NCBI GenBank assembly: GCA_030833845.1
Contig: JAURGK010000012.1
Span: 1-64,000 of the forward strand
Direction of reading: 5' to 3'
Length of the DNA stretch: 64,000 nt
Origin: Crocinitomicaceae bacterium
GTDB taxonomy: Bacteria > Bacteroidota > Bacteroidia > Flavobacteriales_D > Crocinitomicaceae
Shown here: one piece after another, positions 1-64,000 of the stretch
Position numbering within the stretch: position 1 is the first letter of the stretch
Layout: each line of letters begins with the position of its first letter
The notes under the pieces: generated by a model
Databases searched by the model: none
Seen by the model: only the letters and a program-made list of their open reading frames with translations
Told to the model about the DNA's origin: nothing
Made by a program: the position numbers and the translations under genes

Positions 1-595
1 AAAAGAAACCTTCTTACAAGTTGGTCATGTTGAAAGGTATAATCCTGTTTTTCAAGCCTTTGTTCATGAGCTCAAGAATTCAAAAATCACACATTTCGAA
101 TCAAAGCGTTGCGCTACTTTTCAACAACGAGGATCGGATGTATCGGTCATACTGGACCTCATGATTCATGACATTGATCTTTTGCTCAGTTTGGTAGATG
201 ATATGCCAAAAGGCATGGAAGTACAGGCCCGTCAAAAGCAAACCACCTTGGCAGATCAAGTCAAAGTAAATTTGTTTTTTGATCAGGAGCTCTCATGCAC
301 CTTATATGCTTCCCGCATTGACAATCACAAAGAGCGAAGCATCAAGGTAGTTACTGAAAACAGCATCTATCTATTAGATTTACTTCATTTTTCCTTAACC
401 AAACAATCTCTCTTATCAGAGGGCAAAATGCAAATCCTAGTAGAAAAAAGCAATGCACTTGCCGCACAATGGCAAGATTTTGCTGCCAATTTTAGAATGC
501 GAAAAGCACCATTAGTGGATTTGAGGGCGGGGGTGAGGGCTCTTGAAGTTGCCCTTGAAATTGAGCAACTTGCAAACCGAGATTTACATGTTTAA
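1..595 (+). CDS. Gfo/Idh/MocA family oxidoreductase (C-terminal part)
   Basis: The reading frame is open from base 2 and continues from outside the window, so only the last 197 or so residues are seen. The visible part starts with GHVERYNPV and continues through DLMIHDIDL, the substrate-side motifs of the C-terminal domain of NAD(P)-dependent sugar dehydrogenases of the Gfo/Idh/MocA family. The HD pair in MIHDID normally contributes the catalytic histidine. The N-terminal Rossmann domain that would bind the nucleotide lies upstream. The ATG at 161 is internal to the domain and is not the real start. Members with this motif set often act on UDP-amino sugars or similar sugar nucleotides; the substrate cannot be told here. 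A sugar transferase gene two genes downstream fits a role in surface polysaccharide synthesis, but that is inference. Confidence 0.8.
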   Translation, partial: KETFLQVGHVERYNPVFQAFVHELKNSKITHFESKRCATFQQRGSDVSVILDLMIHDIDLLLSLVDDMPKGMEVQARQKQTTLADQVKVNLFFDQELSCTLYASRIDNHKERSIKVVTENSIYLLDLLHFSLTKQSLLSEGKMQILVEKSNALAAQWQDFAANFRMRKAPLVDLRAGVRALEVALEIEQLANRDLHV

Positions 596-638
596 TATTC
601 AAACAATAATCCAGGCTTAAATACGTTAATTGACCATC

Positions 639-1505
639 ATGGTGTATCGCTACCTACTGCTCTTGTTGCCATTGTTATTTAGTTGTGTAAAAAACAACCC
701 CGATCCATCATGGTTAGCGGTTAATTCTTGGACACTGCTTGCCAATCCTGCACTGAATGGTGAGGAAGGACAACTGACACACAACATTACAGATGCCTGG
801 GTCTACATCGATGACCAACTGATTGGCGTTTTTGAAGTTCCTTTTAAAATTCCAATTCTCCATAAGGGAAATGCTAAAATTAGACTCTATCCAACGATAC
901 GTGTCAATGGGATTGCTGCAACTAAAATGCGTAACGAGCATCTAGAACCATTCGAAATAGAAGCAGAACTGATCCAAAATCAAGTCTTAACAATTGATCC
1001 AACAACAAGGTATAAATCTGAGCTTAATTTTTGGGTTGAAGATTTTGAAGACATCAACATACGGCTCAATGACGATCCGAACACTTCAACTGCTCATTTA
1101 CAACTTGCCAATGATACGCTAAAATGGTTCAATGGAAATTATTATGCTAAGGTCTTATTGAGTGCCCAGGATTCTATGTGGGTGGCCTATACCAACGAAA
1201 ATGACCAACTGAGTATTCCAAAGAACAAGCAGGCCATGCTGGAGATTGATTATTGCAATTCAGTACCCTTTACACATTATTTGTTGTTTGTGAATTCCAA
1301 TGGGACTACTGAGAATCCAATGGTAACAATGAATAATAGCCCTCTTTCAGCATTGCGTTGGAAGAAAATGTATATCCTGCTCAATGAGGTCATTACGGCG
1401 GGTCCGAACAACACGAATTACATCCAAGCATTTCGGTCTTTTTATGATCCTTCAATAAGCAATAACCTTATCCTTATTGATAACATTAAAGTTGTTTATT
1501 TCTGA
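639..1505 (+). CDS. Lipoprotein of unknown function
   Basis: Residues 1-16 form a lipoprotein signal ending in LLFSC (Cys16), followed by KNNPDPS. The ATG at 639 is preferred to the in-frame TTG at 630 because it puts the signal peptide at the N terminus. The roughly 270-residue mature part carries a WVYIDDQLIGVF segment and reads as a beta-rich extracytoplasmic protein. I recognise no catalytic motif. The stop codon overlaps the start of the sugar transferase gene by one base (TGATG), so the two genes are almost certainly translated from one mRNA. A link to exopolysaccharide assembly or export is possible from this coupling alone. Retention at the outer membrane is inferred from the lipobox. 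Confidence 0.6.
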   Translation: MVYRYLLLLLPLLFSCVKNNPDPSWLAVNSWTLLANPALNGEEGQLTHNITDAWVYIDDQLIGVFEVPFKIPILHKGNAKIRLYPTIRVNGIAATKMRNEHLEPFEIEAELIQNQVLTIDPTTRYKSELNFWVEDFEDINIRLNDDPNTSTAHLQLANDTLKWFNGNYYAKVLLSAQDSMWVAYTNENDQLSIPKNKQAMLEIDYCNSVPFTHYLLFVNSNGTTENPMVTMNNSPLSALRWKKMYILLNEVITAGPNNTNYIQAFRSFYDPSISNNLILIDNIKVVYF

Positions 1506-2896
1506 TGAGGGATCGTTTTTGGATAGCACTTTTAATTTGCATTGACCTACTCACTGCAAGTAGCGCCTGGGGGCTATTTTTTTATATCCGACAAGTTTAC
1601 ATTGAAAATAAGACCTTTCATTCGGACAAAAACTTCTGGTTAGGTGTTCTCTTATTGCCACTTTTCTGGCTTTTGTTTTACATTTTACAAGGCACCTACG
1701 CTGAAATTAGAAGGTTATTTAGGTTAAAAGTGCTTCATTTAAGTTTAGCGGCTACATTTTTTGGAACACTCGTTTTATTCTTTACGCTTTTAATTGATGA
1801 TCAAGTACGGAGCTATCAAAATTATTACCAACTCACCATATGGTTATTTATCATTCATTTGACTTTTACCTCTATTGGTCGTTTGATTTTTACCACCTTA
1901 CTCATTAATTATATCAAGGCGGCGGGCCATGGGTTCAAAACACTAATTGTTGGCGGTAACCAAAAGGCCATAGAGATTTATAAGGAATTATTAGCGGCGC
2001 CCAATATGATCAATCATTTTGTTGGTTTTATCCAAGTAAATGGCCGCGATAATTTGCTTTCTAAACACTTACCGCATCTTGGAAAAGTGCTAGATCTAGA
2101 ACGAGTAATGAGCGACTTGCAAGTAGAAGAAGTCATCATAGCGATTGAAAGTTCAGATCACGACAGGCTACAATCCATCATTTCACGAATAGACAATGGC
2201 CGCATTAGAATAAGGGTGCTCCCTGATATGTACAGCATATTGGCAGGATCAGTAGATATGACAAATATTTATGGTGCGCTGCTTATTGAAATTAATCCGG
2301 ATGTGATGCCTCATTGGCAACGTACACTCAAACGAATCATGGACGTGTTTTTTTCTTTGGCAGCACTCATTTGTTTGATTCCAGTTTTTATTTTCTCTGC
2401 AGTTGTTGTCAAATTGTCCTCTCCTGGCCCCATCTTCTTTCTTCAAGAACGTGTTGGGAAGGGTGGTAAAATATTCAAGATTATTAAATTTCGGACCATG
2501 TATTTAGATGCTGAAAAACAAGGTCCACAACTTTCCAAAGAAGGAGATCCGCGCATAACCCCCATTGGTCGATTCATGCGCAAAACACGTCTCGATGAAT
2601 TTCCTCAGTTTTTTAATGTGCTCATGGGGCAAATGTCTTTGGTGGGCCCTAGGCCTGAAAGACAGTATTATATTGATCAAATAGTGCAGATTGAACCTCA
2701 ATACATGCATTTGACCAGAGTGAGGCCTGGTATTACTTCCTGGGGGCAAGTAAAGTATGGCTATGCCGAAAATGTAGATCAAATGCTGCAGCGCATGAAA
2801 TTTGATCTCATTTACATGAAGAATAGAAGTTTGGCACTTGATATTAAAATCATGTTCTATACGGTCATTATTGTCTTCAAGGCCCAGGGAAAATAA
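1505..2896 (+). CDS. Polyprenyl-phosphate sugar-1-phosphate transferase (WcaJ/WbaP type)
   Basis: Predicted initiating transferase of surface polysaccharide synthesis. It would move a sugar-1-phosphate from a nucleotide sugar to undecaprenyl phosphate at the inner membrane. The 463-residue protein has about four membrane helices in residues 5-135, a nucleotide-binding-like middle domain around 143-250 (LIVGG at 147-151), a re-entrant hydrophobic segment at about 281-303, and the catalytic bacterial sugar transferase domain. KFRTM lies at 328-332, and the block running from TRLDEFPQF to SLVGPRPE spans 361-385. The length and order match full-size WcaJ/WbaP enzymes. It starts inside the stop codon of the lipoprotein gene. 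The sugar used (glucose, galactose or another) cannot be read from the sequence. Confidence 0.9.
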   Translation: MRDRFWIALLICIDLLTASSAWGLFFYIRQVYIENKTFHSDKNFWLGVLLLPLFWLLFYILQGTYAEIRRLFRLKVLHLSLAATFFGTLVLFFTLLIDDQVRSYQNYYQLTIWLFIIHLTFTSIGRLIFTTLLINYIKAAGHGFKTLIVGGNQKAIEIYKELLAAPNMINHFVGFIQVNGRDNLLSKHLPHLGKVLDLERVMSDLQVEEVIIAIESSDHDRLQSIISRIDNGRIRIRVLPDMYSILAGSVDMTNIYGALLIEINPDVMPHWQRTLKRIMDVFFSLAALICLIPVFIFSAVVVKLSSPGPIFFLQERVGKGGKIFKIIKFRTMYLDAEKQGPQLSKEGDPRITPIGRFMRKTRLDEFPQFFNVLMGQMSLVGPRPERQYYIDQIVQIEPQYMHLTRVRPGITSWGQVKYGYAENVDQMLQRMKFDLIYMKNRSLALDIKIMFYTVIIVFKAQGK

Positions 2897-2899
2897 TGT

Positions 2900-2933
2900 T
2901 TTGTATTTTTTGTAAAAAAAATCACTATCTTTG
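2900..2933 (+). promoter_or_regulatory. Bacteroidota-type promoter for rpsP-rimM
   Basis: TATCTTTG at 2926-2933 matches the TAnnTTTG -7 box exactly. A TTTG at 2900-2903 lies 22 bases upstream as a candidate -33 box. Transcription would begin near 2940, giving a leader of about 50 nt before the rpsP ATG at 2991. Confidence 0.6.
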
Positions 2934-2990
2934 CACCCTTAATTCACTAATTTATAAATCAGGGTTTCGTACCCTAAACTGTAAAGTACA

Positions 2991-3692
2991 ATGGCAACAC
3001 GCATTCGTCTTCAAAGACACGGTAAAAAAGGCAAACCATTTTTTCATTTAGTAGCCGCTGATAGCCGTGCAAAACGCGATGGTAAATTCATCCAAAAACT
3101 CGGAACTTATAACCCAACAGCAAACCCAGCTGTAATTGACATCAATTTCGATGCAACACTTGCTTGGGTTCAAAAGGGTGCCGAAATGACAGAAACAGCA
3201 AGAGCAATTCTATCTTACAAAGGTGTATTATACAAGAACCACTTGTTAAATGGCGTTAAAAAAGGCGCCCTCACACCTGAACAAGTAGAAGAGCGTTTCA
3301 ACCAATGGTTGGCTGATAAATCTTCGAAAATTGAAGGAAAAATTTCTGGATTGGCTAAAGATGCCGAGAAAGAAAAAGCAGCCCGAATGGCAGCAGAAAC
3401 TGCAGCAAATGCAGCAAAAGCCGCTGAAGTAATGGCTAAAAATACTCCAGAAGTAGAAGAGGTTGCCCAGGAAGCTCCAGCTTCAGAGGAAGTAGTAGCT
3501 GAAGAAGCTCCAGTAGCTGAAGAGGCACCTGCAGTTGAAGAAGCTCCAGTGGCCGAAGAGGCACCTGTAGTCGAAGAAGCTCCTGCAGTCGAAGAAGCTC
3601 CAGTAGCTGAAGAGGCACCTGCAGTCGAAGAAGCTCCTGCTGCTGAAACTCCTGCTGCTGAAACTACAGAGGAAGAAGCAGCTGCTGAATAA
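2991..3692 (+). CDS. rpsP: 30S ribosomal protein S16 with long acidic repeat tail
   Basis: The N terminus ([20 protein letters not shown]) and the region up to about residue 85 are a normal ribosomal protein S16, a 30S assembly protein. Typical S16 is 80-90 residues; this one has 233. After the core comes a Lys/Ala-rich probable helix (about 100-150). Residues 172-219 are then exactly eight six-residue repeats of the form EAPxxE, and the C terminus is Glu/Ala-rich. C-terminal extensions on S16 are known in Bacteroidota, but length and repeat number vary. The downstream rimM starts 4 bases after the stop, a standard pairing because RimM acts on 30S maturation. A good -7 box lies upstream at 2926. 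Confidence 0.95.
3504..3647 (+). repeat. In-frame 18-bp tandem repeat in rpsP (8 copies)
   Basis: Eight consecutive 18-bp units of the type GAAGCTCCAGTAGCTGAA encode [42 protein letters not shown] and EAPAAE. Many units pair into nearly identical 36-bp blocks (3504-3539, 3540-3575, 3594-3629), which suggests recent unit duplication and possible length variation between strains. Confidence 0.9.
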
Positions 3693-3696
3693 GCAT

Positions 3697-4227
3697 ATGC
3701 TGATCCAAGATTGTTATTATTTAGGTCTTATTGCGAAACTTCACGGATTTAAAGGTGAAGTTTCGTTGTTTTTAGACGTTTCGAATCCAGCAGAATATCA
3801 AGAACTTGATGCACTCTATTTGGATATCGATGGCACCTTGACTCCTTTCTTTATCGAAGGATTTAAACTAAAAAACAAAGGATTTGCAGCCATCAAATTT
3901 GAAGGCATTGAATCAGAAGCAGCCGCCAAACGTCTGCTTAAAAAAAAGGCCTACCTTCCACTGAGTATCTTACCGGAACTTGATCAGTCATCGTTCTATG
4001 ATCATGAAGTGATTGGCTACAAGGTGAGTGATGAATTGAAAGGTGATATTGGTTTGGTTGTTGATGTCATTGATATGACAGCCAATCCCTTATTGCAAAT
4101 AGATTACAACGGAACCGAAATCCTCATTCCTATATTTGATGGACTTATTTCTAAGGTTGATCGCAAAAAAAAGGAGCTTTATATCAAAGCTCCTGAGGGA
4201 TTGATCGAATTGTATTTGCCTAATTAG
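3697..4227 (+). CDS. rimM: Ribosome maturation factor RimM
   Basis: The 176-residue protein has the expected RimM layout. An N-terminal beta-barrel domain begins YYLGLIAKLHGFKGEVSLFL, and a C-terminal PRC-barrel ends in ILIPIFDGLISKVDRKKK, including the family's NPLLQI and ILIPI strands. RimM binds ribosomal protein S19 in the 30S head and helps late maturation of the small subunit. The gene follows rpsP by 4 bases, as in most bacteria. Its last 8 bases overlap the end of the convergent GH3 gene on the minus strand, so no terminator fits between them. Confidence 0.93.
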   Translation: MLIQDCYYLGLIAKLHGFKGEVSLFLDVSNPAEYQELDALYLDIDGTLTPFFIEGFKLKNKGFAAIKFEGIESEAAAKRLLKKKAYLPLSILPELDQSSFYDHEVIGYKVSDELKGDIGLVVDVIDMTANPLLQIDYNGTEILIPIFDGLISKVDRKKKELYIKAPEGLIELYLPN

Positions 4228-5361
4228 CGCTAAGTAAGCCCAAAACAATTTTCATTCTAATTATTTTTTTTGCTGCCTCGTCCACCTGTTTTTTGAAGGC
4301 AGTATCGGTTCGGTATTGCGCAAGCAGCTCGCTGTGAGTTTTCTTCGCATCTACAGGCATCAAAATGATATGGCAGCCGGCAGCTACTGCCTTATTGGCT
4401 GCCTTGGGCACCGCAATGACGCCACCCATGTTCATTGCATCTGTTACAATTAAGCCTTTGAATCCTAATTCATCTTTAAGTAAGTCCGTAACGATGGTTT
4501 CGAACAAGTAGAGGGCAATCCAAGGGTGTTGTATTTTGGGTTATTCTCAACAGCAATATGAGCCACCATGATTGAGAGTACCCCCTGGCCGATCAGAGGT
4601 GGGTAATTTTGAATTTCTTTGAGTTCTCCATCAATGACTTGTAAAGCCTTGTGCGTGTCACCAGAAACGAGACCATGGCCTGGAAAATGTTTTGCTGTAG
4701 CAATAATTCCATTGTCTTGAGTTTGAGTAATAAATGCTCCCGACCACGGTATGATATTGGCAGGTACAGCGCCAAAGCTCCTAAAACCGACGGTTGCATT
4801 CGGCGACATATCCACAACGGGTGCGAAGTTGTAATTGATACCTATGTGTTTTAGATCTTTAGAGATGGTCTCGGCACAGGCCATCACTTCTTCCACAGAC
4901 TGTAATTCATTTGCTTTTTTTACTAAAGAGGAACCCATTATTTTACGATTGACCAAACTTGGTTCCGCATCAGCACTGTATAAAAAAGGTAAATTGCCAC
5001 AAGTCTTATTTTGGGCTTCAAAATCTTTGATCCAAGCACTGAACCCTTCTTTTGTGCCATTGAGCATCAAAACTCCGCCAATGATTCGTTCTTTGATATG
5101 CTGATCAATGGTAGATTTTTCTTGCCCCAAGCGGCCAACGGCCGGCATTAAGAGTTGCGCGACAATTGCCGTATCGTCTTGGTTTGCAAAAACTTTATTG
5201 ACAGCCTCATCAAGATCAGGGTTGTCTGTAAGAAAATCTTTTAGTTCAAATTTGGTTTGTATGATGACGACTTCCTTTTTTTTTGCCTCTTTCTGTGGTG
5301 CTTGTGCACAACTATTAAAGAGAAAAGCGATGTTAAGTATACTAAATATGGCTAATTTCAT
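4220..5361 (-). pseudogene. GH3 family lipoprotein (NagZ-like), split by a single frameshift
   Basis: Two minus-strand frames together make one glycoside hydrolase family 3 protein of about 380 residues. The first frame (5361 down to about 4508) has a lipobox ending FNSC (Cys18) and KHFPGHG at residues 224-230, the histidine loop typical of NagZ-type beta-N-acetylglucosaminidases. The second frame (from about 4507 to 4220) continues with FETIVTDLLKDELGF and GLIVTDAMNMGG, which holds the catalytic Asp. The frames join cleanly (GLPST|LFETIV) if one base is restored near 4508, so one base appears deleted. The fused beta-lactamase-like domain seen in some Bacteroidota homologues is absent. A sequencing error or a recent mutation are equally possible. 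An intact protein would trim N-acetylglucosamine from cell-wall fragments or chitin-type sugars. Confidence 0.8.
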
Positions 5362-5424
5362 GCTCTAAAGTTAAAAGTTTACATCCAATCATACGCTGCT
5401 TGCGTTCTCAATTAAACGAAAATT

Positions 5425-7686
5425 ATGAAATTAGCATTCATCGCCTTTATTTTCCTTATATTTTTTAATGGCTCACTGCATTGCCAATCGTTTTACAGTC
5501 GTGATACCATTCAGGTGATTGAACTGTATTTCTCTTTCACAAATTGGGATGCTCAATTAGATGCCAATGAGGCTACTGAAACTTATATTTATGCAGATTC
5601 TGTTCGAATCAATGGTCAAGTTTATGATTCGTGCGGTGTTCGTTACAAGGGTAATAGTTCCTACAGTCCAAACAATCAGAAAAATCCTTTGCATATCGAG
5701 CTCAATACCATCAAATCAAATCAGGATTATCAGGGTATTACCGACATCAAACTCTCGAATTGTTATAAAGACCCATCCATGATACGAGAAATTCTATCCT
5801 ATCAAATTTTAGAGCAATACATGGATTGTCCTTCTTCAAATTTTGCACGGGTATACATCAATGGGGTTTACAGAGGGGTGTATACCAACAATGAATCTAT
5901 TAAAAGTACATTTAATGAAGACCATTATTATGCCAATGATACCTACTTCAAATGCAATCCGAGTGGTGGTGCAGGGCCAGGTGGAACAGGCATTAGCCCT
6001 GATTTAAAATATTTGGGGACAGATAGTAGTGCTTATTTGACTGGTTATGAACTGAAAACTGATTTTGGTTGGGACAAATTGATTGAGCTTTGTACAGTAC
6101 TCAACAATGATTTTACAAATATTGAAAATGTACTTGATATAGATCGGGCCATCTGGATGCTGGCTTTCAACAATGTATTGGTTAATCTGGATTCATACAG
6201 CGGTGCTTTTCGTCAAAATTATTACTTGAGTTGGGATAACAATGAGCGTTTTGTACCCACAGTTTGGGATTTAAACATGAGTTTTGGTGGATTTCCTGGT
6301 GGTACAGGCACGGGCACTATTACACCCTCTAGCTTGGACCCTTACTCCAATGCAAGTTCTGCTAATCATCCATTGATTCAACAAATTTTAGCCAATCCCT
6401 TATACAAGAGGATGTATATGGCCCACATAAGAACGATGGTACAAGAAATTTTTGCCAACGGACAGTACGAAACTTGGGCACAAAGCCTGATGAATCTTGC
6501 CGATTCTTCCATTCAGGCCGATAACTATAAATTTTATACTTACAACCAATTCTTAAATAGCCTCACTACAGCAGTGACTGGCGGAGGGCCAGGGGGAGGA
6601 GGTAGTATTCCTGGTATCAAGGCGCTTATGGATGCAAGAGCCCAATTCTTCGCTAGCAATGCGGCCTATTTGTTGCAAGCACCAGCAATTCTATCACAAG
6701 GTGCAACTAGCAACCCCTTAATTTATGGGGCAACTGTTGTACTCAATGCAACTTGCGCCAATGAAACTTCGGTCTATTTGGGTTACCGCACCAATCATCA
6801 ATTAAAATTCAATCGGGTCCAGATGTATGATGACGGTGTGCATAATGATGGTGCGGCCAATGATCATGTTTATGGTGTTGAGCTACCTGTAGATGGTCTT
6901 ACATTTGATTATTATATTTATGCCGATAACAACAATGCGGGTCTATTTTCACCTCAGCGTGCCGAGCATGAGTTTCATTCTCTCGCCGTAAATTTTTCTA
7001 CCCCAATGATTGGCTCTGTTTTGATCAATGAAGTGTTGGCCTCGAATGATTCCTTACTCTTTGATCAAGATGCTGAGGATGATGATTGGATCGAGCTTGT
7101 CAATACAACGAATGCACCTATTGACCTTGCTGGATTTTATCTATCTGATGATCCGCTTGATTTATTGGCTTGGCCAATTCCAGCGGGCACTATCATCCCT
7201 GCCAATGGATATTTACTCGTATGGGCTGATAAGGATGCCTTGCAGTCGGGCTTGCATGCCAACTTTAAATTAAATAGTTCAGGTGAATATGTTTATTTAT
7301 CGCATGGTTGGAATGTTCACGATCAAATTGCTTTTGGGCCACAACTAACCAACATTTCTTATGCGCGTTGCCCTGATGCTGGTCAAGATTTTGCGACCAT
7401 CATTCCAACACCGCTTGCCGATAATAATTGTAATGTCGGGGTAGCTGATCTTACTGTAGCCCCAATAAGTATTTACCCCAATCCGTTTGAAGACGAACTT
7501 TTTATTGACTGCAATAAAGATCAGATGCGGCTGAGTATTTTGGGGATTAACGGTCAGATTCTCGATCAATTTGAACTATCGGCGGGCAAGTTTCATCTGG
7601 ATATGCGTAAATACGCCAGTGGCATTTACCTATTGACATTTGATGATGGGGTGCACCAAGAAACATCTAAAATCATTAAATATTGA
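5425..7686 (+). CDS. CotH-domain protein with lamin-tail and T9SS sorting domains
   Basis: This 753-residue secreted protein begins with a signal peptide (MKLAFIAFIFLIFFNGSLHC). Residues about 25-380 match the CotH family: a VRYKGNSSY motif followed by DIKLSN, and later VPTVWDLNMSFGG. CotH proteins resemble protein kinases. A lamin-tail domain follows at about 530-650 (INEVLASN, DDWIELVNT, GFYLSDD). The last 75 or so residues are a type A T9SS sorting domain (IYPNPFEDELFIDC ending in SKIIKY), cleaved on export through the outer membrane. Two glycine-rich inserts (near residues 183-192 and 388-396) look like disordered linkers. A strong terminator follows directly. The substrate of the CotH part is unknown. 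Confidence 0.88.
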   Translation: MKLAFIAFIFLIFFNGSLHCQSFYSRDTIQVIELYFSFTNWDAQLDANEATETYIYADSVRINGQVYDSCGVRYKGNSSYSPNNQKNPLHIELNTIKSNQDYQGITDIKLSNCYKDPSMIREILSYQILEQYMDCPSSNFARVYINGVYRGVYTNNESIKSTFNEDHYYANDTYFKCNPSGGAGPGGTGISPDLKYLGTDSSAYLTGYELKTDFGWDKLIELCTVLNNDFTNIENVLDIDRAIWMLAFNNVLVNLDSYSGAFRQNYYLSWDNNERFVPTVWDLNMSFGGFPGGTGTGTITPSSLDPYSNASSANHPLIQQILANPLYKRMYMAHIRTMVQEIFANGQYETWAQSLMNLADSSIQADNYKFYTYNQFLNSLTTAVTGGGPGGGGSIPGIKALMDARAQFFASNAAYLLQAPAILSQGATSNPLIYGATVVLNATCANETSVYLGYRTNHQLKFNRVQMYDDGVHNDGAANDHVYGVELPVDGLTFDYYIYADNNNAGLFSPQRAEHEFHSLAVNFSTPMIGSVLINEVLASNDSLLFDQDAEDDDWIELVNTTNAPIDLAGFYLSDDPLDLLAWPIPAGTIIPANGYLLVWADKDALQSGLHANFKLNSSGEYVYLSHGWNVHDQIAFGPQLTNISYARCPDAGQDFATIIPTPLADNNCNVGVADLTVAPISIYPNPFEDELFIDCNKDQMRLSILGINGQILDQFELSAGKFHLDMRKYASGIYLLTFDDGVHQETSKIIKY

Positions 7687-7700
7687 TTATGTGAAGCAAA

Positions 7701-7731
7701 AAAAAAGGCCTCTTAACTGAGGCCTTTTTTT
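7701..7731. terminator. Bidirectional intrinsic terminator
   Basis: AAAAAAGGCCTC (7701-7712) pairs perfectly with GAGGCCTTTTTT (7719-7730) around a 6-base loop. The A and T tracts on both sides make it work in either direction. It lies between the ends of the convergent CotH-type gene and the LTxxQ gene. Confidence 0.9.
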
Positions 7732-7732
7732 A

Positions 7733-8116
7733 TCAATGTTTTTCGTGATGCTCTCTGCCACCTTCTTGGTGCTGTTCTTTGAAATTTGCTTTCATTTTTT
7801 CAAACTGAGCAGCTGTAAGAACGTTTTTCAACATTTCTATTTGTGCTTCACGGTTGGATTGAATAATACTGCGTTTTTCATCTTCAGTGAAATTGCTATT
7901 GCGAATCCCTTGGTTTTTCTGAGCAATACCAAGGTTGATGGTATATACTTGTTCTTTTTGCGCCTCGGTAAGTTGCAATTCACTGGCCATTTTTTCAGTT
8001 TGGAATTTAGCGCGGTCTTCTGGGCTTTTGGGCTCCTTGTTATTTTGGTTCGGCGCTTGTGCAAAGCTATTTATGCTTAAGAGCAATGCTGTAGCGAGGT
8101 AAAAAAGATTTTTCAT
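7733..8116 (-). CDS. Small exported LTxxQ-type protein
   Basis: The 127-residue product has a signal peptide (MKNLFYLATALLLSINSFAQ) and a helical, highly charged mature part. It contains LQLTEAQKEQV and LTAAQFEKM, two LTxxQ-like motifs as in the Spy/CpxP fold and DUF4890-type proteins of Bacteroidota. Spy is a periplasmic chaperone, and many homologues respond to envelope stress. The C terminus is rich in His, Glu and Lys (HHEKH), which may bind metal. The gene stands alone, ending at the shared terminator 7701-7731. A chaperone or metal-sensing role is inference. Confidence 0.7.
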   Translation of the reverse strand: MKNLFYLATALLLSINSFAQAPNQNNKEPKSPEDRAKFQTEKMASELQLTEAQKEQVYTINLGIAQKNQGIRNSNFTEDEKRSIIQSNREAQIEMLKNVLTAAQFEKMKANFKEQHQEGGREHHEKH

Positions 8117-8217
8117 GATATATTAAAGTTTGATTAGCATTTGATTATAACGAAAGTACATAAAAAAGTTACATGATTGATGGTTGGCAATGCTGCTTTA
8201 TTTAACTTCGTAAGGCG

Positions 8218-9078
8218 ATGCGCATTGTCACCGAAAATCATCAATTAAGACGTCAATACGAGCAAATAGTTGCTTTGAAATCCAATTTGGATTTTTTTAG
8301 TTTATTATGGGTGCAAGATATATTGCACCCACAATGGGCTTATGTACTTGATGCTGCGGATCAAATAATGCTCAGGGTGCCGGTTTCTAAAAAATTTGGT
8401 ATCAAGGCCTACTTACAACCACTGTTCATCAGGTCTTTGACCTATGTAGGACCCCCAAACCAATCAGCATTATCAGAGCTTGTGGCTTTCTTAGGTAAAA
8501 AAAACTTGCTACATCTCAATTTATGTTCAAAACCTTTAATGCCAGCTAAATCAAAGATTGGTATTTACCAATCCTTGACACTGGGCAAGAGTTCAAAAAA
8601 TCCAAAGGATACTTACTCAGAAAATGTCAAACGAAGCCTAAAGAAAGCCAAGCACTTGACTGTAAATGGTTTAGACTTTGTTGTATTTCACCGTTTTTTT
8701 ATCCAACAAAAAGGTGCTAATCTTGGAAGTCTGGATGCTGCAGCCTGGCACCGACTTGAAAATTTAGTTGCAGCTGCGAGCCATCATGAGGCCGTTGTTT
8801 GCTTAGGAGCCTTTGACGGTGAGCAACTTTTAGCAGCAGGTCTTTTTTTTAAATGGGATAAGATGCTTTATTTCATCAAAGGCACACTCAATGAGGTGGG
8901 TAAAAAAAATGGTGCATTGGTGTTCTTGATAGATAGCGTTATAGAGAAATTTGCTTCAAGTCATGAAGTACTCGATTTTATTGGGTCAAATCAAGAGGGT
9001 ATCGCTTCATTTTATCGCAAATTTGGAGCCGTAGATCAAAAGTATAGCATTCACAAAGGCAGGCTACCTATAGTTTAG
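8218..9078 (+). CDS. GNAT/FemAB-like acyltransferase
   Basis: The 286-residue protein has no signal peptide. The C-terminal half (about 150-275) reads as a FemAB/GNAT fold. ENVKRSLKKAK precedes it, then CLGAFDGEQLLAAGLFF, and the family-like ending LDFIGSNQEGIASFYRKFGA. Relatives transfer amino acids or acyl groups in peptidoglycan, polysaccharide or lipid modification, but nothing in the sequence names the substrate. The ATG at 8218 is chosen because it is the first in frame after a run of stops. The gene is monocistronic and converges on the GH92 gene with a 13-base gap and no visible terminator. Confidence 0.6.
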   Translation: MRIVTENHQLRRQYEQIVALKSNLDFFSLLWVQDILHPQWAYVLDAADQIMLRVPVSKKFGIKAYLQPLFIRSLTYVGPPNQSALSELVAFLGKKNLLHLNLCSKPLMPAKSKIGIYQSLTLGKSSKNPKDTYSENVKRSLKKAKHLTVNGLDFVVFHRFFIQQKGANLGSLDAAAWHRLENLVAAASHHEAVVCLGAFDGEQLLAAGLFFKWDKMLYFIKGTLNEVGKKNGALVFLIDSVIEKFASSHEVLDFIGSNQEGIASFYRKFGAVDQKYSIHKGRLPIV

Positions 9079-9091
9079 TTGTTTTCTACTC

Positions 9092-12000
9092 TTATTCAAA
9101 TAACAATTCATCTACAAATAACCAAGTCGGATTTCCTGCTCCTAAGTGCCATTGGGGTAAGTTTCCAGGATTGCTAATGGTGTATCTTAAAGATTTGTAT
9201 TTCAATAGCTTATTGCCATTGAATTGAAGCATCACTTCTCTTTTCTTAGGATTTGAATTATTTTGTTCAGTCAAAGGAAGAGGGGTGTCTGTCAAAGGGA
9301 AAAAATGAATACCATCTGAACTGCCCTCTACTGAGACACGGCTAGGTGCAAAAATCCAAGATTTTTGATCTTCGATGTAGGATATTCCCACCTTGGATAT
9401 GGTTTTTGGTGTTTGAAAAGTAACTATAGCAACTATATCTTGATTGTAGTATCCTTGGTAGTCACCGGTTCTAAATTCACCACCGCCACGTAATCCGTCG
9501 ATGAGTGCATTTTTGCCCGAGGCGGCATATTGATTGGAGTAGGAGCATTTCAATTCAAGCTGAACTTGAGTATCTATTTTTATTAATTCTGATGTCACTA
9601 CAGGGCTCCAAATGGCCTTATTATTTTCAAAACTATTCTTGGCTTTAACGTTTATCACACTTCGATCATAGATAGAGAAGGGGGTGCTGTATTTTTGCCA
9701 TTGTCCATTATTCAATTGAAAATAAAGCTCATTGGTATTATGCGGGCCTACATTTACGCAGCCTAGTTCAATAAGCAAGGAATCAAAAAATACACGCTCT
9801 TCAGTGCATATGAAAGGTACAGGGGATAGATTTTGCAGGGAAAATTGATCAGATTCCACCGCTGTAATTGACTTGATTACTTTTGGTTCCGGACCCATTT
9901 CAATGGTCAATATTCCGCCTTGCATCAGGGCTTCGTGTGAAATTCGAAGATCGGTCAGGTGTTGATTATTCCACCAAACGTTCTGTACATAATTGTTTTC
10001 CTTGGATTGATTTTTACAAATGATTTGAATCTTTTTAGAATTCTCTAAATTGATTGTTGCATTTTCAACAATTGGACGCCCGATTTGGTACATTGGATTG
10101 CCAGGAGCAATAGGGTATAAACCCAAGGCGCTCCAAACATACCATGCGCTCATTTGACCGCAATCCTCATTGCCCGAAAGTCCATCTGGCTCGTTGTGAT
10201 ACATTTCTTTGAGAATACGATCGACATAAAATTGAGTTTTGTACGGTGCATTGGTGTAGTTATAGAGATAGGCCATGTGATGCGAAGGTTCATTGCCATG
10301 TGCGTACTGACCAATCAATCCTGTGATATCTGCCTGCTCTCTGCCGCTGAGTTTCATATCCGTGGTAAACAGCCTATCTAGCCATAATTCCAAAGAATCA
10401 GGCCCGCCAATAAGCCTTGTGAGTAGGTCCATTCGATGTGGCGCATACAAGGAATATTGCCAAGAATTGGCTTCTGTATAGTTGAAATTCACTTCTGATG
10501 GGTCAAAGGGGCCATACCATTGTGCACCTCTTCTGGCGCGCATGAACTTTGTTTGTGGGTCGTAGAGGTTGATAAAATGATAGCTACGCTTCTGAAATTC
10601 ATCGGCTATTTTTTTATTGCCTTGGGCAGCAGCCATCGTAGAAATACAAAAATCATCATAGGCATATTCCAAAGTTCTCGAAACAGATTCGGGTTCATCG
10701 GACGCGCTGATGAAGCCTTTTTCAATATAGGAGCGTTTGCCAAATTCATTGGCATTTGCAGTGCTTACCATAGCCTTGAGTGCCTTTTTGACATCAAAAT
10801 CTCGGATGCCTTTCATATAGGCATCCGAAATGACACTTACACTATGATAGCCAATCATGCATTCTGTTTCACAAGCAGCAAGTTCCCAAACTGGTAGGTC
10901 TCCGCCTTGGTCAAATTGCCTTAAAAAAGTACGGATATAAGCATTGGTGCGCTTTTGATCAATGAGTGTGAATAAGGGGTGGTTGGCACGGTAAGTATCC
11001 CAGAGTGAAAAAACAGTGTATTGCTGGTCTTTTAAGTTATCTAATTGATGAATTTGTTGATCTCGCCCGCGATAGCGACCATCGGCATCGCTCATTAGGT
11101 TCGGAGCAATCATGCAATGGTAGAGTGCGCTGTAGAAGGTAATCATATCTTGAATTGCGCCTTGAACTTTAATTTTATTGAATTCCGCGTTCCAAAGCTG
11201 AACATTTTGATTGTATACTTGATCAAAAGAAAATTGTGGGATTTCAGTTTGAAGATTAAATTTTGCTCCCTCTGCATCTACATGAGACATCCCTACTTTG
11301 ATCAATAGCTCCTTGGTGTCCATCGGAAATTCTAAAAGCAACTTTGCGCGGCCATCGCTTTGTTGTATTTCATAACTGATATATGGAATAGAAGAAGTGA
11401 GATGAAAGTAAAAATGTTGTTCGTTGGCCCAGGCCTGAGATATGCGGTAGCCGCTTATATTTTGATTGTCATGCATTTCAAATTTAGCGTCCAAGAGTTT
11501 GTCTCGGTAATTGAGGTCAAGGAGTATGTATTTTTTCTCATTGGCATTCAAAAAGGTGTATTGATGCATGCCCGCACGAGGGGTGCTTGTTAAATTGACA
11601 CGGATGTTTTCATCCGACAAGAGTACTTCATAGAATCCAATGCGTGCAACTTCATTTTGGTGGCTGAACCGAGATCCATAACCATTGGGGTCTTCAAATT
11701 GGCCTTTCCATTTGGCTTCTCCACTTTGGGGCACCACCAACAAATCTGCATAATCTGGCACACCGGTTCCGCTCAAATGGGTATGGCTAAAACCATAGAT
11801 AATGGAGTCTGAATAATGATATCCTCCGCAACCATCCCATCCTTCATAGCGTGTGTCCGGGCTGAGCTGCATCATGCCAAAGGGCGCACAAACTCCAGGA
11901 AAGGTGTGTCCGTGCCCTCCTGTACCAATCAATGGATTGACTAGCATCGATGCAATAATGAGGTCTTTTTTTTGTTGGGGCGCTGTGCTTTGACCAAATT

Positions 12001-12100
12001 TTTGTTGGGCTTTGTCACTGGCCTGTTGAAGTGCAGGTACTTGAGCCTTGAATTGTTGCCATAATAGGCAGAGTATCAAGCCGGCTAATAATTTATTCAT
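9092..12100 (-). CDS. GH92 family alpha-mannosidase, secreted
   Basis: The 1002-residue protein has a short signal peptide (residues 1-20, cleavage after KAQ). The GH92 N-terminal signature NPLIGTGGHGHTFPG lies at residues 55-69. The catalytic domain includes HGNEPSHHMAYLYNY and GNEDCGQMSAWYVWSALG near residue 640, where the calcium-dependent family keeps its acid and base residues. About 250 further residues at the C terminus form a chitobiase/discoidin-like (F5/8) region ending in LFVDELLF. GH92 enzymes are exo-alpha-mannosidases that release mannose from N-glycans or mannans in the periplasm or at the cell surface. The start codon overlaps the stop of the upstream GT2 gene by 4 bases (ATGA). 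Confidence 0.93.
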   Translation of the reverse strand: MNKLLAGLILCLLWQQFKAQVPALQQASDKAQQKFGQSTAPQQKKDLIIASMLVNPLIGTGGHGHTFPGVCAPFGMMQLSPDTRYEGWDGCGGYHYSDSIIYGFSHTHLSGTGVPDYADLLVVPQSGEAKWKGQFEDPNGYGSRFSHQNEVARIGFYEVLLSDENIRVNLTSTPRAGMHQYTFLNANEKKYILLDLNYRDKLLDAKFEMHDNQNISGYRISQAWANEQHFYFHLTSSIPYISYEIQQSDGRAKLLLEFPMDTKELLIKVGMSHVDAEGAKFNLQTEIPQFSFDQVYNQNVQLWNAEFNKIKVQGAIQDMITFYSALYHCMIAPNLMSDADGRYRGRDQQIHQLDNLKDQQYTVFSLWDTYRANHPLFTLIDQKRTNAYIRTFLRQFDQGGDLPVWELAACETECMIGYHSVSVISDAYMKGIRDFDVKKALKAMVSTANANEFGKRSYIEKGFISASDEPESVSRTLEYAYDDFCISTMAAAQGNKKIADEFQKRSYHFINLYDPQTKFMRARRGAQWYGPFDPSEVNFNYTEANSWQYSLYAPHRMDLLTRLIGGPDSLELWLDRLFTTDMKLSGREQADITGLIGQYAHGNEPSHHMAYLYNYTNAPYKTQFYVDRILKEMYHNEPDGLSGNEDCGQMSAWYVWSALGLYPIAPGNPMYQIGRPIVENATINLENSKKIQIICKNQSKENNYVQNVWWNNQHLTDLRISHEALMQGGILTIEMGPEPKVIKSITAVESDQFSLQNLSPVPFICTEERVFFDSLLIELGCVNVGPHNTNELYFQLNNGQWQKYSTPFSIYDRSVINVKAKNSFENNKAIWSPVVTSELIKIDTQVQLELKCSYSNQYAASGKNALIDGLRGGGEFRTGDYQGYYNQDIVAIVTFQTPKTISKVGISYIEDQKSWIFAPSRVSVEGSSDGIHFFPLTDTPLPLTEQNNSNPKKREVMLQFNGNKLLKYKSLRYTISNPGNLPQWHLGAGNPTWLFVDELLFE

Positions 12101-13116
12101 CGATGAAATTTACGTTTGTTAAGTGAAAAGAAGTGTCTGACGGCCTTGCCAAAATAATCCCAAATCAAAAACCCATGATAGGTGAGAGGCTTTGAAATTT
12201 GAGGTTGGCGCTTTTTATAGAAATGCATAAAATGTCTGTACAGTGCCAGGTGCGCCAAAAAAATTTGCCAAGTCAACTTTGGTTTCCCCTTGACTAAAAA
12301 TTGAATTGCTGCGATGCCATCAAGGGCCATTCGAATAAATAGAAAGGGAAGTAAAAAACGCTTTTGGTTTTTGACGATCATCCAGAGGCTATTTCTAAAA
12401 TTTAAAAACACCTTTCTTGGACTGCTGTAATCAAGGGTTCCTCCACCTAAATGATATACCCTTGATTCGGGGATGCAATAAAATTCATCGCCAATAGATC
12501 CTAAGCGCAAGCACAAATCAATTTCTTCCATATGCGCAAAAAAGGCGGAATCAAATCCATTTACTTTATGAAAAGCCTCTGACTTGATGAGAAAGGCGGC
12601 TCCAGAAACCCAAGTCACCTGCTGTGTGCTGTTGTATTGCCCTTGATCTTCTTCAATGGCATCAAAGACCCGCCCCCTGCAAAAAGGGTAGTAGAACCAG
12701 TCCAGGTATCCACCACAGGCTCCAGCATGTTCAAATCTATTGGGCTCTTTGTCTGAAAGAACCTTAGGTTGTACGCCGGCGACAAGGGGGTTGTTTTTCA
12801 AAAAATCAAGAAGCGGCACATCCCAATGTGTCGTCAAACGTACGTCACTATTGAGCAAAAAATAAAATTGATATTGGCCTTGAAGTTGGTTCAAAGCTTC
12901 GTTATAACCACCTGCATAACCATAATTTTTAGCTAAGACAATGGTTTTAATTTGTTTGACCTGTGTATTCAAATAAGTCAAGGAATCATCTGTACTGCCA
13001 TTATCTGCAACGATGATATCCCATTGAGGGCTATTTTCGATAACACTAGGCAAGTAGGTTTGTAAGTGCCTCAAGCCATTGTAGTTGAGAATAACAATCG
13101 CGTTTTTACTCGACAT
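12097..13116 (-). CDS. Glycosyltransferase family 2 protein
   Basis: The product starts MSSKNAIVILNYNG. The ATG at 13116 is preferred because the longer frame to 13161 runs into the preceding gene and adds non-conserved residues. The GT-A motifs are present: ADNGSTDDS for nucleotide-sugar binding, FLLNSDVRL as the metal-binding DxD-like stretch, GAAFLIKSEAF, and HMEEIDLCLRLG with the probable catalytic acidic residues. The fold and the C-terminal amphipathic region resemble rhamnosyl- or mannosyltransferases of surface polysaccharides. The gene lies 7 bases after the GWxTD-domain gene and overlaps the GH92 gene, so the three are translationally linked. The sugar and acceptor are unknown. Confidence 0.88.
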   Translation of the reverse strand: MSSKNAIVILNYNGLRHLQTYLPSVIENSPQWDIIVADNGSTDDSLTYLNTQVKQIKTIVLAKNYGYAGGYNEALNQLQGQYQFYFLLNSDVRLTTHWDVPLLDFLKNNPLVAGVQPKVLSDKEPNRFEHAGACGGYLDWFYYPFCRGRVFDAIEEDQGQYNSTQQVTWVSGAAFLIKSEAFHKVNGFDSAFFAHMEEIDLCLRLGSIGDEFYCIPESRVYHLGGGTLDYSSPRKVFLNFRNSLWMIVKNQKRFLLPFLFIRMALDGIAAIQFLVKGKPKLTWQIFLAHLALYRHFMHFYKKRQPQISKPLTYHGFLIWDYFGKAVRHFFSLNKRKFHR

Positions 13117-13123
13117 GATGGTG

Positions 13124-14557
13124 TTAATATTGACGGTAAAAATCACTGGAGTTACCCCCAAAGTGTTTTACATTCATCATGGTTGGGTCATCTACGGTAC
13201 CGTTGACAGTATTGCGCCTCACTAAAATTTGTTGCCAAGCAGGGTTTTTGAGTTCTCCAATCATGTCGGAGTGCAAGAGGCGATGGTTATTGGTTACTAG
13301 GTCTGGATTATAAAAAACGAATCGTTTATTGCTATAGATACCTATCTTATCGTAAACCCAAATTTCATAAGGATATTCACTAGGTGAAGATTCCTTTACA
13401 ACGATGCTATTTGGTTGACCATACTTCAAATAAACCCGGCCGCGATCGGTTTGAAAACCCTCCATATAATTGTTGGCATAGTATCGTTCTACGGACCGCA
13501 CTTGTTGTTGATAACTTATCCACTGTGCATAGGCATTGCTGCCAGCCGTTTGGTACCAAAAGGCTTGCAGGTGCTTGCGCATTTGATCAATGTCATTGTT
13601 TTTCAATACGGCAATGATTGTACGTATTTCTCCTTTTTGGGCAATAGGTATGAGGCTTTCTAGGTAATAGGCAACACTGTCATTTGAAATAGATTCTTGA
13701 AATGCAGGATCTAATAGCATAGAGGCCATATCAAAGGCACTTTCACTTTCATTGAAACGTTCAAAATCAAAGCTCGTGAGGCAAGTTTCTTTGCTAGATA
13801 AATCCGTTGCTTTGATTTGAAGTTGGTAGGTGCCTGTTTGTAAATCACTTAAGTCTACCTTATGCAGTAGGGCTATTACTTCTTGAGCTTCTAACGTATC
13901 CTTTAGTGCTAATGCGGGGTATTGTTGTCCTGTTGAGGAATTGATTACTTTTCGTTCTAATAAGATCGCATCCTTTGCCCCATACAATTCTAGATAGTAG
14001 GGAAGGGCAGTCATGTCCTCGCTGAAATAGTTTTTTAAAAGTGGAATAATGTAATAATTGGATTTGGTAAATCGGTTTTCTTCCCCGGTAACAAAAAAGG
14101 CGAGATCAACGATTTCAATAGCTGAGAAGGCAAACTGATCTTTAAAAGTGGGTACCACAAGGGGTAAGCTTCCTTTGATGGAGCTTTTCTCTCTGTTGGC
14201 ATCTTCTAACTGAACAGCTAATGTGTATGCACCACTTGGAAGTGGGACACGTATCACTTCAATAAAATTGTTTTGTGTTGAATCCGTAGAAATTGGAGAG
14301 TCAAGGGCGTAGTAGTCCTTAAAAAGAGTATTTGAATTTGAATCAACAATTGCAAGGTCTACCAAAACAGTAGCTTTTTGCCCGCCATCGCAAGATATGA
14401 ATTGGGTGGTATAACCCACAAATTCAATATATATTTCTAAATATGGACCCATTTGAGGGGCATAGAAATATTTGGTGTCTAGGTAGGCCTTGATTTTTGT
14501 TTGGCTAAATGAACACCATGGCAAGACAAAAAATAGTATCAGTAGGACCTTTTTCAT
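13124..14557 (-). CDS. GWxTD domain-containing exported protein
   Basis: A signal peptide (MKKVLLILFFVLPWCSFSQ) precedes a 477-residue protein. The N-terminal two thirds are beta-rich. The C-terminal third carries the GWxTD-domain pattern: a FWYQTAG segment, then RYYANNYMEGFQTDRGRVYLKYGQPN, then PYEIWVYD. The naming Trp is Phe here (GFQTD), but the surrounding TDRGR..YG.P block is intact. The domain is common in Bacteroidota and Acidobacteria and its role is not established. The gene is in the middle of a five-gene minus-strand run (methyltransferase, helicase, this gene, GT2, GH92) with gaps of 7 to about 30 bases. Confidence 0.8.
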   Translation of the reverse strand: MKKVLLILFFVLPWCSFSQTKIKAYLDTKYFYAPQMGPYLEIYIEFVGYTTQFISCDGGQKATVLVDLAIVDSNSNTLFKDYYALDSPISTDSTQNNFIEVIRVPLPSGAYTLAVQLEDANREKSSIKGSLPLVVPTFKDQFAFSAIEIVDLAFFVTGEENRFTKSNYYIIPLLKNYFSEDMTALPYYLELYGAKDAILLERKVINSSTGQQYPALALKDTLEAQEVIALLHKVDLSDLQTGTYQLQIKATDLSSKETCLTSFDFERFNESESAFDMASMLLDPAFQESISNDSVAYYLESLIPIAQKGEIRTIIAVLKNNDIDQMRKHLQAFWYQTAGSNAYAQWISYQQQVRSVERYYANNYMEGFQTDRGRVYLKYGQPNSIVVKESSPSEYPYEIWVYDKIGIYSNKRFVFYNPDLVTNNHRLLHSDMIGELKNPAWQQILVRRNTVNGTVDDPTMMNVKHFGGNSSDFYRQY

Positions 14558-14581
14558 GTCTCTAAATTTACAAAAAAGTGC

Positions 14582-16090
14582 CTAATCTACTATATTCAAC
14601 CTGATTTTCTGACCAAGCTGACGGTTGTAGGTTTCGAGCAGATATTTGAAATAGTTATCGGTACATTTAGAAATGCACTTTGTGTAGTGTTTTACGCGAT
14701 GCTCAATGTGGTCTTGGAGCAAAATCTGTAATTCTAAGGCATGGTCTAGATTTCGGGCCGAAGCCTCAATTGCGGCATAGTGGTTGTGAATAGAAAGATC
14801 GATGGCCTCTTTGCCTTTAGCACCTCTATCGATGCATTCCAAATAACAGTCTTTGATCGAAAATGATTCTAAAATTTTGGTATCAATTAATTGCTCAAAA
14901 CCTTTAGGGTATTCGTATTCTACTTCAAATTCCATGTCTTCGAGCTCCGAAATGCGCGATTCTAAGAAGCGATCAGGGAAGCGAAATGCATCTTGCCAAT
15001 TGATATAATCTTGCCAATATCCAAAACGCCTCACATTGTTGCCTAAATCAATGATCTTGAATTGTGATTTGTCTTTGATACGTCTGGATCCTCGGCCAAT
15101 CATTTGATGATACAAGGTCAATGAGCGGGTAGCCCGATTGATAATGATGGTTTGAACCGAAGGTTCGTCAAAACCTGTGGTTAAAATACCGACTGATGTT
15201 AAGATAGCACCTGGCGTTTCTTTGAACCATTTGATAACATCTTTGCGGTCTTTGTCTGAGAAAGTAGAATCGAGGTGCCGAATGTTGTACTTGAGTTTTT
15301 TGAAAGATTCCTCCACACGCCGTGAAGTTTCTATTCCGGCATTGAAAATCAAAGTTTTTTCGCCAATGGCAACCTCTTCATATGCAAAAATGAGTTTTTC
15401 TTGCATGAAGTAATTGGAATAGAGCAAATCACTGGAACTTACAGTGAAGTCGCCGTTTGAACCAATCTTTAAGCCGTGCAGATTGACGTCATAGGAATAG
15501 GTTTCAGCATCTGAAAGGTACCCGTCATTGATAAGATTGGATATAGACTCACCCACAATTAATTTGTTGTAATGATCTTTGAGGGGTAGGTTGCGGTTGC
15601 TGCTCAAAGGAGTCGCCGTTACGCCTAGTATGTTTGCGTCTTCGTAAAATTGGAATATTTTTCTAAAGCTGTTGTAGTGGGCTTCGTCTACAATGACCAG
15701 GCCAATGTTTTCAATGAACTGATCGTTTTCATTGAGGCGGTTATTGAGCGTTTCCACCATGGCAATGAAACAAGTGTAGTCGCATTGATCGTCTAAAGTT
15801 TTCACTTCAGAATTGATGATTTTATTGGGGACCTGAATAGCACAAAGTTGCTTGGAGGTTTGTATGGAAAGTTCAATTCGGTGGGTGAGGATCAGGACTT
15901 TTTTTCCAGACTCTTCAATGTACTTTTTTGCAATAGCCGAAAAAATAACTGTCTTACCACCGCCCGTGGGCAATTGGTAGAGTAAATTGAAATTACTGCC
16001 ATTTTTACGGAGCTCGTCGAGCACCTGATTTACAGTTTTTTCTTGAAAGGGATAGAGTTTTTTGGCCTCGTATAAATCTATGTCTAGCAT
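14582..16090 (-). CDS. DEAD/DEAH box helicase, SSL2/type III restriction-like
   Basis: Superfamily 2 helicase with the usual motif order: QLPTGGGKT (Walker A, near residue 41), VIVDEAH (motif II), GVTATP (motif III), then the helicase C domain with LTTGFDEPSV and GRGSRR. The C-terminal 110 or so residues have no motif I know. ATG at 16090 (MLDIDLYEAKKLYPFQ) is preferred to the upstream TTG at 16111. The 502-residue length fits stand-alone SSL2/RAD25-type helicases, whose substrates in Bacteroidota are not defined. No restriction or methylase partner lies nearby; its neighbours are a TrmH-like gene upstream and a GWxTD gene downstream. Confidence 0.85.
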   Translation of the reverse strand: MLDIDLYEAKKLYPFQEKTVNQVLDELRKNGSNFNLLYQLPTGGGKTVIFSAIAKKYIEESGKKVLILTHRIELSIQTSKQLCAIQVPNKIINSEVKTLDDQCDYTCFIAMVETLNNRLNENDQFIENIGLVIVDEAHYNSFRKIFQFYEDANILGVTATPLSSNRNLPLKDHYNKLIVGESISNLINDGYLSDAETYSYDVNLHGLKIGSNGDFTVSSSDLLYSNYFMQEKLIFAYEEVAIGEKTLIFNAGIETSRRVEESFKKLKYNIRHLDSTFSDKDRKDVIKWFKETPGAILTSVGILTTGFDEPSVQTIIINRATRSLTLYHQMIGRGSRRIKDKSQFKIIDLGNNVRRFGYWQDYINWQDAFRFPDRFLESRISELEDMEFEVEYEYPKGFEQLIDTKILESFSIKDCYLECIDRGAKGKEAIDLSIHNHYAAIEASARNLDHALELQILLQDHIEHRVKHYTKCISKCTDNYFKYLLETYNRQLGQKIRLNIVD

Positions 16091-16136
16091 CGTAAAATCG
16101 GAATCTTGCAAAATTACATCCTTTTCATCGATCTTG

Positions 16137-16877
16137 CTAATCTTTATTCGATTTACTCATGTGTTGAAGTAAAATTCCTGTAGCTACGGCCACATTCAAA
16201 GATTCAGCATGTCCTTTTTGGGGAATGCCAATCCGATTGGAAAGGGCTTTAGAAATTTCAGGGCTAATTCCATGACCTTCATTGCCCATCACTAAAAACT
16301 TGATTTCTTCGGAAGGTATGGTTTGAAAATTTTTACCGTCCATGAAGGCTCCATAGGTTTGCTCCGGATTTTGGGCAATGATGGCATGAAGATCTTTGTA
16401 AAGTACATTGACGCGAAAAACTGAAGCCATCGATGCATGGATTACTTTTGGGTTCAGGTAATCGGTGGTTTGAGGAGCACATATGATTTGATTGATGCCA
16501 AACCAGTCTGCGGTGCGAATAATAGTACCTAGGTTACCCGGGTCTTGAATTTGATCTAATAAGAGGGCGCTTTGCAGTGGGTCAAATTCTTTTTGGGTAG
16601 GGTAGTGCACCACCGCATTGATTTTTTTTGGAGTGCGTAGTTGGGTTAACTTTTCTAAGTCCTTTTCTGATCCCACAAGCATGGGTAAATCTTGATGCGC
16701 AAAATTCTCTACTTTATCTTCAGTAAGCACTAAAGTATGAATGAGGGCTGGAAATTCTAAAATAAGGTCGCTTATAAGCGTTTCTCCCTCTAAATACAAT
16801 AGGCCATGTTCATCGCGGTATTTTTTTAACTGCAATTTCTTGAGGTCTTTGATCTTTTGCAAACTGAGCTTTTCCAA
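16137..16877 (-). CDS. TrmH/SpoU family RNA 2'-O-methyltransferase
   Basis: The 246-residue protein has the SPOUT-class layout. The N-terminal region reads LQLKKYRDEHGLLYLEGETLI, as in rRNA 2'-O-ribose methyltransferases of the RlmB/TsnR group. The knotted SAM-binding domain carries LLLDQIQDPGNLGTIIRTADW, then FLVMGNEGHGIS, then IPQKGHAESLNVAVATGILL, which are the three SpoU motifs. The start is a TTG at 16877: no ATG precedes the conserved N terminus, and a stop codon lies five codons upstream. It faces bamA-like gene 16906 across a 28-base gap. The exact RNA position modified cannot be told. Confidence 0.88.
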   Translation of the reverse strand: MEKLSLQKIKDLKKLQLKKYRDEHGLLYLEGETLISDLILEFPALIHTLVLTEDKVENFAHQDLPMLVGSEKDLEKLTQLRTPKKINAVVHYPTQKEFDPLQSALLLDQIQDPGNLGTIIRTADWFGINQIICAPQTTDYLNPKVIHASMASVFRVNVLYKDLHAIIAQNPEQTYGAFMDGKNFQTIPSEEIKFLVMGNEGHGISPEISKALSNRIGIPQKGHAESLNVAVATGILLQHMSKSNKD

Positions 16878-16890
16878 CTTGATAATTCTT

Positions 16891-16898
16891 TACTTTTG
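16891..16898 (+). promoter_or_regulatory. -7 box (TACTTTTG) for the bamA-like gene
   Basis: TACTTTTG matches TAnnTTTG and lies 7 bases upstream of the ATG at 16906, so transcription would begin at or very near the start codon. No convincing -33 TTTG is present at the right distance. Confidence 0.35.
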
Positions 16899-16905
16899 TA
16901 GGGTC

Positions 16906-19650
16906 ATGTACCGGAGTTCAAAAGTACAATTATTTGTCTTGTTAACCTTGCTGTTGACAGCATGTCGCTTATCTAAAGGCGTTCCAGAAGGAAATTACCT
17001 TTTGCGCAATGCCAATATATCGCTAGACAATCCGCTGACCACCAAATTAGATCGCTATGATTTATCAAGCGTTTTGCGACAGCAACCAAACGCTCGCTTT
17101 TTTGGTGCTCCATGGAAACTTTGGTTGTACAATGCCATCGATTCAACAACGGTTGCCAACAAGAAAACTTCGAGTTATCAAAAATTTGAACAAAAGTGGC
17201 AGCATAAAAAAACACGGGTACAAGCCATTAATGTGCGGCGAAATCAAAAAGCACTAGAGAGAGGTAAGCTTGATTATCGATATAAAGCACTACCCGATAG
17301 TGTGTTTAAACAAGCAATTTGGCGCGAAAAACTAAAATACAAATATGGGCAAAAGCCCGTTGTATTTGATACTTTATTGCACCAAAAAAACGAGGATCAA
17401 CTCAGGCGATATTTGATTAAAAAAGGATATTATTACGGTAAGGTGAGTTCTCAGCTGACCATCAATGAAAAAAAACGCACCATTCACACTACCTATCACA
17501 TCGATGAAGGTCCACAATACATCATTGATTCTGTTGCATACAGCGGCCCGCGCTTACTGCGCGATTTGCATCAGAAATTTATCAAAAAAGAAATACAACC
17601 CCAGGGCATACACCCACTCATCGGCCAACCTTTTGATTTGGACTACTTGGCATCATACCGAGAGCGGGTAGCTAAGTTTATGCGCGATGAAAGCATATAC
17701 AAATTCAATAGTACCAGCATTCAATTTGCTGCCGATACCAATCGGCAGACCATGACTGTTTTTTTACAAGTTATTTTTGAAGATCGCTTGATTGCTTCGC
17801 CTGCTAATCCAGATAGCCTGATGGTGGTTCCTTATCGTGAGACCAAAGTGAATAAGGTGTATTTTCATTTGGCCGATACCTTGCAGGTAGAAGGTGTTTT
17901 TAGCAATCAAATCGATAGTTTGGGGCTCAGTATCAATGATTCTTTACAACCCCAATACCTTCAAACACTTCAACTCTTATTGTACAGAGAATTGTTATAT
18001 TCTAAAAAACAAGCCGCAGCTTTGAAAGTTCCTTACGGCACGCTGAGTGATTGGCGCACGATGACACTGCGCTACAATGGGTCAAGGCCATGGATTCATC
18101 CAAATGTATTGGAAATGCAAAACTACCTAGAACAGGGCAACACCTATAAGGAGTACTATTTAGAACGAACGTACCGCTCGTTGGTACAACTGGGTGTGTT
18201 TTCTTCTGTTAAGCCTTTTATAGAAGAAATACCAGGTACCAATCTGTTAAATGTGCATTACTACTTAGAGCCATCAAAAAAGCAATCATGGGCTTTTGAT
18301 CCGCGTTTCACCTCTAGTTTTGGTCTGCTTGGCGCAGCAGCATCGCTGAACTATACCAATAAAAATTTATTCGGAGGCGCTCAAAGACTAACATTCTCTA
18401 TTGGTGGTGGCTTTGAATCTCAACCGCCTGTCTTTGATGCGAGTTCCAATGATCAACTTATTGTGGCAGGCAGGACCTTCAATACTTTTGAACTTGGCCC
18501 TAGTGTTAAACTAGATATGCCTGGACTTTTTCCTACTCCCGTTACTCTTCTTGGTAAGCGTCAGAAGCCTCGCACGGTATTGGGCGCGGCACTTAATTTT
18601 GAAAAACGCAATATTTTCGATCGCCGAGTGTTTCAGCTCAATTACACTTGGAAATTTTTGGTAGGTAAAACCCAAGTATTTCAAATGGGACTACCGGGTG
18701 CTTCGGTGATTAAATATGTCAATATCCAAAAGTCTGCCGAATTTGAAGCTCAGCTCAATCAAATCAATGATTTGTACTTATTTAATTCATACAGCAATCA
18801 ATTCATCTGGCAAGATTTTAAATTTTCTTACGAATTCTCAAACAAGGATAAAGACATCCTTCCTGGGCAAAAGAAACGCTTTTCGGGTGCACTGTATTTC
18901 AATAGTTCCTTAGATGCTGCCGGCAATTTGCTCTATGCCTTTAGGGACAAGCAAGACAGTCAGAATGGGCAATATTTATTTGGCAAACAGCCCTATTCTC
19001 AGTTCATTCGCATTGATAATCAACTCATTGTTTCAAAGCAAATGCCAAATAAATCCTCCGTACATATGCGCCTTTTGGCAGGTTCTGGATTATCTTATGG
19101 CAATTCGCAAACAGCCATGCCTTATGATTATAGCTTCTTTGGCGGAGGGTCCAATGATAATCGTGGTTGGAGGGCTAGGGCCTTGGGACCTGGTGCCTAC
19201 AAATATCACATTGATACCAACCGTTTGGCAACCCAAATTGGTGATATTCGCTTTAGTGGCTCTCTGGAATATCGCTTTGAACTGAGCGCCACCTTCAAAG
19301 GAGCATTGTTTACCGATTTTGGCAACATTTGGACTTATCGCGAAGATCCTTCTCGTGTGGGCTCTCAATTCAAATTTCAAACTATGCTTCCACAGCTGTG
19401 TATTTCCTCAGGGCTAGGTTTGCGCATGGATCTTGACTATTTTATTCTAAGACTCGATATCGGTTTTCCAATCTACGACCCAGCCTTTGCTCAAGGGGCT
19501 AGGTGGGTCTTTCAGGATTTTAAAACCCGTGAGACCTATTACCAAGAAGGCATGAGCTTCTTTAATATGTCGTACGATCAAGTTAAAGCCCTAATGCCTC
19601 GACCATTTCTACCTAATTACCTCAATTTTGGAATCGGCTATCCGTTTTAG
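16906..19650 (+). CDS. BamA/TamA family outer membrane lipoprotein
   Basis: The start is placed at the ATG 16906, which gives a lipoprotein signal ending LLTAC (Cys20); the open frame extends upstream to 16741 only through unrelated sequence. Of 914 residues, the first half includes POTRA-like segments (for example YLIKKGYYYGKVSSQLT and GPQYIIDSVAYSG). The C-terminal 400 or so residues are an Omp85 beta-barrel, with GGSNDNRGWRARALGPG as the conserved lid-loop motif and a terminal aromatic (GIGYPF). Omp85 proteins insert or translocate outer membrane proteins. A lipidated version is common in Bacteroidota and probably complements the main BamA, which is not in the window. The amidohydrolase gene starts one base after its stop. 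Confidence 0.88.
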   Translation: MYRSSKVQLFVLLTLLLTACRLSKGVPEGNYLLRNANISLDNPLTTKLDRYDLSSVLRQQPNARFFGAPWKLWLYNAIDSTTVANKKTSSYQKFEQKWQHKKTRVQAINVRRNQKALERGKLDYRYKALPDSVFKQAIWREKLKYKYGQKPVVFDTLLHQKNEDQLRRYLIKKGYYYGKVSSQLTINEKKRTIHTTYHIDEGPQYIIDSVAYSGPRLLRDLHQKFIKKEIQPQGIHPLIGQPFDLDYLASYRERVAKFMRDESIYKFNSTSIQFAADTNRQTMTVFLQVIFEDRLIASPANPDSLMVVPYRETKVNKVYFHLADTLQVEGVFSNQIDSLGLSINDSLQPQYLQTLQLLLYRELLYSKKQAAALKVPYGTLSDWRTMTLRYNGSRPWIHPNVLEMQNYLEQGNTYKEYYLERTYRSLVQLGVFSSVKPFIEEIPGTNLLNVHYYLEPSKKQSWAFDPRFTSSFGLLGAAASLNYTNKNLFGGAQRLTFSIGGGFESQPPVFDASSNDQLIVAGRTFNTFELGPSVKLDMPGLFPTPVTLLGKRQKPRTVLGAALNFEKRNIFDRRVFQLNYTWKFLVGKTQVFQMGLPGASVIKYVNIQKSAEFEAQLNQINDLYLFNSYSNQFIWQDFKFSYEFSNKDKDILPGQKKRFSGALYFNSSLDAAGNLLYAFRDKQDSQNGQYLFGKQPYSQFIRIDNQLIVSKQMPNKSSVHMRLLAGSGLSYGNSQTAMPYDYSFFGGGSNDNRGWRARALGPGAYKYHIDTNRLATQIGDIRFSGSLEYRFELSATFKGALFTDFGNIWTYREDPSRVGSQFKFQTMLPQLCISSGLGLRMDLDYFILRLDIGFPIYDPAFAQGARWVFQDFKTRETYYQEGMSFFNMSYDQVKALMPRPFLPNYLNFGIGYPF

Positions 19651-19651
19651 T

Positions 19652-21259
19652 ATGTACAAAGCAATAGCGTTTATATCAGTTGTACTTTTTCTTTCATCGT
19701 GTATGAAAGGCGTCAGTGTAGATCTCATTATTCACAACGCCCAAATTCACACCTTAGACGCCTCAGATCGTGTGCTCCAAGCTATAGCCATACGCAATGG
19801 AAAGATCATTGAAGTTGGAGCTGAGCGTCAGATCTTGAATAAATACAGCGCAGAGCAAACTGTTGATGCCCAAGGAAAAGACGTTTATCCTGGGCTCACC
19901 GATGCACACGGACACATGCTCATGTATGCCAAACAACTTCTTGGTGTTGATTTGCGAGGTGTCAAATCACTTCAAGAGATGATTCACCGCTGTGAGCAAT
20001 ACAAGGCTAAAAATCCAAATCTCAAATTCATTGTTGGGCAAGGTTGGGATCAAAATCTTTGGGCCAATCAAGAAATGCCCACCAATGAGCAGCTCAATAT
20101 CTTGTTTGCCTCTATACCCGTCTGTTTGTATCGTGTAGATGGCCATGCGGCACTGGTCAATGACTTTTTGTTGAAAAAAAGTGATTTGATCCAAAAATCA
20201 GCGCCTATTTCTGATGGCGAGGTTGTAATTAAAAACAATAAACCAACCGGTTTATTGATAGACAATGCCATGTCTTTGGTACAGCCTTTTTTGCCAGATT
20301 TTTCTAAAAAGGCATATCTAGAGGCGCTTTTAATGGTGCAAGATGAGCTTTTGCAGTATGGCATTACCAGTGTGCATGAGGCGGGAATAGATTTTGAGCA
20401 CATTTCTTGGTTTAAAGAATTGATCGATAAGCACAGCTTGCATGTCAACCTCTATGCCATGCTGATGGATACGCCAAAAAACCGTGCGTTTGTTCAAAAA
20501 CATGGTAAATACAGATACAAAAACTTAGTTATTCGGAGTTTTAAATGTTTTGCCGATGGGGCCTTAGGGTCGAGAGGCGCACTGTTGAAAGGGCCCTATC
20601 ACGACCATCCAGAAAGCCGTGGGCTCTTGCTTACCGAGGTGGCGCAAATGCAAAATTTAGCTCAATTTTGTTTAGCACATGGCTATCAAATGAATACCCA
20701 TAGTATTGGTGATTCTGCCAATGCACTCGTCTTGTCTATCTACCAAAAAGTATTTAATACGAAACCAGATCATCGTTTCCGTATAGAACATGCTCAGATT
20801 TTAGATCTAAAAGACTTTATTAAATTTTCTCAGTTTGCGGTCTTTCCTTCGGTTCAACCCACCCACGCCATATCAGATGCCCATTGGGCAGAAAAACGCT
20901 TGGGTAAGGATCGTTTGAAAGGTGCTTATGCCTATCAAACGCTTTTCAATCAATTCGGTATGATCGCCTTGGGTACAGATTTTCCAGTGGAGCAAATCAA
21001 TCCATTTGCTACGATACAGGCTGCGTCAAACAATCCATTTGGTGAAAATCTTCAATTCGATCAAATCATTAAAGGAATGACAATCTACGCGGCATTTGCA
21101 TCATTTCAAGAAAAACAACTCGGCACCCTCGAAAAGGGAAAAGATGCCACACTCGCTATTTTTGAGTATCCAATAAATACACAGCTAGGGCAAGTTCAAA
21201 ACTACGCATGGCGTACATTTATCAAAGGGAAATGCGTATTTAAGTTGGATGCGCTCTAA
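19652..21259 (+). CDS. YtcJ-like amidohydrolase, lipoprotein
   Basis: The ATG at 19652 follows the bamA-like stop by one base and gives a lipoprotein signal ending FLSSC (Cys17). The 535-residue product is a metal-dependent amidohydrolase of the YtcJ type. It has VDLIIHNAQIHTLD and IRNGKIIEVG (beta-sandwich domain), GLTDAHGHMLMY (metal-binding DxHxH-like motif), VGQGWDQN, FADGALGSRGA, NTHSIGDSA, FRIEHAQI and GTDFPVE. This set is typical of the family often annotated as putative N-substituted formamide deformylases. The natural substrate is unknown. Envelope anchoring would put the enzyme outside the cytoplasm. Confidence 0.85.
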   Translation: MYKAIAFISVVLFLSSCMKGVSVDLIIHNAQIHTLDASDRVLQAIAIRNGKIIEVGAERQILNKYSAEQTVDAQGKDVYPGLTDAHGHMLMYAKQLLGVDLRGVKSLQEMIHRCEQYKAKNPNLKFIVGQGWDQNLWANQEMPTNEQLNILFASIPVCLYRVDGHAALVNDFLLKKSDLIQKSAPISDGEVVIKNNKPTGLLIDNAMSLVQPFLPDFSKKAYLEALLMVQDELLQYGITSVHEAGIDFEHISWFKELIDKHSLHVNLYAMLMDTPKNRAFVQKHGKYRYKNLVIRSFKCFADGALGSRGALLKGPYHDHPESRGLLLTEVAQMQNLAQFCLAHGYQMNTHSIGDSANALVLSIYQKVFNTKPDHRFRIEHAQILDLKDFIKFSQFAVFPSVQPTHAISDAHWAEKRLGKDRLKGAYAYQTLFNQFGMIALGTDFPVEQINPFATIQAASNNPFGENLQFDQIIKGMTIYAAFASFQEKQLGTLEKGKDATLAIFEYPINTQLGQVQNYAWRTFIKGKCVFKLDAL

Positions 21260-21274
21260 ATCTATTGTACCAAA

Positions 21275-21769
21275 ATGAAGTATTCAATTTTCTTGTTATT
21301 GACCCTTTCATTCAATCTTTTTGGTCAGCAGATTGACCAAAGCAATTTAGAAAAAAAGCAAACTCAAGATCTTGTTGTAAAATTAGATTTGCTTATCAAT
21401 GACTGGCACATTGCTGCAGCAAATGCGAGCTTCGAAGCTTATTTCAATGCGACATCAGCTGAATTTATTTTTTTAGGTACGGCCCCAAATGAGCGTTGGA
21501 ACAAAGAAGAATTCGAGGGCTTTTGTAAACCCTATTTTGACAAGGGGAAAGCCTGGGATTTTAAGCCAAGTAACCGTCAATGGCAATTTGCAGCTAACCA
21601 TACAGTAGCTTATTTTGACGAGGATTTAGCCACCTGGATGGAAGGTTGCAGAGGTAGTGGCATCTGTATTTTGGAGAATGGACAATGGAAAATTGCTTAT
21701 TACAACTTGACAGTCCTCATTGAAAACGAGAAAATTCAATCTTTTATTGAATTACGTAGATCGAACTAA
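21275..21769 (+). CDS. NTF2/SnoaL-like exported protein
   Basis: The 164-residue protein has a signal peptide (MKYSIFLLLTLSFNLFGQ), then a single alpha+beta domain of the NTF2/SnoaL kind: WHIAAANASFEAYFNATSAEFIFLGTAPNERW, an internal YFDEDLATW strand, then NGQWKIAYYNLTVLI. In this superfamily the cone-shaped pocket can bind small ligands or catalyse diverse reactions. No catalytic residues can be assigned. It follows the amidohydrolase by 15 bases and its stop overlaps the prmC start by one base, so it belongs to the same transcript. Confidence 0.72.
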   Translation: MKYSIFLLLTLSFNLFGQQIDQSNLEKKQTQDLVVKLDLLINDWHIAAANASFEAYFNATSAEFIFLGTAPNERWNKEEFEGFCKPYFDKGKAWDFKPSNRQWQFAANHTVAYFDEDLATWMEGCRGSGICILENGQWKIAYYNLTVLIENEKIQSFIELRRSN

Positions 21770-22623
21770 TGTTTGTAGCAGATAATAGACTCAGTACGGC
21801 CAAAAACTATTTCTATAATGAACTTAATGCATCATTTACGCCTAGTGAGTGCAAATCGATGTGGTATAGTGTGCTATTGAAATTCTTTGGCTGGTCTGGC
21901 AGTGAGATACTATTAAAATCCGAGGAGCGCTTGTCTGAATCCGATTTATTGCGCATCCGATCGGTAGTCAAACGATTGCAGGGCAATGAACCTTTTCAGC
22001 ACATAATGGGTAGTGTATACTTTGCCGACATAGAATTAATGATTGATTCTAGAGCGCTGATACCCCGTCCGGAAACCGAAGAGCTCGTTGCTTGCATAGC
22101 CAATCTTCCTATTGAATTTGAGTCCATACTTGATTTATGTACAGGTTCAGGTTGCATTGCTTTGGCACTTAAAAATATATACCACAGGGCCCGCACCATA
22201 GGTATAGACGATTCGATTGATGCCATTCATTTAGCCAGGCAAAATGCAGCGAGTACTGGCCTAGATGTTGACTTTCAACAAGCTAATATTTTTGAATGGC
22301 AGCCAACAGAGCTATTCGATTTATTGGTGTCTAATCCGCCGTATATTCCAGACAATGAAGCTATAGGAATGGCAAGTCATGTGCTGAATTTTGAACCTCA
22401 TATGGCCTTATTTGTACCCGATGATGACCCTATGTTGTTCTACAGACGCATAGTTCAGTTGGCGCTTAGCAATTTAAAATCTGAAGGTTATTTAGCACTT
22501 GAAATTCATGAAAACAAGGCCAAAGAAACACTCGAACTGCTCGATTCAAAACAATTCAAGAAACGAGACATTATTGTTGATTTACAAGGCAAACATCGCA
22601 TGATTTTAGCACAAAAATCTTAA
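21769..22623 (+). CDS. prmC: Release factor glutamine methyltransferase PrmC
   Basis: N5-glutamine methyltransferase that modifies the GGQ motif of release factors RF1 and RF2 and so helps translation termination. The 284-residue protein has an N-terminal helical domain, LIPRPETEEL at 98-107, SAM motif I DLCTGSGCIAL at 122-132, and the catalytic NPPY at 189-192, all typical for HemK/PrmC. The start overlaps the stop of the upstream NTF2-like gene, and ligA follows 9 bases after the stop. Confidence 0.93.
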   Translation: MFVADNRLSTAKNYFYNELNASFTPSECKSMWYSVLLKFFGWSGSEILLKSEERLSESDLLRIRSVVKRLQGNEPFQHIMGSVYFADIELMIDSRALIPRPETEELVACIANLPIEFESILDLCTGSGCIALALKNIYHRARTIGIDDSIDAIHLARQNAASTGLDVDFQQANIFEWQPTELFDLLVSNPPYIPDNEAIGMASHVLNFEPHMALFVPDDDPMLFYRRIVQLALSNLKSEGYLALEIHENKAKETLELLDSKQFKKRDIIVDLQGKHRMILAQKS

Positions 22624-25099
<2,476 letters not shown>

Positions 25100-25103
<4 letters not shown>

Positions 25104-25981
25104 TGAAATTTAAAGGTTCTGGGGTGGCTTTGGTCACGCCTTTTCATGCCGATCAATCCATTGATTTTGATGGGCTTCAAAAATTAGTTGAATTACAAAT
25201 CCAGGGTGGCACTGACTTTTTAGTGGTACAGGGCACTACTGGTGAGTCTCCAACACTTAGTTCAGAAGAGAAAAATAAGGTACTAGAAACCGTCATTGAA
25301 GTCAATAATGGCAAGTTGCCTATAGTTTATGGTATTGGAGGCAATCATACCAACGCTCTCGAAGCTGCATTCAAACATCTTCCAAAAGGTATTGATGGTA
25401 TCTTGTCAGTTTCTCCTTACTACAACAAACCTATTCAAAAAGGAATTGTAGCCCATTTCAAAGCAGTGGCATCATTTACAGACCTACCAATAATATTATA
25501 CAATGTACCTGGCCGTACAGGATCAAACATGAGTGTTGAAACCACTCTTGAATTGTCGGAGGTAGCAAATATTGTAGCGGTGAAGGAGGCTTCTGGCAAC
25601 ATGGAGCAAATTATGGATATCATCAGACTGCGCCCATCGGGTTTCGCGGTTTTGTCTGGTGATGACAACCTTACTATGCCGCTTATTGCTGCGGGCGCAG
25701 ACGGCGTAATTTCGGTAGTGGCCAATGCTTTTCCAGAAAGATTTTCTCAGATGGTGCATGCCTCAATGGCCGGTGATTTGCGTTTGGCTAAAGAAGCACA
25801 TTACGATCTATTTTCCATTACGAAGATGTTTTTCGAAGAAGGTAACCCCGGTGGGGTAAAGGTAGCCTTAGCCATGCGAGGCCTTATGACTGAAACAATG
25901 CGCATGCCTTTGTATCCAATTTCAGATCATTTGCGCTCGCGCATACAAACTGAATCACAGAGATTGCTAGGCTCACTATAA
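25100..25981 (+). CDS. dapA: 4-hydroxy-tetrahydrodipicolinate synthase
   Basis: Catalyses condensation of pyruvate with aspartate semialdehyde, the first committed step to lysine and diaminopimelate. The 293-residue TIM barrel shows the Schiff-base Lys162 (IVAVKEASG), Tyr134 and Arg139 of the catalytic set (ILYNVPGRTG), and VQGTTGESPTL at 43-53. The length is typical. Two consecutive ATGs at 25100 and 25103 are possible starts, the first overlapping the upstream stop. The next gene is a dipeptidase that could act on cell-wall peptides. Confidence 0.96.
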
Positions 25982-25990
25982 ACTTTTTCT

Positions 25991-26737
25991 TTGCTAAGGT
26001 TAGTTGTCTTTATTTGCTTAGTTGGCTTGAGTGCTTGTAAGAATGAAAACCCTGCACCAAAAAAATCGACTGTTCCAAAAGTTTACAAAAAGGAAGTTGA
26101 AAAACCTCAAATACTCTCAACTCGTCTTGATATTGTGGATATACAAGCGCTCAATTCAGAAATTCAAGTTGATTTAAAGTACTGTACTTCAGACAACTTT
26201 CTACACAAAAAGCTTTACTTTAAAATCAACCGCGCTTACCTTCAAAAAGAGGTGGCTCTGCGCTTGTCAAAGGTTCAAGACCAACTTTCAAAAGATTACC
26301 CTGGCCATAGGCTTTTGATCTACGACGCATTGCGTCCTGTAGCTGTACAAGAACTTATGTGGGAGGCCCTAGATACCTTGCCGGTTGCTGCGCGAATAAA
26401 ATTTGTATCCAACCCTAAGCATTTAAGCTTGCATAACCTGGGGGCTGCCATTGATTTAACGATTATTGATCCTAAGGGCATACCACTAGATATGGGCGCT
26501 GAATTTGATGACATTCGCCGCATTGCCTATCCGAGTTTGGAGCAATCTTTTCTGGCAAGTGGGCAATTGAGTAGCAAACAACTTGAAAACAGAAAAATAC
26601 TGCGCCGCGCCATGCAGGGGCAAGGGTTCAGGCAGCTCCCCACTGAATGGTGGCACTACAATGCCTGCAGTCGGGAAGAAGCCAAGCGCAAGTACCTCGT
26701 CATTCAAAGCGAAGAAGACCTTTTTAAAATTCACTAA
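25991..26737 (+). CDS. VanX-type D-Ala-D-Ala dipeptidase, lipoprotein
   Basis: M15D zinc peptidase of the VanX/DdpX family, predicted to hydrolyse D-Ala-D-Ala or related dipeptides. The zinc ligands are visible as His148 and Asp155 in SLHNLGAAIDL and His222 in TEWWHYN, with catalytic Glu219 and the DALRP motif (Arg115). The start is a TTG at 25991: no ATG exists between the dapA stop and the conserved lipoprotein signal that ends LSAC (Cys16). Lipidation places the enzyme in the envelope, unlike cytoplasmic VanX, so a role in wall-peptide turnover rather than vancomycin resistance is likely. No VanH or VanA neighbour is present. Confidence 0.87.
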   Translation: MLRLVVFICLVGLSACKNENPAPKKSTVPKVYKKEVEKPQILSTRLDIVDIQALNSEIQVDLKYCTSDNFLHKKLYFKINRAYLQKEVALRLSKVQDQLSKDYPGHRLLIYDALRPVAVQELMWEALDTLPVAARIKFVSNPKHLSLHNLGAAIDLTIIDPKGIPLDMGAEFDDIRRIAYPSLEQSFLASGQLSSKQLENRKILRRAMQGQGFRQLPTEWWHYNACSREEAKRKYLVIQSEEDLFKIH

Positions 26738-26746
26738 TTTTACCAT

Positions 26747-27175
26747 ATGAAATCAATTTTACTTGCCATAGGTGGCCTATTCATTGGAGCCTTTGTTAAT
26801 ATGGGAATTATTCAATTGGGCACCTATCTTATCAAAGCTCCTGGCGCTTATGATCTTTCCACTGAAGAAGGATTAGCACAAGCGATGCCTTTGATGGGTT
26901 TTGAACATTTTGTATTTCCCTTTTTGGCGCATGCCCTAGGTACTGTTGTGGGTGCTTATTTTGTAACTAAAATGAAAGTAGACAAACCCTTGCTCAAATC
27001 TATGGCCATTGGATTTGCCTTTTTAGCAGGAGGAGTAATGATGGTGCTCTCCTTACCACAAACGCCTTTAGCTTTTAGCTTGGTAGATTTACTTTTGGCT
27101 TATTTACCGATGGCCTACCTGGGCTATCGATTAGCGCACATTGGCACTACTCAATTGGGCCCTGTTGAAAAATAA
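26747..27175 (+). CDS. Small four-helix membrane protein
   Basis: The 142-residue protein has about four hydrophobic segments: near residues 3-24 (LLAIGGLFIGAFVNMGI), 56-75 (FLAHALGTVVGAYFVT), 83-103 (SMAIGFAFLAGGVMMVLSL) and 113-131 (DLLLAYLPMAYLGYRLA). It has no motif that I can name. The gene follows the dipeptidase by 9 bases. Its last 29 bases overlap the 3' end of the convergent outer membrane protein gene on the other strand. Confidence 0.65.
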   Translation: MKSILLAIGGLFIGAFVNMGIIQLGTYLIKAPGAYDLSTEEGLAQAMPLMGFEHFVFPFLAHALGTVVGAYFVTKMKVDKPLLKSMAIGFAFLAGGVMMVLSLPQTPLAFSLVDLLLAYLPMAYLGYRLAHIGTTQLGPVEK

Positions 27176-27905
27176 GTCGACCTGGTCTGGTATAGGGTAT
27201 AAAGTATTTCAAATCTAGCCCAAAACCTGAGGCATTGACCTGGCCAGAAGCCGTTTGTTTGAAATTCTCGAATTGATATTTAGAAATAAAAATAAAAGCA
27301 GGTTGGAGCTGAACAAAAGCCGTGGCGCCTAGATAAAATACCCCTGCTTTTTTATTGCGGTATTCAAATCCGGTACTCATTCTAATATCGAAACCCACTT
27401 TTTTATTGATGTCTACAAGCCCTATTTGCCTGAACTCATGTTTGTCATAAGGATTGATATACGTAGCTACACTTGTAGGCTTAAATATTATTGCTGCGCC
27501 AAGTGCGGCATTGGCATAAAATGATTTGCTCAACTGCACCCCAATGTTGCCCTGCACAGGAACTTCAAATTGCACAAAACGCAGGCGCTGGTTAACGGTT
27601 AAGGCACTGTCTGTTATGGTGCTTTGAATAGCAAAATTGCGCTGCGTATAATAGAGGCCTGTTTCTATGGATATCAAATCCGTAATGCCATAGCGTATCA
27701 TTCCGCCAAAAGTATAGCCGTCGATGGGTGAAATGCTTGTTTGAAGCAGACTATCGCTAAATTTTTGTGTACCAGACTGCATTTGTTGCATCGGAAGCAA
27801 ATGGCGGTAATGGAATCCAAAAAAGTTGGGCTTGCCTAGTTGGTTGTAGGCCTGCGAGAAAGTAAAAAAGGGAATGCAAATAACAATAACAAGCAAAAAG
27901 CGCAT
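27147..27905 (-). CDS. Outer membrane beta-barrel protein (PorT-like)
   Basis: The ATG at 27905 gives a clear signal peptide (MRFLLVIVICIPFFTFSQ); the longer frame to 28004 overlaps the nitroreductase gene and is rejected. The 252-residue product has alternating amphipathic strands typical of small Bacteroidota beta-barrels: GGMIRYGITDLISIETGLYYTQRNF, VPVQGNIGVQLSKSFYANAALGAA and MSTGFEYRNKKAGVFYLGA. The last strand reads FGLDLKYFIPYTR. Such proteins are often named PorT-family or beta-barrel domain proteins, without proven function. It probably shares a transcript with the nitroreductase 38 bases upstream. Confidence 0.75.
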   Translation of the reverse strand: MRFLLVIVICIPFFTFSQAYNQLGKPNFFGFHYRHLLPMQQMQSGTQKFSDSLLQTSISPIDGYTFGGMIRYGITDLISIETGLYYTQRNFAIQSTITDSALTVNQRLRFVQFEVPVQGNIGVQLSKSFYANAALGAAIIFKPTSVATYINPYDKHEFRQIGLVDINKKVGFDIRMSTGFEYRNKKAGVFYLGATAFVQLQPAFIFISKYQFENFKQTASGQVNASGFGLDLKYFIPYTRPGRLIFQQGPIE

Positions 27906-27943
27906 GCACAAAGAAACGAAAATTTGATAGAATAGGGGTGGGC

Positions 27944-28534
27944 TTATTCGTTGATCCAAGTACAGTTGTATTCTAATGGTCTGCGGTGTTGGCTTTCGGG
28001 CCAATCAATGGCAGGGTAGCCAATATAGAACAGTCCTAGGCATTTGTCTTTGTCAACAAGACCTAAAAATTCATTCATTGCAGCGCTATAAATAAGTTTT
28101 GGCGTTGCCCAAAAGCCTCCTAGCCCGTAGGCCGTGCAACTCAAATGTAAGTTTTGAATGGCGCATGCAACGGCCTCTATCTCTTCAATTTCTAAAATTT
28201 TCTCAGCTTCTTGTCTTTTCATACTTACGGCCACCACCGCCGATGCAAGCAAGGGCCGGCGTAGCATTTTTGCAAGTTTGGCATCGTCTTGCTGATCTAG
28301 AGGTGTTAATTTCAAATAAGTTTCACCAAGAAAAGTGCTCAACTTTTGGCGACCTTCGTCCATAAAAACATGAAAACGCCAAGGTTGTGTGTTGCCATGT
28401 GTAGGAGCCCACTGCGCATTATTGAGCAAGAGTTCAATTTGTTCCTTATGGACCTTCCTGTCTGAGAATTGTTCAGGATAAATTGTTCTTCTTGAACGAA
28501 TCAGTTCATTGATTTCAGAAAGATTAAAGCGCAT
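27944..28534 (-). CDS. Nitroreductase family flavoprotein
   Basis: The 196-residue protein has the nitroreductase signature RSRRTIYPEQFSDRKV followed by AQWAPTHGNTQPWRFHVF, the FMN-binding N-terminal segment, and later AVACAIQNLHLSCTAYGLGGFWAT and CLGLFYIGYPA. These enzymes use NAD(P)H and FMN to reduce nitro compounds, quinones or other electron acceptors in the cytoplasm. The physiological substrate is not visible. Confidence 0.9.
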   Translation of the reverse strand: MRFNLSEINELIRSRRTIYPEQFSDRKVHKEQIELLLNNAQWAPTHGNTQPWRFHVFMDEGRQKLSTFLGETYLKLTPLDQQDDAKLAKMLRRPLLASAVVAVSMKRQEAEKILEIEEIEAVACAIQNLHLSCTAYGLGGFWATPKLIYSAAMNEFLGLVDKDKCLGLFYIGYPAIDWPESQHRRPLEYNCTWINE

Positions 28535-28606
28535 AATAACATTTTGACTGCAAAATTAGTCGAAATGTCTTACAACTCTGTAAAACTAAATAACAACTTA
28601 TGTTGT

Positions 28607-28939
28607 CTAATCTGAATCATAGCGTTGGTTGCCTGAGGAATCAAAATATGTCGTTCGAATGTGCTTTCCTTGGTTGTATTGAGAAATTGAAGATATAGTT
28701 TCTCCGTCGTTGTGGTAGCTTACAACACGTCCATGCTTGACCCCATTGCTTACCTCAATTTCAAGATTTTTTTTACCGCGTCCTTTTGGAACGATTATTT
28801 TTCCAGTAAAAAGTTGATTTTGATATTTATATCGGCCATTGACTATGGAGCATTCATTGATACAGACTTCTTTTCCTGTATTTAGCACAACATAAATACA
28901 AATCCATGATGAAATAAAAATCATGCTTACCACTCTCAT
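28607..28939 (-). CDS. Small YwqK/MORN-repeat-like exported protein
   Basis: The 110-residue product has a hydrophobic N terminus (VVSMIFISSWICIYVVL), which could be a signal or anchor. Its C-terminal half is of the YwqK/MORN type: LFTGKIIV, then NGVKHGRVVSYHNDGE, then YNQGKHIRTTYFDSSGNQ, with the GxxHGxxxxYxxxG rhythm. In databases such proteins are often labelled antitoxin YwqK, although most occur outside toxin-antitoxin systems. There is no partner toxin adjacent. The gene opens an AT-rich accessory stretch that lasts to about 33.4 kb. Confidence 0.55.
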   Translation of the reverse strand: MRVVSMIFISSWICIYVVLNTGKEVCINECSIVNGRYKYQNQLFTGKIIVPKGRGKKNLEIEVSNGVKHGRVVSYHNDGETISSISQYNQGKHIRTTYFDSSGNQRYDSD

Positions 28940-28984
28940 AGGATCAAATTAGTATTACAAAATTACTGAGCCAGAGCGGTACAT

Positions 28985-29006
28985 TTGATACATTATTGAT
29001 ACATTA
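28985..29006 (+). repeat. Tandem 11-bp direct repeat TTGATACATTA
   Basis: TTGATACATTA occurs twice in immediate succession (28985-28995 and 28996-29006) between the YwqK-like gene and the MarR gene. It is flanked by ACATTT and AAATGT, giving a loose overall symmetry. It is a candidate binding site for a regulator. Confidence 0.55.
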
Positions 29007-29027
29007 AATGTGACTATATTTTCATTG

Positions 29028-29045
29028 ACTCGACAAATGTTGAGT
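29028..29045. promoter_or_regulatory. 18-bp palindrome upstream of the MarR gene (candidate operator)
   Basis: ACTCGACAAATGTTGAGT is an imperfect inverted repeat: seven of nine positions pair by Watson-Crick rules and one is a G-T pair. Size and symmetry fit MarR-family operators. It lies 103 bases before the MarR start, so autoregulation is plausible but unproven. Confidence 0.4.
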
Positions 29046-29147
29046 TACTTAATGAGTTGCTTTACTTTTAACCTTCTATGGCAAGATGTCAAACTTTTTG
29101 GAGAATACGAATCAAATTGTTAAGTTCGTACGGTAGTTTAATAGACA

Positions 29148-29627
29148 ATGGAATATTCTGAAGTGCTCATAAATATTCGAAAGATTATACGCTCCATAAA
29201 TTTGGAAAGTAAGCGCATTGAAAAAGGATATGGCATCAGTATCCCGCAATACCTGTGTCTAAATTTTCTTAGTAGCAACGAGAACTACAGAGCAACAGCA
29301 AAAGCGATAGGAGCCCATCTAAATTTAAACCCCAGCACAGTTAGCGGTATAATTTCAAGACTGGAAAGCAAGGGGTACCTTGCTAAACTACCCAATGCTT
29401 TCGATAAAAGATCAACATACATCTATTTAACGGCTATTGGTGACAAGATTGTACAGTCAATTCCGGATTTGATGCACGAAAAACTTACTAAAAAGCTTAA
29501 ATTGTTATCAGATAAAGATCTAAACGAGCTTCAATCTTCTCTAACACTTTTAATCCGCTTTATGGAAGTAGAAGATGTTGATGCTTCTCCGATCATTACG
29601 CCAGGTGAAAATATTATTGAAAAATAG
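29148..29627 (+). CDS. MarR family transcriptional regulator
   Basis: The 159-residue protein has a MarR winged helix-turn-helix fold. Key segments are SIPQYLCLNFLSSNENYRATAKAIGAHLNLNPSTVSGIISRLESKGYLAKLPNAFDKRSTYIYLT, in which LNPSTVSGIISRLESKG is the recognition helix and DKRSTYIYLT is the wing with the family's conserved D-R pair. MarR proteins are dimeric, usually ligand-responsive repressors of neighbouring or divergent genes. The nearest candidate targets are its own promoter and the decarboxylase/dioxygenase pair about 0.2-1.8 kb downstream. Two candidate operator-like repeats lie upstream of its start. Confidence 0.88.
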   Translation: MEYSEVLINIRKIIRSINLESKRIEKGYGISIPQYLCLNFLSSNENYRATAKAIGAHLNLNPSTVSGIISRLESKGYLAKLPNAFDKRSTYIYLTAIGDKIVQSIPDLMHEKLTKKLKLLSDKDLNELQSSLTLLIRFMEVEDVDASPIITPGENIIEK

Positions 29628-29674
29628 TTTGAGGTTAAGGCCTTGATAATCAGTATTATTAAAGGTTAGATAAA

Positions 29675-29851
29675 GTCCATATTCCTGTTAACCCGATCAA
29701 CAACCAAACTTACTGTCCTGAAGCCAAGTTATCTTCCTCCTACATAAAAAGTCACCGATACTTTATCACGACGCGATGCTGTAATTCCTATGAGGAAAAG
29801 AATAGCTACAAAAAGTCCAAGAACTAAAAATTTTGTGATGTCCGAGGTCAA
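29675..29851 (-). pseudogene. Remnant of a sodium:solute symporter gene
   Basis: Reading on the minus strand directly after the decarboxylase stop (first codon TTG at 29851), 40 codons encode a hydrophobic helix followed by SRRDKVSVTFYVGGR, then a TAA at 29729-29731 and LGF. The pattern (one N-terminal helix, then S-R-R...FYVGGR-x-LGF) is that of the extreme N terminus of the SSS (SLC5-like) sodium:solute symporters. The remaining 450 or so residues are missing; the frame closes again at about 29675 and the MarR gene ends at 29627. Zero spacing to the decarboxylase gene suggests it was once the next gene in that operon. The assignment rests on a short stretch. Confidence 0.5.
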
Positions 29852-31240
29852 TTATTTTTCTAGCGTTTCTTCAAGAAGCAAACTACTGTGCCTTTCTACA
29901 AATCCTTCCAACATTTTGAAAAAATTCAAAATATCCTTCTCGTCATTTTGTGCATTGATTGTTACTAATCGAATGAATTCAACTCCGTCAAAAGACCCGT
30001 AACCTACCAAAAGTTCTGAATGCTCATACAACAGCGTACAGATTTTTCTAGCAGGTATTCCCTTGTAATTGAAACAGATGGAAATAGATTCATCATAACT
30101 ATATAACGTATAATCACCATTCAGTCGAACATATTTTCTTGCCACATCTGCGAGAAAAAACTGATGGTCTACAATTTCTTCCAATCCTTCACTTCCAACA
30201 CTTTTCCATAAGGTCCAGAATTTAAGAGCATCATTTCTTCTACCGCACTGAAGGGAAGTCTTGCCAAGGTTAAATTCATCATGATCAGTCTGGTATAAAT
30301 AATTCGCATCATTTGAGAAAGAGTTATAGAGATGCTTTTTATTTTTTGCAACAATTATAGAACATGAAAGTGGTGTACCTATCATTTTATGCGCATTAAA
30401 ACTGAACGAATCTACAAGTTCCAATCCATCTACAAGGTGTTTATACTTCTCGCTGAAAATAACTGAACCACAATACGCGCCATCTAGATGTAACCACATT
30501 CCATGCCTATCGCAAGTCTCACGAACCGATCGAATTGGATCAAACGCACCAAGTACTGTCGTGCCTGCAGTCAGATTGACCATAATAGGTGCGTGTCCTT
30601 TTTCAACGTCCTCTTGAATCATTTCTTCTAACGCTACCGGATCTATTTTTCCTTCCTTATCACAAGGAACATAACGTACGTTGTTTCTACCAATTCCTGA
30701 GAATGCTGCATTTTTTGGAATACTGTAATGAGATTCTTTTGAAGTGTATACCGTCATACTTTTATTGGCTCCATTATAACGTATTTCCTTATCGAAATGA
30801 TCTCTTGCCAATATCATTGACATGAAATTTGTCATAGAACCTCCTGGAGCAAATGTTCCGTCGGCATTTTTATCCCATCCAATAATGTTGCAAATTTCAC
30901 GAATAACGGTTTTCTCAACCCCAACTTGAGGTCCTGCGGCCTTGTACGTATACATGCTATTATTCAAGACAACGGACAAGAGATCGCCTAAGACGGCTTT
31001 ATCATTTCTTCCTCCAAAAAGCTGATTAAAGAACCTATTTGTAGCGGTTCTTGGTGTTTTCATTAAAAGGTCTTTTAATACCTCTTCTAATTCATCTTCC
31101 GATATTCCACTGCGTTCAAGACGGAGATTAATACGTTCATATAATTCTTCCGAGGGAACAAATTCTGCCATGGGATTATTCAATTCATCGTCAAGCAATT
31201 TCTTGGTAATACGGTCAAAAATTTTCAATGTATTTCGCAT
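29852..31240 (-). CDS. PLP-dependent decarboxylase, cysteine-sulfinate decarboxylase-like
   Basis: The 462-residue protein is a group II amino acid decarboxylase. Visible active-site features are the PLP-bound Lys285 in FNAHKMIG, Asp253 in WLHLDGAY, His171 in TSKESHYSI, and APGGSMTN at 131-138. NRFFNQLFGG closely resembles the same segment in animal CSAD. Phe75 and Ser95 sit 20 residues apart and match the Phe/Ser pair that distinguishes CSAD (cysteine sulfinate or aspartate substrate) from glutamate decarboxylase. It would convert cysteine sulfinate to hypotaurine with release of CO2. A divergent cysteine dioxygenase gene, which makes cysteine sulfinate, lies 165 bases away and supports this reading. 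Aspartate decarboxylation to beta-alanine is the main alternative. Confidence 0.82.
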   Translation of the reverse strand: MRNTLKIFDRITKKLLDDELNNPMAEFVPSEELYERINLRLERSGISEDELEEVLKDLLMKTPRTATNRFFNQLFGGRNDKAVLGDLLSVVLNNSMYTYKAAGPQVGVEKTVIREICNIIGWDKNADGTFAPGGSMTNFMSMILARDHFDKEIRYNGANKSMTVYTSKESHYSIPKNAAFSGIGRNNVRYVPCDKEGKIDPVALEEMIQEDVEKGHAPIMVNLTAGTTVLGAFDPIRSVRETCDRHGMWLHLDGAYCGSVIFSEKYKHLVDGLELVDSFSFNAHKMIGTPLSCSIIVAKNKKHLYNSFSNDANYLYQTDHDEFNLGKTSLQCGRRNDALKFWTLWKSVGSEGLEEIVDHQFFLADVARKYVRLNGDYTLYSYDESISICFNYKGIPARKICTLLYEHSELLVGYGSFDGVEFIRLVTINAQNDEKDILNFFKMLEGFVERHSSLLLEETLEK

Positions 31241-31270
31241 ACAAAATATTTTATTTATTTATTGGTTATT

Positions 31271-31285
31271 GCATTAAATGAATGC
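31271..31285. promoter_or_regulatory. Short inverted repeat GCATT-N5-AATGC
   Basis: GCATTAAATGAATGC, with 5-bp arms and a 5-base spacer, lies 30 bases upstream of the decarboxylase start in the divergent intergenic region. The size fits a dimeric repressor half-site pair, but short inverted repeats are common in AT-rich DNA. Confidence 0.3.
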
Positions 31286-31302
31286 TAAAATTCAAAAATG
31301 CT

Positions 31303-31335
31303 TCAAAAAATACCCATTTTATGAATATTTTTTGA
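31303..31335. promoter_or_regulatory. 10-bp inverted repeat between decarboxylase and dioxygenase genes
   Basis: TCAAAAAATA (31303-31312) and TATTTTTTGA (31326-31335) are perfect inverted copies separated by 13 bases. It sits mid-way in the 165-bp divergent region, where a regulator could control both genes. Confidence 0.45.
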
Positions 31336-31365
31336 CTATTTTTATAATAATTAATTAGCACAGTA

Positions 31366-31373
31366 CAAAGTTA
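31366..31373 (-). promoter_or_regulatory. -7 box (TAACTTTG) for the decarboxylase gene
   Basis: On the minus strand TAACTTTG matches TAnnTTTG, with TTTC 19 bases upstream as a weak -33 box. This would give a leader of about 120 nt carrying both inverted repeats, a place where a repressor could block elongation or initiation. Confidence 0.4.
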
Positions 31374-31405
31374 ATACTATTTATTTTCTATAGAAATTAT
31401 ATTAA

Positions 31406-31942
31406 ATGCCTACTATCAAAACCATTATAGAATTGATTGAAACTTTCGAAAACGTAGAACCGTCTGAACAGGTAGGTGTTTTAAAAAGTATAGACATTCC
31501 AAGGAAAGAATTTGAGGCATTTGCAACATGGAAAGAAGGAGGTTATACGAGAAATTGTATTGTGCGACATGAAAAGTTTGAATTAATCTTACTTTGTTGG
31601 GACACAGGTGTCAAAACTCCTATTCATGGGCATGACGGACAGAATTGTTGGGTTTATCTAATATCTGGAACTATTTCAGAAAAGCGCTTCAAACAAAAGC
31701 ATCATGGATTTGAGTTAACTAACGACGCGACTCTAGAGGCAGGTAGCATATCATACATGCATGACCGTATGGGTTTCCATACCCTCGAAAACGTATCCAG
31801 CGGTTTATCTATGACGCTTCATGTTTATGCGCACCCAATTGATATATGCGAAGTTTACAATGAAAAGATCGGAAGTTTCGAAACCGTCAAAATGGTATAT
31901 GACTCAACTGCAGAAATTAAGGATGTTACCCAAATCAGTTGA
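31406..31942 (+). CDS. Cysteine dioxygenase (eukaryote-like active site)
   Basis: Non-heme iron enzyme that oxidises cysteine to cysteine sulfinate with O2. The 178-residue cupin carries the substrate-binding Arg49 in GGYTRN, the iron ligands His74 and His76 (PIHGH) and His125 (MGFHTLEN), and Tyr141 in LHVYAHP. Cys81, in NCWVYLISG, occupies the place of the animal Cys93 that cross-links to Tyr157. Most bacterial CDOs have Gly there. The second motif residue differs from animals (IHGH, not IHDH). The pairing with a CSAD-like decarboxylase on the other strand predicts hypotaurine formation. No taurine dehydrogenase or sulfoacetaldehyde gene is near, so the product is probably made, not degraded. 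Confidence 0.88.
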   Translation: MPTIKTIIELIETFENVEPSEQVGVLKSIDIPRKEFEAFATWKEGGYTRNCIVRHEKFELILLCWDTGVKTPIHGHDGQNCWVYLISGTISEKRFKQKHHGFELTNDATLEAGSISYMHDRMGFHTLENVSSGLSMTLHVYAHPIDICEVYNEKIGSFETVKMVYDSTAEIKDVTQIS

Positions 31943-32065
31943 TAAATTAAACCTTATGCTCTTTATCATCAATGAAATAAATTAAATGCCTGAAACTGAT
32001 AACAAAAACAGAAAGAGAGAAAAAAAGTGCAAAGAAGAAGCTAAAACATTTAAGGTGTGAAGAAA

Positions 32066-32314
32066 AAAAAGAAAAACTTTGACTCATTCTTTAAGCACTT
32101 TGAATTAATTGCCGAAAATCCATATTAATTCGAGTCTGTAGAATTTATCAAACCCAGTTATCGCCGCTGTATTTGCGGCGTTAATAGTATCTTCTTTTGA
32201 ATAGATAAAGATGAAGTGGAAATAATGATAATCATAGGTAGACAAGATCTTTGGAAATTGCTGCAAGATTTGGCGCTATTCATCCACGTACAATTATTGA
32301 GTAAGATTCTTTGA
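32066..32314 (+). pseudogene. Decayed ParE/RelE-type toxin gene
   Basis: One plus-strand frame encodes FFKHFELIAENPY, a stop at 32126-32128, FESVEFIKPSYRRCICGVNS and IFF, a stop at 32198-32200, then IDKDEVEIMIIIGRQDL. This is the C-terminal half of a ParE-family toxin (ENP...EFI.P.YRR...G.NSIF..IDKD.VEIM.IIGRQD), interrupted by TAA and TGA and lacking a recognisable N terminus. The match continues with 20 or so unrelated codons to a TGA at 32312. It lies between the dioxygenase gene and a live toxin-antitoxin pair in an otherwise gene-free stretch (31943-32497). No matching antitoxin gene is visible upstream. Confidence 0.6.
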
Positions 32315-32344
32315 CGCGAATGAGCAGATGTAATTCGCAACTCA

Positions 32345-32400
32345 ATAAAAAAAACCAACACAATTGTGATGGGTTTTTTCTTTGTGACCTAAGGGGTCGA
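32345..32400 (-). repeat. Degenerate tRNA-Arg 3' end plus terminator (copy 3)
   Basis: The plus strand reads AACCAACAC-aatt-GTGATGGGTT followed by TTTGTGACCTaagGGGTCG. The same order (imperfect hairpin with T-run, then TTGTGACCT) is found at the true tRNA-Arg 3' end (33291-33342) and at copy 2. It is strongly diverged after GTGACCT. It lies just outside the 5' side of the toxin-antitoxin genes. Confidence 0.45.
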
Positions 32401-32497
32401 GAAATCTAACTTTTATGGGGATTTGGAGGGGGTGGAGGATATCATGACATTTGGATTTACTCAACTGAATTATTAATTTAGTAGAAATAAAAAAGTC

Positions 32498-32740
32498 ATG
32501 GCCCAAGTCGATGTAATTAGAAATGGAATTATTGACAGACTGCTTGCTATCTCAGATAAAGATTATTTGATGGCTCTGCTTCGTTTGGTAGATAATAGTA
32601 CAGTTGAAATTGGAAAAATTCAATTGACTAAAGAGCAAAAGTTGATGCTCGAAATGAGTGAAGCAGACCTTCAAAATGGTCGAACTATATCTCAAACTGA
32701 GCTTGACAAAAACGACCTTGAATGGCTAAAAGGACAATAG
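32498..32740 (+). CDS. Type II antitoxin
   Basis: The 80-residue acidic protein precedes and overlaps the toxin gene by 19 bases, the usual arrangement for type II toxin-antitoxin operons. Its middle, IGKIQLTKEQKLMLEMSEADLQNGRTISQTEL, resembles the toxin-wrapping C-terminal part of antitoxins found with ParE/RelE toxins in Bacteroidota (addiction-module component type). The N terminus has no clear DNA-binding motif. It should neutralise the toxin encoded next to it. Confidence 0.75.
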   Translation: MAQVDVIRNGIIDRLLAISDKDYLMALLRLVDNSTVEIGKIQLTKEQKLMLEMSEADLQNGRTISQTELDKNDLEWLKGQ

Positions 32741-33027
32741 TCTGGACAGATACCGCTGCCAAACAGCGTCGACAAATATTGAAATATTGGACAGAGAGAA
32801 ATCAAAGCACAGCATTTGCTGAAAAGTTAATTGAGGTTACCGCAAAGCATCGAAAAGTCATCTTAAAAAATCCTGAAGCATTTAAGGAAACGGAATTTGA
32901 TAGCTTGCGAGAATCTGCCATGGGCCATTTTAGTTTGTATTATAAAATCACTGAAACTCAAATAATCGTTATGGCATTCTGGGATAATCGTCAAGATCCT
33001 AAGAAATTATTGAAGGAGATCTCTTAA
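32722..33027 (+). CDS. RelE/ParE family toxin
   Basis: The 101-residue basic protein has the RelE/ParE fold signs: TIVWTDTAAKQRRQILKYWTERN at the N terminus, FDSLRESAMGHFSLYYKITETQIIVMAFWDNRQDPKKL at the C terminus. The last block, with the terminal DNRQDP, is typical of this Bacteroidota subgroup. The start lies inside the antitoxin gene, which suggests translational coupling. RelE members cleave mRNA on the ribosome, whereas ParE members poison gyrase; which applies here cannot be said. Confidence 0.82.
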   Translation: MAKRTIVWTDTAAKQRRQILKYWTERNQSTAFAEKLIEVTAKHRKVILKNPEAFKETEFDSLRESAMGHFSLYYKITETQIIVMAFWDNRQDPKKLLKEIS

Positions 33028-33121
33028 TTTTTGTTTGAACTCCAATTTATTTATCCTCGAATTCAAGTCTTAACAATATGATTTATATTTCCCGCCAAAA
33101 CAATTTTAACAATATAAAACC

Positions 33122-33174
33122 AAAAAACCCAACACTTTCGTGCTGGGTTTTTTGGTTGTGACCTCGTCAGGATT
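33122..33174 (-). repeat. Terminator plus tRNA-Arg 3' remnant (copy 2)
   Basis: AAAAAACCCAACAC-tttc-GTGCTGGGTTTTTT (33122-33153) is a hairpin with A/T tracts. It is followed by TTGTGACCTCGTCAGGATT, which is identical to the 3' end of the tRNA-Arg gene (reverse complement) to position 33174, then diverges. It is a second, truncated copy of the tRNA 3' end and its terminator, about 150 bp from the true gene. Confidence 0.8.
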
Positions 33175-33290
33175 TCAGATCCTCTCGTATTTGTTCAATC
33201 CAAGCATAGAAACCCTAGCCTTGCTGCGCAGTTCTCGGTTTTTTTCTTTTTACTTGCTTATCAAAACGAGTTTTGAACGCTGTAAAAACA

Positions 33291-33320
33291 AAAAACCCGG
33301 CACATTCGTGCTGGGTTTTT
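33291..33320 (-). terminator. Intrinsic terminator of tRNA-Arg
   Basis: On the minus strand the transcript forms AACCCAGCAC-GAAT-GTGCCGGGTT with a single A-C mismatch, followed by a run of U. It begins six bases after the tRNA discriminator base. A near copy lies at 33122-33153. Confidence 0.75.
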
Positions 33321-33326
33321 CGCTTG

Positions 33327-33400
33327 TGACCTCGTCAGGATTCAAACCTGAAACCTTCAGAGCCGTAATCTGATGCTCTATTCAGTTGAGCTACGAGGCC
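33327..33400 (-). tRNA. tRNA-Arg (anticodon ACG)
   Basis: The minus strand folds as a 74-nt cloverleaf. The acceptor GGCCTCG pairs with CGAGGTC (one G-T pair), the D arm starts TAGCTCAAC, the anticodon stem is TCAGA/TCTGA with loop TTACGGC giving anticodon ACG, and the T arm holds GGTTTGAATCC. A34 would be deaminated to inosine by TadA. CCA is not encoded. Promoter and terminator are both visible on the minus strand. Two partial copies of its 3' end lie downstream, which marks it as an integration target. Confidence 0.93.
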
Positions 33401-33411
33401 GATTTCGACTG

Positions 33412-33440
33412 CAAAGATAAGAACTTTTTTAGAATTGCAA
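33412..33440 (-). promoter_or_regulatory. Promoter of tRNA-Arg
   Basis: On the minus strand TTG (33440-33438), an 18-base spacer, and TATCTTTG (33419-33412) form a good Bacteroidota promoter, ending 11 bases before the tRNA 5' end. Confidence 0.7.
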
Positions 33441-33461
33441 TGTTATAGCTAATAAATCAGC

Positions 33462-34040
33462 ATGAAAAAAGTTATCATTGGATTGTCAATACTGGTTGTA
33501 TTATTCATTTTAACCGTATCATTTATGGGTTCATCTATTGAAACTCCAAGCTATGAAGTTTTGCAAACAATCAATAGAAAAGTAGAGGTCAGAAGGTATC
33601 CGTCTTTGGTACTTGCACAAACACAAATGCAGGCTGCTACTTATAAAGAAAGTAGTAGTAAAGGTTTCAGACGGGTTGCCTCTTATATCTTTGGGGGCAA
33701 TGAGCAAGAGCAGAAAATTGCAATGACGGCTCCGGTCATCATGGAAATGGGCGAACAGACCGAACTTTCCTTTGTAATGCCTAAACAGTATGTCATAGAG
33801 TCTCTGCCTAAGCCCATGAATCAGCAAGTTCACCTCATGCAAAAAGAAGCTAGAACTTTGGCTGTATTGCGTTTTGGGGGGTATTCAGACGATCAAAAAA
33901 TTGAAAAAAAAGCCAAGGAACTAAAGGCAGTTCTGGATGCCGAAGGTATTGCGTTTGATGATAAATTGATTTACATGGGCTACAATGCGCCTTGGGATTT
34001 CATTGGACGCAGAAATGAGGTGGCATTTGAGTTGCAGTGA
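33462..34040 (+). CDS. SOUL/HBP family heme-binding protein
   Basis: The 192-residue protein has a hydrophobic N terminus (VIIGLSILVVLFILTVSFMG), probably a membrane anchor, then a SOUL domain: ETPSYEVLQTINRKVEVRRYPSLVLAQT, FGGNEQEQKIAMTAPVIMEM, and RRNEVAFEL at the end. SOUL/p22HBP proteins bind heme or tetrapyrroles weakly in several organisms; the bacterial role is not established. It is followed 32 bases later by acs. Confidence 0.88.
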   Translation: MKKVIIGLSILVVLFILTVSFMGSSIETPSYEVLQTINRKVEVRRYPSLVLAQTQMQAATYKESSSKGFRRVASYIFGGNEQEQKIAMTAPVIMEMGEQTELSFVMPKQYVIESLPKPMNQQVHLMQKEARTLAVLRFGGYSDDQKIEKKAKELKAVLDAEGIAFDDKLIYMGYNAPWDFIGRRNEVAFELQ

Positions 34041-34072
34041 TAATTCCTTAATTTTAGCATAAACATGCTAGA

Positions 34073-35986
34073 ATGAAATACCCCTATCAAATAAGTTCTA
34101 TAGAAGAATACCATAGCGCTTATCAAAGAAGTATTGAAAACCCCGAAGCCTTTTGGGCTGATATTGCCGAGAATTTTACTTGGCAGAAAAAATGGAATCA
34201 AGTCCTAGATTGGAATTTTAAAGAACCCAAGGTAGAGTGGTTCAAGGGTGGGCAATTGAATATTACTGAAAATTGCTTAGATCGACATTTGGCAAGCCAG
34301 GGCAATGAAATAGCTATTATCTGGGAGCCGAACAATCCTTTAGAAGAAAATCGTCAAATCACCTATAATGAGCTGCATTTTAAAGTGCAGCAATTTGCCA
34401 ATGTGCTGCTCAACAATGGGGTGCAGAAAGGCGATAGGGTTTGTATCTACATGGGCATGGTGCCTGAATTAGCCATAGCTACCTTGGCTTGTGCGCGTAT
34501 TGGTGCCATTCATTCGGTTATTTTCGGTGGTTTCTCTGCGCAGGCTATTGCAGATCGCATTGAAGATGCCCAAGCCCAATTTGTCATTACTTGTGATGGC
34601 GCCTTTAGAGGTGCCAAAGAAATTCCCTTAAAAAGTGTGATTGATGAAGCATTAGTTGGTAATCAAACCATTCAGCGCGTTATTGTTTATCAAAGAACCT
34701 CAGCAACAGTCCAGATGATCAGTGGTCGCGATGTGTGGTGGGAAGATGAAATCAATAAGGTAGCTGCAGTGGGCAATCCTGCAGTTGCTCCTGTGGCTAT
34801 GGATTCGGAAGATGTTTTATTCATTTTGTATACCTCAGGCTCAACCGGTAAGCCCAAAGGAGTGGTGCATACCACGGCTGGATATCTGGTATGGGCAAAT
34901 TATACCTTTGTGAATGTTTTTCAATACAAACCAAGTCAGATCCATTTTTGTACGGCAGATATTGGTTGGATAACCGGTCATAGCTATATCATTTATGGTC
35001 CCTTGAGCGCTGGTGCCACCACTTTGATGTTTGAAGGTATTCCTACTTGGCCAGATGCTGGCCGTTTTTGGGATATTGTAGATAAATACAAAGTTGATAT
35101 TCTCTATACCGCCCCAACGGCCATTCGTAGTCTGATGGGCTGTGGTCTTGAACCCTTGTATGGCAAAGATTTGAGTTCCTTGAAAGTCTTGGGTACTGTA
35201 GGCGAGCCCATTAATGAAGAAGCATGGCATTGGTACAATGAACACATCGGGCATAAAAATTGCCCCATCGTTGATACTTGGTGGCAAACTGAAACAGGTG
35301 GGGTAATGATATCAAACTTGGCGGGCATTACTCCGTCTAAACCTTCTTTTGCTACCTTGCCTTTGCCGGGCATTCAGCCCTGTTTGGTAGATGAAAACGG
35401 TAAAGAAATTCATGGCAATGGGGTGAGTGGCAATTTGTGTATCAAATTTCCTTGGCCCGGCATGATCCGAACCACCTACAAAGACCACGAACGTTGCCAT
35501 CAGACCTATTTCTCTACTTATGAGCATTTATATTTTACGGGTGACGGTTGCTTGCGCGATGCCGATGGCATGTACCGCATAACGGGTAGGGTAGATGACG
35601 TTCTGAATGTCAGTGGGCACCGCATTGGGACCGCAGAAGTAGAGAATGCCATCAATATGCACCCAAGAGTTATAGAAAGTGCAGTGGTTGGTTATCCGCA
35701 CGATATCAAAGGGCAGGGCATCTTTGCATATGTGATTATTGAAGGTGAAGAAAATGATTCAGCCCCCCTCAATAAAGAAATTATCCAAAAAGTAAATCAA
35801 ATGATTGGCCCAATAGCCAAACCTGATAAACTTATGATTGTGCCTGGCCTTCCTAAAACACGCAGTGGCAAAATCATGCGCCGTATCTTAAGAAAAATTG
35901 CCGAAGGCGATACAAGTAACTTAGGAGATACCAGTACGCTTTTGGATCCTGGTATTGTGGATCAAATTATTAAACTGAAAGAATAA
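34073..35986 (+). CDS. acs: Acetyl-CoA synthetase
   Basis: Activates acetate with ATP and CoA to acetyl-CoA. The 637-residue ANL-superfamily enzyme has the Acs N terminus (YHSAYQRSIENPEAFWADIA), the P-loop YTSGSTGKPKG near residue 253, VDTWWQTETG with the adenine-contacting motif, TGDGCLRD and VDDVLNVSGHRIGTAEVE at the hinge, and PKTRSGKIMRR whose Lys is the acetylation and catalytic site. Length and motif set are those of Acs rather than propionyl-CoA synthetase. The gene ends at a clear hairpin shared with the convergent TonB receptor. Confidence 0.95.
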   Translation: MKYPYQISSIEEYHSAYQRSIENPEAFWADIAENFTWQKKWNQVLDWNFKEPKVEWFKGGQLNITENCLDRHLASQGNEIAIIWEPNNPLEENRQITYNELHFKVQQFANVLLNNGVQKGDRVCIYMGMVPELAIATLACARIGAIHSVIFGGFSAQAIADRIEDAQAQFVITCDGAFRGAKEIPLKSVIDEALVGNQTIQRVIVYQRTSATVQMISGRDVWWEDEINKVAAVGNPAVAPVAMDSEDVLFILYTSGSTGKPKGVVHTTAGYLVWANYTFVNVFQYKPSQIHFCTADIGWITGHSYIIYGPLSAGATTLMFEGIPTWPDAGRFWDIVDKYKVDILYTAPTAIRSLMGCGLEPLYGKDLSSLKVLGTVGEPINEEAWHWYNEHIGHKNCPIVDTWWQTETGGVMISNLAGITPSKPSFATLPLPGIQPCLVDENGKEIHGNGVSGNLCIKFPWPGMIRTTYKDHERCHQTYFSTYEHLYFTGDGCLRDADGMYRITGRVDDVLNVSGHRIGTAEVENAINMHPRVIESAVVGYPHDIKGQGIFAYVIIEGEENDSAPLNKEIIQKVNQMIGPIAKPDKLMIVPGLPKTRSGKIMRRILRKIAEGDTSNLGDTSTLLDPGIVDQIIKLKE

Positions 35987-35999
35987 TTCAACTAAAAAA

Positions 36000-36032
36000 G
36001 AAAGCCTTGCCAAATGAATCGGCAAGGCTTTC
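36000..36032. terminator. Intrinsic terminator between acs and TonB receptor
   Basis: GAAAGCCTTGCC (36000-36011) pairs perfectly with GGCAAGGCTTTC (36021-36032) around a 9-base loop. It separates the two convergent genes; the A tract before it (35994-35999) would serve the minus-strand transcript as a U run. Confidence 0.8.
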
Positions 36033-36061
36033 GATATTAAAGCTTAGTTATCTTCTAATGA

Positions 36062-38419
36062 CTAGAATGTGAATTTAGCCATGAAGTTAAAGTTGCGGCC
36101 AAAACCAGGGAAACCATAAGCAAAATTAGTGCCATCAGCAGTTGACGTTGCGTCTGACAAGAATTTTACATCGGTAAGGTTGAAGCCTTGGATGCCTAGG
36201 TTAAGTGTGCGGTCACCCAATTTTAATTCATAACCTAAACGTGCGTCTAAGTTATAGTAAGATGGGATTTGGTAAGAGTCAATGCGGTCTGCTTCAGATG
36301 TTTTCTTTGATGGATCGAAGTTTGAGTAGAAACGATCGTTGTATACCCATGTAGCCCCCACATAGAATCCTTTTGCAATTTGGTAACGTGCTTGGATACC
36401 ATACTGAGATTGTGGAGCATCACCTACGTGAACACCATCAACATAAGATGTTACGGTTACTGATTGGGTTGGGTCAATTTCAGAGTAAACAGTTGCGTTA
36501 ACATCTCCAATCCAACGCCAGTCACCGATAGATACAATACCTCCTAGTTCAAGACCTTTCATTGGGCGGGTATTGAACTCAACTTCGATACCTTTGTGTT
36601 GTGCATTTGCACCTGTCATGAGTGCACGCGTAATAGTTCCGTTAGGGCCAGTGATGTTTCCAGAAAGTAAAGATTTGTCTCTCCAGTTAGTCATGTAGGC
36701 ATTCAATTTGATTGAAACTTTGTTGGCACGGAAACCATAACCTAATTCAAAAGACTCAGCTTTTTCGTTCAGTAGGTTTTGAACCACATCGTTAGAGTTG
36801 TTCACAAATACAAAAGAGAAGAACGGCGCACGAGAGAATTTACCAGCGTTGAAGTAAACGTTGTGGTTTTCGTTGATGTTGTAGTTGGCACCACCTTTGA
36901 AAGAGTAGCCCATGATGTTTACTTTCTCAGACAATTCTCCACGACCTGTCGTATCATTGATATAAAGCATGCGGTCTACACGTTGGTTAGAAGTTTGGTT
37001 GACTGCACCAGTTACAAAGGCAGATAAGTTGTCTTTGCTATACTCCAATTGACCGAACAAACCTGCATATTTTACCAAACCATCGTTGTCATAAGAAACG
37101 CGTTGGTCTACTGGAGTGACATGCAATACATTGCCATAGTTTGAAGCGTATTCATTTACGCCAACTAGTCCGTTTACTGCATCGTAACGAGCCGTACCAC
37201 CTAGTAGGTCACGTACTTCTCGGAAGTGTTCACCACGGTAAGAGCGTACATCAAGACCTAAAGTAAGGTCCATGTTTGCATTGATTTTGTGATTCACTGT
37301 AGTGATCAAACCTGTCCAGTAGTGGTTATTTACAGAGTTGCGTTGTGCATATTTTACACCTCCGTTAGTCACATCCGGATTGGCGACATTGTAGTCATAT
37401 GCGGCTTGGATGTCTAATAAACCTTCAGCTGTTCTTGAATAAGAAGATCCCAAACGACCTGATCCACCACCGTGGCCAATTGAATAATACAATGAACTGT
37501 TTACAGAAGTTTTCTCTGATACATTCCAGTAGTGGTTCAATGAGAATTGTGGTTTGTGGTAGTAGTTTACGCGGTCATTAAAAAGTGTCCCGTCGTTGTA
37601 GTAACCAATGTCACCATTGAAACGACGATCCAATGTATCGTACTGACCTGGTGTCAAACCAGAACTGCGCTGACCATGAGATTGTGGCGCACCGATGCCA
37701 GTCAACACCAGCTTGTGGCGCTCGTTGATTTTTTTGGCCAAGGTCATAAAATAGGAATAACCATTGATCCATGTGCCATCAACATAAGAATTACCAGCTG
37801 TTTTAGACAACACTGTGGTGAGTGCAAAACCATTGTCCATCAAGCCTGTTGAGGCGTAACCCATGATTTTGTATTGACCATAGTCAGTTAAAGATGTCAT
37901 GACAGAGGCTCCTGGCTTGGCATCTGTAGACTTTGTGATGATGTTCATGGTACCACCAACAGAGTTAATCGCTAATTTGGATGCACCCAAACCGCGTTGT
38001 ACCTGAATAGTTGATACAGCATCACCCAAACCAGCCCAGTTAGACCAGTAAACCCAACCGTTTTCCATATCATTTACAGGAATACCATTGATTGTAACAG
38101 CTACGTTGCGTTGGTCAAAACCACGAATATTGATTCGCGAGTCACCAACTCCACCACCTGTTTTGGTGGCGTATACCCCCGGTGTTACTTTTAGCACCTC
38201 GGGTAATTCTGCCGAACCTCCGTATACTTCTGAAATTTGACGTGCATTAACCGTAGACATTGCTACAGGGGTTTTACGTTCTTTTCCAAAACTGGAAATG
38301 ACACGTACTTCTCTTACGTTTTGCTCGCGGGTGGTATCTTCATCCATTCCGACTTGAGCAAAACTTGGGCTTGCTGCTAAGGTGAGCAAAGAACCCCAAA
38401 GTAATTTTTTCTTCATCAT
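36062..38419 (-). CDS. TonB-dependent receptor
   Basis: The 785-residue outer membrane receptor has a signal peptide (MKKKLLWGSLLTLAASPSFA). A TonB-box-like stretch leads into the plug domain at about 55-160 (VMST-like VAMSTVNARQISEVYGGSAELPEVL, then RINIRGFDQRNVAVTINGIPVND), and a 22-strand barrel ends in NFMAKFTF. The usual CarboxypepD-regulatory-like N-terminal domain of SusC proteins is missing, and no SusD gene is adjacent. It therefore more resembles siderophore, heme or vitamin receptors than polysaccharide ones; the substrate is unknown. ATG at 38419 and 38416 are both possible starts. Confidence 0.9.
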   Translation of the reverse strand: MMKKKLLWGSLLTLAASPSFAQVGMDEDTTREQNVREVRVISSFGKERKTPVAMSTVNARQISEVYGGSAELPEVLKVTPGVYATKTGGGVGDSRINIRGFDQRNVAVTINGIPVNDMENGWVYWSNWAGLGDAVSTIQVQRGLGASKLAINSVGGTMNIITKSTDAKPGASVMTSLTDYGQYKIMGYASTGLMDNGFALTTVLSKTAGNSYVDGTWINGYSYFMTLAKKINERHKLVLTGIGAPQSHGQRSSGLTPGQYDTLDRRFNGDIGYYNDGTLFNDRVNYYHKPQFSLNHYWNVSEKTSVNSSLYYSIGHGGGSGRLGSSYSRTAEGLLDIQAAYDYNVANPDVTNGGVKYAQRNSVNNHYWTGLITTVNHKINANMDLTLGLDVRSYRGEHFREVRDLLGGTARYDAVNGLVGVNEYASNYGNVLHVTPVDQRVSYDNDGLVKYAGLFGQLEYSKDNLSAFVTGAVNQTSNQRVDRMLYINDTTGRGELSEKVNIMGYSFKGGANYNINENHNVYFNAGKFSRAPFFSFVFVNNSNDVVQNLLNEKAESFELGYGFRANKVSIKLNAYMTNWRDKSLLSGNITGPNGTITRALMTGANAQHKGIEVEFNTRPMKGLELGGIVSIGDWRWIGDVNATVYSEIDPTQSVTVTSYVDGVHVGDAPQSQYGIQARYQIAKGFYVGATWVYNDRFYSNFDPSKKTSEADRIDSYQIPSYYNLDARLGYELKLGDRTLNLGIQGFNLTDVKFLSDATSTADGTNFAYGFPGFGRNFNFMAKFTF

Positions 38420-38601
38420 AAAAGTAGTTTATTGATTATAACAAAGATGTTAATGATTGGACAGACTTGCATCAAAACTGTGTTATTTTTTTATAAACAA
38501 TTTAAGAATGAAAGTTAAACTAGTATCCTGTAATTGTAAGCTGCATTAAGAAATTCCGAGAAAAGGCGCGATGTTGAAAACTTGCTTATAGTGAAACAAA
38601 A

Positions 38602-38627
38602 AACCCAGTAACCAAAGCTACTGGGTT
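38602..38627 (-). terminator. Intrinsic terminator of tRNA-Val
   Basis: AACCCAGTA (38602-38610) pairs perfectly with TACTGGGTT (38619-38627), loop of 8 bases. In the minus-strand transcript the stem is followed by a U run. It starts 8 bases after the tRNA 3' end. Confidence 0.85.
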
Positions 38628-38634
38628 TCTGTAG

Positions 38635-38709
38635 TGGGGGTTGACGGGTTCGAACCGCCGACCCTCTGCTTGTAAGGCAGATGCTCTGAACCAGCTGAGC
38701 TAAACCCCC
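38635..38709 (-). tRNA. tRNA-Val (anticodon TAC)
   Basis: The minus strand folds as a 75-nt cloverleaf. The acceptor GGGGGTT pairs with AACCCCC, the D arm holds GCTCAGCTGGTTCAGAGC, the anticodon stem CTGC/GCAG encloses loop CTTACAA (anticodon TAC), the variable loop is GGGTC, and the T arm is CGGTTCGAACCCG. CCA is not encoded. A -7 box and a terminator flank it. Confidence 0.95.
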
Positions 38710-38726
38710 TTTCGAATTAACGAATG

Positions 38727-38734
38727 CAAAGATA
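38727..38734 (-). promoter_or_regulatory. -7 box (TATCTTTG) of tRNA-Val
   Basis: TATCTTTG on the minus strand ends 17 bases before the tRNA 5' end. No clear TTTG -33 box is found at the expected distance; only a T-rich stretch is there. Confidence 0.55.
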
Positions 38735-38855
38735 TGTAATTATTCGTTATAGTGAAAAAAATAGCGTTTTTTTTTGTGTTTATTTTCACATGTAGTTCTT
38801 TTTCAATTTGTTGCTTGTTGAAACTTTTAAATTTCCGCATCGTAAAACAATAATT

Positions 38856-40211
38856 ATGCGATTTAATTCAATAAGATATATCCTTATCTGGGTGCTTTTA
38901 GGAGGCTTTATTGCATCCTGTTCAGAAAAGACTGAGCGCAAGATCCAAGCAAAAGATTGGTTGCACATTACCCAAGCGGGTAAACTGACGGTGCTTACTG
39001 AAAACTCTACTTTGTCATTTTTTGAATTCAAAGGAAAGCGCATGGGCTTTGAGTATGAGATATTAGATACGTTCTGTAGGGCCCACGGCTTGAAACTTGA
39101 AGTCAAAGTGCTTGAAAAGATAGAGGATTACGAAACTTTACTTAAAAAAGGGGAGGGTGATATCGTAGCAGCAAACCTACCTGTGGAAATCAATCAGGGC
39201 GATCATTTTTCGTACTCTCTTCCTTATTACCAAACTTATCAGGTTTTGGTACAAAGAAAATCAGATTCCTTGTTGCGTGAACCTGCTTATCTATCCAAAG
39301 AGACAGTTTATGTGCGCAAGCATTCGGCCTATGAGAAAAGACTCCAAGCATTAGAGCAAGAGGTTGGAGAAGAAATTAATGTCAGATACCAACGGAATTT
39401 GCCCTTGGCAGAAGATTTGATTGAGGAGGTGGCCAATGGACGAATTAATTTTACGCTTGCTCATGAAAACCAGGCAAGAGTTGCCAAAGATAAGCATGCA
39501 AATTTAGATATCGATACGCGTATTTCTTTTGAGCAGCGCATTGCCTTTGCCATGAGACCGAGAAGCAAAGTGCTCAAAGAAAAAATGGATGCTTTTTTAA
39601 AGCAATATATCACTTCTGATGCTTTTGCTCAGCTCAAGAAAAAGTACTTTGATTATATTCAGACTGATAATGCTGAAATTCGTTTGACACCCCGAGGTGC
39701 CCTTTCTCCGTTTGATGCCATTTTTAAAGCAGCTGCAAAAAAATACAATTGGGATTGGAAAATGCTAGCGGCCGTTGCTTTTATTGAATCGAGGTTCAAT
39801 CCTAATGCGCGTGGCTTTGGTGGTGCCTACGGGCTTATGCAATTTATGCCGAATACGGGACCTAGATTTGGTGTGTATCCAGACTCCAGTCCTGAGGTGC
39901 AAATCAATGGTGGCATGCGCTATTTGGCATCGGTAAATAGACGTTGGAGCGCCATTGAAGACGAACGCACTCGCATGTGTTTTGTTTTTGCCTCTTACAA
40001 TGCTGGTATGGGGCACATTGAAGACGCCCAACGCTTGGCAAAAGCTGCTGGTTTGGATCCAAATTTATGGGAAGGTAACGTAAAATTAATGGTGAAGAAA
40101 CTGAGTGATCCAGAATTTTATCGTTCAGATGTTGTCCGTTGTGGAGCTTACCGAGGCAATGCTACTGGGTATGCTACTGCGGTGCTATCATTATATGATC
40201 GCTGGAAGTAA
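38856..40211 (+). CDS. mltF: Membrane-bound lytic transglycosylase MltF
   Basis: Cleaves peptidoglycan glycan strands to 1,6-anhydro-muropeptides. The ATG at 38856 gives a lipoprotein signal ending FIASC (Cys22). Residues about 40-265 form a solute-binding-like (SBP_bac_3) domain, and 290-450 an SLT domain with catalytic Glu in FIESRFNPNARG, GAYGLMQFMPNT and FASYNAGMGHI. This two-domain order defines MltF. Its last codon is directly followed by miaA. Confidence 0.9.
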   Translation: MRFNSIRYILIWVLLGGFIASCSEKTERKIQAKDWLHITQAGKLTVLTENSTLSFFEFKGKRMGFEYEILDTFCRAHGLKLEVKVLEKIEDYETLLKKGEGDIVAANLPVEINQGDHFSYSLPYYQTYQVLVQRKSDSLLREPAYLSKETVYVRKHSAYEKRLQALEQEVGEEINVRYQRNLPLAEDLIEEVANGRINFTLAHENQARVAKDKHANLDIDTRISFEQRIAFAMRPRSKVLKEKMDAFLKQYITSDAFAQLKKKYFDYIQTDNAEIRLTPRGALSPFDAIFKAAAKKYNWDWKMLAAVAFIESRFNPNARGFGGAYGLMQFMPNTGPRFGVYPDSSPEVQINGGMRYLASVNRRWSAIEDERTRMCFVFASYNAGMGHIEDAQRLAKAAGLDPNLWEGNVKLMVKKLSDPEFYRSDVVRCGAYRGNATGYATAVLSLYDRWK

Positions 40212-41111
40212 ATGAGACATTCTATCTATGTGGTGCAAGGCCCAACAGCCTCAGGTAAAACAAAATTAGCGATAAGGTTAGCGCAGCATCTTCAGACTGA
40301 AGTTATATCCTTTGATTCAAGACAATTCTATGAAGAATTGGCCATTGGTGTAGCTCGGCCGAACCAAGAAGAGCTCAGTGCTGTGAAGCATCATTTTATT
40401 GCTTCACAGTCTATAGAAAGTCCTATCAATGCGTTTTCATATGCTCAACTAGCCAAACCAATTCTCGACAATTTATTGCAAAATAAGGGCGCGGTTGTTT
40501 TGGTTGGCGGATCGGCTATGTTTGCAGATGCATTGTTGTTAGGGCTCGATGCCTTGCCACATGATCAAAATGTGAATATAAAATGGCAAGAATTTTATCA
40601 TTCCAATGGAATTGCTGCTTTACAAGAAAAATTATTGGTAAAGGACCCTCTATTTTATAATGTTGTAGACATTAATAACCCTGTACGCTTGATCCGTGCA
40701 TTGGAGGTGAATGAGTTGACAAATAAATCAAATACGGAGTTGCGTCAAGGCTTCAAGGATGATCACGATAAAATCTATCGCGTATTTATGGATTGGCCCA
40801 GAGAAATGTTGTATCAAAGAATCAATTTAAGGGTTGATCAAATGATGAGCGAGGGCCTTGAGGATGAAGCTCAACGTTTTTATCCAAATTTCATAGAAAA
40901 TAAAGCTTTGCAGACCGTTGGATATCAAGAATTGTTCGCTTTTTTTAGTGCTGAGATATCAAGAGAATTAGCCATTGATAAAATAAAGCAACATACGCGC
41001 AATTATGCCAAAAGACAGCTTACGTGGTTGAAAAAATACCCTAGGATTACGGCTCTGGATCCTTTAGATAAAAATGCGGTGAAAGATTGGATCCAAAAAA
41101 TAAATGGTTAA
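40212..41111 (+). CDS. miaA: tRNA dimethylallyltransferase
   Basis: Adds an isopentenyl group to A37 of tRNAs that read codons starting with U. The 299-residue protein shows the P-loop GPTASGKT at 10-17, FDSRQFYEELAIGVARP (substrate specificity loop with D-S-R-Q-x-Y), and NPVRLIRALEV. The gene has no gap to mltF, so it is probably expressed with it. Confidence 0.95.
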   Translation: MRHSIYVVQGPTASGKTKLAIRLAQHLQTEVISFDSRQFYEELAIGVARPNQEELSAVKHHFIASQSIESPINAFSYAQLAKPILDNLLQNKGAVVLVGGSAMFADALLLGLDALPHDQNVNIKWQEFYHSNGIAALQEKLLVKDPLFYNVVDINNPVRLIRALEVNELTNKSNTELRQGFKDDHDKIYRVFMDWPREMLYQRINLRVDQMMSEGLEDEAQRFYPNFIENKALQTVGYQELFAFFSAEISRELAIDKIKQHTRNYAKRQLTWLKKYPRITALDPLDKNAVKDWIQKING

Positions 41112-41174
41112 AGAAATGTTAAAAACCTCGTTCGAACCTTAATTTCGAGCATTTTCGTGACAAAACAACTCCAT

Positions 41175-42725
41175 ATGAAACTAACATTGCTCCTTTTATC
41201 TATCATGTTTGTGCAGCATTTGAGCGCTCAAAAAATTCGCTTAAAAGTTGAAGGTCAAAAAGATACAACTGTTTATTTAATCAAGTACTTTGGATCAAAA
41301 CTTTTCTATGCAGACACTGCAGAGATGAAAAATGGAGAGGTCGTATTTGAAGGGGCCAAGCAAAAACCAGGAATTATAGGGTTGTTCTTACCCGGACAGC
41401 GATATTTTGAATTCGTATACAATAACGAAGAAATTCATCTAGAGACAAAAGGTCCTGATTTCATGGGCAACATGATTGTTAAAAAGTCTGAAGAGAACAA
41501 AATTTTTGTTCCCTATGTCAAATTCATTTCTAGCAAGAAAGGCGATGTTGCCAAGCTGGCCGAAGAGCGCGCAAAATTAAAGCCCGAAGATGCCCTTTAC
41601 AAAACACTCTCTGAGCAAATTGATGCCCTGAATGCCGAAGTAGATGCCTATCAAGCAAATATTGTAGCCACTCACCCAAGCATGCTCGTGGGTAAAATCG
41701 TAAAGATGTCTACAGAAGTAAAAGTTCCAGAACCACCCAAGGATGATAAAGGAAACATCTTGGATTCAAATTTTCGCTATAAATACTATTTTAGTCACTT
41801 CTGGGACAATACCGATTTGAAATCAGATGCCCTTGTCAATAATCCAATTTTTGCCAATAAATTGGAATTTTACTTTGGCAAGCAGATGATGATCCAGCAC
41901 TGGGATACGATCATCAAATATGCCTTTGCGTTTTGCGATGCATTAGATCCAAAGTCAAGAATGTATGAGTATTCTGTGGGTTGGATAGCGTCAACCTTTG
42001 GCAAAAGTGAGATCATGGGAATGGACAAGGTCTACTATTACATGCTTAAGCGATACTTCTGTACCAAGGACGCAAGTGGTAAATCACCGGCGTTTTGGGT
42101 GGCTGAAGATAAATTTGAAGATTTGTGTGAAAACCTAGATAACAAAATGAATACAGTGATGGGGATCAAGCCACCAAACCTCATCATGAGAGATACAACG
42201 GACACCAAATGGTTGGATTTTTACAGTCTGAACTCGGAATATACGATACTCTATTTCTGGGATCCAGAATGTGGACATTGCAAAAAGGTTACTCCAAAAA
42301 TTCAGACCCTCTATGCCGAAAAATGGAAAAATCGCAATATCGAGGTTTATGCCATCGGAAAGGGTGTAGGCAAAGATTTTGAAGCGTGGAAAAAGTATAT
42401 CCACGACAACAAATTAAGCTTTATCAATGTTGCTGTAACGAATTCCATCTACGAAATTGCCAAGGCGACTCCAGAAAAGTTGGTGCCTATGTATCCCGGC
42501 GAAAAAGGAAAGCCAACAACGCTTCAAAGTCTAAATTACCAGCAAACCTATGATATCTATTCGACGCCTAAGGTATTTGTACTAGACAAAGACAAGAAGA
42601 TCATTGCCAAGAATTTATCTGTATCGCAATTAGAAGACATGCTTGATAAGCTTCAAAATAAAGCGGACGCACCCAAGTTATTCCCACCTGATCCTGAAGA
42701 GGATGAGCACATGCAAAAAGACTAA
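41175..42725 (+). CDS. Exported thioredoxin-fold protein (TlpA-like, DUF4369/DUF5106)
   Basis: ATG at 41175 starts a signal peptide (MKLTLLLLSIMFVQHLSAQ), preferred to the GTG at 41157. The 516-residue protein has an N-terminal beta-rich DUF4369-like domain (KYFGSKLFYADTAEM ... GLFLPGQRYFEF), a helical middle domain of the DUF5106 kind, and a C-terminal thioredoxin fold with a CGHC motif (FWDPECGHCKKVTP), plus IYSTPKVFVLDKDKKI. It is probably periplasmic and acts on disulfides; partner unknown. It is followed directly by nrnA. Similar proteins are frequent in Bacteroidota, often several per genome. Confidence 0.82.
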   Translation: MKLTLLLLSIMFVQHLSAQKIRLKVEGQKDTTVYLIKYFGSKLFYADTAEMKNGEVVFEGAKQKPGIIGLFLPGQRYFEFVYNNEEIHLETKGPDFMGNMIVKKSEENKIFVPYVKFISSKKGDVAKLAEERAKLKPEDALYKTLSEQIDALNAEVDAYQANIVATHPSMLVGKIVKMSTEVKVPEPPKDDKGNILDSNFRYKYYFSHFWDNTDLKSDALVNNPIFANKLEFYFGKQMMIQHWDTIIKYAFAFCDALDPKSRMYEYSVGWIASTFGKSEIMGMDKVYYYMLKRYFCTKDASGKSPAFWVAEDKFEDLCENLDNKMNTVMGIKPPNLIMRDTTDTKWLDFYSLNSEYTILYFWDPECGHCKKVTPKIQTLYAEKWKNRNIEVYAIGKGVGKDFEAWKKYIHDNKLSFINVAVTNSIYEIAKATPEKLVPMYPGEKGKPTTLQSLNYQQTYDIYSTPKVFVLDKDKKIIAKNLSVSQLEDMLDKLQNKADAPKLFPPDPEEDEHMQKD

Positions 42726-43697
42726 ATGACTCAACCAGACTTAAAAACTGCCTTACTTCAGCACAATCATTGGCTCATTACCACCCATAAAGGACCCGAT
42801 GGAGATGCCGTTGGTAGTGTAGTGGCTTGGGCAGAGCTAGCCAAACAAAACAATAAATCTTATCAGATTTTATTTGCAGATCAACCGGCAGCTTTTTTAT
42901 GCCCTTTTCTTGATGAATTGAATTGGAGCGTCTTTGATACCCAAGCTAATTATCATCACGATATACTCTTTGCACTCGATTACAACGCACCCAGTAGGGT
43001 TGGCGATGCGATGGCTCATTTGATAATAAATTCAAGTGCTTTTAAGGTGATGCTTGATCATCATCCTGATCCTGATCCCTTTTGTGACATCATGGTATCC
43101 AATATTCAGGCCTGTTCCACAACAGAGGTCATTTACCAAACCTTACAATCTATTGGCCAAACAGAGTTTATCAATGAGGCGATGGCCAAGGGCTTGTATC
43201 TTGGGCTTGTAACAGATACAGGTTCTTTTCGTTTTCCTTCAGTATCTGCGGCAACGCATCAAATGATTGCCCTATTATTTTCAACGGGCATGCAACATCA
43301 TTTAATTCACGAGGCCATTTACGATGTCAATAGCGTCACAAGATTGCAGTTGCGTGGTTATGCCGTAGCTGAGAAGCTAAAATTATTTCCTCAAAAAGGT
43401 ATCGGATTAATGAGCCTGAGTAAAGAAGAATTGGCACGCTTTGATTACCAAAAAGGAGATACAGAAGGGCTAGTTAATGTCATCTTATCGATTGAAGGCT
43501 ATCAGGTAGGGGTGTTTTTAATGGAAACAGACGAGGGGGTCAAGCTATCGTTTAGATCAAAAGGAACGCGATATGTCAATGAATTTGCACGCACTTATTT
43601 TAATGGGGGTGGGCACAAATATGCAGCAGGCGGTTTTGCTGTGGGGGATCTCCAAAGTGTGATCAATCAGCTAGAGGAACTTCTCGATAATTTGTAA
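42726..43697 (+). CDS. nrnA: DHH family nanoRNase / pAp phosphatase NrnA
   Basis: Degrades short oligoribonucleotides (2-5 nt) and dephosphorylates 3'-phosphoadenosine 5'-phosphate. The 323-residue protein has the DHH phosphoesterase motifs: THKGPDGDAVGS (motif I), LDYN (motif II), MLDHHPDPD (motif III, the DHH), GLVTDTGSFRF (motif IV), and the DHHA1 C-terminal domain with GGGHKYAAGGFA. It starts one base after the upstream stop. Confidence 0.9.
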   Translation: MTQPDLKTALLQHNHWLITTHKGPDGDAVGSVVAWAELAKQNNKSYQILFADQPAAFLCPFLDELNWSVFDTQANYHHDILFALDYNAPSRVGDAMAHLIINSSAFKVMLDHHPDPDPFCDIMVSNIQACSTTEVIYQTLQSIGQTEFINEAMAKGLYLGLVTDTGSFRFPSVSAATHQMIALLFSTGMQHHLIHEAIYDVNSVTRLQLRGYAVAEKLKLFPQKGIGLMSLSKEELARFDYQKGDTEGLVNVILSIEGYQVGVFLMETDEGVKLSFRSKGTRYVNEFARTYFNGGGHKYAAGGFAVGDLQSVINQLEELLDNL

Positions 43698-43701
43698 TTT
43701 G

Positions 43702-44229
43702 ATGATTTCTTATTTTAGGGCTTTATTTGTATTGATTTTTGCACTGTACGCTTGTAGGCGTGAGGGGCCAACCACTGAGCCCAAGAAAAAATGGAACAAT
43801 GCAAGTTCTGTAGATTTCAATCAGGAATTGAGTATTAGAGAAAATATAAAAATCGAAACTTTTCTTGCGCATTATACCGATTTAAAAATGACTCAAAGCG
43901 CTTCTGGATTGCGCTATTTTATATATCACCAAGATCAACCAAATTCGCAACGAGCCAAAGAAGGGCAACAAGCCATAGTAAAATTGAAAATTGGTTTACT
44001 AGACGGCACAACGTGCTATCAAACCCCTGAATTTGAGGTTGAGAGAATTGTGATTGCACATTCTGAAAAAGAATCCGGGATTCATGAAGCATTAATGCTT
44101 TTAGGAAGAGGGGATAAGGCCAAATTGATATTACCTAGCTACCTCGGACATGGCTTGCTTGGTGACCGCATGAAAATACCCCCTCAAAGCATTTTATATA
44201 TAGACATTCAACTAATCGATCTACAATGA
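43702..44229 (+). CDS. FKBP-type PPIase lipoprotein, GldI-like
   Basis: ATG at 43702 starts a lipoprotein signal ending LYAC; a TTG at 43699 is also in frame. The single FKBP-like domain includes TQSASGLRYFIY, VIAHSEKESGIHEALMLLGRGDKAKLILPSYLGHGLLGD and PPQSILYIDIQLI. The architecture (lipidated FKBP with EKESG...G.KA..I.PS) resembles the GldI/MIP group linked to gliding and T9SS in Bacteroidota, but similarity to proven GldI cannot be measured here. Its stop overlaps the next FKBP gene by four bases (ATGA). Confidence 0.78.
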   Translation: MISYFRALFVLIFALYACRREGPTTEPKKKWNNASSVDFNQELSIRENIKIETFLAHYTDLKMTQSASGLRYFIYHQDQPNSQRAKEGQQAIVKLKIGLLDGTTCYQTPEFEVERIVIAHSEKESGIHEALMLLGRGDKAKLILPSYLGHGLLGDRMKIPPQSILYIDIQLIDLQ

Positions 44230-45104
44230 AATATATTTTAGTGATCACCTTGGTGTTATTACATGTGGCATGTGAAAACAATACCAAAAAAGATACCGGT
44301 GCAAAGCATAAAAAAATCACCAAAGCTACAGATCTTGATTTGAATGCTTTGGACACCACGGCCAATGGTGCTAAAAAGAACTTGATTAATTTTGAAAAAG
44401 GCAAAGTCAATCGAGTTAAAAAGTTAGCGAGTGGTGTGGTACTTAAATGGATTGAGAAAGGAAATGGCCCAGGTTTCAAGAAGGGTGAAATGGCGATCAT
44501 AGACTATCGTTTAGGAACGCCAGATGGTAGAATTATCGATGGGAACAACCGTATTGACATGCCTTTTATTCCTTTTGTAACTGGTTTTAGTATGCAAACC
44601 CAAGGTTGGGATATCGCTTTTGAATACCTTAAAGTGGGTGATTTTGTCAAAGTTGAAATACCTGCCTCCTTGGCCTATGGGGCCCGAGGAATCAAGGATG
44701 TCTTGGCGCCTAATACTCCCAATTGGCTTTATGTCAAAGTGATTTCTAAAATCAAACCAAGTATTGATGCCAATGGGATACGGGCATGGAAACTTGCCGA
44801 TGGCCAACCCTTTGAATTGGAGGCTGGAGCCTCTAAAGAAATTGCCTACGAATTTGTGGCTTCAACGCCAAATAGGGCCAATGCTATTGTGGCTAGGAAA
44901 TTTCCACAACGTTATGTTGCAGGTCAAAAATCAGCCGTTCCCGGACTGCGAAAAATATTGAAAAATGCGCTTCAGGGAGAGCGTTATTATTTGGTTTTAC
45001 AACCAGAACAGGCATACGGTAAGAAGGGATATGCCAATTCCATTGCCCCAGATGAACCTGTATTCTTTTTAATTGATATCGTTGGGGTGAGGTCCATATC
45101 TTAG
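44226..45104 (+). CDS. Double-domain FKBP-type PPIase lipoprotein
   Basis: The lipoprotein signal ends LLHVAC. Two FKBP-like domains follow in 292 residues. The first (about 55-180) has VVLKWIEKGNGPGFKKGEMAIIDYRL and VEIPASLAYGARG; the second (about 195-285) is shorter and has VPGLRKILKNALQGERYYLVLQPEQAYGKKG. Enzymatic residues in the second domain look reduced, so it may be mainly structural. It is the second of a tandem pair of FKBP lipoproteins, probably periplasmic chaperones for exported proteins. Confidence 0.8.
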   Translation: MKYILVITLVLLHVACENNTKKDTGAKHKKITKATDLDLNALDTTANGAKKNLINFEKGKVNRVKKLASGVVLKWIEKGNGPGFKKGEMAIIDYRLGTPDGRIIDGNNRIDMPFIPFVTGFSMQTQGWDIAFEYLKVGDFVKVEIPASLAYGARGIKDVLAPNTPNWLYVKVISKIKPSIDANGIRAWKLADGQPFELEAGASKEIAYEFVASTPNRANAIVARKFPQRYVAGQKSAVPGLRKILKNALQGERYYLVLQPEQAYGKKGYANSIAPDEPVFFLIDIVGVRSIS

Positions 45105-45127
45105 GAAATCACTAAATTTACATCCTC

Positions 45128-46084
45128 ATGGTTTGTCGCTTATTCGGTCTTTTTCTTTTGTTGAGTTGTTGTGTTCATCATGGTGTATACGCCCAAAAAG
45201 CACTAGATACAATTCAAACTGATCTTGGTAAAGTAGTTTTGTACAGCAATAAATCCTGGTCTTTTTTACAGGAGTCAAACTTTGATGGGGTCATGAATCC
45301 AAGAATTGATTCATTCATGAGACAACAAGACCCATCATTTTCACATCCATGGAATAATGAAGTTTGCTTTGTGAGCCGTAATGATCTCTCGAAACTAAAA
45401 GATACCCTTTGGCTTAAGGAGAATGAAGCCTATGATGCTCAATTTTTCATGCCCCGTAATGGAATAGTAACTTCTCGGTATGGTGTGCGTCATGGTGGTA
45501 AACATTATGGCATTGACATTGATTTGGAAACAGGCGATACGGTTTATGCGGCTTGGACTGGCAAAGTAAGGTATGCCAAATACAACGATGGCGGTTATGG
45601 TAACCTAGTGATCATTAGACATCCAAACGGCCTAGAAACACTATATGCGCACCTTAGCAAACACCTCGTCTATCCTGACCAAGATATTGTGGCTGGTGAG
45701 CCCATTGGGTTGGGAGGGAATACGGGCCACTCATTTGGTTCGCATTTACATTTTGAAACCAGATTTTATGATGTTCCAATGAATCCTGAAATATTAATAG
45801 ATTTTGACAAAAAGGAAGTGAAAAGTGAAGAGCTCTTTTTAGTATCAAGTTTCTTTGCACCGGGTGCCAATACCAATGCTCTGAACCAAGAAAAAGAAGG
45901 CACAGTGGCGCAAACTCCCGTTGTTATTAGAACACCCCAAGTCAAGTATTATAAAGTGCGCCCTGGTGATACGCTTACAAAAATTGCTGACAGAAATGCT
46001 ACTACCGTGTCAAAGTTGTGTCAGCTCAATGGGATAAAGCCAACTTCTGTATTACAGGTAGGCAGAAGTTTAAGAATTAAATAA
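45128..46084 (+). CDS. M23 metallopeptidase with LysM domain
   Basis: The 318-residue exported protein (signal MVCRLFGLFLLLSCCVHHGVYA) has an M23 peptidase domain: RYGVRHGGKHYGIDID (first zinc ligands His and Asp), GLETLYAHLS, and SHLHFE (HxH). It also has a C-terminal LysM domain (KYYKVRPGDTLTKIADRN ... LQVGRSLRIK). This order suggests peptidoglycan binding by LysM and peptide cross-bridge cleavage, or an EnvC/NlpD-like activator role in cell separation. It is followed one base later by bamD. Confidence 0.88.
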   Translation: MVCRLFGLFLLLSCCVHHGVYAQKALDTIQTDLGKVVLYSNKSWSFLQESNFDGVMNPRIDSFMRQQDPSFSHPWNNEVCFVSRNDLSKLKDTLWLKENEAYDAQFFMPRNGIVTSRYGVRHGGKHYGIDIDLETGDTVYAAWTGKVRYAKYNDGGYGNLVIIRHPNGLETLYAHLSKHLVYPDQDIVAGEPIGLGGNTGHSFGSHLHFETRFYDVPMNPEILIDFDKKEVKSEELFLVSSFFAPGANTNALNQEKEGTVAQTPVVIRTPQVKYYKVRPGDTLTKIADRNATTVSKLCQLNGIKPTSVLQVGRSLRIK

Positions 46085-46085
46085 A

Positions 46086-46865
46086 ATGAAACAGGTTCTA
46101 TTTTTAGTTGTTAGTGTTTGGCTTTTTGTAGGGTGCTCCGAGTATTCAAAAATTGTCAAGGGTGCGGATTACAGTCAGAAATTTGTGAGTGCAAATCAAT
46201 TGTACGACAACAAAGAGTTCAATAAAGCAATTGTACTTTATGAGCAAATTTATCAACATGCTCCAAAATCAGGGGAAGGAGAAGTATCCTACTATAGATT
46301 AGCACAATCGTATTTCGAAATTGGCGATTACTACATGGCGCAATACTACTACAGTGCTTATATGCAGCGTTTTCCATACAGTAATAAGGCTGAGGATGTA
46401 CTTTTTATGATCGCGATGTGCTCGGTAAAAAATTCACCGGAGCACTCCCTAGACCAAACTGAAACCGAACTGGCCATCAGCAATGTGCAACAATTTGTCG
46501 ACCGTTATCCAGATTCTTATTTGGTGGATACCTGTAATTTGATCATTGATAAGCTACATTTCAAGCTTGAACGCAAGGCCTTTGATGCTGTGGAGCTTTA
46601 TGACAAAACTGAAAACTACAAAGCAGCTGTATCCTCTGCTGAAGGTTTTTTAGAAAACTATAGCAGGTCTCAGTTTGTAGAAAAAGCACATTATATACTT
46701 GTGAAGAATTCATATTTCATGACTATCAATAGCATTGAAAGCAAAAAAAGTGAGCGTAGCGCCCAAACTAATGAAAGATTCCGTAACTTTGCGCTTCGCT
46801 ATGCAAGTTCGTCATATATGAAAGAACTGACAGCTTACATAGAGGCACTTGAAAAAATAAAATAA
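46086..46865 (+). CDS. bamD: Outer membrane assembly lipoprotein BamD
   Basis: The lipoprotein signal ends FVGC (MKQVLFLVVSVWLFVGC). The mature part is a series of TPR-like helices: ADYSQKFVSANQLYDNKEFNKAIVLYEQIY, YYRLAQSYFEIGDYYMAQYYYSAYMQRFPYS and KAEDVLFMIAMCS. BamD is the essential TPR lipoprotein of the BAM complex. The context bamD-rpoZ-coaBC is a conserved Bacteroidota order, which supports the assignment over other TPR lipoproteins. Confidence 0.88.
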   Translation: MKQVLFLVVSVWLFVGCSEYSKIVKGADYSQKFVSANQLYDNKEFNKAIVLYEQIYQHAPKSGEGEVSYYRLAQSYFEIGDYYMAQYYYSAYMQRFPYSNKAEDVLFMIAMCSVKNSPEHSLDQTETELAISNVQQFVDRYPDSYLVDTCNLIIDKLHFKLERKAFDAVELYDKTENYKAAVSSAEGFLENYSRSQFVEKAHYILVKNSYFMTINSIESKKSERSAQTNERFRNFALRYASSSYMKELTAYIEALEKIK

Positions 46866-46875
46866 AGTCTACATC

Positions 46876-47199
46876 ATGAGTTTTAAAAACAACGCTGCAG
46901 AAAAAACAACCGTTACCCGCGATACCATCCTAGTTGAGGAGAAAACTGGTAATATATACGAATCATTGGTTGCGATTTCCAAAAGAGCAAATCAAATTTC
47001 TACAGAACTCAAAGAAGAATTGACTCAAAAACTTCAAGAGTTTGCCACGCATACTGACAACCTCGAAGAAATTTTCGAGAACCGTGAGCAAATTGAAATC
47101 TCAAAGCATTACGAAAAAATGCCTAAGCCAACGGCTATTGCAACTCAAGAGCTATTGGAAGAGAAAATTTACCTCCGCAAACCTGAGGAATTACAGTAA
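46876..47199 (+). CDS. rpoZ: RNA polymerase omega subunit (Rpb6-like)
   Basis: The 107-residue protein shows the omega/Rpb6 core NIYESLVAISKRANQISTELKEELTQKLQEF, which matches the family's helical clamp segment. Omega helps fold and assemble the beta-prime subunit. The N-terminal and C-terminal extensions are typical of the Bacteroidota form. It lies 10 bases after bamD and 2 bases before coaBC. Confidence 0.85.
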   Translation: MSFKNNAAEKTTVTRDTILVEEKTGNIYESLVAISKRANQISTELKEELTQKLQEFATHTDNLEEIFENREQIEISKHYEKMPKPTAIATQELLEEKIYLRKPEELQ

Positions 47200-47201
47200 G
47201 C

Positions 47202-48398
47202 ATGCTTGGCAAGCGGATCCTTCTTGGTATTTCAGGAGGTATTGCTGCCTATAAAATTCCTATTCTTGTTCGTGCACTCAAAAAGCAGGGTGCAGAGGTG
47301 CGTTGCATTTTAACACCTTCGGCTGTGGATTTCGTAAGCCCTCTAGTGCTTTCAACACTTTCAGAACAAGAAGTTTACATTGAATTTTGGGATCAAAAAA
47401 CGGGTGTTTGGACCAATCATGTGGAGCTGGCTCTTTGGGCAGATCTCATGCTTTTGGCTCCTGCCACGGCCAATACCTTATCCAAAATGGCCAATGGCGC
47501 TTGTGACAATCTGCTAATGGCCACCTATCTATCTTTAAAATGCCCTTGTGTGGTTGCGCCTGCCATGGATCTTGATATGTATAAACATCCGAGTGTACTA
47601 CGTAATTTAGCTCAACTACAAAAGGATAATGTACACATCATTCCTGCAACTTTTGGTGCATTAGCCAGTGGTCTAGAAGGACAGGGAAGAATGGAGGAGC
47701 CTGAAAAAATCGCTGATTTCATTGCTGCTTATTTTCAAACCACAAGACCTGAAACGATTGAAAAGAAAAAGTATTTAATCACTGCTGGCCCCACGCGTGA
47801 GCCCCTAGATCCGGTGCGCTATTTATCAAATCATTCTACAGGTCAAATGGGCTATGCTATTGCTCGGGCAGCCCTAGCTTTTGGTCACGAGGTGGTATTG
47901 ATCAGCGGGCCAACGCAATTAAGTATTACACACCCAAATCTAAGGCGCGTTGATATTGAAACTGCCGAGGAATTGCTACTAGCTGTACAAAAACATTGGA
48001 GTTGGGCTAGTCATGGAGTTTTCAGTGCGGCAGTTGCTGATTATAGGCCAAAAAATGCTGCAACTGAAAAAATTAAAAAGCAAGCCCCTGATTTGCTGCT
48101 TGAATTAGTCAAGAATCCTGATGTATTGGCTTGGGCTGCTGCTCACAAGGCTGAAAAAGTTGTGATGGGATTTGCACTCGAAACAAATAATTCTGAGCAA
48201 AATGCGTTAATGAAGTTGCATGCCAAAAATTTAGACTACATCGTTCTCAATGAGCAACAAAATGGTGTGAGTGGCTTTGGGGCAACGACCAATAAAATTA
48301 CTATCTTCGACAAAGATGAGCAGCGTACAGATTTTACTCTTCAAAGCAAAGATTCTTTGGCAAAGGCCATAATTCAATACTTAGAAACGACCCTATGA
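47202..48398 (+). CDS. coaBC: Bifunctional CoaBC (phosphopantothenoylcysteine synthase/decarboxylase)
   Basis: Two steps of coenzyme A synthesis in one 398-residue protein. The N-terminal flavin decarboxylase (CoaC) begins ILLGISGGIAAYK, with WTNHVELALWADLMLLAPATANTLSKMANG, the active-site His in NHVELA, and PAMDLDMY. The CoaB ligase follows from about 190: YLITAGPTREPLDPVRYLSNHSTGQMGYAIA. The length is standard. It overlaps the next gene by four bases. Confidence 0.96.
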   Translation: MLGKRILLGISGGIAAYKIPILVRALKKQGAEVRCILTPSAVDFVSPLVLSTLSEQEVYIEFWDQKTGVWTNHVELALWADLMLLAPATANTLSKMANGACDNLLMATYLSLKCPCVVAPAMDLDMYKHPSVLRNLAQLQKDNVHIIPATFGALASGLEGQGRMEEPEKIADFIAAYFQTTRPETIEKKKYLITAGPTREPLDPVRYLSNHSTGQMGYAIARAALAFGHEVVLISGPTQLSITHPNLRRVDIETAEELLLAVQKHWSWASHGVFSAAVADYRPKNAATEKIKKQAPDLLLELVKNPDVLAWAAAHKAEKVVMGFALETNNSEQNALMKLHAKNLDYIVLNEQQNGVSGFGATTNKITIFDKDEQRTDFTLQSKDSLAKAIIQYLETTL

Positions 48399-49300
48399 AC
48401 AAATCAATCATCTTGTTTTTATTTTTGAGCGGCACCTTTGCTTTACGTGCCCAAGAGCTAAATTGCCAGGTGAATATCGTCGTTGACAATAAAGTAGAGG
48501 TGAATTCTACTGAGCAAGAGATCATTGCACAGATGAAACAAAGCATCATTGAGATCATGAATAACACCGTCTGGACCAAAGATAAATTCAAGATCGAAGA
48601 GCGCATCAATTGCAACTTACAAATACAAATCCGAGAAATTCCCGCCACAGGAGCCTACAAAGGAGATATTCAAGTTTCTTGTGTGCGTCCGGCGTTCAAT
48701 AGCAATTACAATTCTACTTTGTTTAATTTTCAGGATGAAAATTTTCAAGCAAGTTTTTCAAGGGGAGCAGTCTTGAATTATGTTCCCAACCAATACCGTG
48801 ATAACCTTACTTCGATTTTGGCATTCTATGCCTATTTTATCATAGGGATGGATTACGATTCTTTTTCTTTGAAAGGGGGCACGCCATATTTTCAAGAAGC
48901 CTTACAAATAGTTACGCTCGCCCAAACGGGTGGTGCGCCAGGTTGGAAATCTTCTGAAAGCAGTAAACGCAATAGATTTTACCTTGCCGACAATATGCTT
49001 CAGCCCGTATTTGATCCGTATAGAACCTGCCTATATCAATACCATCGTTTGGGCTTAGACCAATTGTATGATAAAAAAGAGGAGGGTAAGAAAGCCATTT
49101 ATGGGGCGCTCAATGTTTTGAGCCCAATCATGGCCACTCGACCAAATACGGTCAATATCGTTAGCTTTCTTTTCGGTAAAACTACAGAGCTAAAAAATAT
49201 CTTCTCGGATTCTGAGCTCAAAGACAAACAAGATTTAGTCAATCTATTGAAAAGATTGGATCCGGCCAATTCTACACGCTACGCCACCATACTAGACTAA
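48395..49300 (+). CDS. porD: DUF4835 family protein, probable T9SS component PorD
   Basis: The 301-residue exported protein (signal MNKSIILFLFLSGTFALRAQ) continues ELNCQVNIVVDNKVEVNSTEQ, RDNLTSILAFYAYFIIGMDYDSFSLKGG, and ends with a helical region. This pattern, and the place between coaBC and recN, fits DUF4835, which is now linked with the type IX secretion protein PorD. The link to secretion is from memory of the family and not proven for this sequence. It would agree with two T9SS cargo proteins in this window. Confidence 0.75.
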   Translation: MNKSIILFLFLSGTFALRAQELNCQVNIVVDNKVEVNSTEQEIIAQMKQSIIEIMNNTVWTKDKFKIEERINCNLQIQIREIPATGAYKGDIQVSCVRPAFNSNYNSTLFNFQDENFQASFSRGAVLNYVPNQYRDNLTSILAFYAYFIIGMDYDSFSLKGGTPYFQEALQIVTLAQTGGAPGWKSSESSKRNRFYLADNMLQPVFDPYRTCLYQYHRLGLDQLYDKKEEGKKAIYGALNVLSPIMATRPNTVNIVSFLFGKTTELKNIFSDSELKDKQDLVNLLKRLDPANSTRYATILD

Positions 49301-50946
49301 TGCTTCGGTCTTTACGTATTGAACAATTTGCATTGATCGATGCCATAGAGCTCGATTTTCAAAAGGGTTTTACTGTTTTTACTGGTGAAACAGGTTCCGG
49401 TAAGTCAATATTGCTTGCGGCTACACAACTCATTTTAGGAGAACGAGCCGATGCAAAAGTATTGGCCCCAAACGCTAAAAAAGCTATTGTGGAGGCTGTT
49501 TTTGAACTCGATGAAAATCATAAGTATTTCTTTGAGCAACATGACCTAGATTTTGAGAAGCAAACGCTAATCAGACGAGAGGTAGCAGCAGAAGGAAAAT
49601 CAAGGGCATTTATCAATGATACCCCTGTGTCTTTGCAAATTCTCAAGGAACTCACCAGCTCTTTATTGCAAATTCATTCACAATACAATACCCTTGAGCT
49701 CAAATCCAAACAGTTTCAATTGTATTTGTTAGATTTATTGCTAGGCCTCGATACGAAACAAAAAGATTTTGCAAAATCGTATCAAAGGATGTTGGATGTA
49801 AAAAAAGACTTGCTAACGCGTGAACAAGCCTTGTTGGACGCCCAAGCCTTACAAGACTACAATACCTTTTTACTCCATGAGCTCGAAGATTTGCAATTGA
49901 ATTCACCAAAAGTGAAAGGTTTACAAAGTGAGCTTGATCGTTTTGCCTATGCTGCTCACATTTCAGAAGCTCGTCAAGCCCTTCAGTCTATTCTCGATGA
50001 TGAAGGGCCGTACAGTGCCTTACATCAACGTAAATCCATTTTAGATAAAGTCAAAGATCTTGATTCAACTCTAAATGATTATTCTCAACGCTTGGATCAA
50101 ATTCTCATAGAGATCAAAGAGTTGGCGCGAGATGCAGCTTTTGGAAGTGGCCCAGAATTAGATCCATCCGAACTGCCCGCCTTAGAAAGATTGCAAGACC
50201 AACTCAACGCTGCGTTTCTAAAACATCGCGTAAACACGATCGAAGAATTGATTCTTATTGAAGAGCAACTCAAGTCACAAACCGTACAAATCTCCGAACA
50301 GATAGAAACCATTGCTCGTTTAAAGAAAACGTATGAGCAGTTAAATACGAGCCTATGGACTGCGGCAAAACAATTACATAAGCAACGGTTAGAAGGAGCA
50401 AACGAGCTCGCATCGGCATTGCAAATTATATTAACCGAACTTAAATTGCCGCATACAACATTAACATTTCAACTCAAGGAAAATACAGAGCTCAATTCAT
50501 CAGGTTGTACTGCTCTTTCTTTATTATTTTCTGCCAATTTGGGCCATCAGCCTATTGAGGTGGAGAAGGCGGCAAGCGGTGGAGAGTTATCAAGACTGAT
50601 GTTGGCTTTACAAAAAATGATCTCACAGAAGAAAGCCCTTCCTACAATTATTTTTGATGAAATTGATACTGGTGTTTCTGGTGATGTGGCACTCAAAATT
50701 GGGAAATTGCTTCATGAAATGGCACAAAAAGGTCAATGCATGGCAATTTCACATTTACCTCAAGTTGCAGCTAAGGCCAAGCACCATTTCTTGGTAGAAA
50801 AATACGTGGTCGATGAGCGCATGCAAACAAAAGTTACGTCTCTGAGCCAAGCAAATAGAATTACTGAATTAGCCCGCTTGCTGAGTGGAGAAAGCATTAC
50901 CCCGGCAGCCATTGAAAATGCTAAGTCGCTTTTGGCAATCAAATGA
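49300..50946 (+). CDS. recN: DNA repair protein RecN
   Basis: SMC-like ATPase that acts in double-strand break repair. The 548-residue protein has Walker A GETGSGKS at 29-36, long coiled-coil segments between about 160 and 380, the ABC signature AASGGELSRLMLA, and Walker B TIIFDEIDTGVSG followed by AISHLPQVAAKA. It overlaps PorD-like and GSCFA neighbours by one and four bases, as part of the run from bamD. Confidence 0.95.
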   Translation: MLRSLRIEQFALIDAIELDFQKGFTVFTGETGSGKSILLAATQLILGERADAKVLAPNAKKAIVEAVFELDENHKYFFEQHDLDFEKQTLIRREVAAEGKSRAFINDTPVSLQILKELTSSLLQIHSQYNTLELKSKQFQLYLLDLLLGLDTKQKDFAKSYQRMLDVKKDLLTREQALLDAQALQDYNTFLLHELEDLQLNSPKVKGLQSELDRFAYAAHISEARQALQSILDDEGPYSALHQRKSILDKVKDLDSTLNDYSQRLDQILIEIKELARDAAFGSGPELDPSELPALERLQDQLNAAFLKHRVNTIEELILIEEQLKSQTVQISEQIETIARLKKTYEQLNTSLWTAAKQLHKQRLEGANELASALQIILTELKLPHTTLTFQLKENTELNSSGCTALSLLFSANLGHQPIEVEKAASGGELSRLMLALQKMISQKKALPTIIFDEIDTGVSGDVALKIGKLLHEMAQKGQCMAISHLPQVAAKAKHHFLVEKYVVDERMQTKVTSLSQANRITELARLLSGESITPAAIENAKSLLAIK

Positions 50947-51860
50947 AAGGCATCTCCCATCACGATAAGATTGTACTGCTTGGTAGCTGTTTTTCGGATC
51001 AAATCGGATCAAAATTTGCTGCAAATGGTTTTCGGTCCTTAGTAAACCCTGGAGGGACTATTTTTCACCCTTTGGCGATATTGCATTTGATTCAATGGGC
51101 AATGGATCCTAACTTTAAACCACTTCGGGTTTATCAGCATCAGGATATTTATTTTTCCTGGGATTTATCGGGGACCTTTTATGCCATGTCAGAAAGTGAA
51201 TTGCATCAAAAGTCAGCGGTATTGCATCAAGAGCTACACGAGGAATTGAAAACTTCAAAATTCCTTTTTCTTACCTTTGGAACAAGTTGGGGATATGAAC
51301 TTTGCACCGACGGATGGCTAGTTGCTAACTGCCACAAGGCGCCTCAAACTATGTTTGAAAAAAAGATGGCAGATGTATCGATGATGACCGCTTCTTGGGA
51401 GGAACTGATCAAAAAGATCAGACAATTCAATCCAGCACTCGAGCTTATATTTACCATTAGCCCGGTAAGGCACCTTAAAGAAGGTCTTATTGAAAATAAC
51501 AGAAGCAAAGCCCGCTTGCATTTACTAATTGAACACATTACGGCGCTACAAAACTGCAGTTATTTGGCGTCTTATGAGTTGGTGCTTGATGAATTGAGAG
51601 ATTACAAATTTTTCAAAGTAGACAAAGCACACCCCAATGAGGAGGCGATAAATGAAGTTTGGAACTTAGTAAAGCAGGAATTAATATCAGTAGAAAGTAT
51701 ACAAATAATTGAAAAGTGGAATGAGATTCAGCGGCTTAAAGCTCATGAAATACTGTATCCAGAAAGTATGAGCGCAAAAAGACTCCAAGAAAATATCATC
51801 CAAAAAGAGGAGGAATTTATCAAAATGTATCCGGCATTTCTGCTTCCCACTCTTTCTTGA
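50943..51860 (+). CDS. GSCFA domain protein
   Basis: The 305-residue protein carries the name-giving motif LLGSCFSDQIGSKF, followed by GTIFHPLAI, FLTFGTSWGYEL and TISPVRHLKEGL, then DKAHPNEEA near the end, consistent with an SGNH-hydrolase-like fold with Ser in GSCF and Asp/His in the last block. Function in bacteria is not established; it may be an esterase or acyltransferase. The ATG overlaps the recN stop. Its 3' end overlaps the convergent HD-domain gene by 41 bases. Confidence 0.88.
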   Translation: MKGISHHDKIVLLGSCFSDQIGSKFAANGFRSLVNPGGTIFHPLAILHLIQWAMDPNFKPLRVYQHQDIYFSWDLSGTFYAMSESELHQKSAVLHQELHEELKTSKFLFLTFGTSWGYELCTDGWLVANCHKAPQTMFEKKMADVSMMTASWEELIKKIRQFNPALELIFTISPVRHLKEGLIENNRSKARLHLLIEHITALQNCSYLASYELVLDELRDYKFFKVDKAHPNEEAINEVWNLVKQELISVESIQIIEKWNEIQRLKAHEILYPESMSAKRLQENIIQKEEEFIKMYPAFLLPTLS

Positions 51861-52479
51861 AGGTTTCTAAAAATGCCAGCATGAAATCGTGACGTTGAGC
51901 GGCAAGTTTTTTAGCTGTAATGGTTTCCATGCGGTCTTTTAAAAGCAAGAGTTTTTCATAAAAATGATTCACTGTGTGCCCCTTGTCTTGGGCATATGCT
52001 TCTTTGCTTTGATGCATTGTCGGGGGAATGCTTGGGTCGTAAAGTGCCCGCCCTCTGCTTCCGCCATAGGAAAAAGCACGTGCAATGCCAATTGCACCGA
52101 TGGCATCCAAGCGATCTGCATCTCTTACAATTCGCCCTTCTAAAGAGGTAGAGAGGTCTGCAACGAGCGCTCCTTTAAAGGATACGACAGCTACAATATT
52201 GGCCACCTCTTGAGCTATTTGATTGCTTGCCCCTAAGGAAATTAACAACTCATAAACTTCTTTTTGCCCTAACTGGAAATCACCCCCGTTGTATTTGTGG
52301 TCAGAATAATCATGAAGCAATGCGGCTAGTTCTATAAGTTCAGCATTTCCACCTTCAGTTTGTTGCAACAGTAGGGCGGTTTTTCTCACCCGATCAATAT
52401 GGAAATAGTCATGGCTTCCTTCCTGATTGGAGAATTTTTCTTTAATTCGAATTTCAATAAGTTCGATGAGTGCCCTCAT
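51820..52479 (-). CDS. HD domain phosphohydrolase
   Basis: The ATG at 52479 (MRALIELIEIRIKEKF) is preferred to the longer frame at 52527, which overlaps the upstream gene. The 219-residue protein has HDYFHIDRV and LAALLHDYSDHKY, the H...HD...D metal site of the HD superfamily, in the YedJ/DnaK-adjacent group. Substrate is unknown; nucleotides or cyclic nucleotides are typical. The start overlaps the stop of the T9SS protein gene by one base (TAATG), so it is last in a long minus-strand operon beginning at pyrG. Confidence 0.82.
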   Translation of the reverse strand: MRALIELIEIRIKEKFSNQEGSHDYFHIDRVRKTALLLQQTEGGNAELIELAALLHDYSDHKYNGGDFQLGQKEVYELLISLGASNQIAQEVANIVAVVSFKGALVADLSTSLEGRIVRDADRLDAIGAIGIARAFSYGGSRGRALYDPSIPPTMHQSKEAYAQDKGHTVNHFYEKLLLLKDRMETITAKKLAAQRHDFMLAFLETFKKEWEAEMPDTF

Positions 52480-53270
52480 TACAGCTTTACAAATCTTTTG
52501 GTAAGGGTGCCAAACTCTGATTGACATTGAATGTAGTAAGATCCAGCATGTAAAGTAGAGAGGTCAATATGCTCAGTGGTAGAATGGATCAAAACTTGAC
52601 CGTCCAAATTATAAACAGTAGCCTTTAGGAACCCTTCAAGCTGTACTGATAAAAATTGAGATGCGGGATTAGGGTACAGAACCAAGTTGAGTATATTTTC
52701 ATTCATTCCAACGGGGTCGTCTTTACGTACTTGAATATCGTCTAGATACAATTTAAAACCATCGAAAGTACGCAACACAAAAGCTACGTAAATAGTGGAA
52801 TCGTTATAGCCCGCTGCACTCAAATCCACTTCCCTAAAGGTCCACTCAAAGTTCTCCTCTTGCACTGAGCCGATAGTATCCGTAAATGAGGTAGGGTCAT
52901 TGCTTGTTTTCGATACCAAAACAAGGTAATCATCAGGGTAGGAGGGGTCATGTGATTTGGCTTCCCAAGATATGAAGTTGCCAAAACTACCAAGCTGCAG
53001 CGCAGGCGTGATGAGCCATCGATTGGACGTATCGGCACTAATGAAATAAGAGCTCGCACCTGCCACAGTATCTGTTGGGTTTTCGGGGTCTGGTATGGCA
53101 ATCCAACCGCTGGCAAAATCCAATACTTGTGCATTGGGCTGGGCACCATCGATATTTAATAAGGTGTAGTTGTTTGGAATGCCTCCTTGAAAATCAGTCA
53201 TTAGAATATTAGTCTGCGCATCGATGACAAACAAAATAAAGGTAAAGAGGAGGGATGCAAGAAGTTTCAT
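52479..53270 (-). CDS. T9SS cargo protein with choice-of-anchor J domain
   Basis: A signal peptide (MKLLASLLFTFILFVIDAQ) leads into a jelly-roll-like domain of the choice-of-anchor J/cleaved-adhesin type: MTDFQGGIPNNYTLLN, SNRWLITPALQLG, WEAKSHDPSYPDDYLVLVS, FRTFDGF-like VLRTFDGFKLYLDDIQV. The last 75 or so residues are a type A T9SS sorting domain (VLYPNPASQFLSV ... ITKRFVKL-like end LTKRFVKL). It is probably a cell-surface adhesin or matrix protein. It is unusual as part of an operon with pyrG, yidC and fsa. Confidence 0.85.
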   Translation of the reverse strand: MKLLASLLFTFILFVIDAQTNILMTDFQGGIPNNYTLLNIDGAQPNAQVLDFASGWIAIPDPENPTDTVAGASSYFISADTSNRWLITPALQLGSFGNFISWEAKSHDPSYPDDYLVLVSKTSNDPTSFTDTIGSVQEENFEWTFREVDLSAAGYNDSTIYVAFVLRTFDGFKLYLDDIQVRKDDPVGMNENILNLVLYPNPASQFLSVQLEGFLKATVYNLDGQVLIHSTTEHIDLSTLHAGSYYIQCQSEFGTLTKRFVKL

Positions 53271-53292
53271 GGGGTAAAGATAGTTATTCTAA

Positions 53293-53757
53293 TTAGTCAA
53301 CCAATGTGATAAGTATGTCATTGAATTCTTGGTAAAAGACGTCAAACTCTTTTAAATGTTTCTTGAAAAATGCATAGATTTCAGGCCAATCTTCTTTTTT
53401 ATAAAAATTTACGCTCTTCAATTCCCAGTAAATTCTACCTATTGTTTGTCCTTCCTTGTTCAAATAGTTTTCTTCCCATTGAGTGGCAACAGACATATTG
53501 CTTTCTAACACCACTTTGAGTTCAATGAGCTGTTCCCAGAAAATAGCTTGAATGCCCGGGTCTTTGAATTGTATGTCGTAACAAAGGGCAGTCCTTTGCC
53601 CATCACAAACCATTCGTAAATAGGTGTTTTTGACCTGAGTAGGGTAGTTGGCCCAATTGACTCTACGCCCGGAAGCGGACATACAAGCGCGCATGTGTTG
53701 TTTGAAACCTGACCAAAAAGCTTCATTGAAAGCCTTGCGCGCTTCTTTAGATAACAT
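53293..53757 (-). CDS. DUF4268 domain protein
   Basis: The 154-residue protein has FNEAFWSGFKQHM at the N terminus, RRVNWANYPTQVKNTYLRM in the middle and FYQEFNDILITLVD at the end, a pattern found in DUF4268 proteins of Bacteroidota. It has no signal peptide or membrane segment. DUF4268 occurs alone and in proteins linked with restriction or endonuclease functions, but no nuclease motif is visible here. It lies 3 bases after fsa and 22 before the T9SS gene. Confidence 0.7.
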   Translation of the reverse strand: MLSKEARKAFNEAFWSGFKQHMRACMSASGRRVNWANYPTQVKNTYLRMVCDGQRTALCYDIQFKDPGIQAIFWEQLIELKVVLESNMSVATQWEENYLNKEGQTIGRIYWELKSVNFYKKEDWPEIYAFFKKHLKEFDVFYQEFNDILITLVD

Positions 53758-53760
53758 TTT

Positions 53761-54417
53761 TTATTGATTGCCCTTGGCGTGGTCGGCTAAAAATTGTTGC
53801 AGTCCGATGTCTGTAAGTGGGTGCTTAACCAAGGCTTTGATCGCGGATAATGGCCCTGTCATGACATCGGCACCAATCGTTGCACAGTTAATGATATGCA
53901 TAGGGTGTCGAACGGAAGCGGCTAATATTTCAGTATCAAAAGCATAATTATCATAAATCACTCGGATTTGTTCAATTAATGAAAGCCCATCGGTAGATAC
54001 GTCGTCAAGACGACCTAAGAAAGGTGAAATATACGTAGCTCCTGCTTTGGCGGCAATCAATGCCTGACCAGCTGAAAAGATCAAGGTGCAATTGGTACGA
54101 ATTCCTTTGGCAGCAAAATACTTGATTGCCTTGAGTCCTTCGGCGATCATTGGAATCTTAACAACAATGTTCTTATGCAGAGCAGCCAATTGTTCACCTT
54201 CGCGCACCATGCCTTCAAAGTCTGTGGAAATAACCTCTGCACTTACCGGACCATCAACGATATTACAAATGGCAATGTAGTGGTTTAAGATATTTTCTTG
54301 TCCTGTAATGCCTTCTTTGGCCATCAGCGATGGATTTGTTGTAACGCCATCTAGGATACCCATGTCATGGGCTTCGGCAATTTCTTTGAGGTTAGCGGTG
54401 TCTATAAAAAATTTCAT
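53761..54417 (-). CDS. fsa: Fructose-6-phosphate aldolase / short transaldolase
   Basis: The 218-residue class I aldolase has [26 protein letters not shown], the Schiff-base Lys in NIVVKIPM, and [31 protein letters not shown]. This small transaldolase-family form is about 100 residues shorter than classical TalB. It is listed as FSA or transaldolase TalC; both activities occur in the group. It could close the pentose phosphate route. It follows yidC by 4 bases. Confidence 0.9.
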
Positions 54418-54421
54418 GGGG

Positions 54422-56248
54422 TTATTTTTTTCGGTTTTTAAGCATTTCTTGTTGTTGACGTTGCATTTCTTCTAGCTTTTCTTGGAAACGCGATTTCTTT
54501 TTGGCTTTTGGATTGGAAGCGCTATTGGCTTTTCTTTCTGCCATTTTTAACTTCAGATTTTCTTCATTTACAAAAAAGCGCTTGATCAAAACCATCATTA
54601 CGATAGATAAGAGCGTAGAAACAAAATAATAATAAGACAAACCAGCGGAGTAATTATTGAAGAAGAATATCATCATAAAAGGGAAAATATACATAATAAT
54701 CCGCATATCTGGCATTCCTGGTTGCTGTGGCGTTTGCATATTGCCACTATTCATGTAGGTGTAGGCTAGGGTAGTTCCGGCCATCAGTAGGGTGAATAAG
54801 GAGACGTGGTCTCCGTAGATTGGAAGGTGAAAGCCAAAATCAAGAATAGAATCGAATGAACTTAAATCCTCAGCCCATAAAAATCCTTTTTGGCGCAGTT
54901 CAAAAGCAGCAGGGAAAAATCTAAATACGGCAAGTAAAATAGGCATCTGAATGAGCATCGGCAAACAACCGGCCAATGGGCTTGCACCAGACTCGCGATA
55001 GAGCGTCATCATTTCCATTTGCTTTTTCATTGCATCTTCCTGCTTCGGGTATTTGGCATTGAGTGAATCAATTTCAGGTTTAAGAATGCGCATTTTGACA
55101 GACGATACAAACATTTTCCATTGGACGGGCATCAAAATGGTTTTAAGTATGAGCGTCAAGATGAGTATGGCCCAACCAATGGCAATACCGTTGTCTACGA
55201 GCAAATTAAAAATGGGCTGAACGGCATAAATATTGATCCATCTAAAAAGGCCCCATCCAAAATTGAGAATATCGTCATAGTTGCTGTCGTAGCTTTTAAG
55301 AACCTCGTAATCATTGGGCCCAAAAAACCAATTGAAACTAGCCGAATTGTTCTGGAAATTGAGTGCCATCGTTGCATGGTAGCCTTTTAAGTGCGTCCAA
55401 GCTTGGGGGTGTCCTTCTTTGAAATTTTTAATGAAGAATTTAGTTCCTTTTTTTGGAAAAGGATTCGTAGGGTGTAGGATAGCCGAGAAATAACTTTGCT
55501 TAAATGCTACCCATTCAAGGTCCTCTTCTGGAGTGCCAGATTCAGTAGCTGTTTCTGAAAGATAGTCCAAACCACTTTCTGTTTGGTTGAAACAAATGGT
55601 AGAAACACGGCGTTGTTCAGAAAATAGTCGTTCAGTCTTTTTGAAATCAGCTGCCCAATTAAGCATCGTATTGTCGAGGATAAACCCCTTGTTATCTAGT
55701 ACATCAATCTTGTAAGAAAGGTCATGACCCTCCTTTAGGGTATAAACTTGTCTGATGGTACCCTCTGGGAATTGCGCTTCGTATATGACTTTGTTTTTCG
55801 AGGCTGTTATCAAATCAAAATAAACATCCTTGGTATAGCGCTTGCCCTTATTTGTTGCAAGGATCAACTGATTGTGTGCATCGCCGTTTTCAAACAAACA
55901 AAGTGCGTTGTCTTTTTTGGCTGCAAAATCTTTATAGCTATGGTATTTTTTGAGGTAAACTCCGGCAATCATTCCTCCTTTTGAATTCAATTCTACGCGG
56001 AGGTCTTCATTTTCAAGCGTAGTTAGGACTTCTTCCTTGATTGGAGTGGGGCGCGTTGCTGCCTGATTCAAAGAAGCTTGCTTACCTTTTTTGGTCTTTT
56101 TTACTTCTTGCTCTTTATTTTTTTCTTTGGCCTGGGCTTCTTTCTTTTGAGCTGCTTTTAACTCATCTTTTGACGGCTGATTCATTACGGAAAATACCGT
56201 GATGATCAGACCAATGAGTACGAGGCCAATAGTGGAATTGCGATCCAT
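54422..56248 (-). CDS. yidC: Membrane protein insertase YidC
   Basis: The 608-residue protein has an N-terminal helix ([14 protein letters not shown]), a Lys/Glu-rich linker (about 30-65), a large periplasmic beta-sandwich (about 75-360), and the conserved Oxa1-type core with five helices, including [18 protein letters not shown] and [23 protein letters not shown]. The C-terminal tail is long and basic, as in Bacteroidota YidC that bind ribosomes. It inserts inner membrane proteins with or without SecYEG. Five bases separate it from pyrG. Confidence 0.96.
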
Positions 56249-56253
56249 AATGT

Positions 56254-57903
<1,650 letters not shown>

Positions 57904-58497
57904 TTATTTCCTTTCTTGCCACTTAAAATAGGTCTTTTGTTGCGTGGGTCGATTCGTTTCTACCTCAGTCAAAGGTTCGCAAGGAATCAGACTTGAATGA
58001 CAATCTGAAGGTAATTGTTGGTATAGGGCGGTTCCGTCGGTTTTCCAAGAAATCATGTCGTCGGAAACTTCTTTGATGATTTTAGCCGGATTACCCACAA
58101 CTAAGCTTCTTTTAGGTATCTGCATTTTTGAAGGAACGAAACACAAAGCACCGACAATTGATTCTTTGCCAATAATAACATCGTCCATCACAACGGCGTT
58201 CATTCCTACCAAACAGTTTTCTTCTAGAATCCCGCCGTGTATGATGGCGCCATGCCCAACATGTGCGCCAGCTTTTAAATGTACGGTTGTTCCCGGAAAC
58301 ATATGAATTACACAATTTTCTTGGACATTACAGCCGTCTTCAATTATAATTTGACCCCAGTCGCCGCGCAATACAGCTCCTGGGCCAATGTAAACGTTTT
58401 CACCTATGATTACATTCCCGGTAACGTTTGCCTGGGGGTGCACAAAGCTAGAAGGTTTAATTACTGGGACAAAGCCCTTAAACGAATAGATGGCCAT
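57904..58497 (-). CDS. Gamma-carbonic-anhydrase-like hexapeptide protein
   Basis: The 197-residue protein is a left-handed beta-helix built of hexapeptide turns: VTGNVIIGENVYIGPGAVLRGDWGQIIIEDGCNVQENCVIH, then GAHVGHGAIIHGGILEENCLVGMNAVVMDD. The three histidines in NCVIH, HVGHG and GAIIHG are placed like the zinc ligands of Cam-type gamma carbonic anhydrases and PaaY/YrdA thioesterases. The real activity of such family members varies. It lies 46 bases after the AMP nucleosidase gene on the same strand. Confidence 0.85.
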   Translation of the reverse strand: MAIYSFKGFVPVIKPSSFVHPQANVTGNVIIGENVYIGPGAVLRGDWGQIIIEDGCNVQENCVIHMFPGTTVHLKAGAHVGHGAIIHGGILEENCLVGMNAVVMDDVIIGKESIVGALCFVPSKMQIPKRSLVVGNPAKIIKEVSDDMISWKTDGTALYQQLPSDCHSSLIPCEPLTEVETNRPTQQKTYFKWQERK

Positions 58498-58543
58498 TGG
58501 TCAATAGTTTCTATTTAACATAATATTAATTATATAACAATTA

Positions 58544-59314
58544 TTAAAATTGTAAGTGTCTGATAGTTAAACCGTTATTCTTTAATTGCAACAAAGCGTC
58601 TATACCTACCTGTATGTGCTGTTGTACAAATTGTTGCGTAACGGTGGTATCGCTCGCTTCGGTTTTGACCCCTTCGGGAATCATCGGAGAATCACTCACT
58701 AGCAGCAAAGCACCAGTTGGTGTCTTGTTGGCAAACCCTACAGTAAAAATTGTTGCGGTCTCCATATCAATGGCATATGCGCGAATTTTCTGTAGATAGC
58801 TCTTGAATTCATCATCGTGTTCCCAAACGCGCCGATTGGTAGTATACACTGTTCCAGTCCAGTAATCAAGATTGGCATCGCGAATAGTTGTTGAGATGGC
58901 TTTCTGCAAAGCAAATGAAGGTAATGCTGGAACTTCTGCTGGCAGATAATCATTGGAGGTTCCCTCGCCACGAATGGCCGCAATCGGTAAAATTAGATCC
59001 CCGATTTTGTTTCTTTTTTTTAAGCCGCCACATTTACCCAAAAACAAGACCGCCTTGGGTTGTATAGCGGTGAGTAAATCCATAATAGTTGCTGCTCCCG
59101 GGCTACCCATTCCAAAATTGATGATCGACATGTCATTGGCTGTAGCCACCTGCATCGGCCGATTGGCGCCAATGATTTCAACACCAAATTTTTCAGCGAA
59201 TATCTGTACGTAATTAGAGAAATTGGTCAATAAAATATAGGACCCAAATTGTTCTAAAGCGACACCGGTGTATCTAGGGAGCCAATTTTCGACGATTTCT
59301 TCTTTACTCTTCAT
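58544..59314 (-). CDS. amn: AMP nucleosidase
   Basis: Predicted to cleave AMP to adenine and ribose 5-phosphate. The 256-residue protein belongs to the PNP/UDP phosphorylase fold: VLFLGKCGGLKKRNKIGDLILPIAAIRGEGTSNDYLPAEVP, then AIDMETATIFTVGFANKTPTGALLLVSDSP with the conserved METAT and SDSP motifs. The Bacteroidota form lacks the long N-terminal regulatory domain of the E. coli enzyme. General purine nucleoside phosphorylase activity is the main alternative. Confidence 0.85.
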   Translation of the reverse strand: MKSKEEIVENWLPRYTGVALEQFGSYILLTNFSNYVQIFAEKFGVEIIGANRPMQVATANDMSIINFGMGSPGAATIMDLLTAIQPKAVLFLGKCGGLKKRNKIGDLILPIAAIRGEGTSNDYLPAEVPALPSFALQKAISTTIRDANLDYWTGTVYTTNRRVWEHDDEFKSYLQKIRAYAIDMETATIFTVGFANKTPTGALLLVSDSPMIPEGVKTEASDTTVTQQFVQQHIQVGIDALLQLKNNGLTIRHLQF

Positions 59315-59354
59315 TAATTATATTTTAAACAAGGTACGTATAATTTTGTTATTC

Positions 59355-59362
59355 TATCTTTG
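59355..59362 (+). promoter_or_regulatory. -7 box (TATCTTTG) for mutS2
   Basis: TATCTTTG matches the phylum's -7 consensus and ends 5 bases before the GTG start codon at 59368. Transcription would start at or within a base or two of the start codon. Confidence 0.5.
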
Positions 59363-59367
59363 TTATT

Positions 59368-61482
59368 GTGTATAGCACTGATCACCAAACCCTGCAGGAT
59401 TTAGAATTTTCCGCCATAAAGAGCTGGTTAGAAACCTTTTGCATTGGCCCTACGGCTACAAAAAAAGTGCAGCTCTTGCAGCCTTGCAATCAGTTCCAAT
59501 TATTGCGACAAGAATTGAGCGCACTTGATGAACTCAGACAAGTGCGTGTGCATGGTGAAAAATTTCCGGTCTTAGAATTTGAAGAGCTTCAAAAAGAAAT
59601 CAAATTATTGGGAATTCAAAAGGCTGTCATATCGCTTGAAGGTTTTAGGCGTATCTATATAGCCTCCGAATTGGTCAATGCAATCGTATTGTTTTTTGAA
59701 AATTCGCTTTTCAAGTACCCCCTGCTCAAAGAGCTCACCCAAGAGGTATATTATACCAAAGAGATTACCAACGAGATTGATCAGGTTTTTGATCGCAATG
59801 GGCAAATCAAAGATGATGCCTCTAGCAACCTGATGGAAATTCGATCAAGAATTCGGGTGTTGCGCAATCAAATCAACAAAAACTTTGACAAGGAATTAAG
59901 ACGCTACAACAAAGATAAGGTGCTTGGCGAAACCCTTGAAACCTTTGTCAACGAACGCCGTGTCTTGACTGTACTTTCTACTTTTAAGCGCAAGGTTCCA
60001 GGCAATATTCATGGCTCAAGCAAGACGGGCAGCCTTACCTTTATTGAGCCTTTAGTGAATGTTCCACTCAATAATGAGCTCGAGTTTCTTTTTGATGATG
60101 AGCGCAAAGAAATACACCGAATTTTACAAGCGCTTACAGGTCTCATGGTGCAATATGCAACGCTTATTGGGGCTTATCAGGTGTTATTAACGCGTATTGA
60201 TTTTCTAAATGCCAAATGCAAATTGGCCCTTGAAATGCAAGCGGTGCTGCCCGCAATTTCTAAGCACGCCCATATGCATCTCAAGGGTGCCTTCCATCCT
60301 TTGCTTAGACGAGCAAATCAAGCTTTATCCAAACCCACTCTACCGCAAGATATTAGCCTTAAACTAGATGCCCGAATGTTGGTTATTTCGGGTCCAAATG
60401 CCGGAGGAAAAAGCATTACCTTAAAAACAGTTGGACTCTTGCAACTGATGCTTCAATCTGGTTTATTGGTGCCCGTGGCGCCAGACAGCACGATGTGCTT
60501 TTTTAAACAAATTTATTCCGACATTGGAGATAATCAATCTATTGAAAATGAGTTAAGTACATATTCTTACCGTTTGCAAAGAATGAAGTATTTTTTAGCT
60601 CGTGCTAATGCGAATACTTTGTTGTTACTCGATGAATTTGGCACTGGCTCAGATCCCGAGCTGGGAGCTGCATTGGCCGAAGTATTCTTTGAGCAAATGT
60701 ATCAACTCCATGCCTTTGCTGTCATTACAACGCACTATTCCAATATTAAACTTAAGGCCGATGAGCTCTCAGCGGCTAGAAATGGATGCATGCTATTCAA
60801 TGAAAAAGACCTCACCCCACTTTATCAATTCTCTTTAGGGCAACCAGGTAGCTCATTTACCTTTGAAGTGGCGCAATTAAATGGTATTTCTAAAGCACTC
60901 ATTACTGACGCAAAAAATCGCTTGAATCAACAAAAAGTTCGGCTTGACAAATTATTAAGTAGCCTGCAAAAAGAGCGAAATCAACTCCTGTCTCAAAATA
61001 AGCGCCTTGAAGAAGCAGCCAACAATGCAGAAAAGACTAACTTAAAGTATCAGCAAGAGATTGAAAAATTGCAGCACAAACAATCGCAAGTAAGTCTGGT
61101 TCAAGAAACGAGCCAGCGGCAATTGCAAGCAGGTAAAAAGATGCTCGGCTTTATAGAGCGCTTCAATACCTCCTCACGAAAAAAAGACATCAATTCAGCT
61201 CTTTTTCAAGAGTTGACACAATATTTACGCCTAGAAAAATCTAAGCAAACCATCAAGAAAAAAGCACCTCTACCCGCCTCTTCGCTCAAGCCAACAAAAA
61301 AAGAAGTGCAGCGCGCCCAAAAGTATGAACAAGACAAGATTAAACTAGGAAGTAAGGTGCAATTGATTCAAACAAATAGGATTGGCATTGTTGAAGAAAT
61401 CAAAGGCAAACAGCTTACCGTTATTTTTGGGCAAGCTCGTTTGAAAGTGAGTTTAGATAAACTGCGTTATCTAACGGATTGA
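59368..61482 (+). CDS. mutS2: MutS2-type ATPase without Smr domain
   Basis: The 704-residue protein is a MutS2 homologue. It has the N-terminal conserved LQDLEFSAIKSWLETF, helical core and clamp, and the ATPase with Walker A SGPNAGGKS (about 344), TYSYRLQRMKYFL, Walker B LLLLDEFGTGSDP, and VITTHYSNIK. A coiled-coil region (530-600) and a final KOW-like segment (IKLGSKVQLIQTNRIGIVEEIKG) follow. The C-terminal Smr endonuclease domain of typical MutS2 (about 780 residues) is missing; the protein stops right after the KOW-like strand. MutS2 acts in ribosome rescue or recombination control, not mismatch repair. The GTG start follows a -7 box by 5 bases. Confidence 0.9.
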   Translation: MYSTDHQTLQDLEFSAIKSWLETFCIGPTATKKVQLLQPCNQFQLLRQELSALDELRQVRVHGEKFPVLEFEELQKEIKLLGIQKAVISLEGFRRIYIASELVNAIVLFFENSLFKYPLLKELTQEVYYTKEITNEIDQVFDRNGQIKDDASSNLMEIRSRIRVLRNQINKNFDKELRRYNKDKVLGETLETFVNERRVLTVLSTFKRKVPGNIHGSSKTGSLTFIEPLVNVPLNNELEFLFDDERKEIHRILQALTGLMVQYATLIGAYQVLLTRIDFLNAKCKLALEMQAVLPAISKHAHMHLKGAFHPLLRRANQALSKPTLPQDISLKLDARMLVISGPNAGGKSITLKTVGLLQLMLQSGLLVPVAPDSTMCFFKQIYSDIGDNQSIENELSTYSYRLQRMKYFLARANANTLLLLDEFGTGSDPELGAALAEVFFEQMYQLHAFAVITTHYSNIKLKADELSAARNGCMLFNEKDLTPLYQFSLGQPGSSFTFEVAQLNGISKALITDAKNRLNQQKVRLDKLLSSLQKERNQLLSQNKRLEEAANNAEKTNLKYQQEIEKLQHKQSQVSLVQETSQRQLQAGKKMLGFIERFNTSSRKKDINSALFQELTQYLRLEKSKQTIKKKAPLPASSLKPTKKEVQRAQKYEQDKIKLGSKVQLIQTNRIGIVEEIKGKQLTVIFGQARLKVSLDKLRYLTD

Positions 61483-61521
61483 AATTTAACATGAGTTACA
61501 TATCAATCCCTTGGAATTCCG

Positions 61522-61529
61522 TAACTTTG
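61522..61529 (+). promoter_or_regulatory. -7 box (TAACTTTG) for the speD-speE gene
   Basis: TAACTTTG matches TAnnTTTG and lies 29 bases before the ATG at 61559. No -33 TTTG at the usual distance. Confidence 0.5.
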
Positions 61530-61558
61530 CGTCCTATTTTTAATTTTTTAAACAAAAA

Positions 61559-62845
61559 ATGAGTAACACAGCACTTGGAAACCACATTTTAGTGGAGTTT
61601 ATGAATTGTGATCCGCATGTCATGAATGACGTAGCGGCGATTGAACGTGACATGGTTGGGGCTGCCCGCAAGGCGGAAGCAACCGTTATTAACTCAACCT
61701 TTCATCATTTTTCTCCCTATGGTGTTTCAGGGGTTGTTGTGATACAAGAAAGTCATTTGGCTATACATACCTGGCCCGAATATGGTTATGCAGCAGTTGA
61801 TGTATTTACCTGTGGCGACATGAATGCTTGGATTGCTTTTGATCACCTCAAAGAATGTTTTGGGGCGAAATCATATTCTGCTATTGAGATGAAACGCGGC
61901 TCTGTAAACCTTCTTACGCGGAATGATTTTGATTTAACCACGGCTCGTGAAAAAGCAGCTGAGTGGCGTAATCCTGATTTCTACACTCGAAATGTTTGGT
62001 TTACTGATAAAGATGAAGATCAAGCGCTTTCATTGCGTTTTACCGGCGATGTTTTCTTCGATGTGCAATCTCCGTATCAACGTGTGCGCATTTTGGAATC
62101 AACCAAGTATGGCAAAATGCTCGCCCTAGACGATATGGTAATGACCACCATTAAGGATGAATTTCATTACCATGAAATGATTTCACACCCTGGTTTGTTT
62201 GCTTTGCCGCATGCCAAGAATGTATTGGTTATTGGTGGTGGCGATGGCGGCACAGTCCGTGAGGTATTGCGCCATAGCAACATTGAAAAAGTAACTATGG
62301 TTGAAATCGATGGCGAGGTGATCAAGGCTTGTAAAGAGCATTTGCCAGAAATAGCCGCTTCATTCGATGATCCGAGATTAGAGCTCATTGTAGATGATGG
62401 TATTGCCTTTGTCAAAAATGCTCCGGACGCTGTTTACGATTTATTAATCGTAGACGGATCAGACCCTGTGGGCCCTGCTGAAGGATTGTTCAGTGTAGAT
62501 TTTTATCAAAATTGCTACCGCACACTCAAGGCAGATGGAATTTTGGTAGCACAAGGTGAGTCTCCTAAATTTAATGAAAAAGCTTTTGCAGAACTCAATT
62601 CAACCTTACAACAAATTTTTGGCCAAGACAATGCTCCTGTAGGACTATTCTTTGTGCCTACCTACCCTACCGGAATGTGGAGCTTCCAATATGGCATTAA
62701 AGGCTCAGCTGACCCACGTAAGGTTACTAACCTAGAGGCAATCAAAGCTTTTGTTGCCGACAATCATCTTCGTTATTACAACGAGGAAATTCATTTTTCA
62801 ACCTTCGCTTTACCAAATTTTGTAAAGCAACTAATACAAAAATAA
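61559..62845 (+). CDS. speD-speE: Fused S-adenosylmethionine decarboxylase and spermidine synthase
   Basis: One 428-residue protein has both polyamine activities. Residues 1-125 are a prokaryotic class AdoMetDC (SpeD), with the self-cleavage serine at Ser65 in [12 protein letters not shown], from which the pyruvoyl cofactor arises, and VDVFTCGD. Residues 138-428 are spermidine synthase (SpeE), with GGGDGG at 226-231 for decarboxylated SAM and the catalytic [19 protein letters not shown] (Asp299, Asp302). Decarboxylated SAM made by the first half would be used by the second to form spermidine from putrescine. No stop or frameshift separates the halves. SlyD-like gene follows one base later. 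Confidence 0.93.
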
Positions 62846-62846
62846 C

Positions 62847-63353
62847 ATGCAAATCGCACACCAAAAGGTCGTTACCTTGACCTACAAACTCTCTGATCAT
62901 ACGACTGGCGAGCAAATCGAAGAAACAACTCCTGAAAATGCCCTTACCTTTTTATATGGTGTGGGTGGTATGATTCCAGAATTTGAAGAAAAATTGGCTG
63001 GCAAAACTGCAGGAGAGCATTTTGACTTTCATATTCTTGCTGCCAATGCCTATGGTGAGCAAGATCCACAGCACATAGTAATGCTTCCTGCCAACATTTT
63101 TCATAATGAGGATGGCAAATTTGATGATCAAATGTTTAAAGTGGGCAGTATTGTACCGATGTCTGATAGCGAAGGAAATCAATTGAGAGGTCGCATTTTA
63201 GAAATAGCAGATGAGACTGTTCAAATGGATTTCAATCACCCGCTTGCGGGCACAGACCTTCATTTTTCAGGTACCATATTAGAAGTACGCGACGCCGAAG
63301 CTGAAGAATTGGCTCACGGCCATGCACATGGCCCACATGGGCATCAGCATTAA
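62847..63353 (+). CDS. SlyD-like FKBP-type prolyl isomerase
   Basis: The 168-residue protein has the SlyD layout: an FKBP domain with an inserted IF flap. Segments are VVTLTYKLSDHTTGEQIEETTPENALTFLYGVGGMIPEFEEKLAGKTAGEHFDF, DFNHPLAGTDLHFSGTI and a short His-rich tail (HGHAHGPHGHQH) able to bind Ni or Zn. SlyD is a cytoplasmic chaperone and isomerase, in some bacteria delivering nickel to hydrogenase. It lies one base after the speD-speE gene and ends at a clear terminator. Confidence 0.93.
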   Translation: MQIAHQKVVTLTYKLSDHTTGEQIEETTPENALTFLYGVGGMIPEFEEKLAGKTAGEHFDFHILAANAYGEQDPQHIVMLPANIFHNEDGKFDDQMFKVGSIVPMSDSEGNQLRGRILEIADETVQMDFNHPLAGTDLHFSGTILEVRDAEAEELAHGHAHGPHGHQH

Positions 63354-63384
63354 TTTCAACATTTTCATAATTAAGTTGTTATCA

Positions 63385-63418
63385 AACGTGTAGGGTATTT
63401 TCCCTGCACGTTTTTTTT
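63385..63418 (+). terminator. Intrinsic terminator after the SlyD-like gene
   Basis: AACGTGTAGGG (63385-63395) pairs with CCCTGCACGTT (63402-63412), one T-G pair, six-base loop, then a T run to 63418. Confidence 0.9.
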
Positions 63419-63429
63419 AACAACAACAC

Positions 63430-63873
63430 ATGGCTACAGTATTTGAAACAAGACTCATTGGCAATATAGGTAAAGATGCCCATGTTAAAACAATGGAACG
63501 CGGAATTGTCGCGGTCAACTTTCCAGTTGCACACAATAAAAATTGGAAAGACAAAAAATCTGGCCAAATGCGCACCAAAACCACATGGGTCAATTGCACC
63601 ATTTGGAAACGTGAGGGTGCAAACATGCGCATCCTAGATTTTCTAACAAGAGGAACACTAGTTGAAATACTCGGCACCCCTTTTGCCAAAAGTGTCCAGT
63701 TAGAGGATGGACAAATGCGCACCGAAATCAGACTCAACGTTTCTAAAACTAATATTTTGCGACCCGCAAATAGAGAAGACGACGCTTTAACATCCTACTA
63801 CGATCAAGAAGATGCGGATGATTTTGATAATACTTTAGATGATTTAGCCATGAATAGTGATGATTTTGAATAA
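63430..63873 (+). CDS. ssb: Single-stranded DNA-binding protein
   Basis: The 147-residue OB-fold protein begins ATVFETRLIGNIGKDAHVKTMERGIVAVNFPVAHNKNWKDKKSGQMRTKTTWVNCTIWKREG, the normal bacterial SSB core, and ends with an acidic tail (DNTLDDLAMNSDDFE). The common DDIPF-type tip that recruits partner proteins is not present; the final residues are DDFE. It may be a second SSB, or the tail may simply vary. SSB coats single-stranded DNA in replication, repair and recombination. Confidence 0.93.
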   Translation: MATVFETRLIGNIGKDAHVKTMERGIVAVNFPVAHNKNWKDKKSGQMRTKTTWVNCTIWKREGANMRILDFLTRGTLVEILGTPFAKSVQLEDGQMRTEIRLNVSKTNILRPANREDDALTSYYDQEDADDFDNTLDDLAMNSDDFE

Positions 63874-63942
63874 CTTATAAAATTCCCCAAAAAAAGTCCT
63901 GTTTTTTTTCGGTTTTTGAGTTTTCAAATTCTAAAAATTATA

Positions 63943-63950
63943 TATATTTG
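63943..63950 (+). promoter_or_regulatory. -7 box (TATATTTG) of the terminal tRNA gene
   Basis: TATATTTG matches TAnnTTTG and ends 19 bases before the tRNA 5' end. A T-rich stretch at 63921-63925 may serve as -33 box. Confidence 0.55.
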
Positions 63951-63969
63951 CATCCTCGAAAGAGAACAT

Positions 63970-64000
63970 TCCTCCTTAGCTCAGTTGGTTAGAGCATCTG
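63970..64000 (+). tRNA. tRNA gene, 5' part only (probably tRNA-Asn)
   Basis: TCCTCCTTAGCTCAGTTGG and the following TTAGAGCATCTG are the acceptor 5' strand, D arm and start of the anticodon stem of a tRNA; the window ends before the anticodon. An acceptor strand starting T-C-C-T-C is usual for tRNA-Asn, so that is the best guess. The identity is not proven. Confidence 0.8.

Follow-up and report, generated by a model that had tools for sequence, protein, structure and literature searches.

A divergent cysteine dioxygenase and CSAD-like decarboxylase pair in a Crocinitomicaceae genome: a probable hypotaurine-making module with a MarR-linked candidate operator

Introduction

Among the organic sulfur and nitrogen compounds of the sea, taurine is abundant. 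Animals oxidise hypotaurine to taurine by FMO. Among bacteria, Agnello et al. reportedly described in 2013 a taurine pathway in Synechococcus sp. PCC 7335 that combines cysteine dioxygenase (CDO) with cysteine sulfinate decarboxylase (CSAD), and three active-site positions (the triad) are said in the same work to set substrate choice. The decarboxylase of this organism is reportedly a CSAD-type enzyme with F/S/Y at these positions, its gene linked to that of CDO.

The 2013 study is cited in both PMC8153620, where it is the source given for three active-site positions, and PMC12585060. The CDO-CSAD pathway is already known in bacteria, including marine flavobacteria: the introduction of PMC12585060 names these among the organisms making taurine via L-cysteine. 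A preliminary description of the present locus knew of no described system of this kind in the phylum, which this statement corrects.

Here we analyse a 64,000-nt stretch of DNA (the window) from a Crocinitomicaceae genome of 2.14 Mb in 44 contigs. In common with the reported Synechococcus sp. PCC 7335 system, the window combines an F/S/Y decarboxylase gene with a linked CDO gene; here the two genes diverge and are accompanied by a candidate operator, a MarR gene and a decayed symporter. With animal CDO1 and CSAD it would share two reactions, and it keeps the Cys93-Tyr157 pair and the F/S/Y triad, whereas identity is only about 29% to mouse CDO1 and 37% to human CSAD and 47 bacterial decarboxylases form a group of their own.

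Results

Layout of the locus

The CDO and decarboxylase reading frames proposed in the preliminary description are both intact and diverge across a gap of 165 nt (Table 1), matching PF05995 (2.1e-20) and PF00282 (3.1e-73), respectively. The MarR gene reported beside them is also real and is transcribed toward the decarboxylase gene, with the symporter remnant lying between the two. A 110-aa open reading frame with a DUF2963 match (28607-28939) is found inside the inserted segment.

Table 1. Features of the locus (window coordinates).
Feature	Position	Strand	Basis
CDO, PF05995, 178 aa	31406..31942	+	ORF and Pfam profile match
CSAD-like PLP decarboxylase, PF00282, 462 aa	29852..31240	-	ORF and Pfam profile match
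MarR-family regulator, 159 aa	29148..29627	+	ORF; PF12802/PF01047 matches
PutP-like sodium symporter remnant, N-terminal ~70 codons, internal stops	29662..29842	-	match to L021 symporter
Candidate operator TTTCTATAGAAAATAAAT	31379..31396	-	contains palindrome 31385-31396; MarR binding inferred
TAACTTTG, candidate -7 element of decarboxylase gene	31366..31373	-	inference from sequence
Module-bearing segment without DNA match in four nearest relatives compared	28560..32365	.	genome comparison
tRNA-Arg(acg), boundary of variable slot	33326..33400	-	
Three hairpin + tRNA-Arg 3'-end copies (all or part)	32348-32390, 33122-33174, 33290-33342	.	within 32348..33342

The dioxygenase resembles animal CDO1

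The window CDO scored 73.4 bits against a cut-off of 23 for the type I family. Its closest solved structures were mammalian CDO1 (9.7e-21), with Bacillus subtilis 3eqe far behind (3.5e-6), and alignment with mouse CDO1 (2atf) gave 46 identities in 156 columns (29%). A structure search with the predicted model (pLDDT 92) likewise returned 23 mammalian CDO entries first, followed by 3-mercaptopropionate dioxygenases and B. subtilis CDO. The three-histidine iron site (H74, H76 and H125) was invariant across 19 sequences, and R49 aligned with R60 of the mouse enzyme, the position at which arginine marks Arg-type, cysteine-specific CDOs. The enzyme is predicted to oxidise L-cysteine to cysteine sulfinate.

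In rodent numbering, R60, H86, H88, C93, H140, H155 and Y157 were kept in the window CDO and in 38 of 38 CDO rows (a set that includes five duplicate loci and two nearly identical ones, L067 and L068); the residue at P159 was not kept. Since Cys93 and Tyr157, which are Cys81 and Tyr141 in the window CDO, are present throughout this clade, its CDOs can probably form the animal-type Cys-Tyr crosslink. The cysteine of this pair is absent from many bacterial CDOs, according to a review (PMC4019311).

The decarboxylase carries the CSAD triad

Among solved structures the window decarboxylase matched CSAD and GADL1 best: bit scores were 278 for human CSAD, 276 for GADL1, 275 for mouse CSAD and 253 for GAD1, and identity was 36.8% to human CSAD, 36.8% to GADL1 and 36.1% to GAD1. 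F75, S95 and Y97 follow the pattern F-x19-S-x-Y; Phe75 and Ser95 had already been recognised as CSAD-distinguishing, and Y97 completes the triad. The window thus reads F/S/Y, as does human CSAD, compared with Y/S/Y in GADL1 and S/N/F in GAD1. A glutamate decarboxylase identity was discarded, the GAD1 triad being absent. At the level of sequence, overall identity does not split CSAD from GADL1 and the triad does; because identities to CSAD, GADL1 and GAD1 are nearly equal, the predicted substrate depends on these three residues together with the CDO neighbour.

The predicted active lysine, K285 in an NAHK motif, was invariant across 23 sequences. Structure comparison showed that the predicted fold agrees with CSAD/GADL1-type enzymes; the AlphaFold monomer model gives no reliable picture of the triad itself, with pLDDT <50 over residues 65-105.

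A tree of 61 rows (omitting the duplicate or partial loci L001-L006, L046, L049, L056, L058 and L062, and taking only 11 chosen rows of weaker decarboxylases) placed 47 bacterial rows in one fully supported group, separate from the animal enzymes. Within it L021 and L022 grouped with the window enzyme at moderate support (87/86). Human CSAD, GADL1 and GAD1 clustered with each other and the bacterial clade fell outside all three, through a weak join (85/45) with long branches flagged; we therefore make no claim on inter-kingdom transfer. Five further bacterial FSY rows without CDO (L008-L011 and L069) fell outside both the bacterial group and the animal enzymes.

CDO and decarboxylase genes are recurrently linked

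A search for the pair across Bacteroidota had been proposed in the preliminary description. When 395 genomes were sampled, PF05995 exceeded its cut-off in eight, and in six of these eight (G000, G088, G110, G145, G369 and G412) a PF00282 gene lay directly beside the CDO gene by coordinates. G265, with a CDO over the cut-off, lacked any PF00282 match; the CDO of G096 is a weak match in a 566-aa frame and was not counted among the adjacent cases. Sequences were taken from 60 PF00282 places in the mid score range, including five CDO-adjacent ones outside the window, and the triad was scorable in 59. FSY was found in 5/5 CDO-adjacent decarboxylases versus 2/54 others (Fisher 4e-6), with YSY in one of the 54 that lack a CDO neighbour.

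The scan of named genomes gave 43 decarboxylase loci, 38 of them FSY (27 with CDO in view and 11 without); the remainder comprised three FSA loci without CDO and two cut at the triad. The two reading frames were no more than 175 nt apart in 27 of the 43 related loci. Where at least 900 nt was visible on both sides, 24 of 34 close decarboxylase relatives had a CDO: 21 loci had CDO and symporter, three CDO only, ten neither and none the symporter only (Fisher 2e-6). The 21 include L027, which has two symporter ends only. Five same-genus carriers of the decarboxylase contain DNA identical to that of named contigs (L002/L026, L003/L055, L004/L028, L005/L030 and L006/L029; at most 2 kb compared each). 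The pairing is not due to chance, because six of eight CDO genomes and 24 of 34 close relatives show it.

Conversely, the FSY triad does not require CDO. None was present in the visible DNA of the 11 close FSY relatives lacking it (for L034 and L057, <900 nt upstream), none lay within about 1.5 kb of the distant FSY decarboxylases L008-L011, and PF05995 had no match in the whole genomes G166 and G283, which encode the FSY decarboxylases L069 and L081. Seven FSY loci have both flanks visible and no CDO (L030, L038, L039, L044, L047, L051 and L061); L038, L039 and L061, with L043 and L057, have another conserved neighbourhood in common (gene clusters c7-c14). In the alphaproteobacterial loci L048, L053 and L059, and in L007 from the order of the window organism, the triad tyrosine is replaced by alanine (FSA, FTA) with no CDO in view, and a substrate change in these CSAD-like enzymes is possible.

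These results bear on whether the window enzyme might mainly be an aspartate (GADL1-like) decarboxylase making beta-alanine, beside a CDO that serves independently in cysteine disposal. Such a role would fit its equal identity to GADL1 and CSAD, the FSY relatives in genomes without any CDO match, and the slow decarboxylation of aspartate by human CSAD stated in PMC8153620. It is nonetheless improbable: the first triad position holds the F of CSAD and not the Y of GADL1, the linkage to CDO recurs, and panD is present in the genome, so that the decarboxylase is not needed as an aspartate decarboxylase. Beta-alanine supply as its main role was rejected on the presence of panD.

A conserved box tracks the MarR gene

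The palindrome TTTCTATAGAAA lies ahead of the CDO gene, 10-21 nt from its start. For the decarboxylase gene a candidate -7 element was located (Table 1), the flavobacterial -7 consensus being TAnnTTTG. The sequence TTTCTAnnGAAARTAAAT, or a close variant, was found just upstream of CDO in the window and in L021, L022, L032 and L054, the last four of which have MarR downstream of the symporter. L049 and L052, on contigs that end short of the MarR position, hold the same box upstream of CDO.

The box was first spotted by eye; only then were 29 genomes searched for MarR. An orthologue (64-79% identity) was detected in seven of the 29 (L021, L022, L023, L024, L032, L049 and L054), not counting a weak match in L051 (7e-4). 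Under the rule TTTYnnnnGAAA no more than 45 nt upstream of CDO, fixed after the sequences had been seen, the box was present in 7/7 MarR genomes versus 1/20 others (27 scored loci; Fisher 9e-6), with 0.24 matches expected by chance over all 27. These counts exclude the duplicates L001-L004 and L006, and L030 and L034 are also outside the 27. The single box without MarR is that of L052, from a genome of 1.4 Mb that is probably incomplete. A stricter form, GAAARTAAAT, gave 5/7 versus 1/20 (p 0.0014). The counts are less than fully independent, since the genomes may have both box and MarR from a common ancestor.

No MarR match was found in the L023 and L024 loci, the former ending about 0.3 kb past the symporter; these two (with L180 and L178) have the orthologue elsewhere in the genome and keep a variant box upstream of CDO. 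None of five sequences inspected by eye showed the box pattern ahead of the MarR gene itself. The earlier suggestion that the module is regulated gains support from these data, and the pair may be controlled through MarR and the box.

The symporter partner has been lost

The transporter described as broken in the preliminary account is indeed so: the remnant matches residues 2-46 (64%) and 51-71 (62%) of the 514-aa SSF symporter of L021 and contains a frame change besides in-frame stops. No match to the remainder of the gene was found at the locus, and elsewhere in the genome only a 25% paralogue matches. In the window genome the symporter is thus lost and both enzymes are intact. The intact L021 protein resembles PutP/SSF sodium-solute symporters in matching TIGR02121 (353 bits) and PF00474 (267 bits), and differs from them in falling below the PutP equivalog cut-off (515.5) and in its linkage to CDO-CSAD. 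Of the five pairs from the phylum sample, L067 and L068 are accompanied by a symporter at 69-70% identity, with no match within the 10 kb fetched for the other three. A second loss with CDO and CSAD both kept was found in Aureispira sp. CCB-QB1 (L027:7480-7985), where some 60 residues of the N-terminus and 100 of the C-terminus are left.

The module occupies a variable slot beside tRNA-Arg

By CTP synthase, the nearest relatives among 32 genomes searched are G021 (94%), G011 (93%), G019 (93%) and G008 (90%), and none of the four has a decarboxylase match. A full match was present in five of 36 other same-genus genomes, carriers that are 80% identical by CTP synthase. In all four nearest relatives, homology to the window breaks off shortly upstream of the nitroreductase gene, at position 28559; it resumes at a ParE-like pair in G019 and at or near tRNA-Arg in G021 and G008, and the G011 contig ends before it could resume. 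The gene found between the flanks in G019 encodes 905 aa and matches GH38 weakly, below the cut-off; G021, G008 and G011 have DNA homologous to it. Since close relatives share the left flank and have different cargo adjoining it, the module occupies a slot of variable content beside tRNA-Arg.

At 35.0% G+C, the segment 28560-32347 lies below the average of equally long stretches (40.2%, sd 1.4): of 302 such overlapping stretches, 301 are richer in G+C. Intergenic A+T contributes to the difference, and the L021 decarboxylase gene itself has only 39%. At 32348-33342 the hairpins of the three repeats are terminator-like; the first copy, which has a shorter tRNA part, is separated from the second by a ParE-like toxin gene with its small partner. 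The repeats resemble what integration at tRNA-Arg would leave behind. Among the genes scanned with Pfam there was no integrase.

Identity to L021 was 77% for CSAD, 60% for CDO, 79% for CTP synthase and 76% for nitroreductase. Divergence was compared as change counts, NG86 dS not being computable in any of 12 pairs, and changes on the window side versus the other side numbered 48:24, 29:14, 53:26 and 28:9, respectively. As module divergence and change ratios resemble those of host genes, an old gain, or gain from an unsampled donor, is favoured over a recent one; recent transfer from the L021/L022 lineage was rejected on the same ground. The module may also have been lost repeatedly in relatives. 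Of the earlier proposal that it was perhaps transferred, the variable slot and the absence of a match in the nearest relatives support the general idea, and recency is not indicated.

The same counts address the possibility that the module is decaying and non-functional in the window genome. The symporter remnant with its stops, the 25% paralogue as its only match elsewhere, and a CDO more diverged than the other three genes compared would agree with decay. Against this, the CDO, decarboxylase and MarR frames are open with key residues present, the roughly twofold excess of window-side changes affects the module and two host genes alike, without module-specific relaxation, and Aureispira L027 retained CDO and CSAD beside a broken symporter. 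A non-functional module is therefore unlikely, and recent decay of the enzymes was rejected, there being no module-specific rate increase.

Discussion

The locus is very probably a hypotaurine-making CDO-CSAD module, with putative MarR control and a decayed symporter, in a slot bounded by tRNA-Arg. CDO would oxidise L-cysteine, and the resulting cysteine sulfinate would be decarboxylated by the divergent enzyme to hypotaurine and CO2. Hypotaurine might serve as a compatible solute or antioxidant, or speculatively be turned into taurine by another enzyme or by chemistry. MarR would bind the palindromic box between the two genes and control both, and the PutP-like sodium symporter, usually encoded downstream, probably imports substrate or recaptures product. 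The module was probably gained in the slot in place of older cargo, and not recently from a sampled donor.

The preliminary description had proposed a hypotaurine/taurine module. Its cysteine-to-hypotaurine reading is supported by the full triad, the CDO residues, the recurrent linkage and the presence of panD. The taurine step is not: the window genome (94.7% complete) has no match to FMO (PF00743), the animal-type enzyme, and none to the TauD family. Judged from the genes, hypotaurine is the safest product to name. That the pathway instead serves cysteine detoxification or sulfur release, with cysteine sulfinate going to pyruvate and sulfite and decarboxylation a side route, is very unlikely, as the conserved partner is a decarboxylase with its frame within 175 nt of CDO in 27 of 43 related loci, even though the CDO product can enter the pyruvate/sulfite route (PMC4019311).

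A broader proposal has about an even chance of being right: a dedicated MarR-type regulon for hypotaurine synthesis, in which a single palindrome, TTTYnnnnGAAA, in the CDO-CSAD gap acts as operator for both genes, in Crocinitomicaceae-like as well as Flavobacteriaceae genomes. It would belong to an exchangeable make-and-recapture cassette of CDO, CSAD and sodium symporter, and the CDO would form a Cys-Tyr cofactor of the animal type. In the open-licence literature searched, we found no MarR or symporter tied to a CDO-CSAD module, and no account of the CDO-CSAD-symporter cassette, the MarR-tracking box, a clade of CDOs all keeping Cys-Tyr, or the tRNA-Arg slot; on a MarR-taurine link or bacterial taurine as an osmolyte, the matches listed held nothing on the present system.

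CDOs that retain a cysteine absent from many bacterial CDOs should be useful for dating the origin of the Cys-Tyr cofactor. The module offers a candidate operator, regulator and likely transporter partner of hypotaurine synthesis, and represents a concrete set of genes for a bacterial source of (hypo)taurine in marine-type Bacteroidota.
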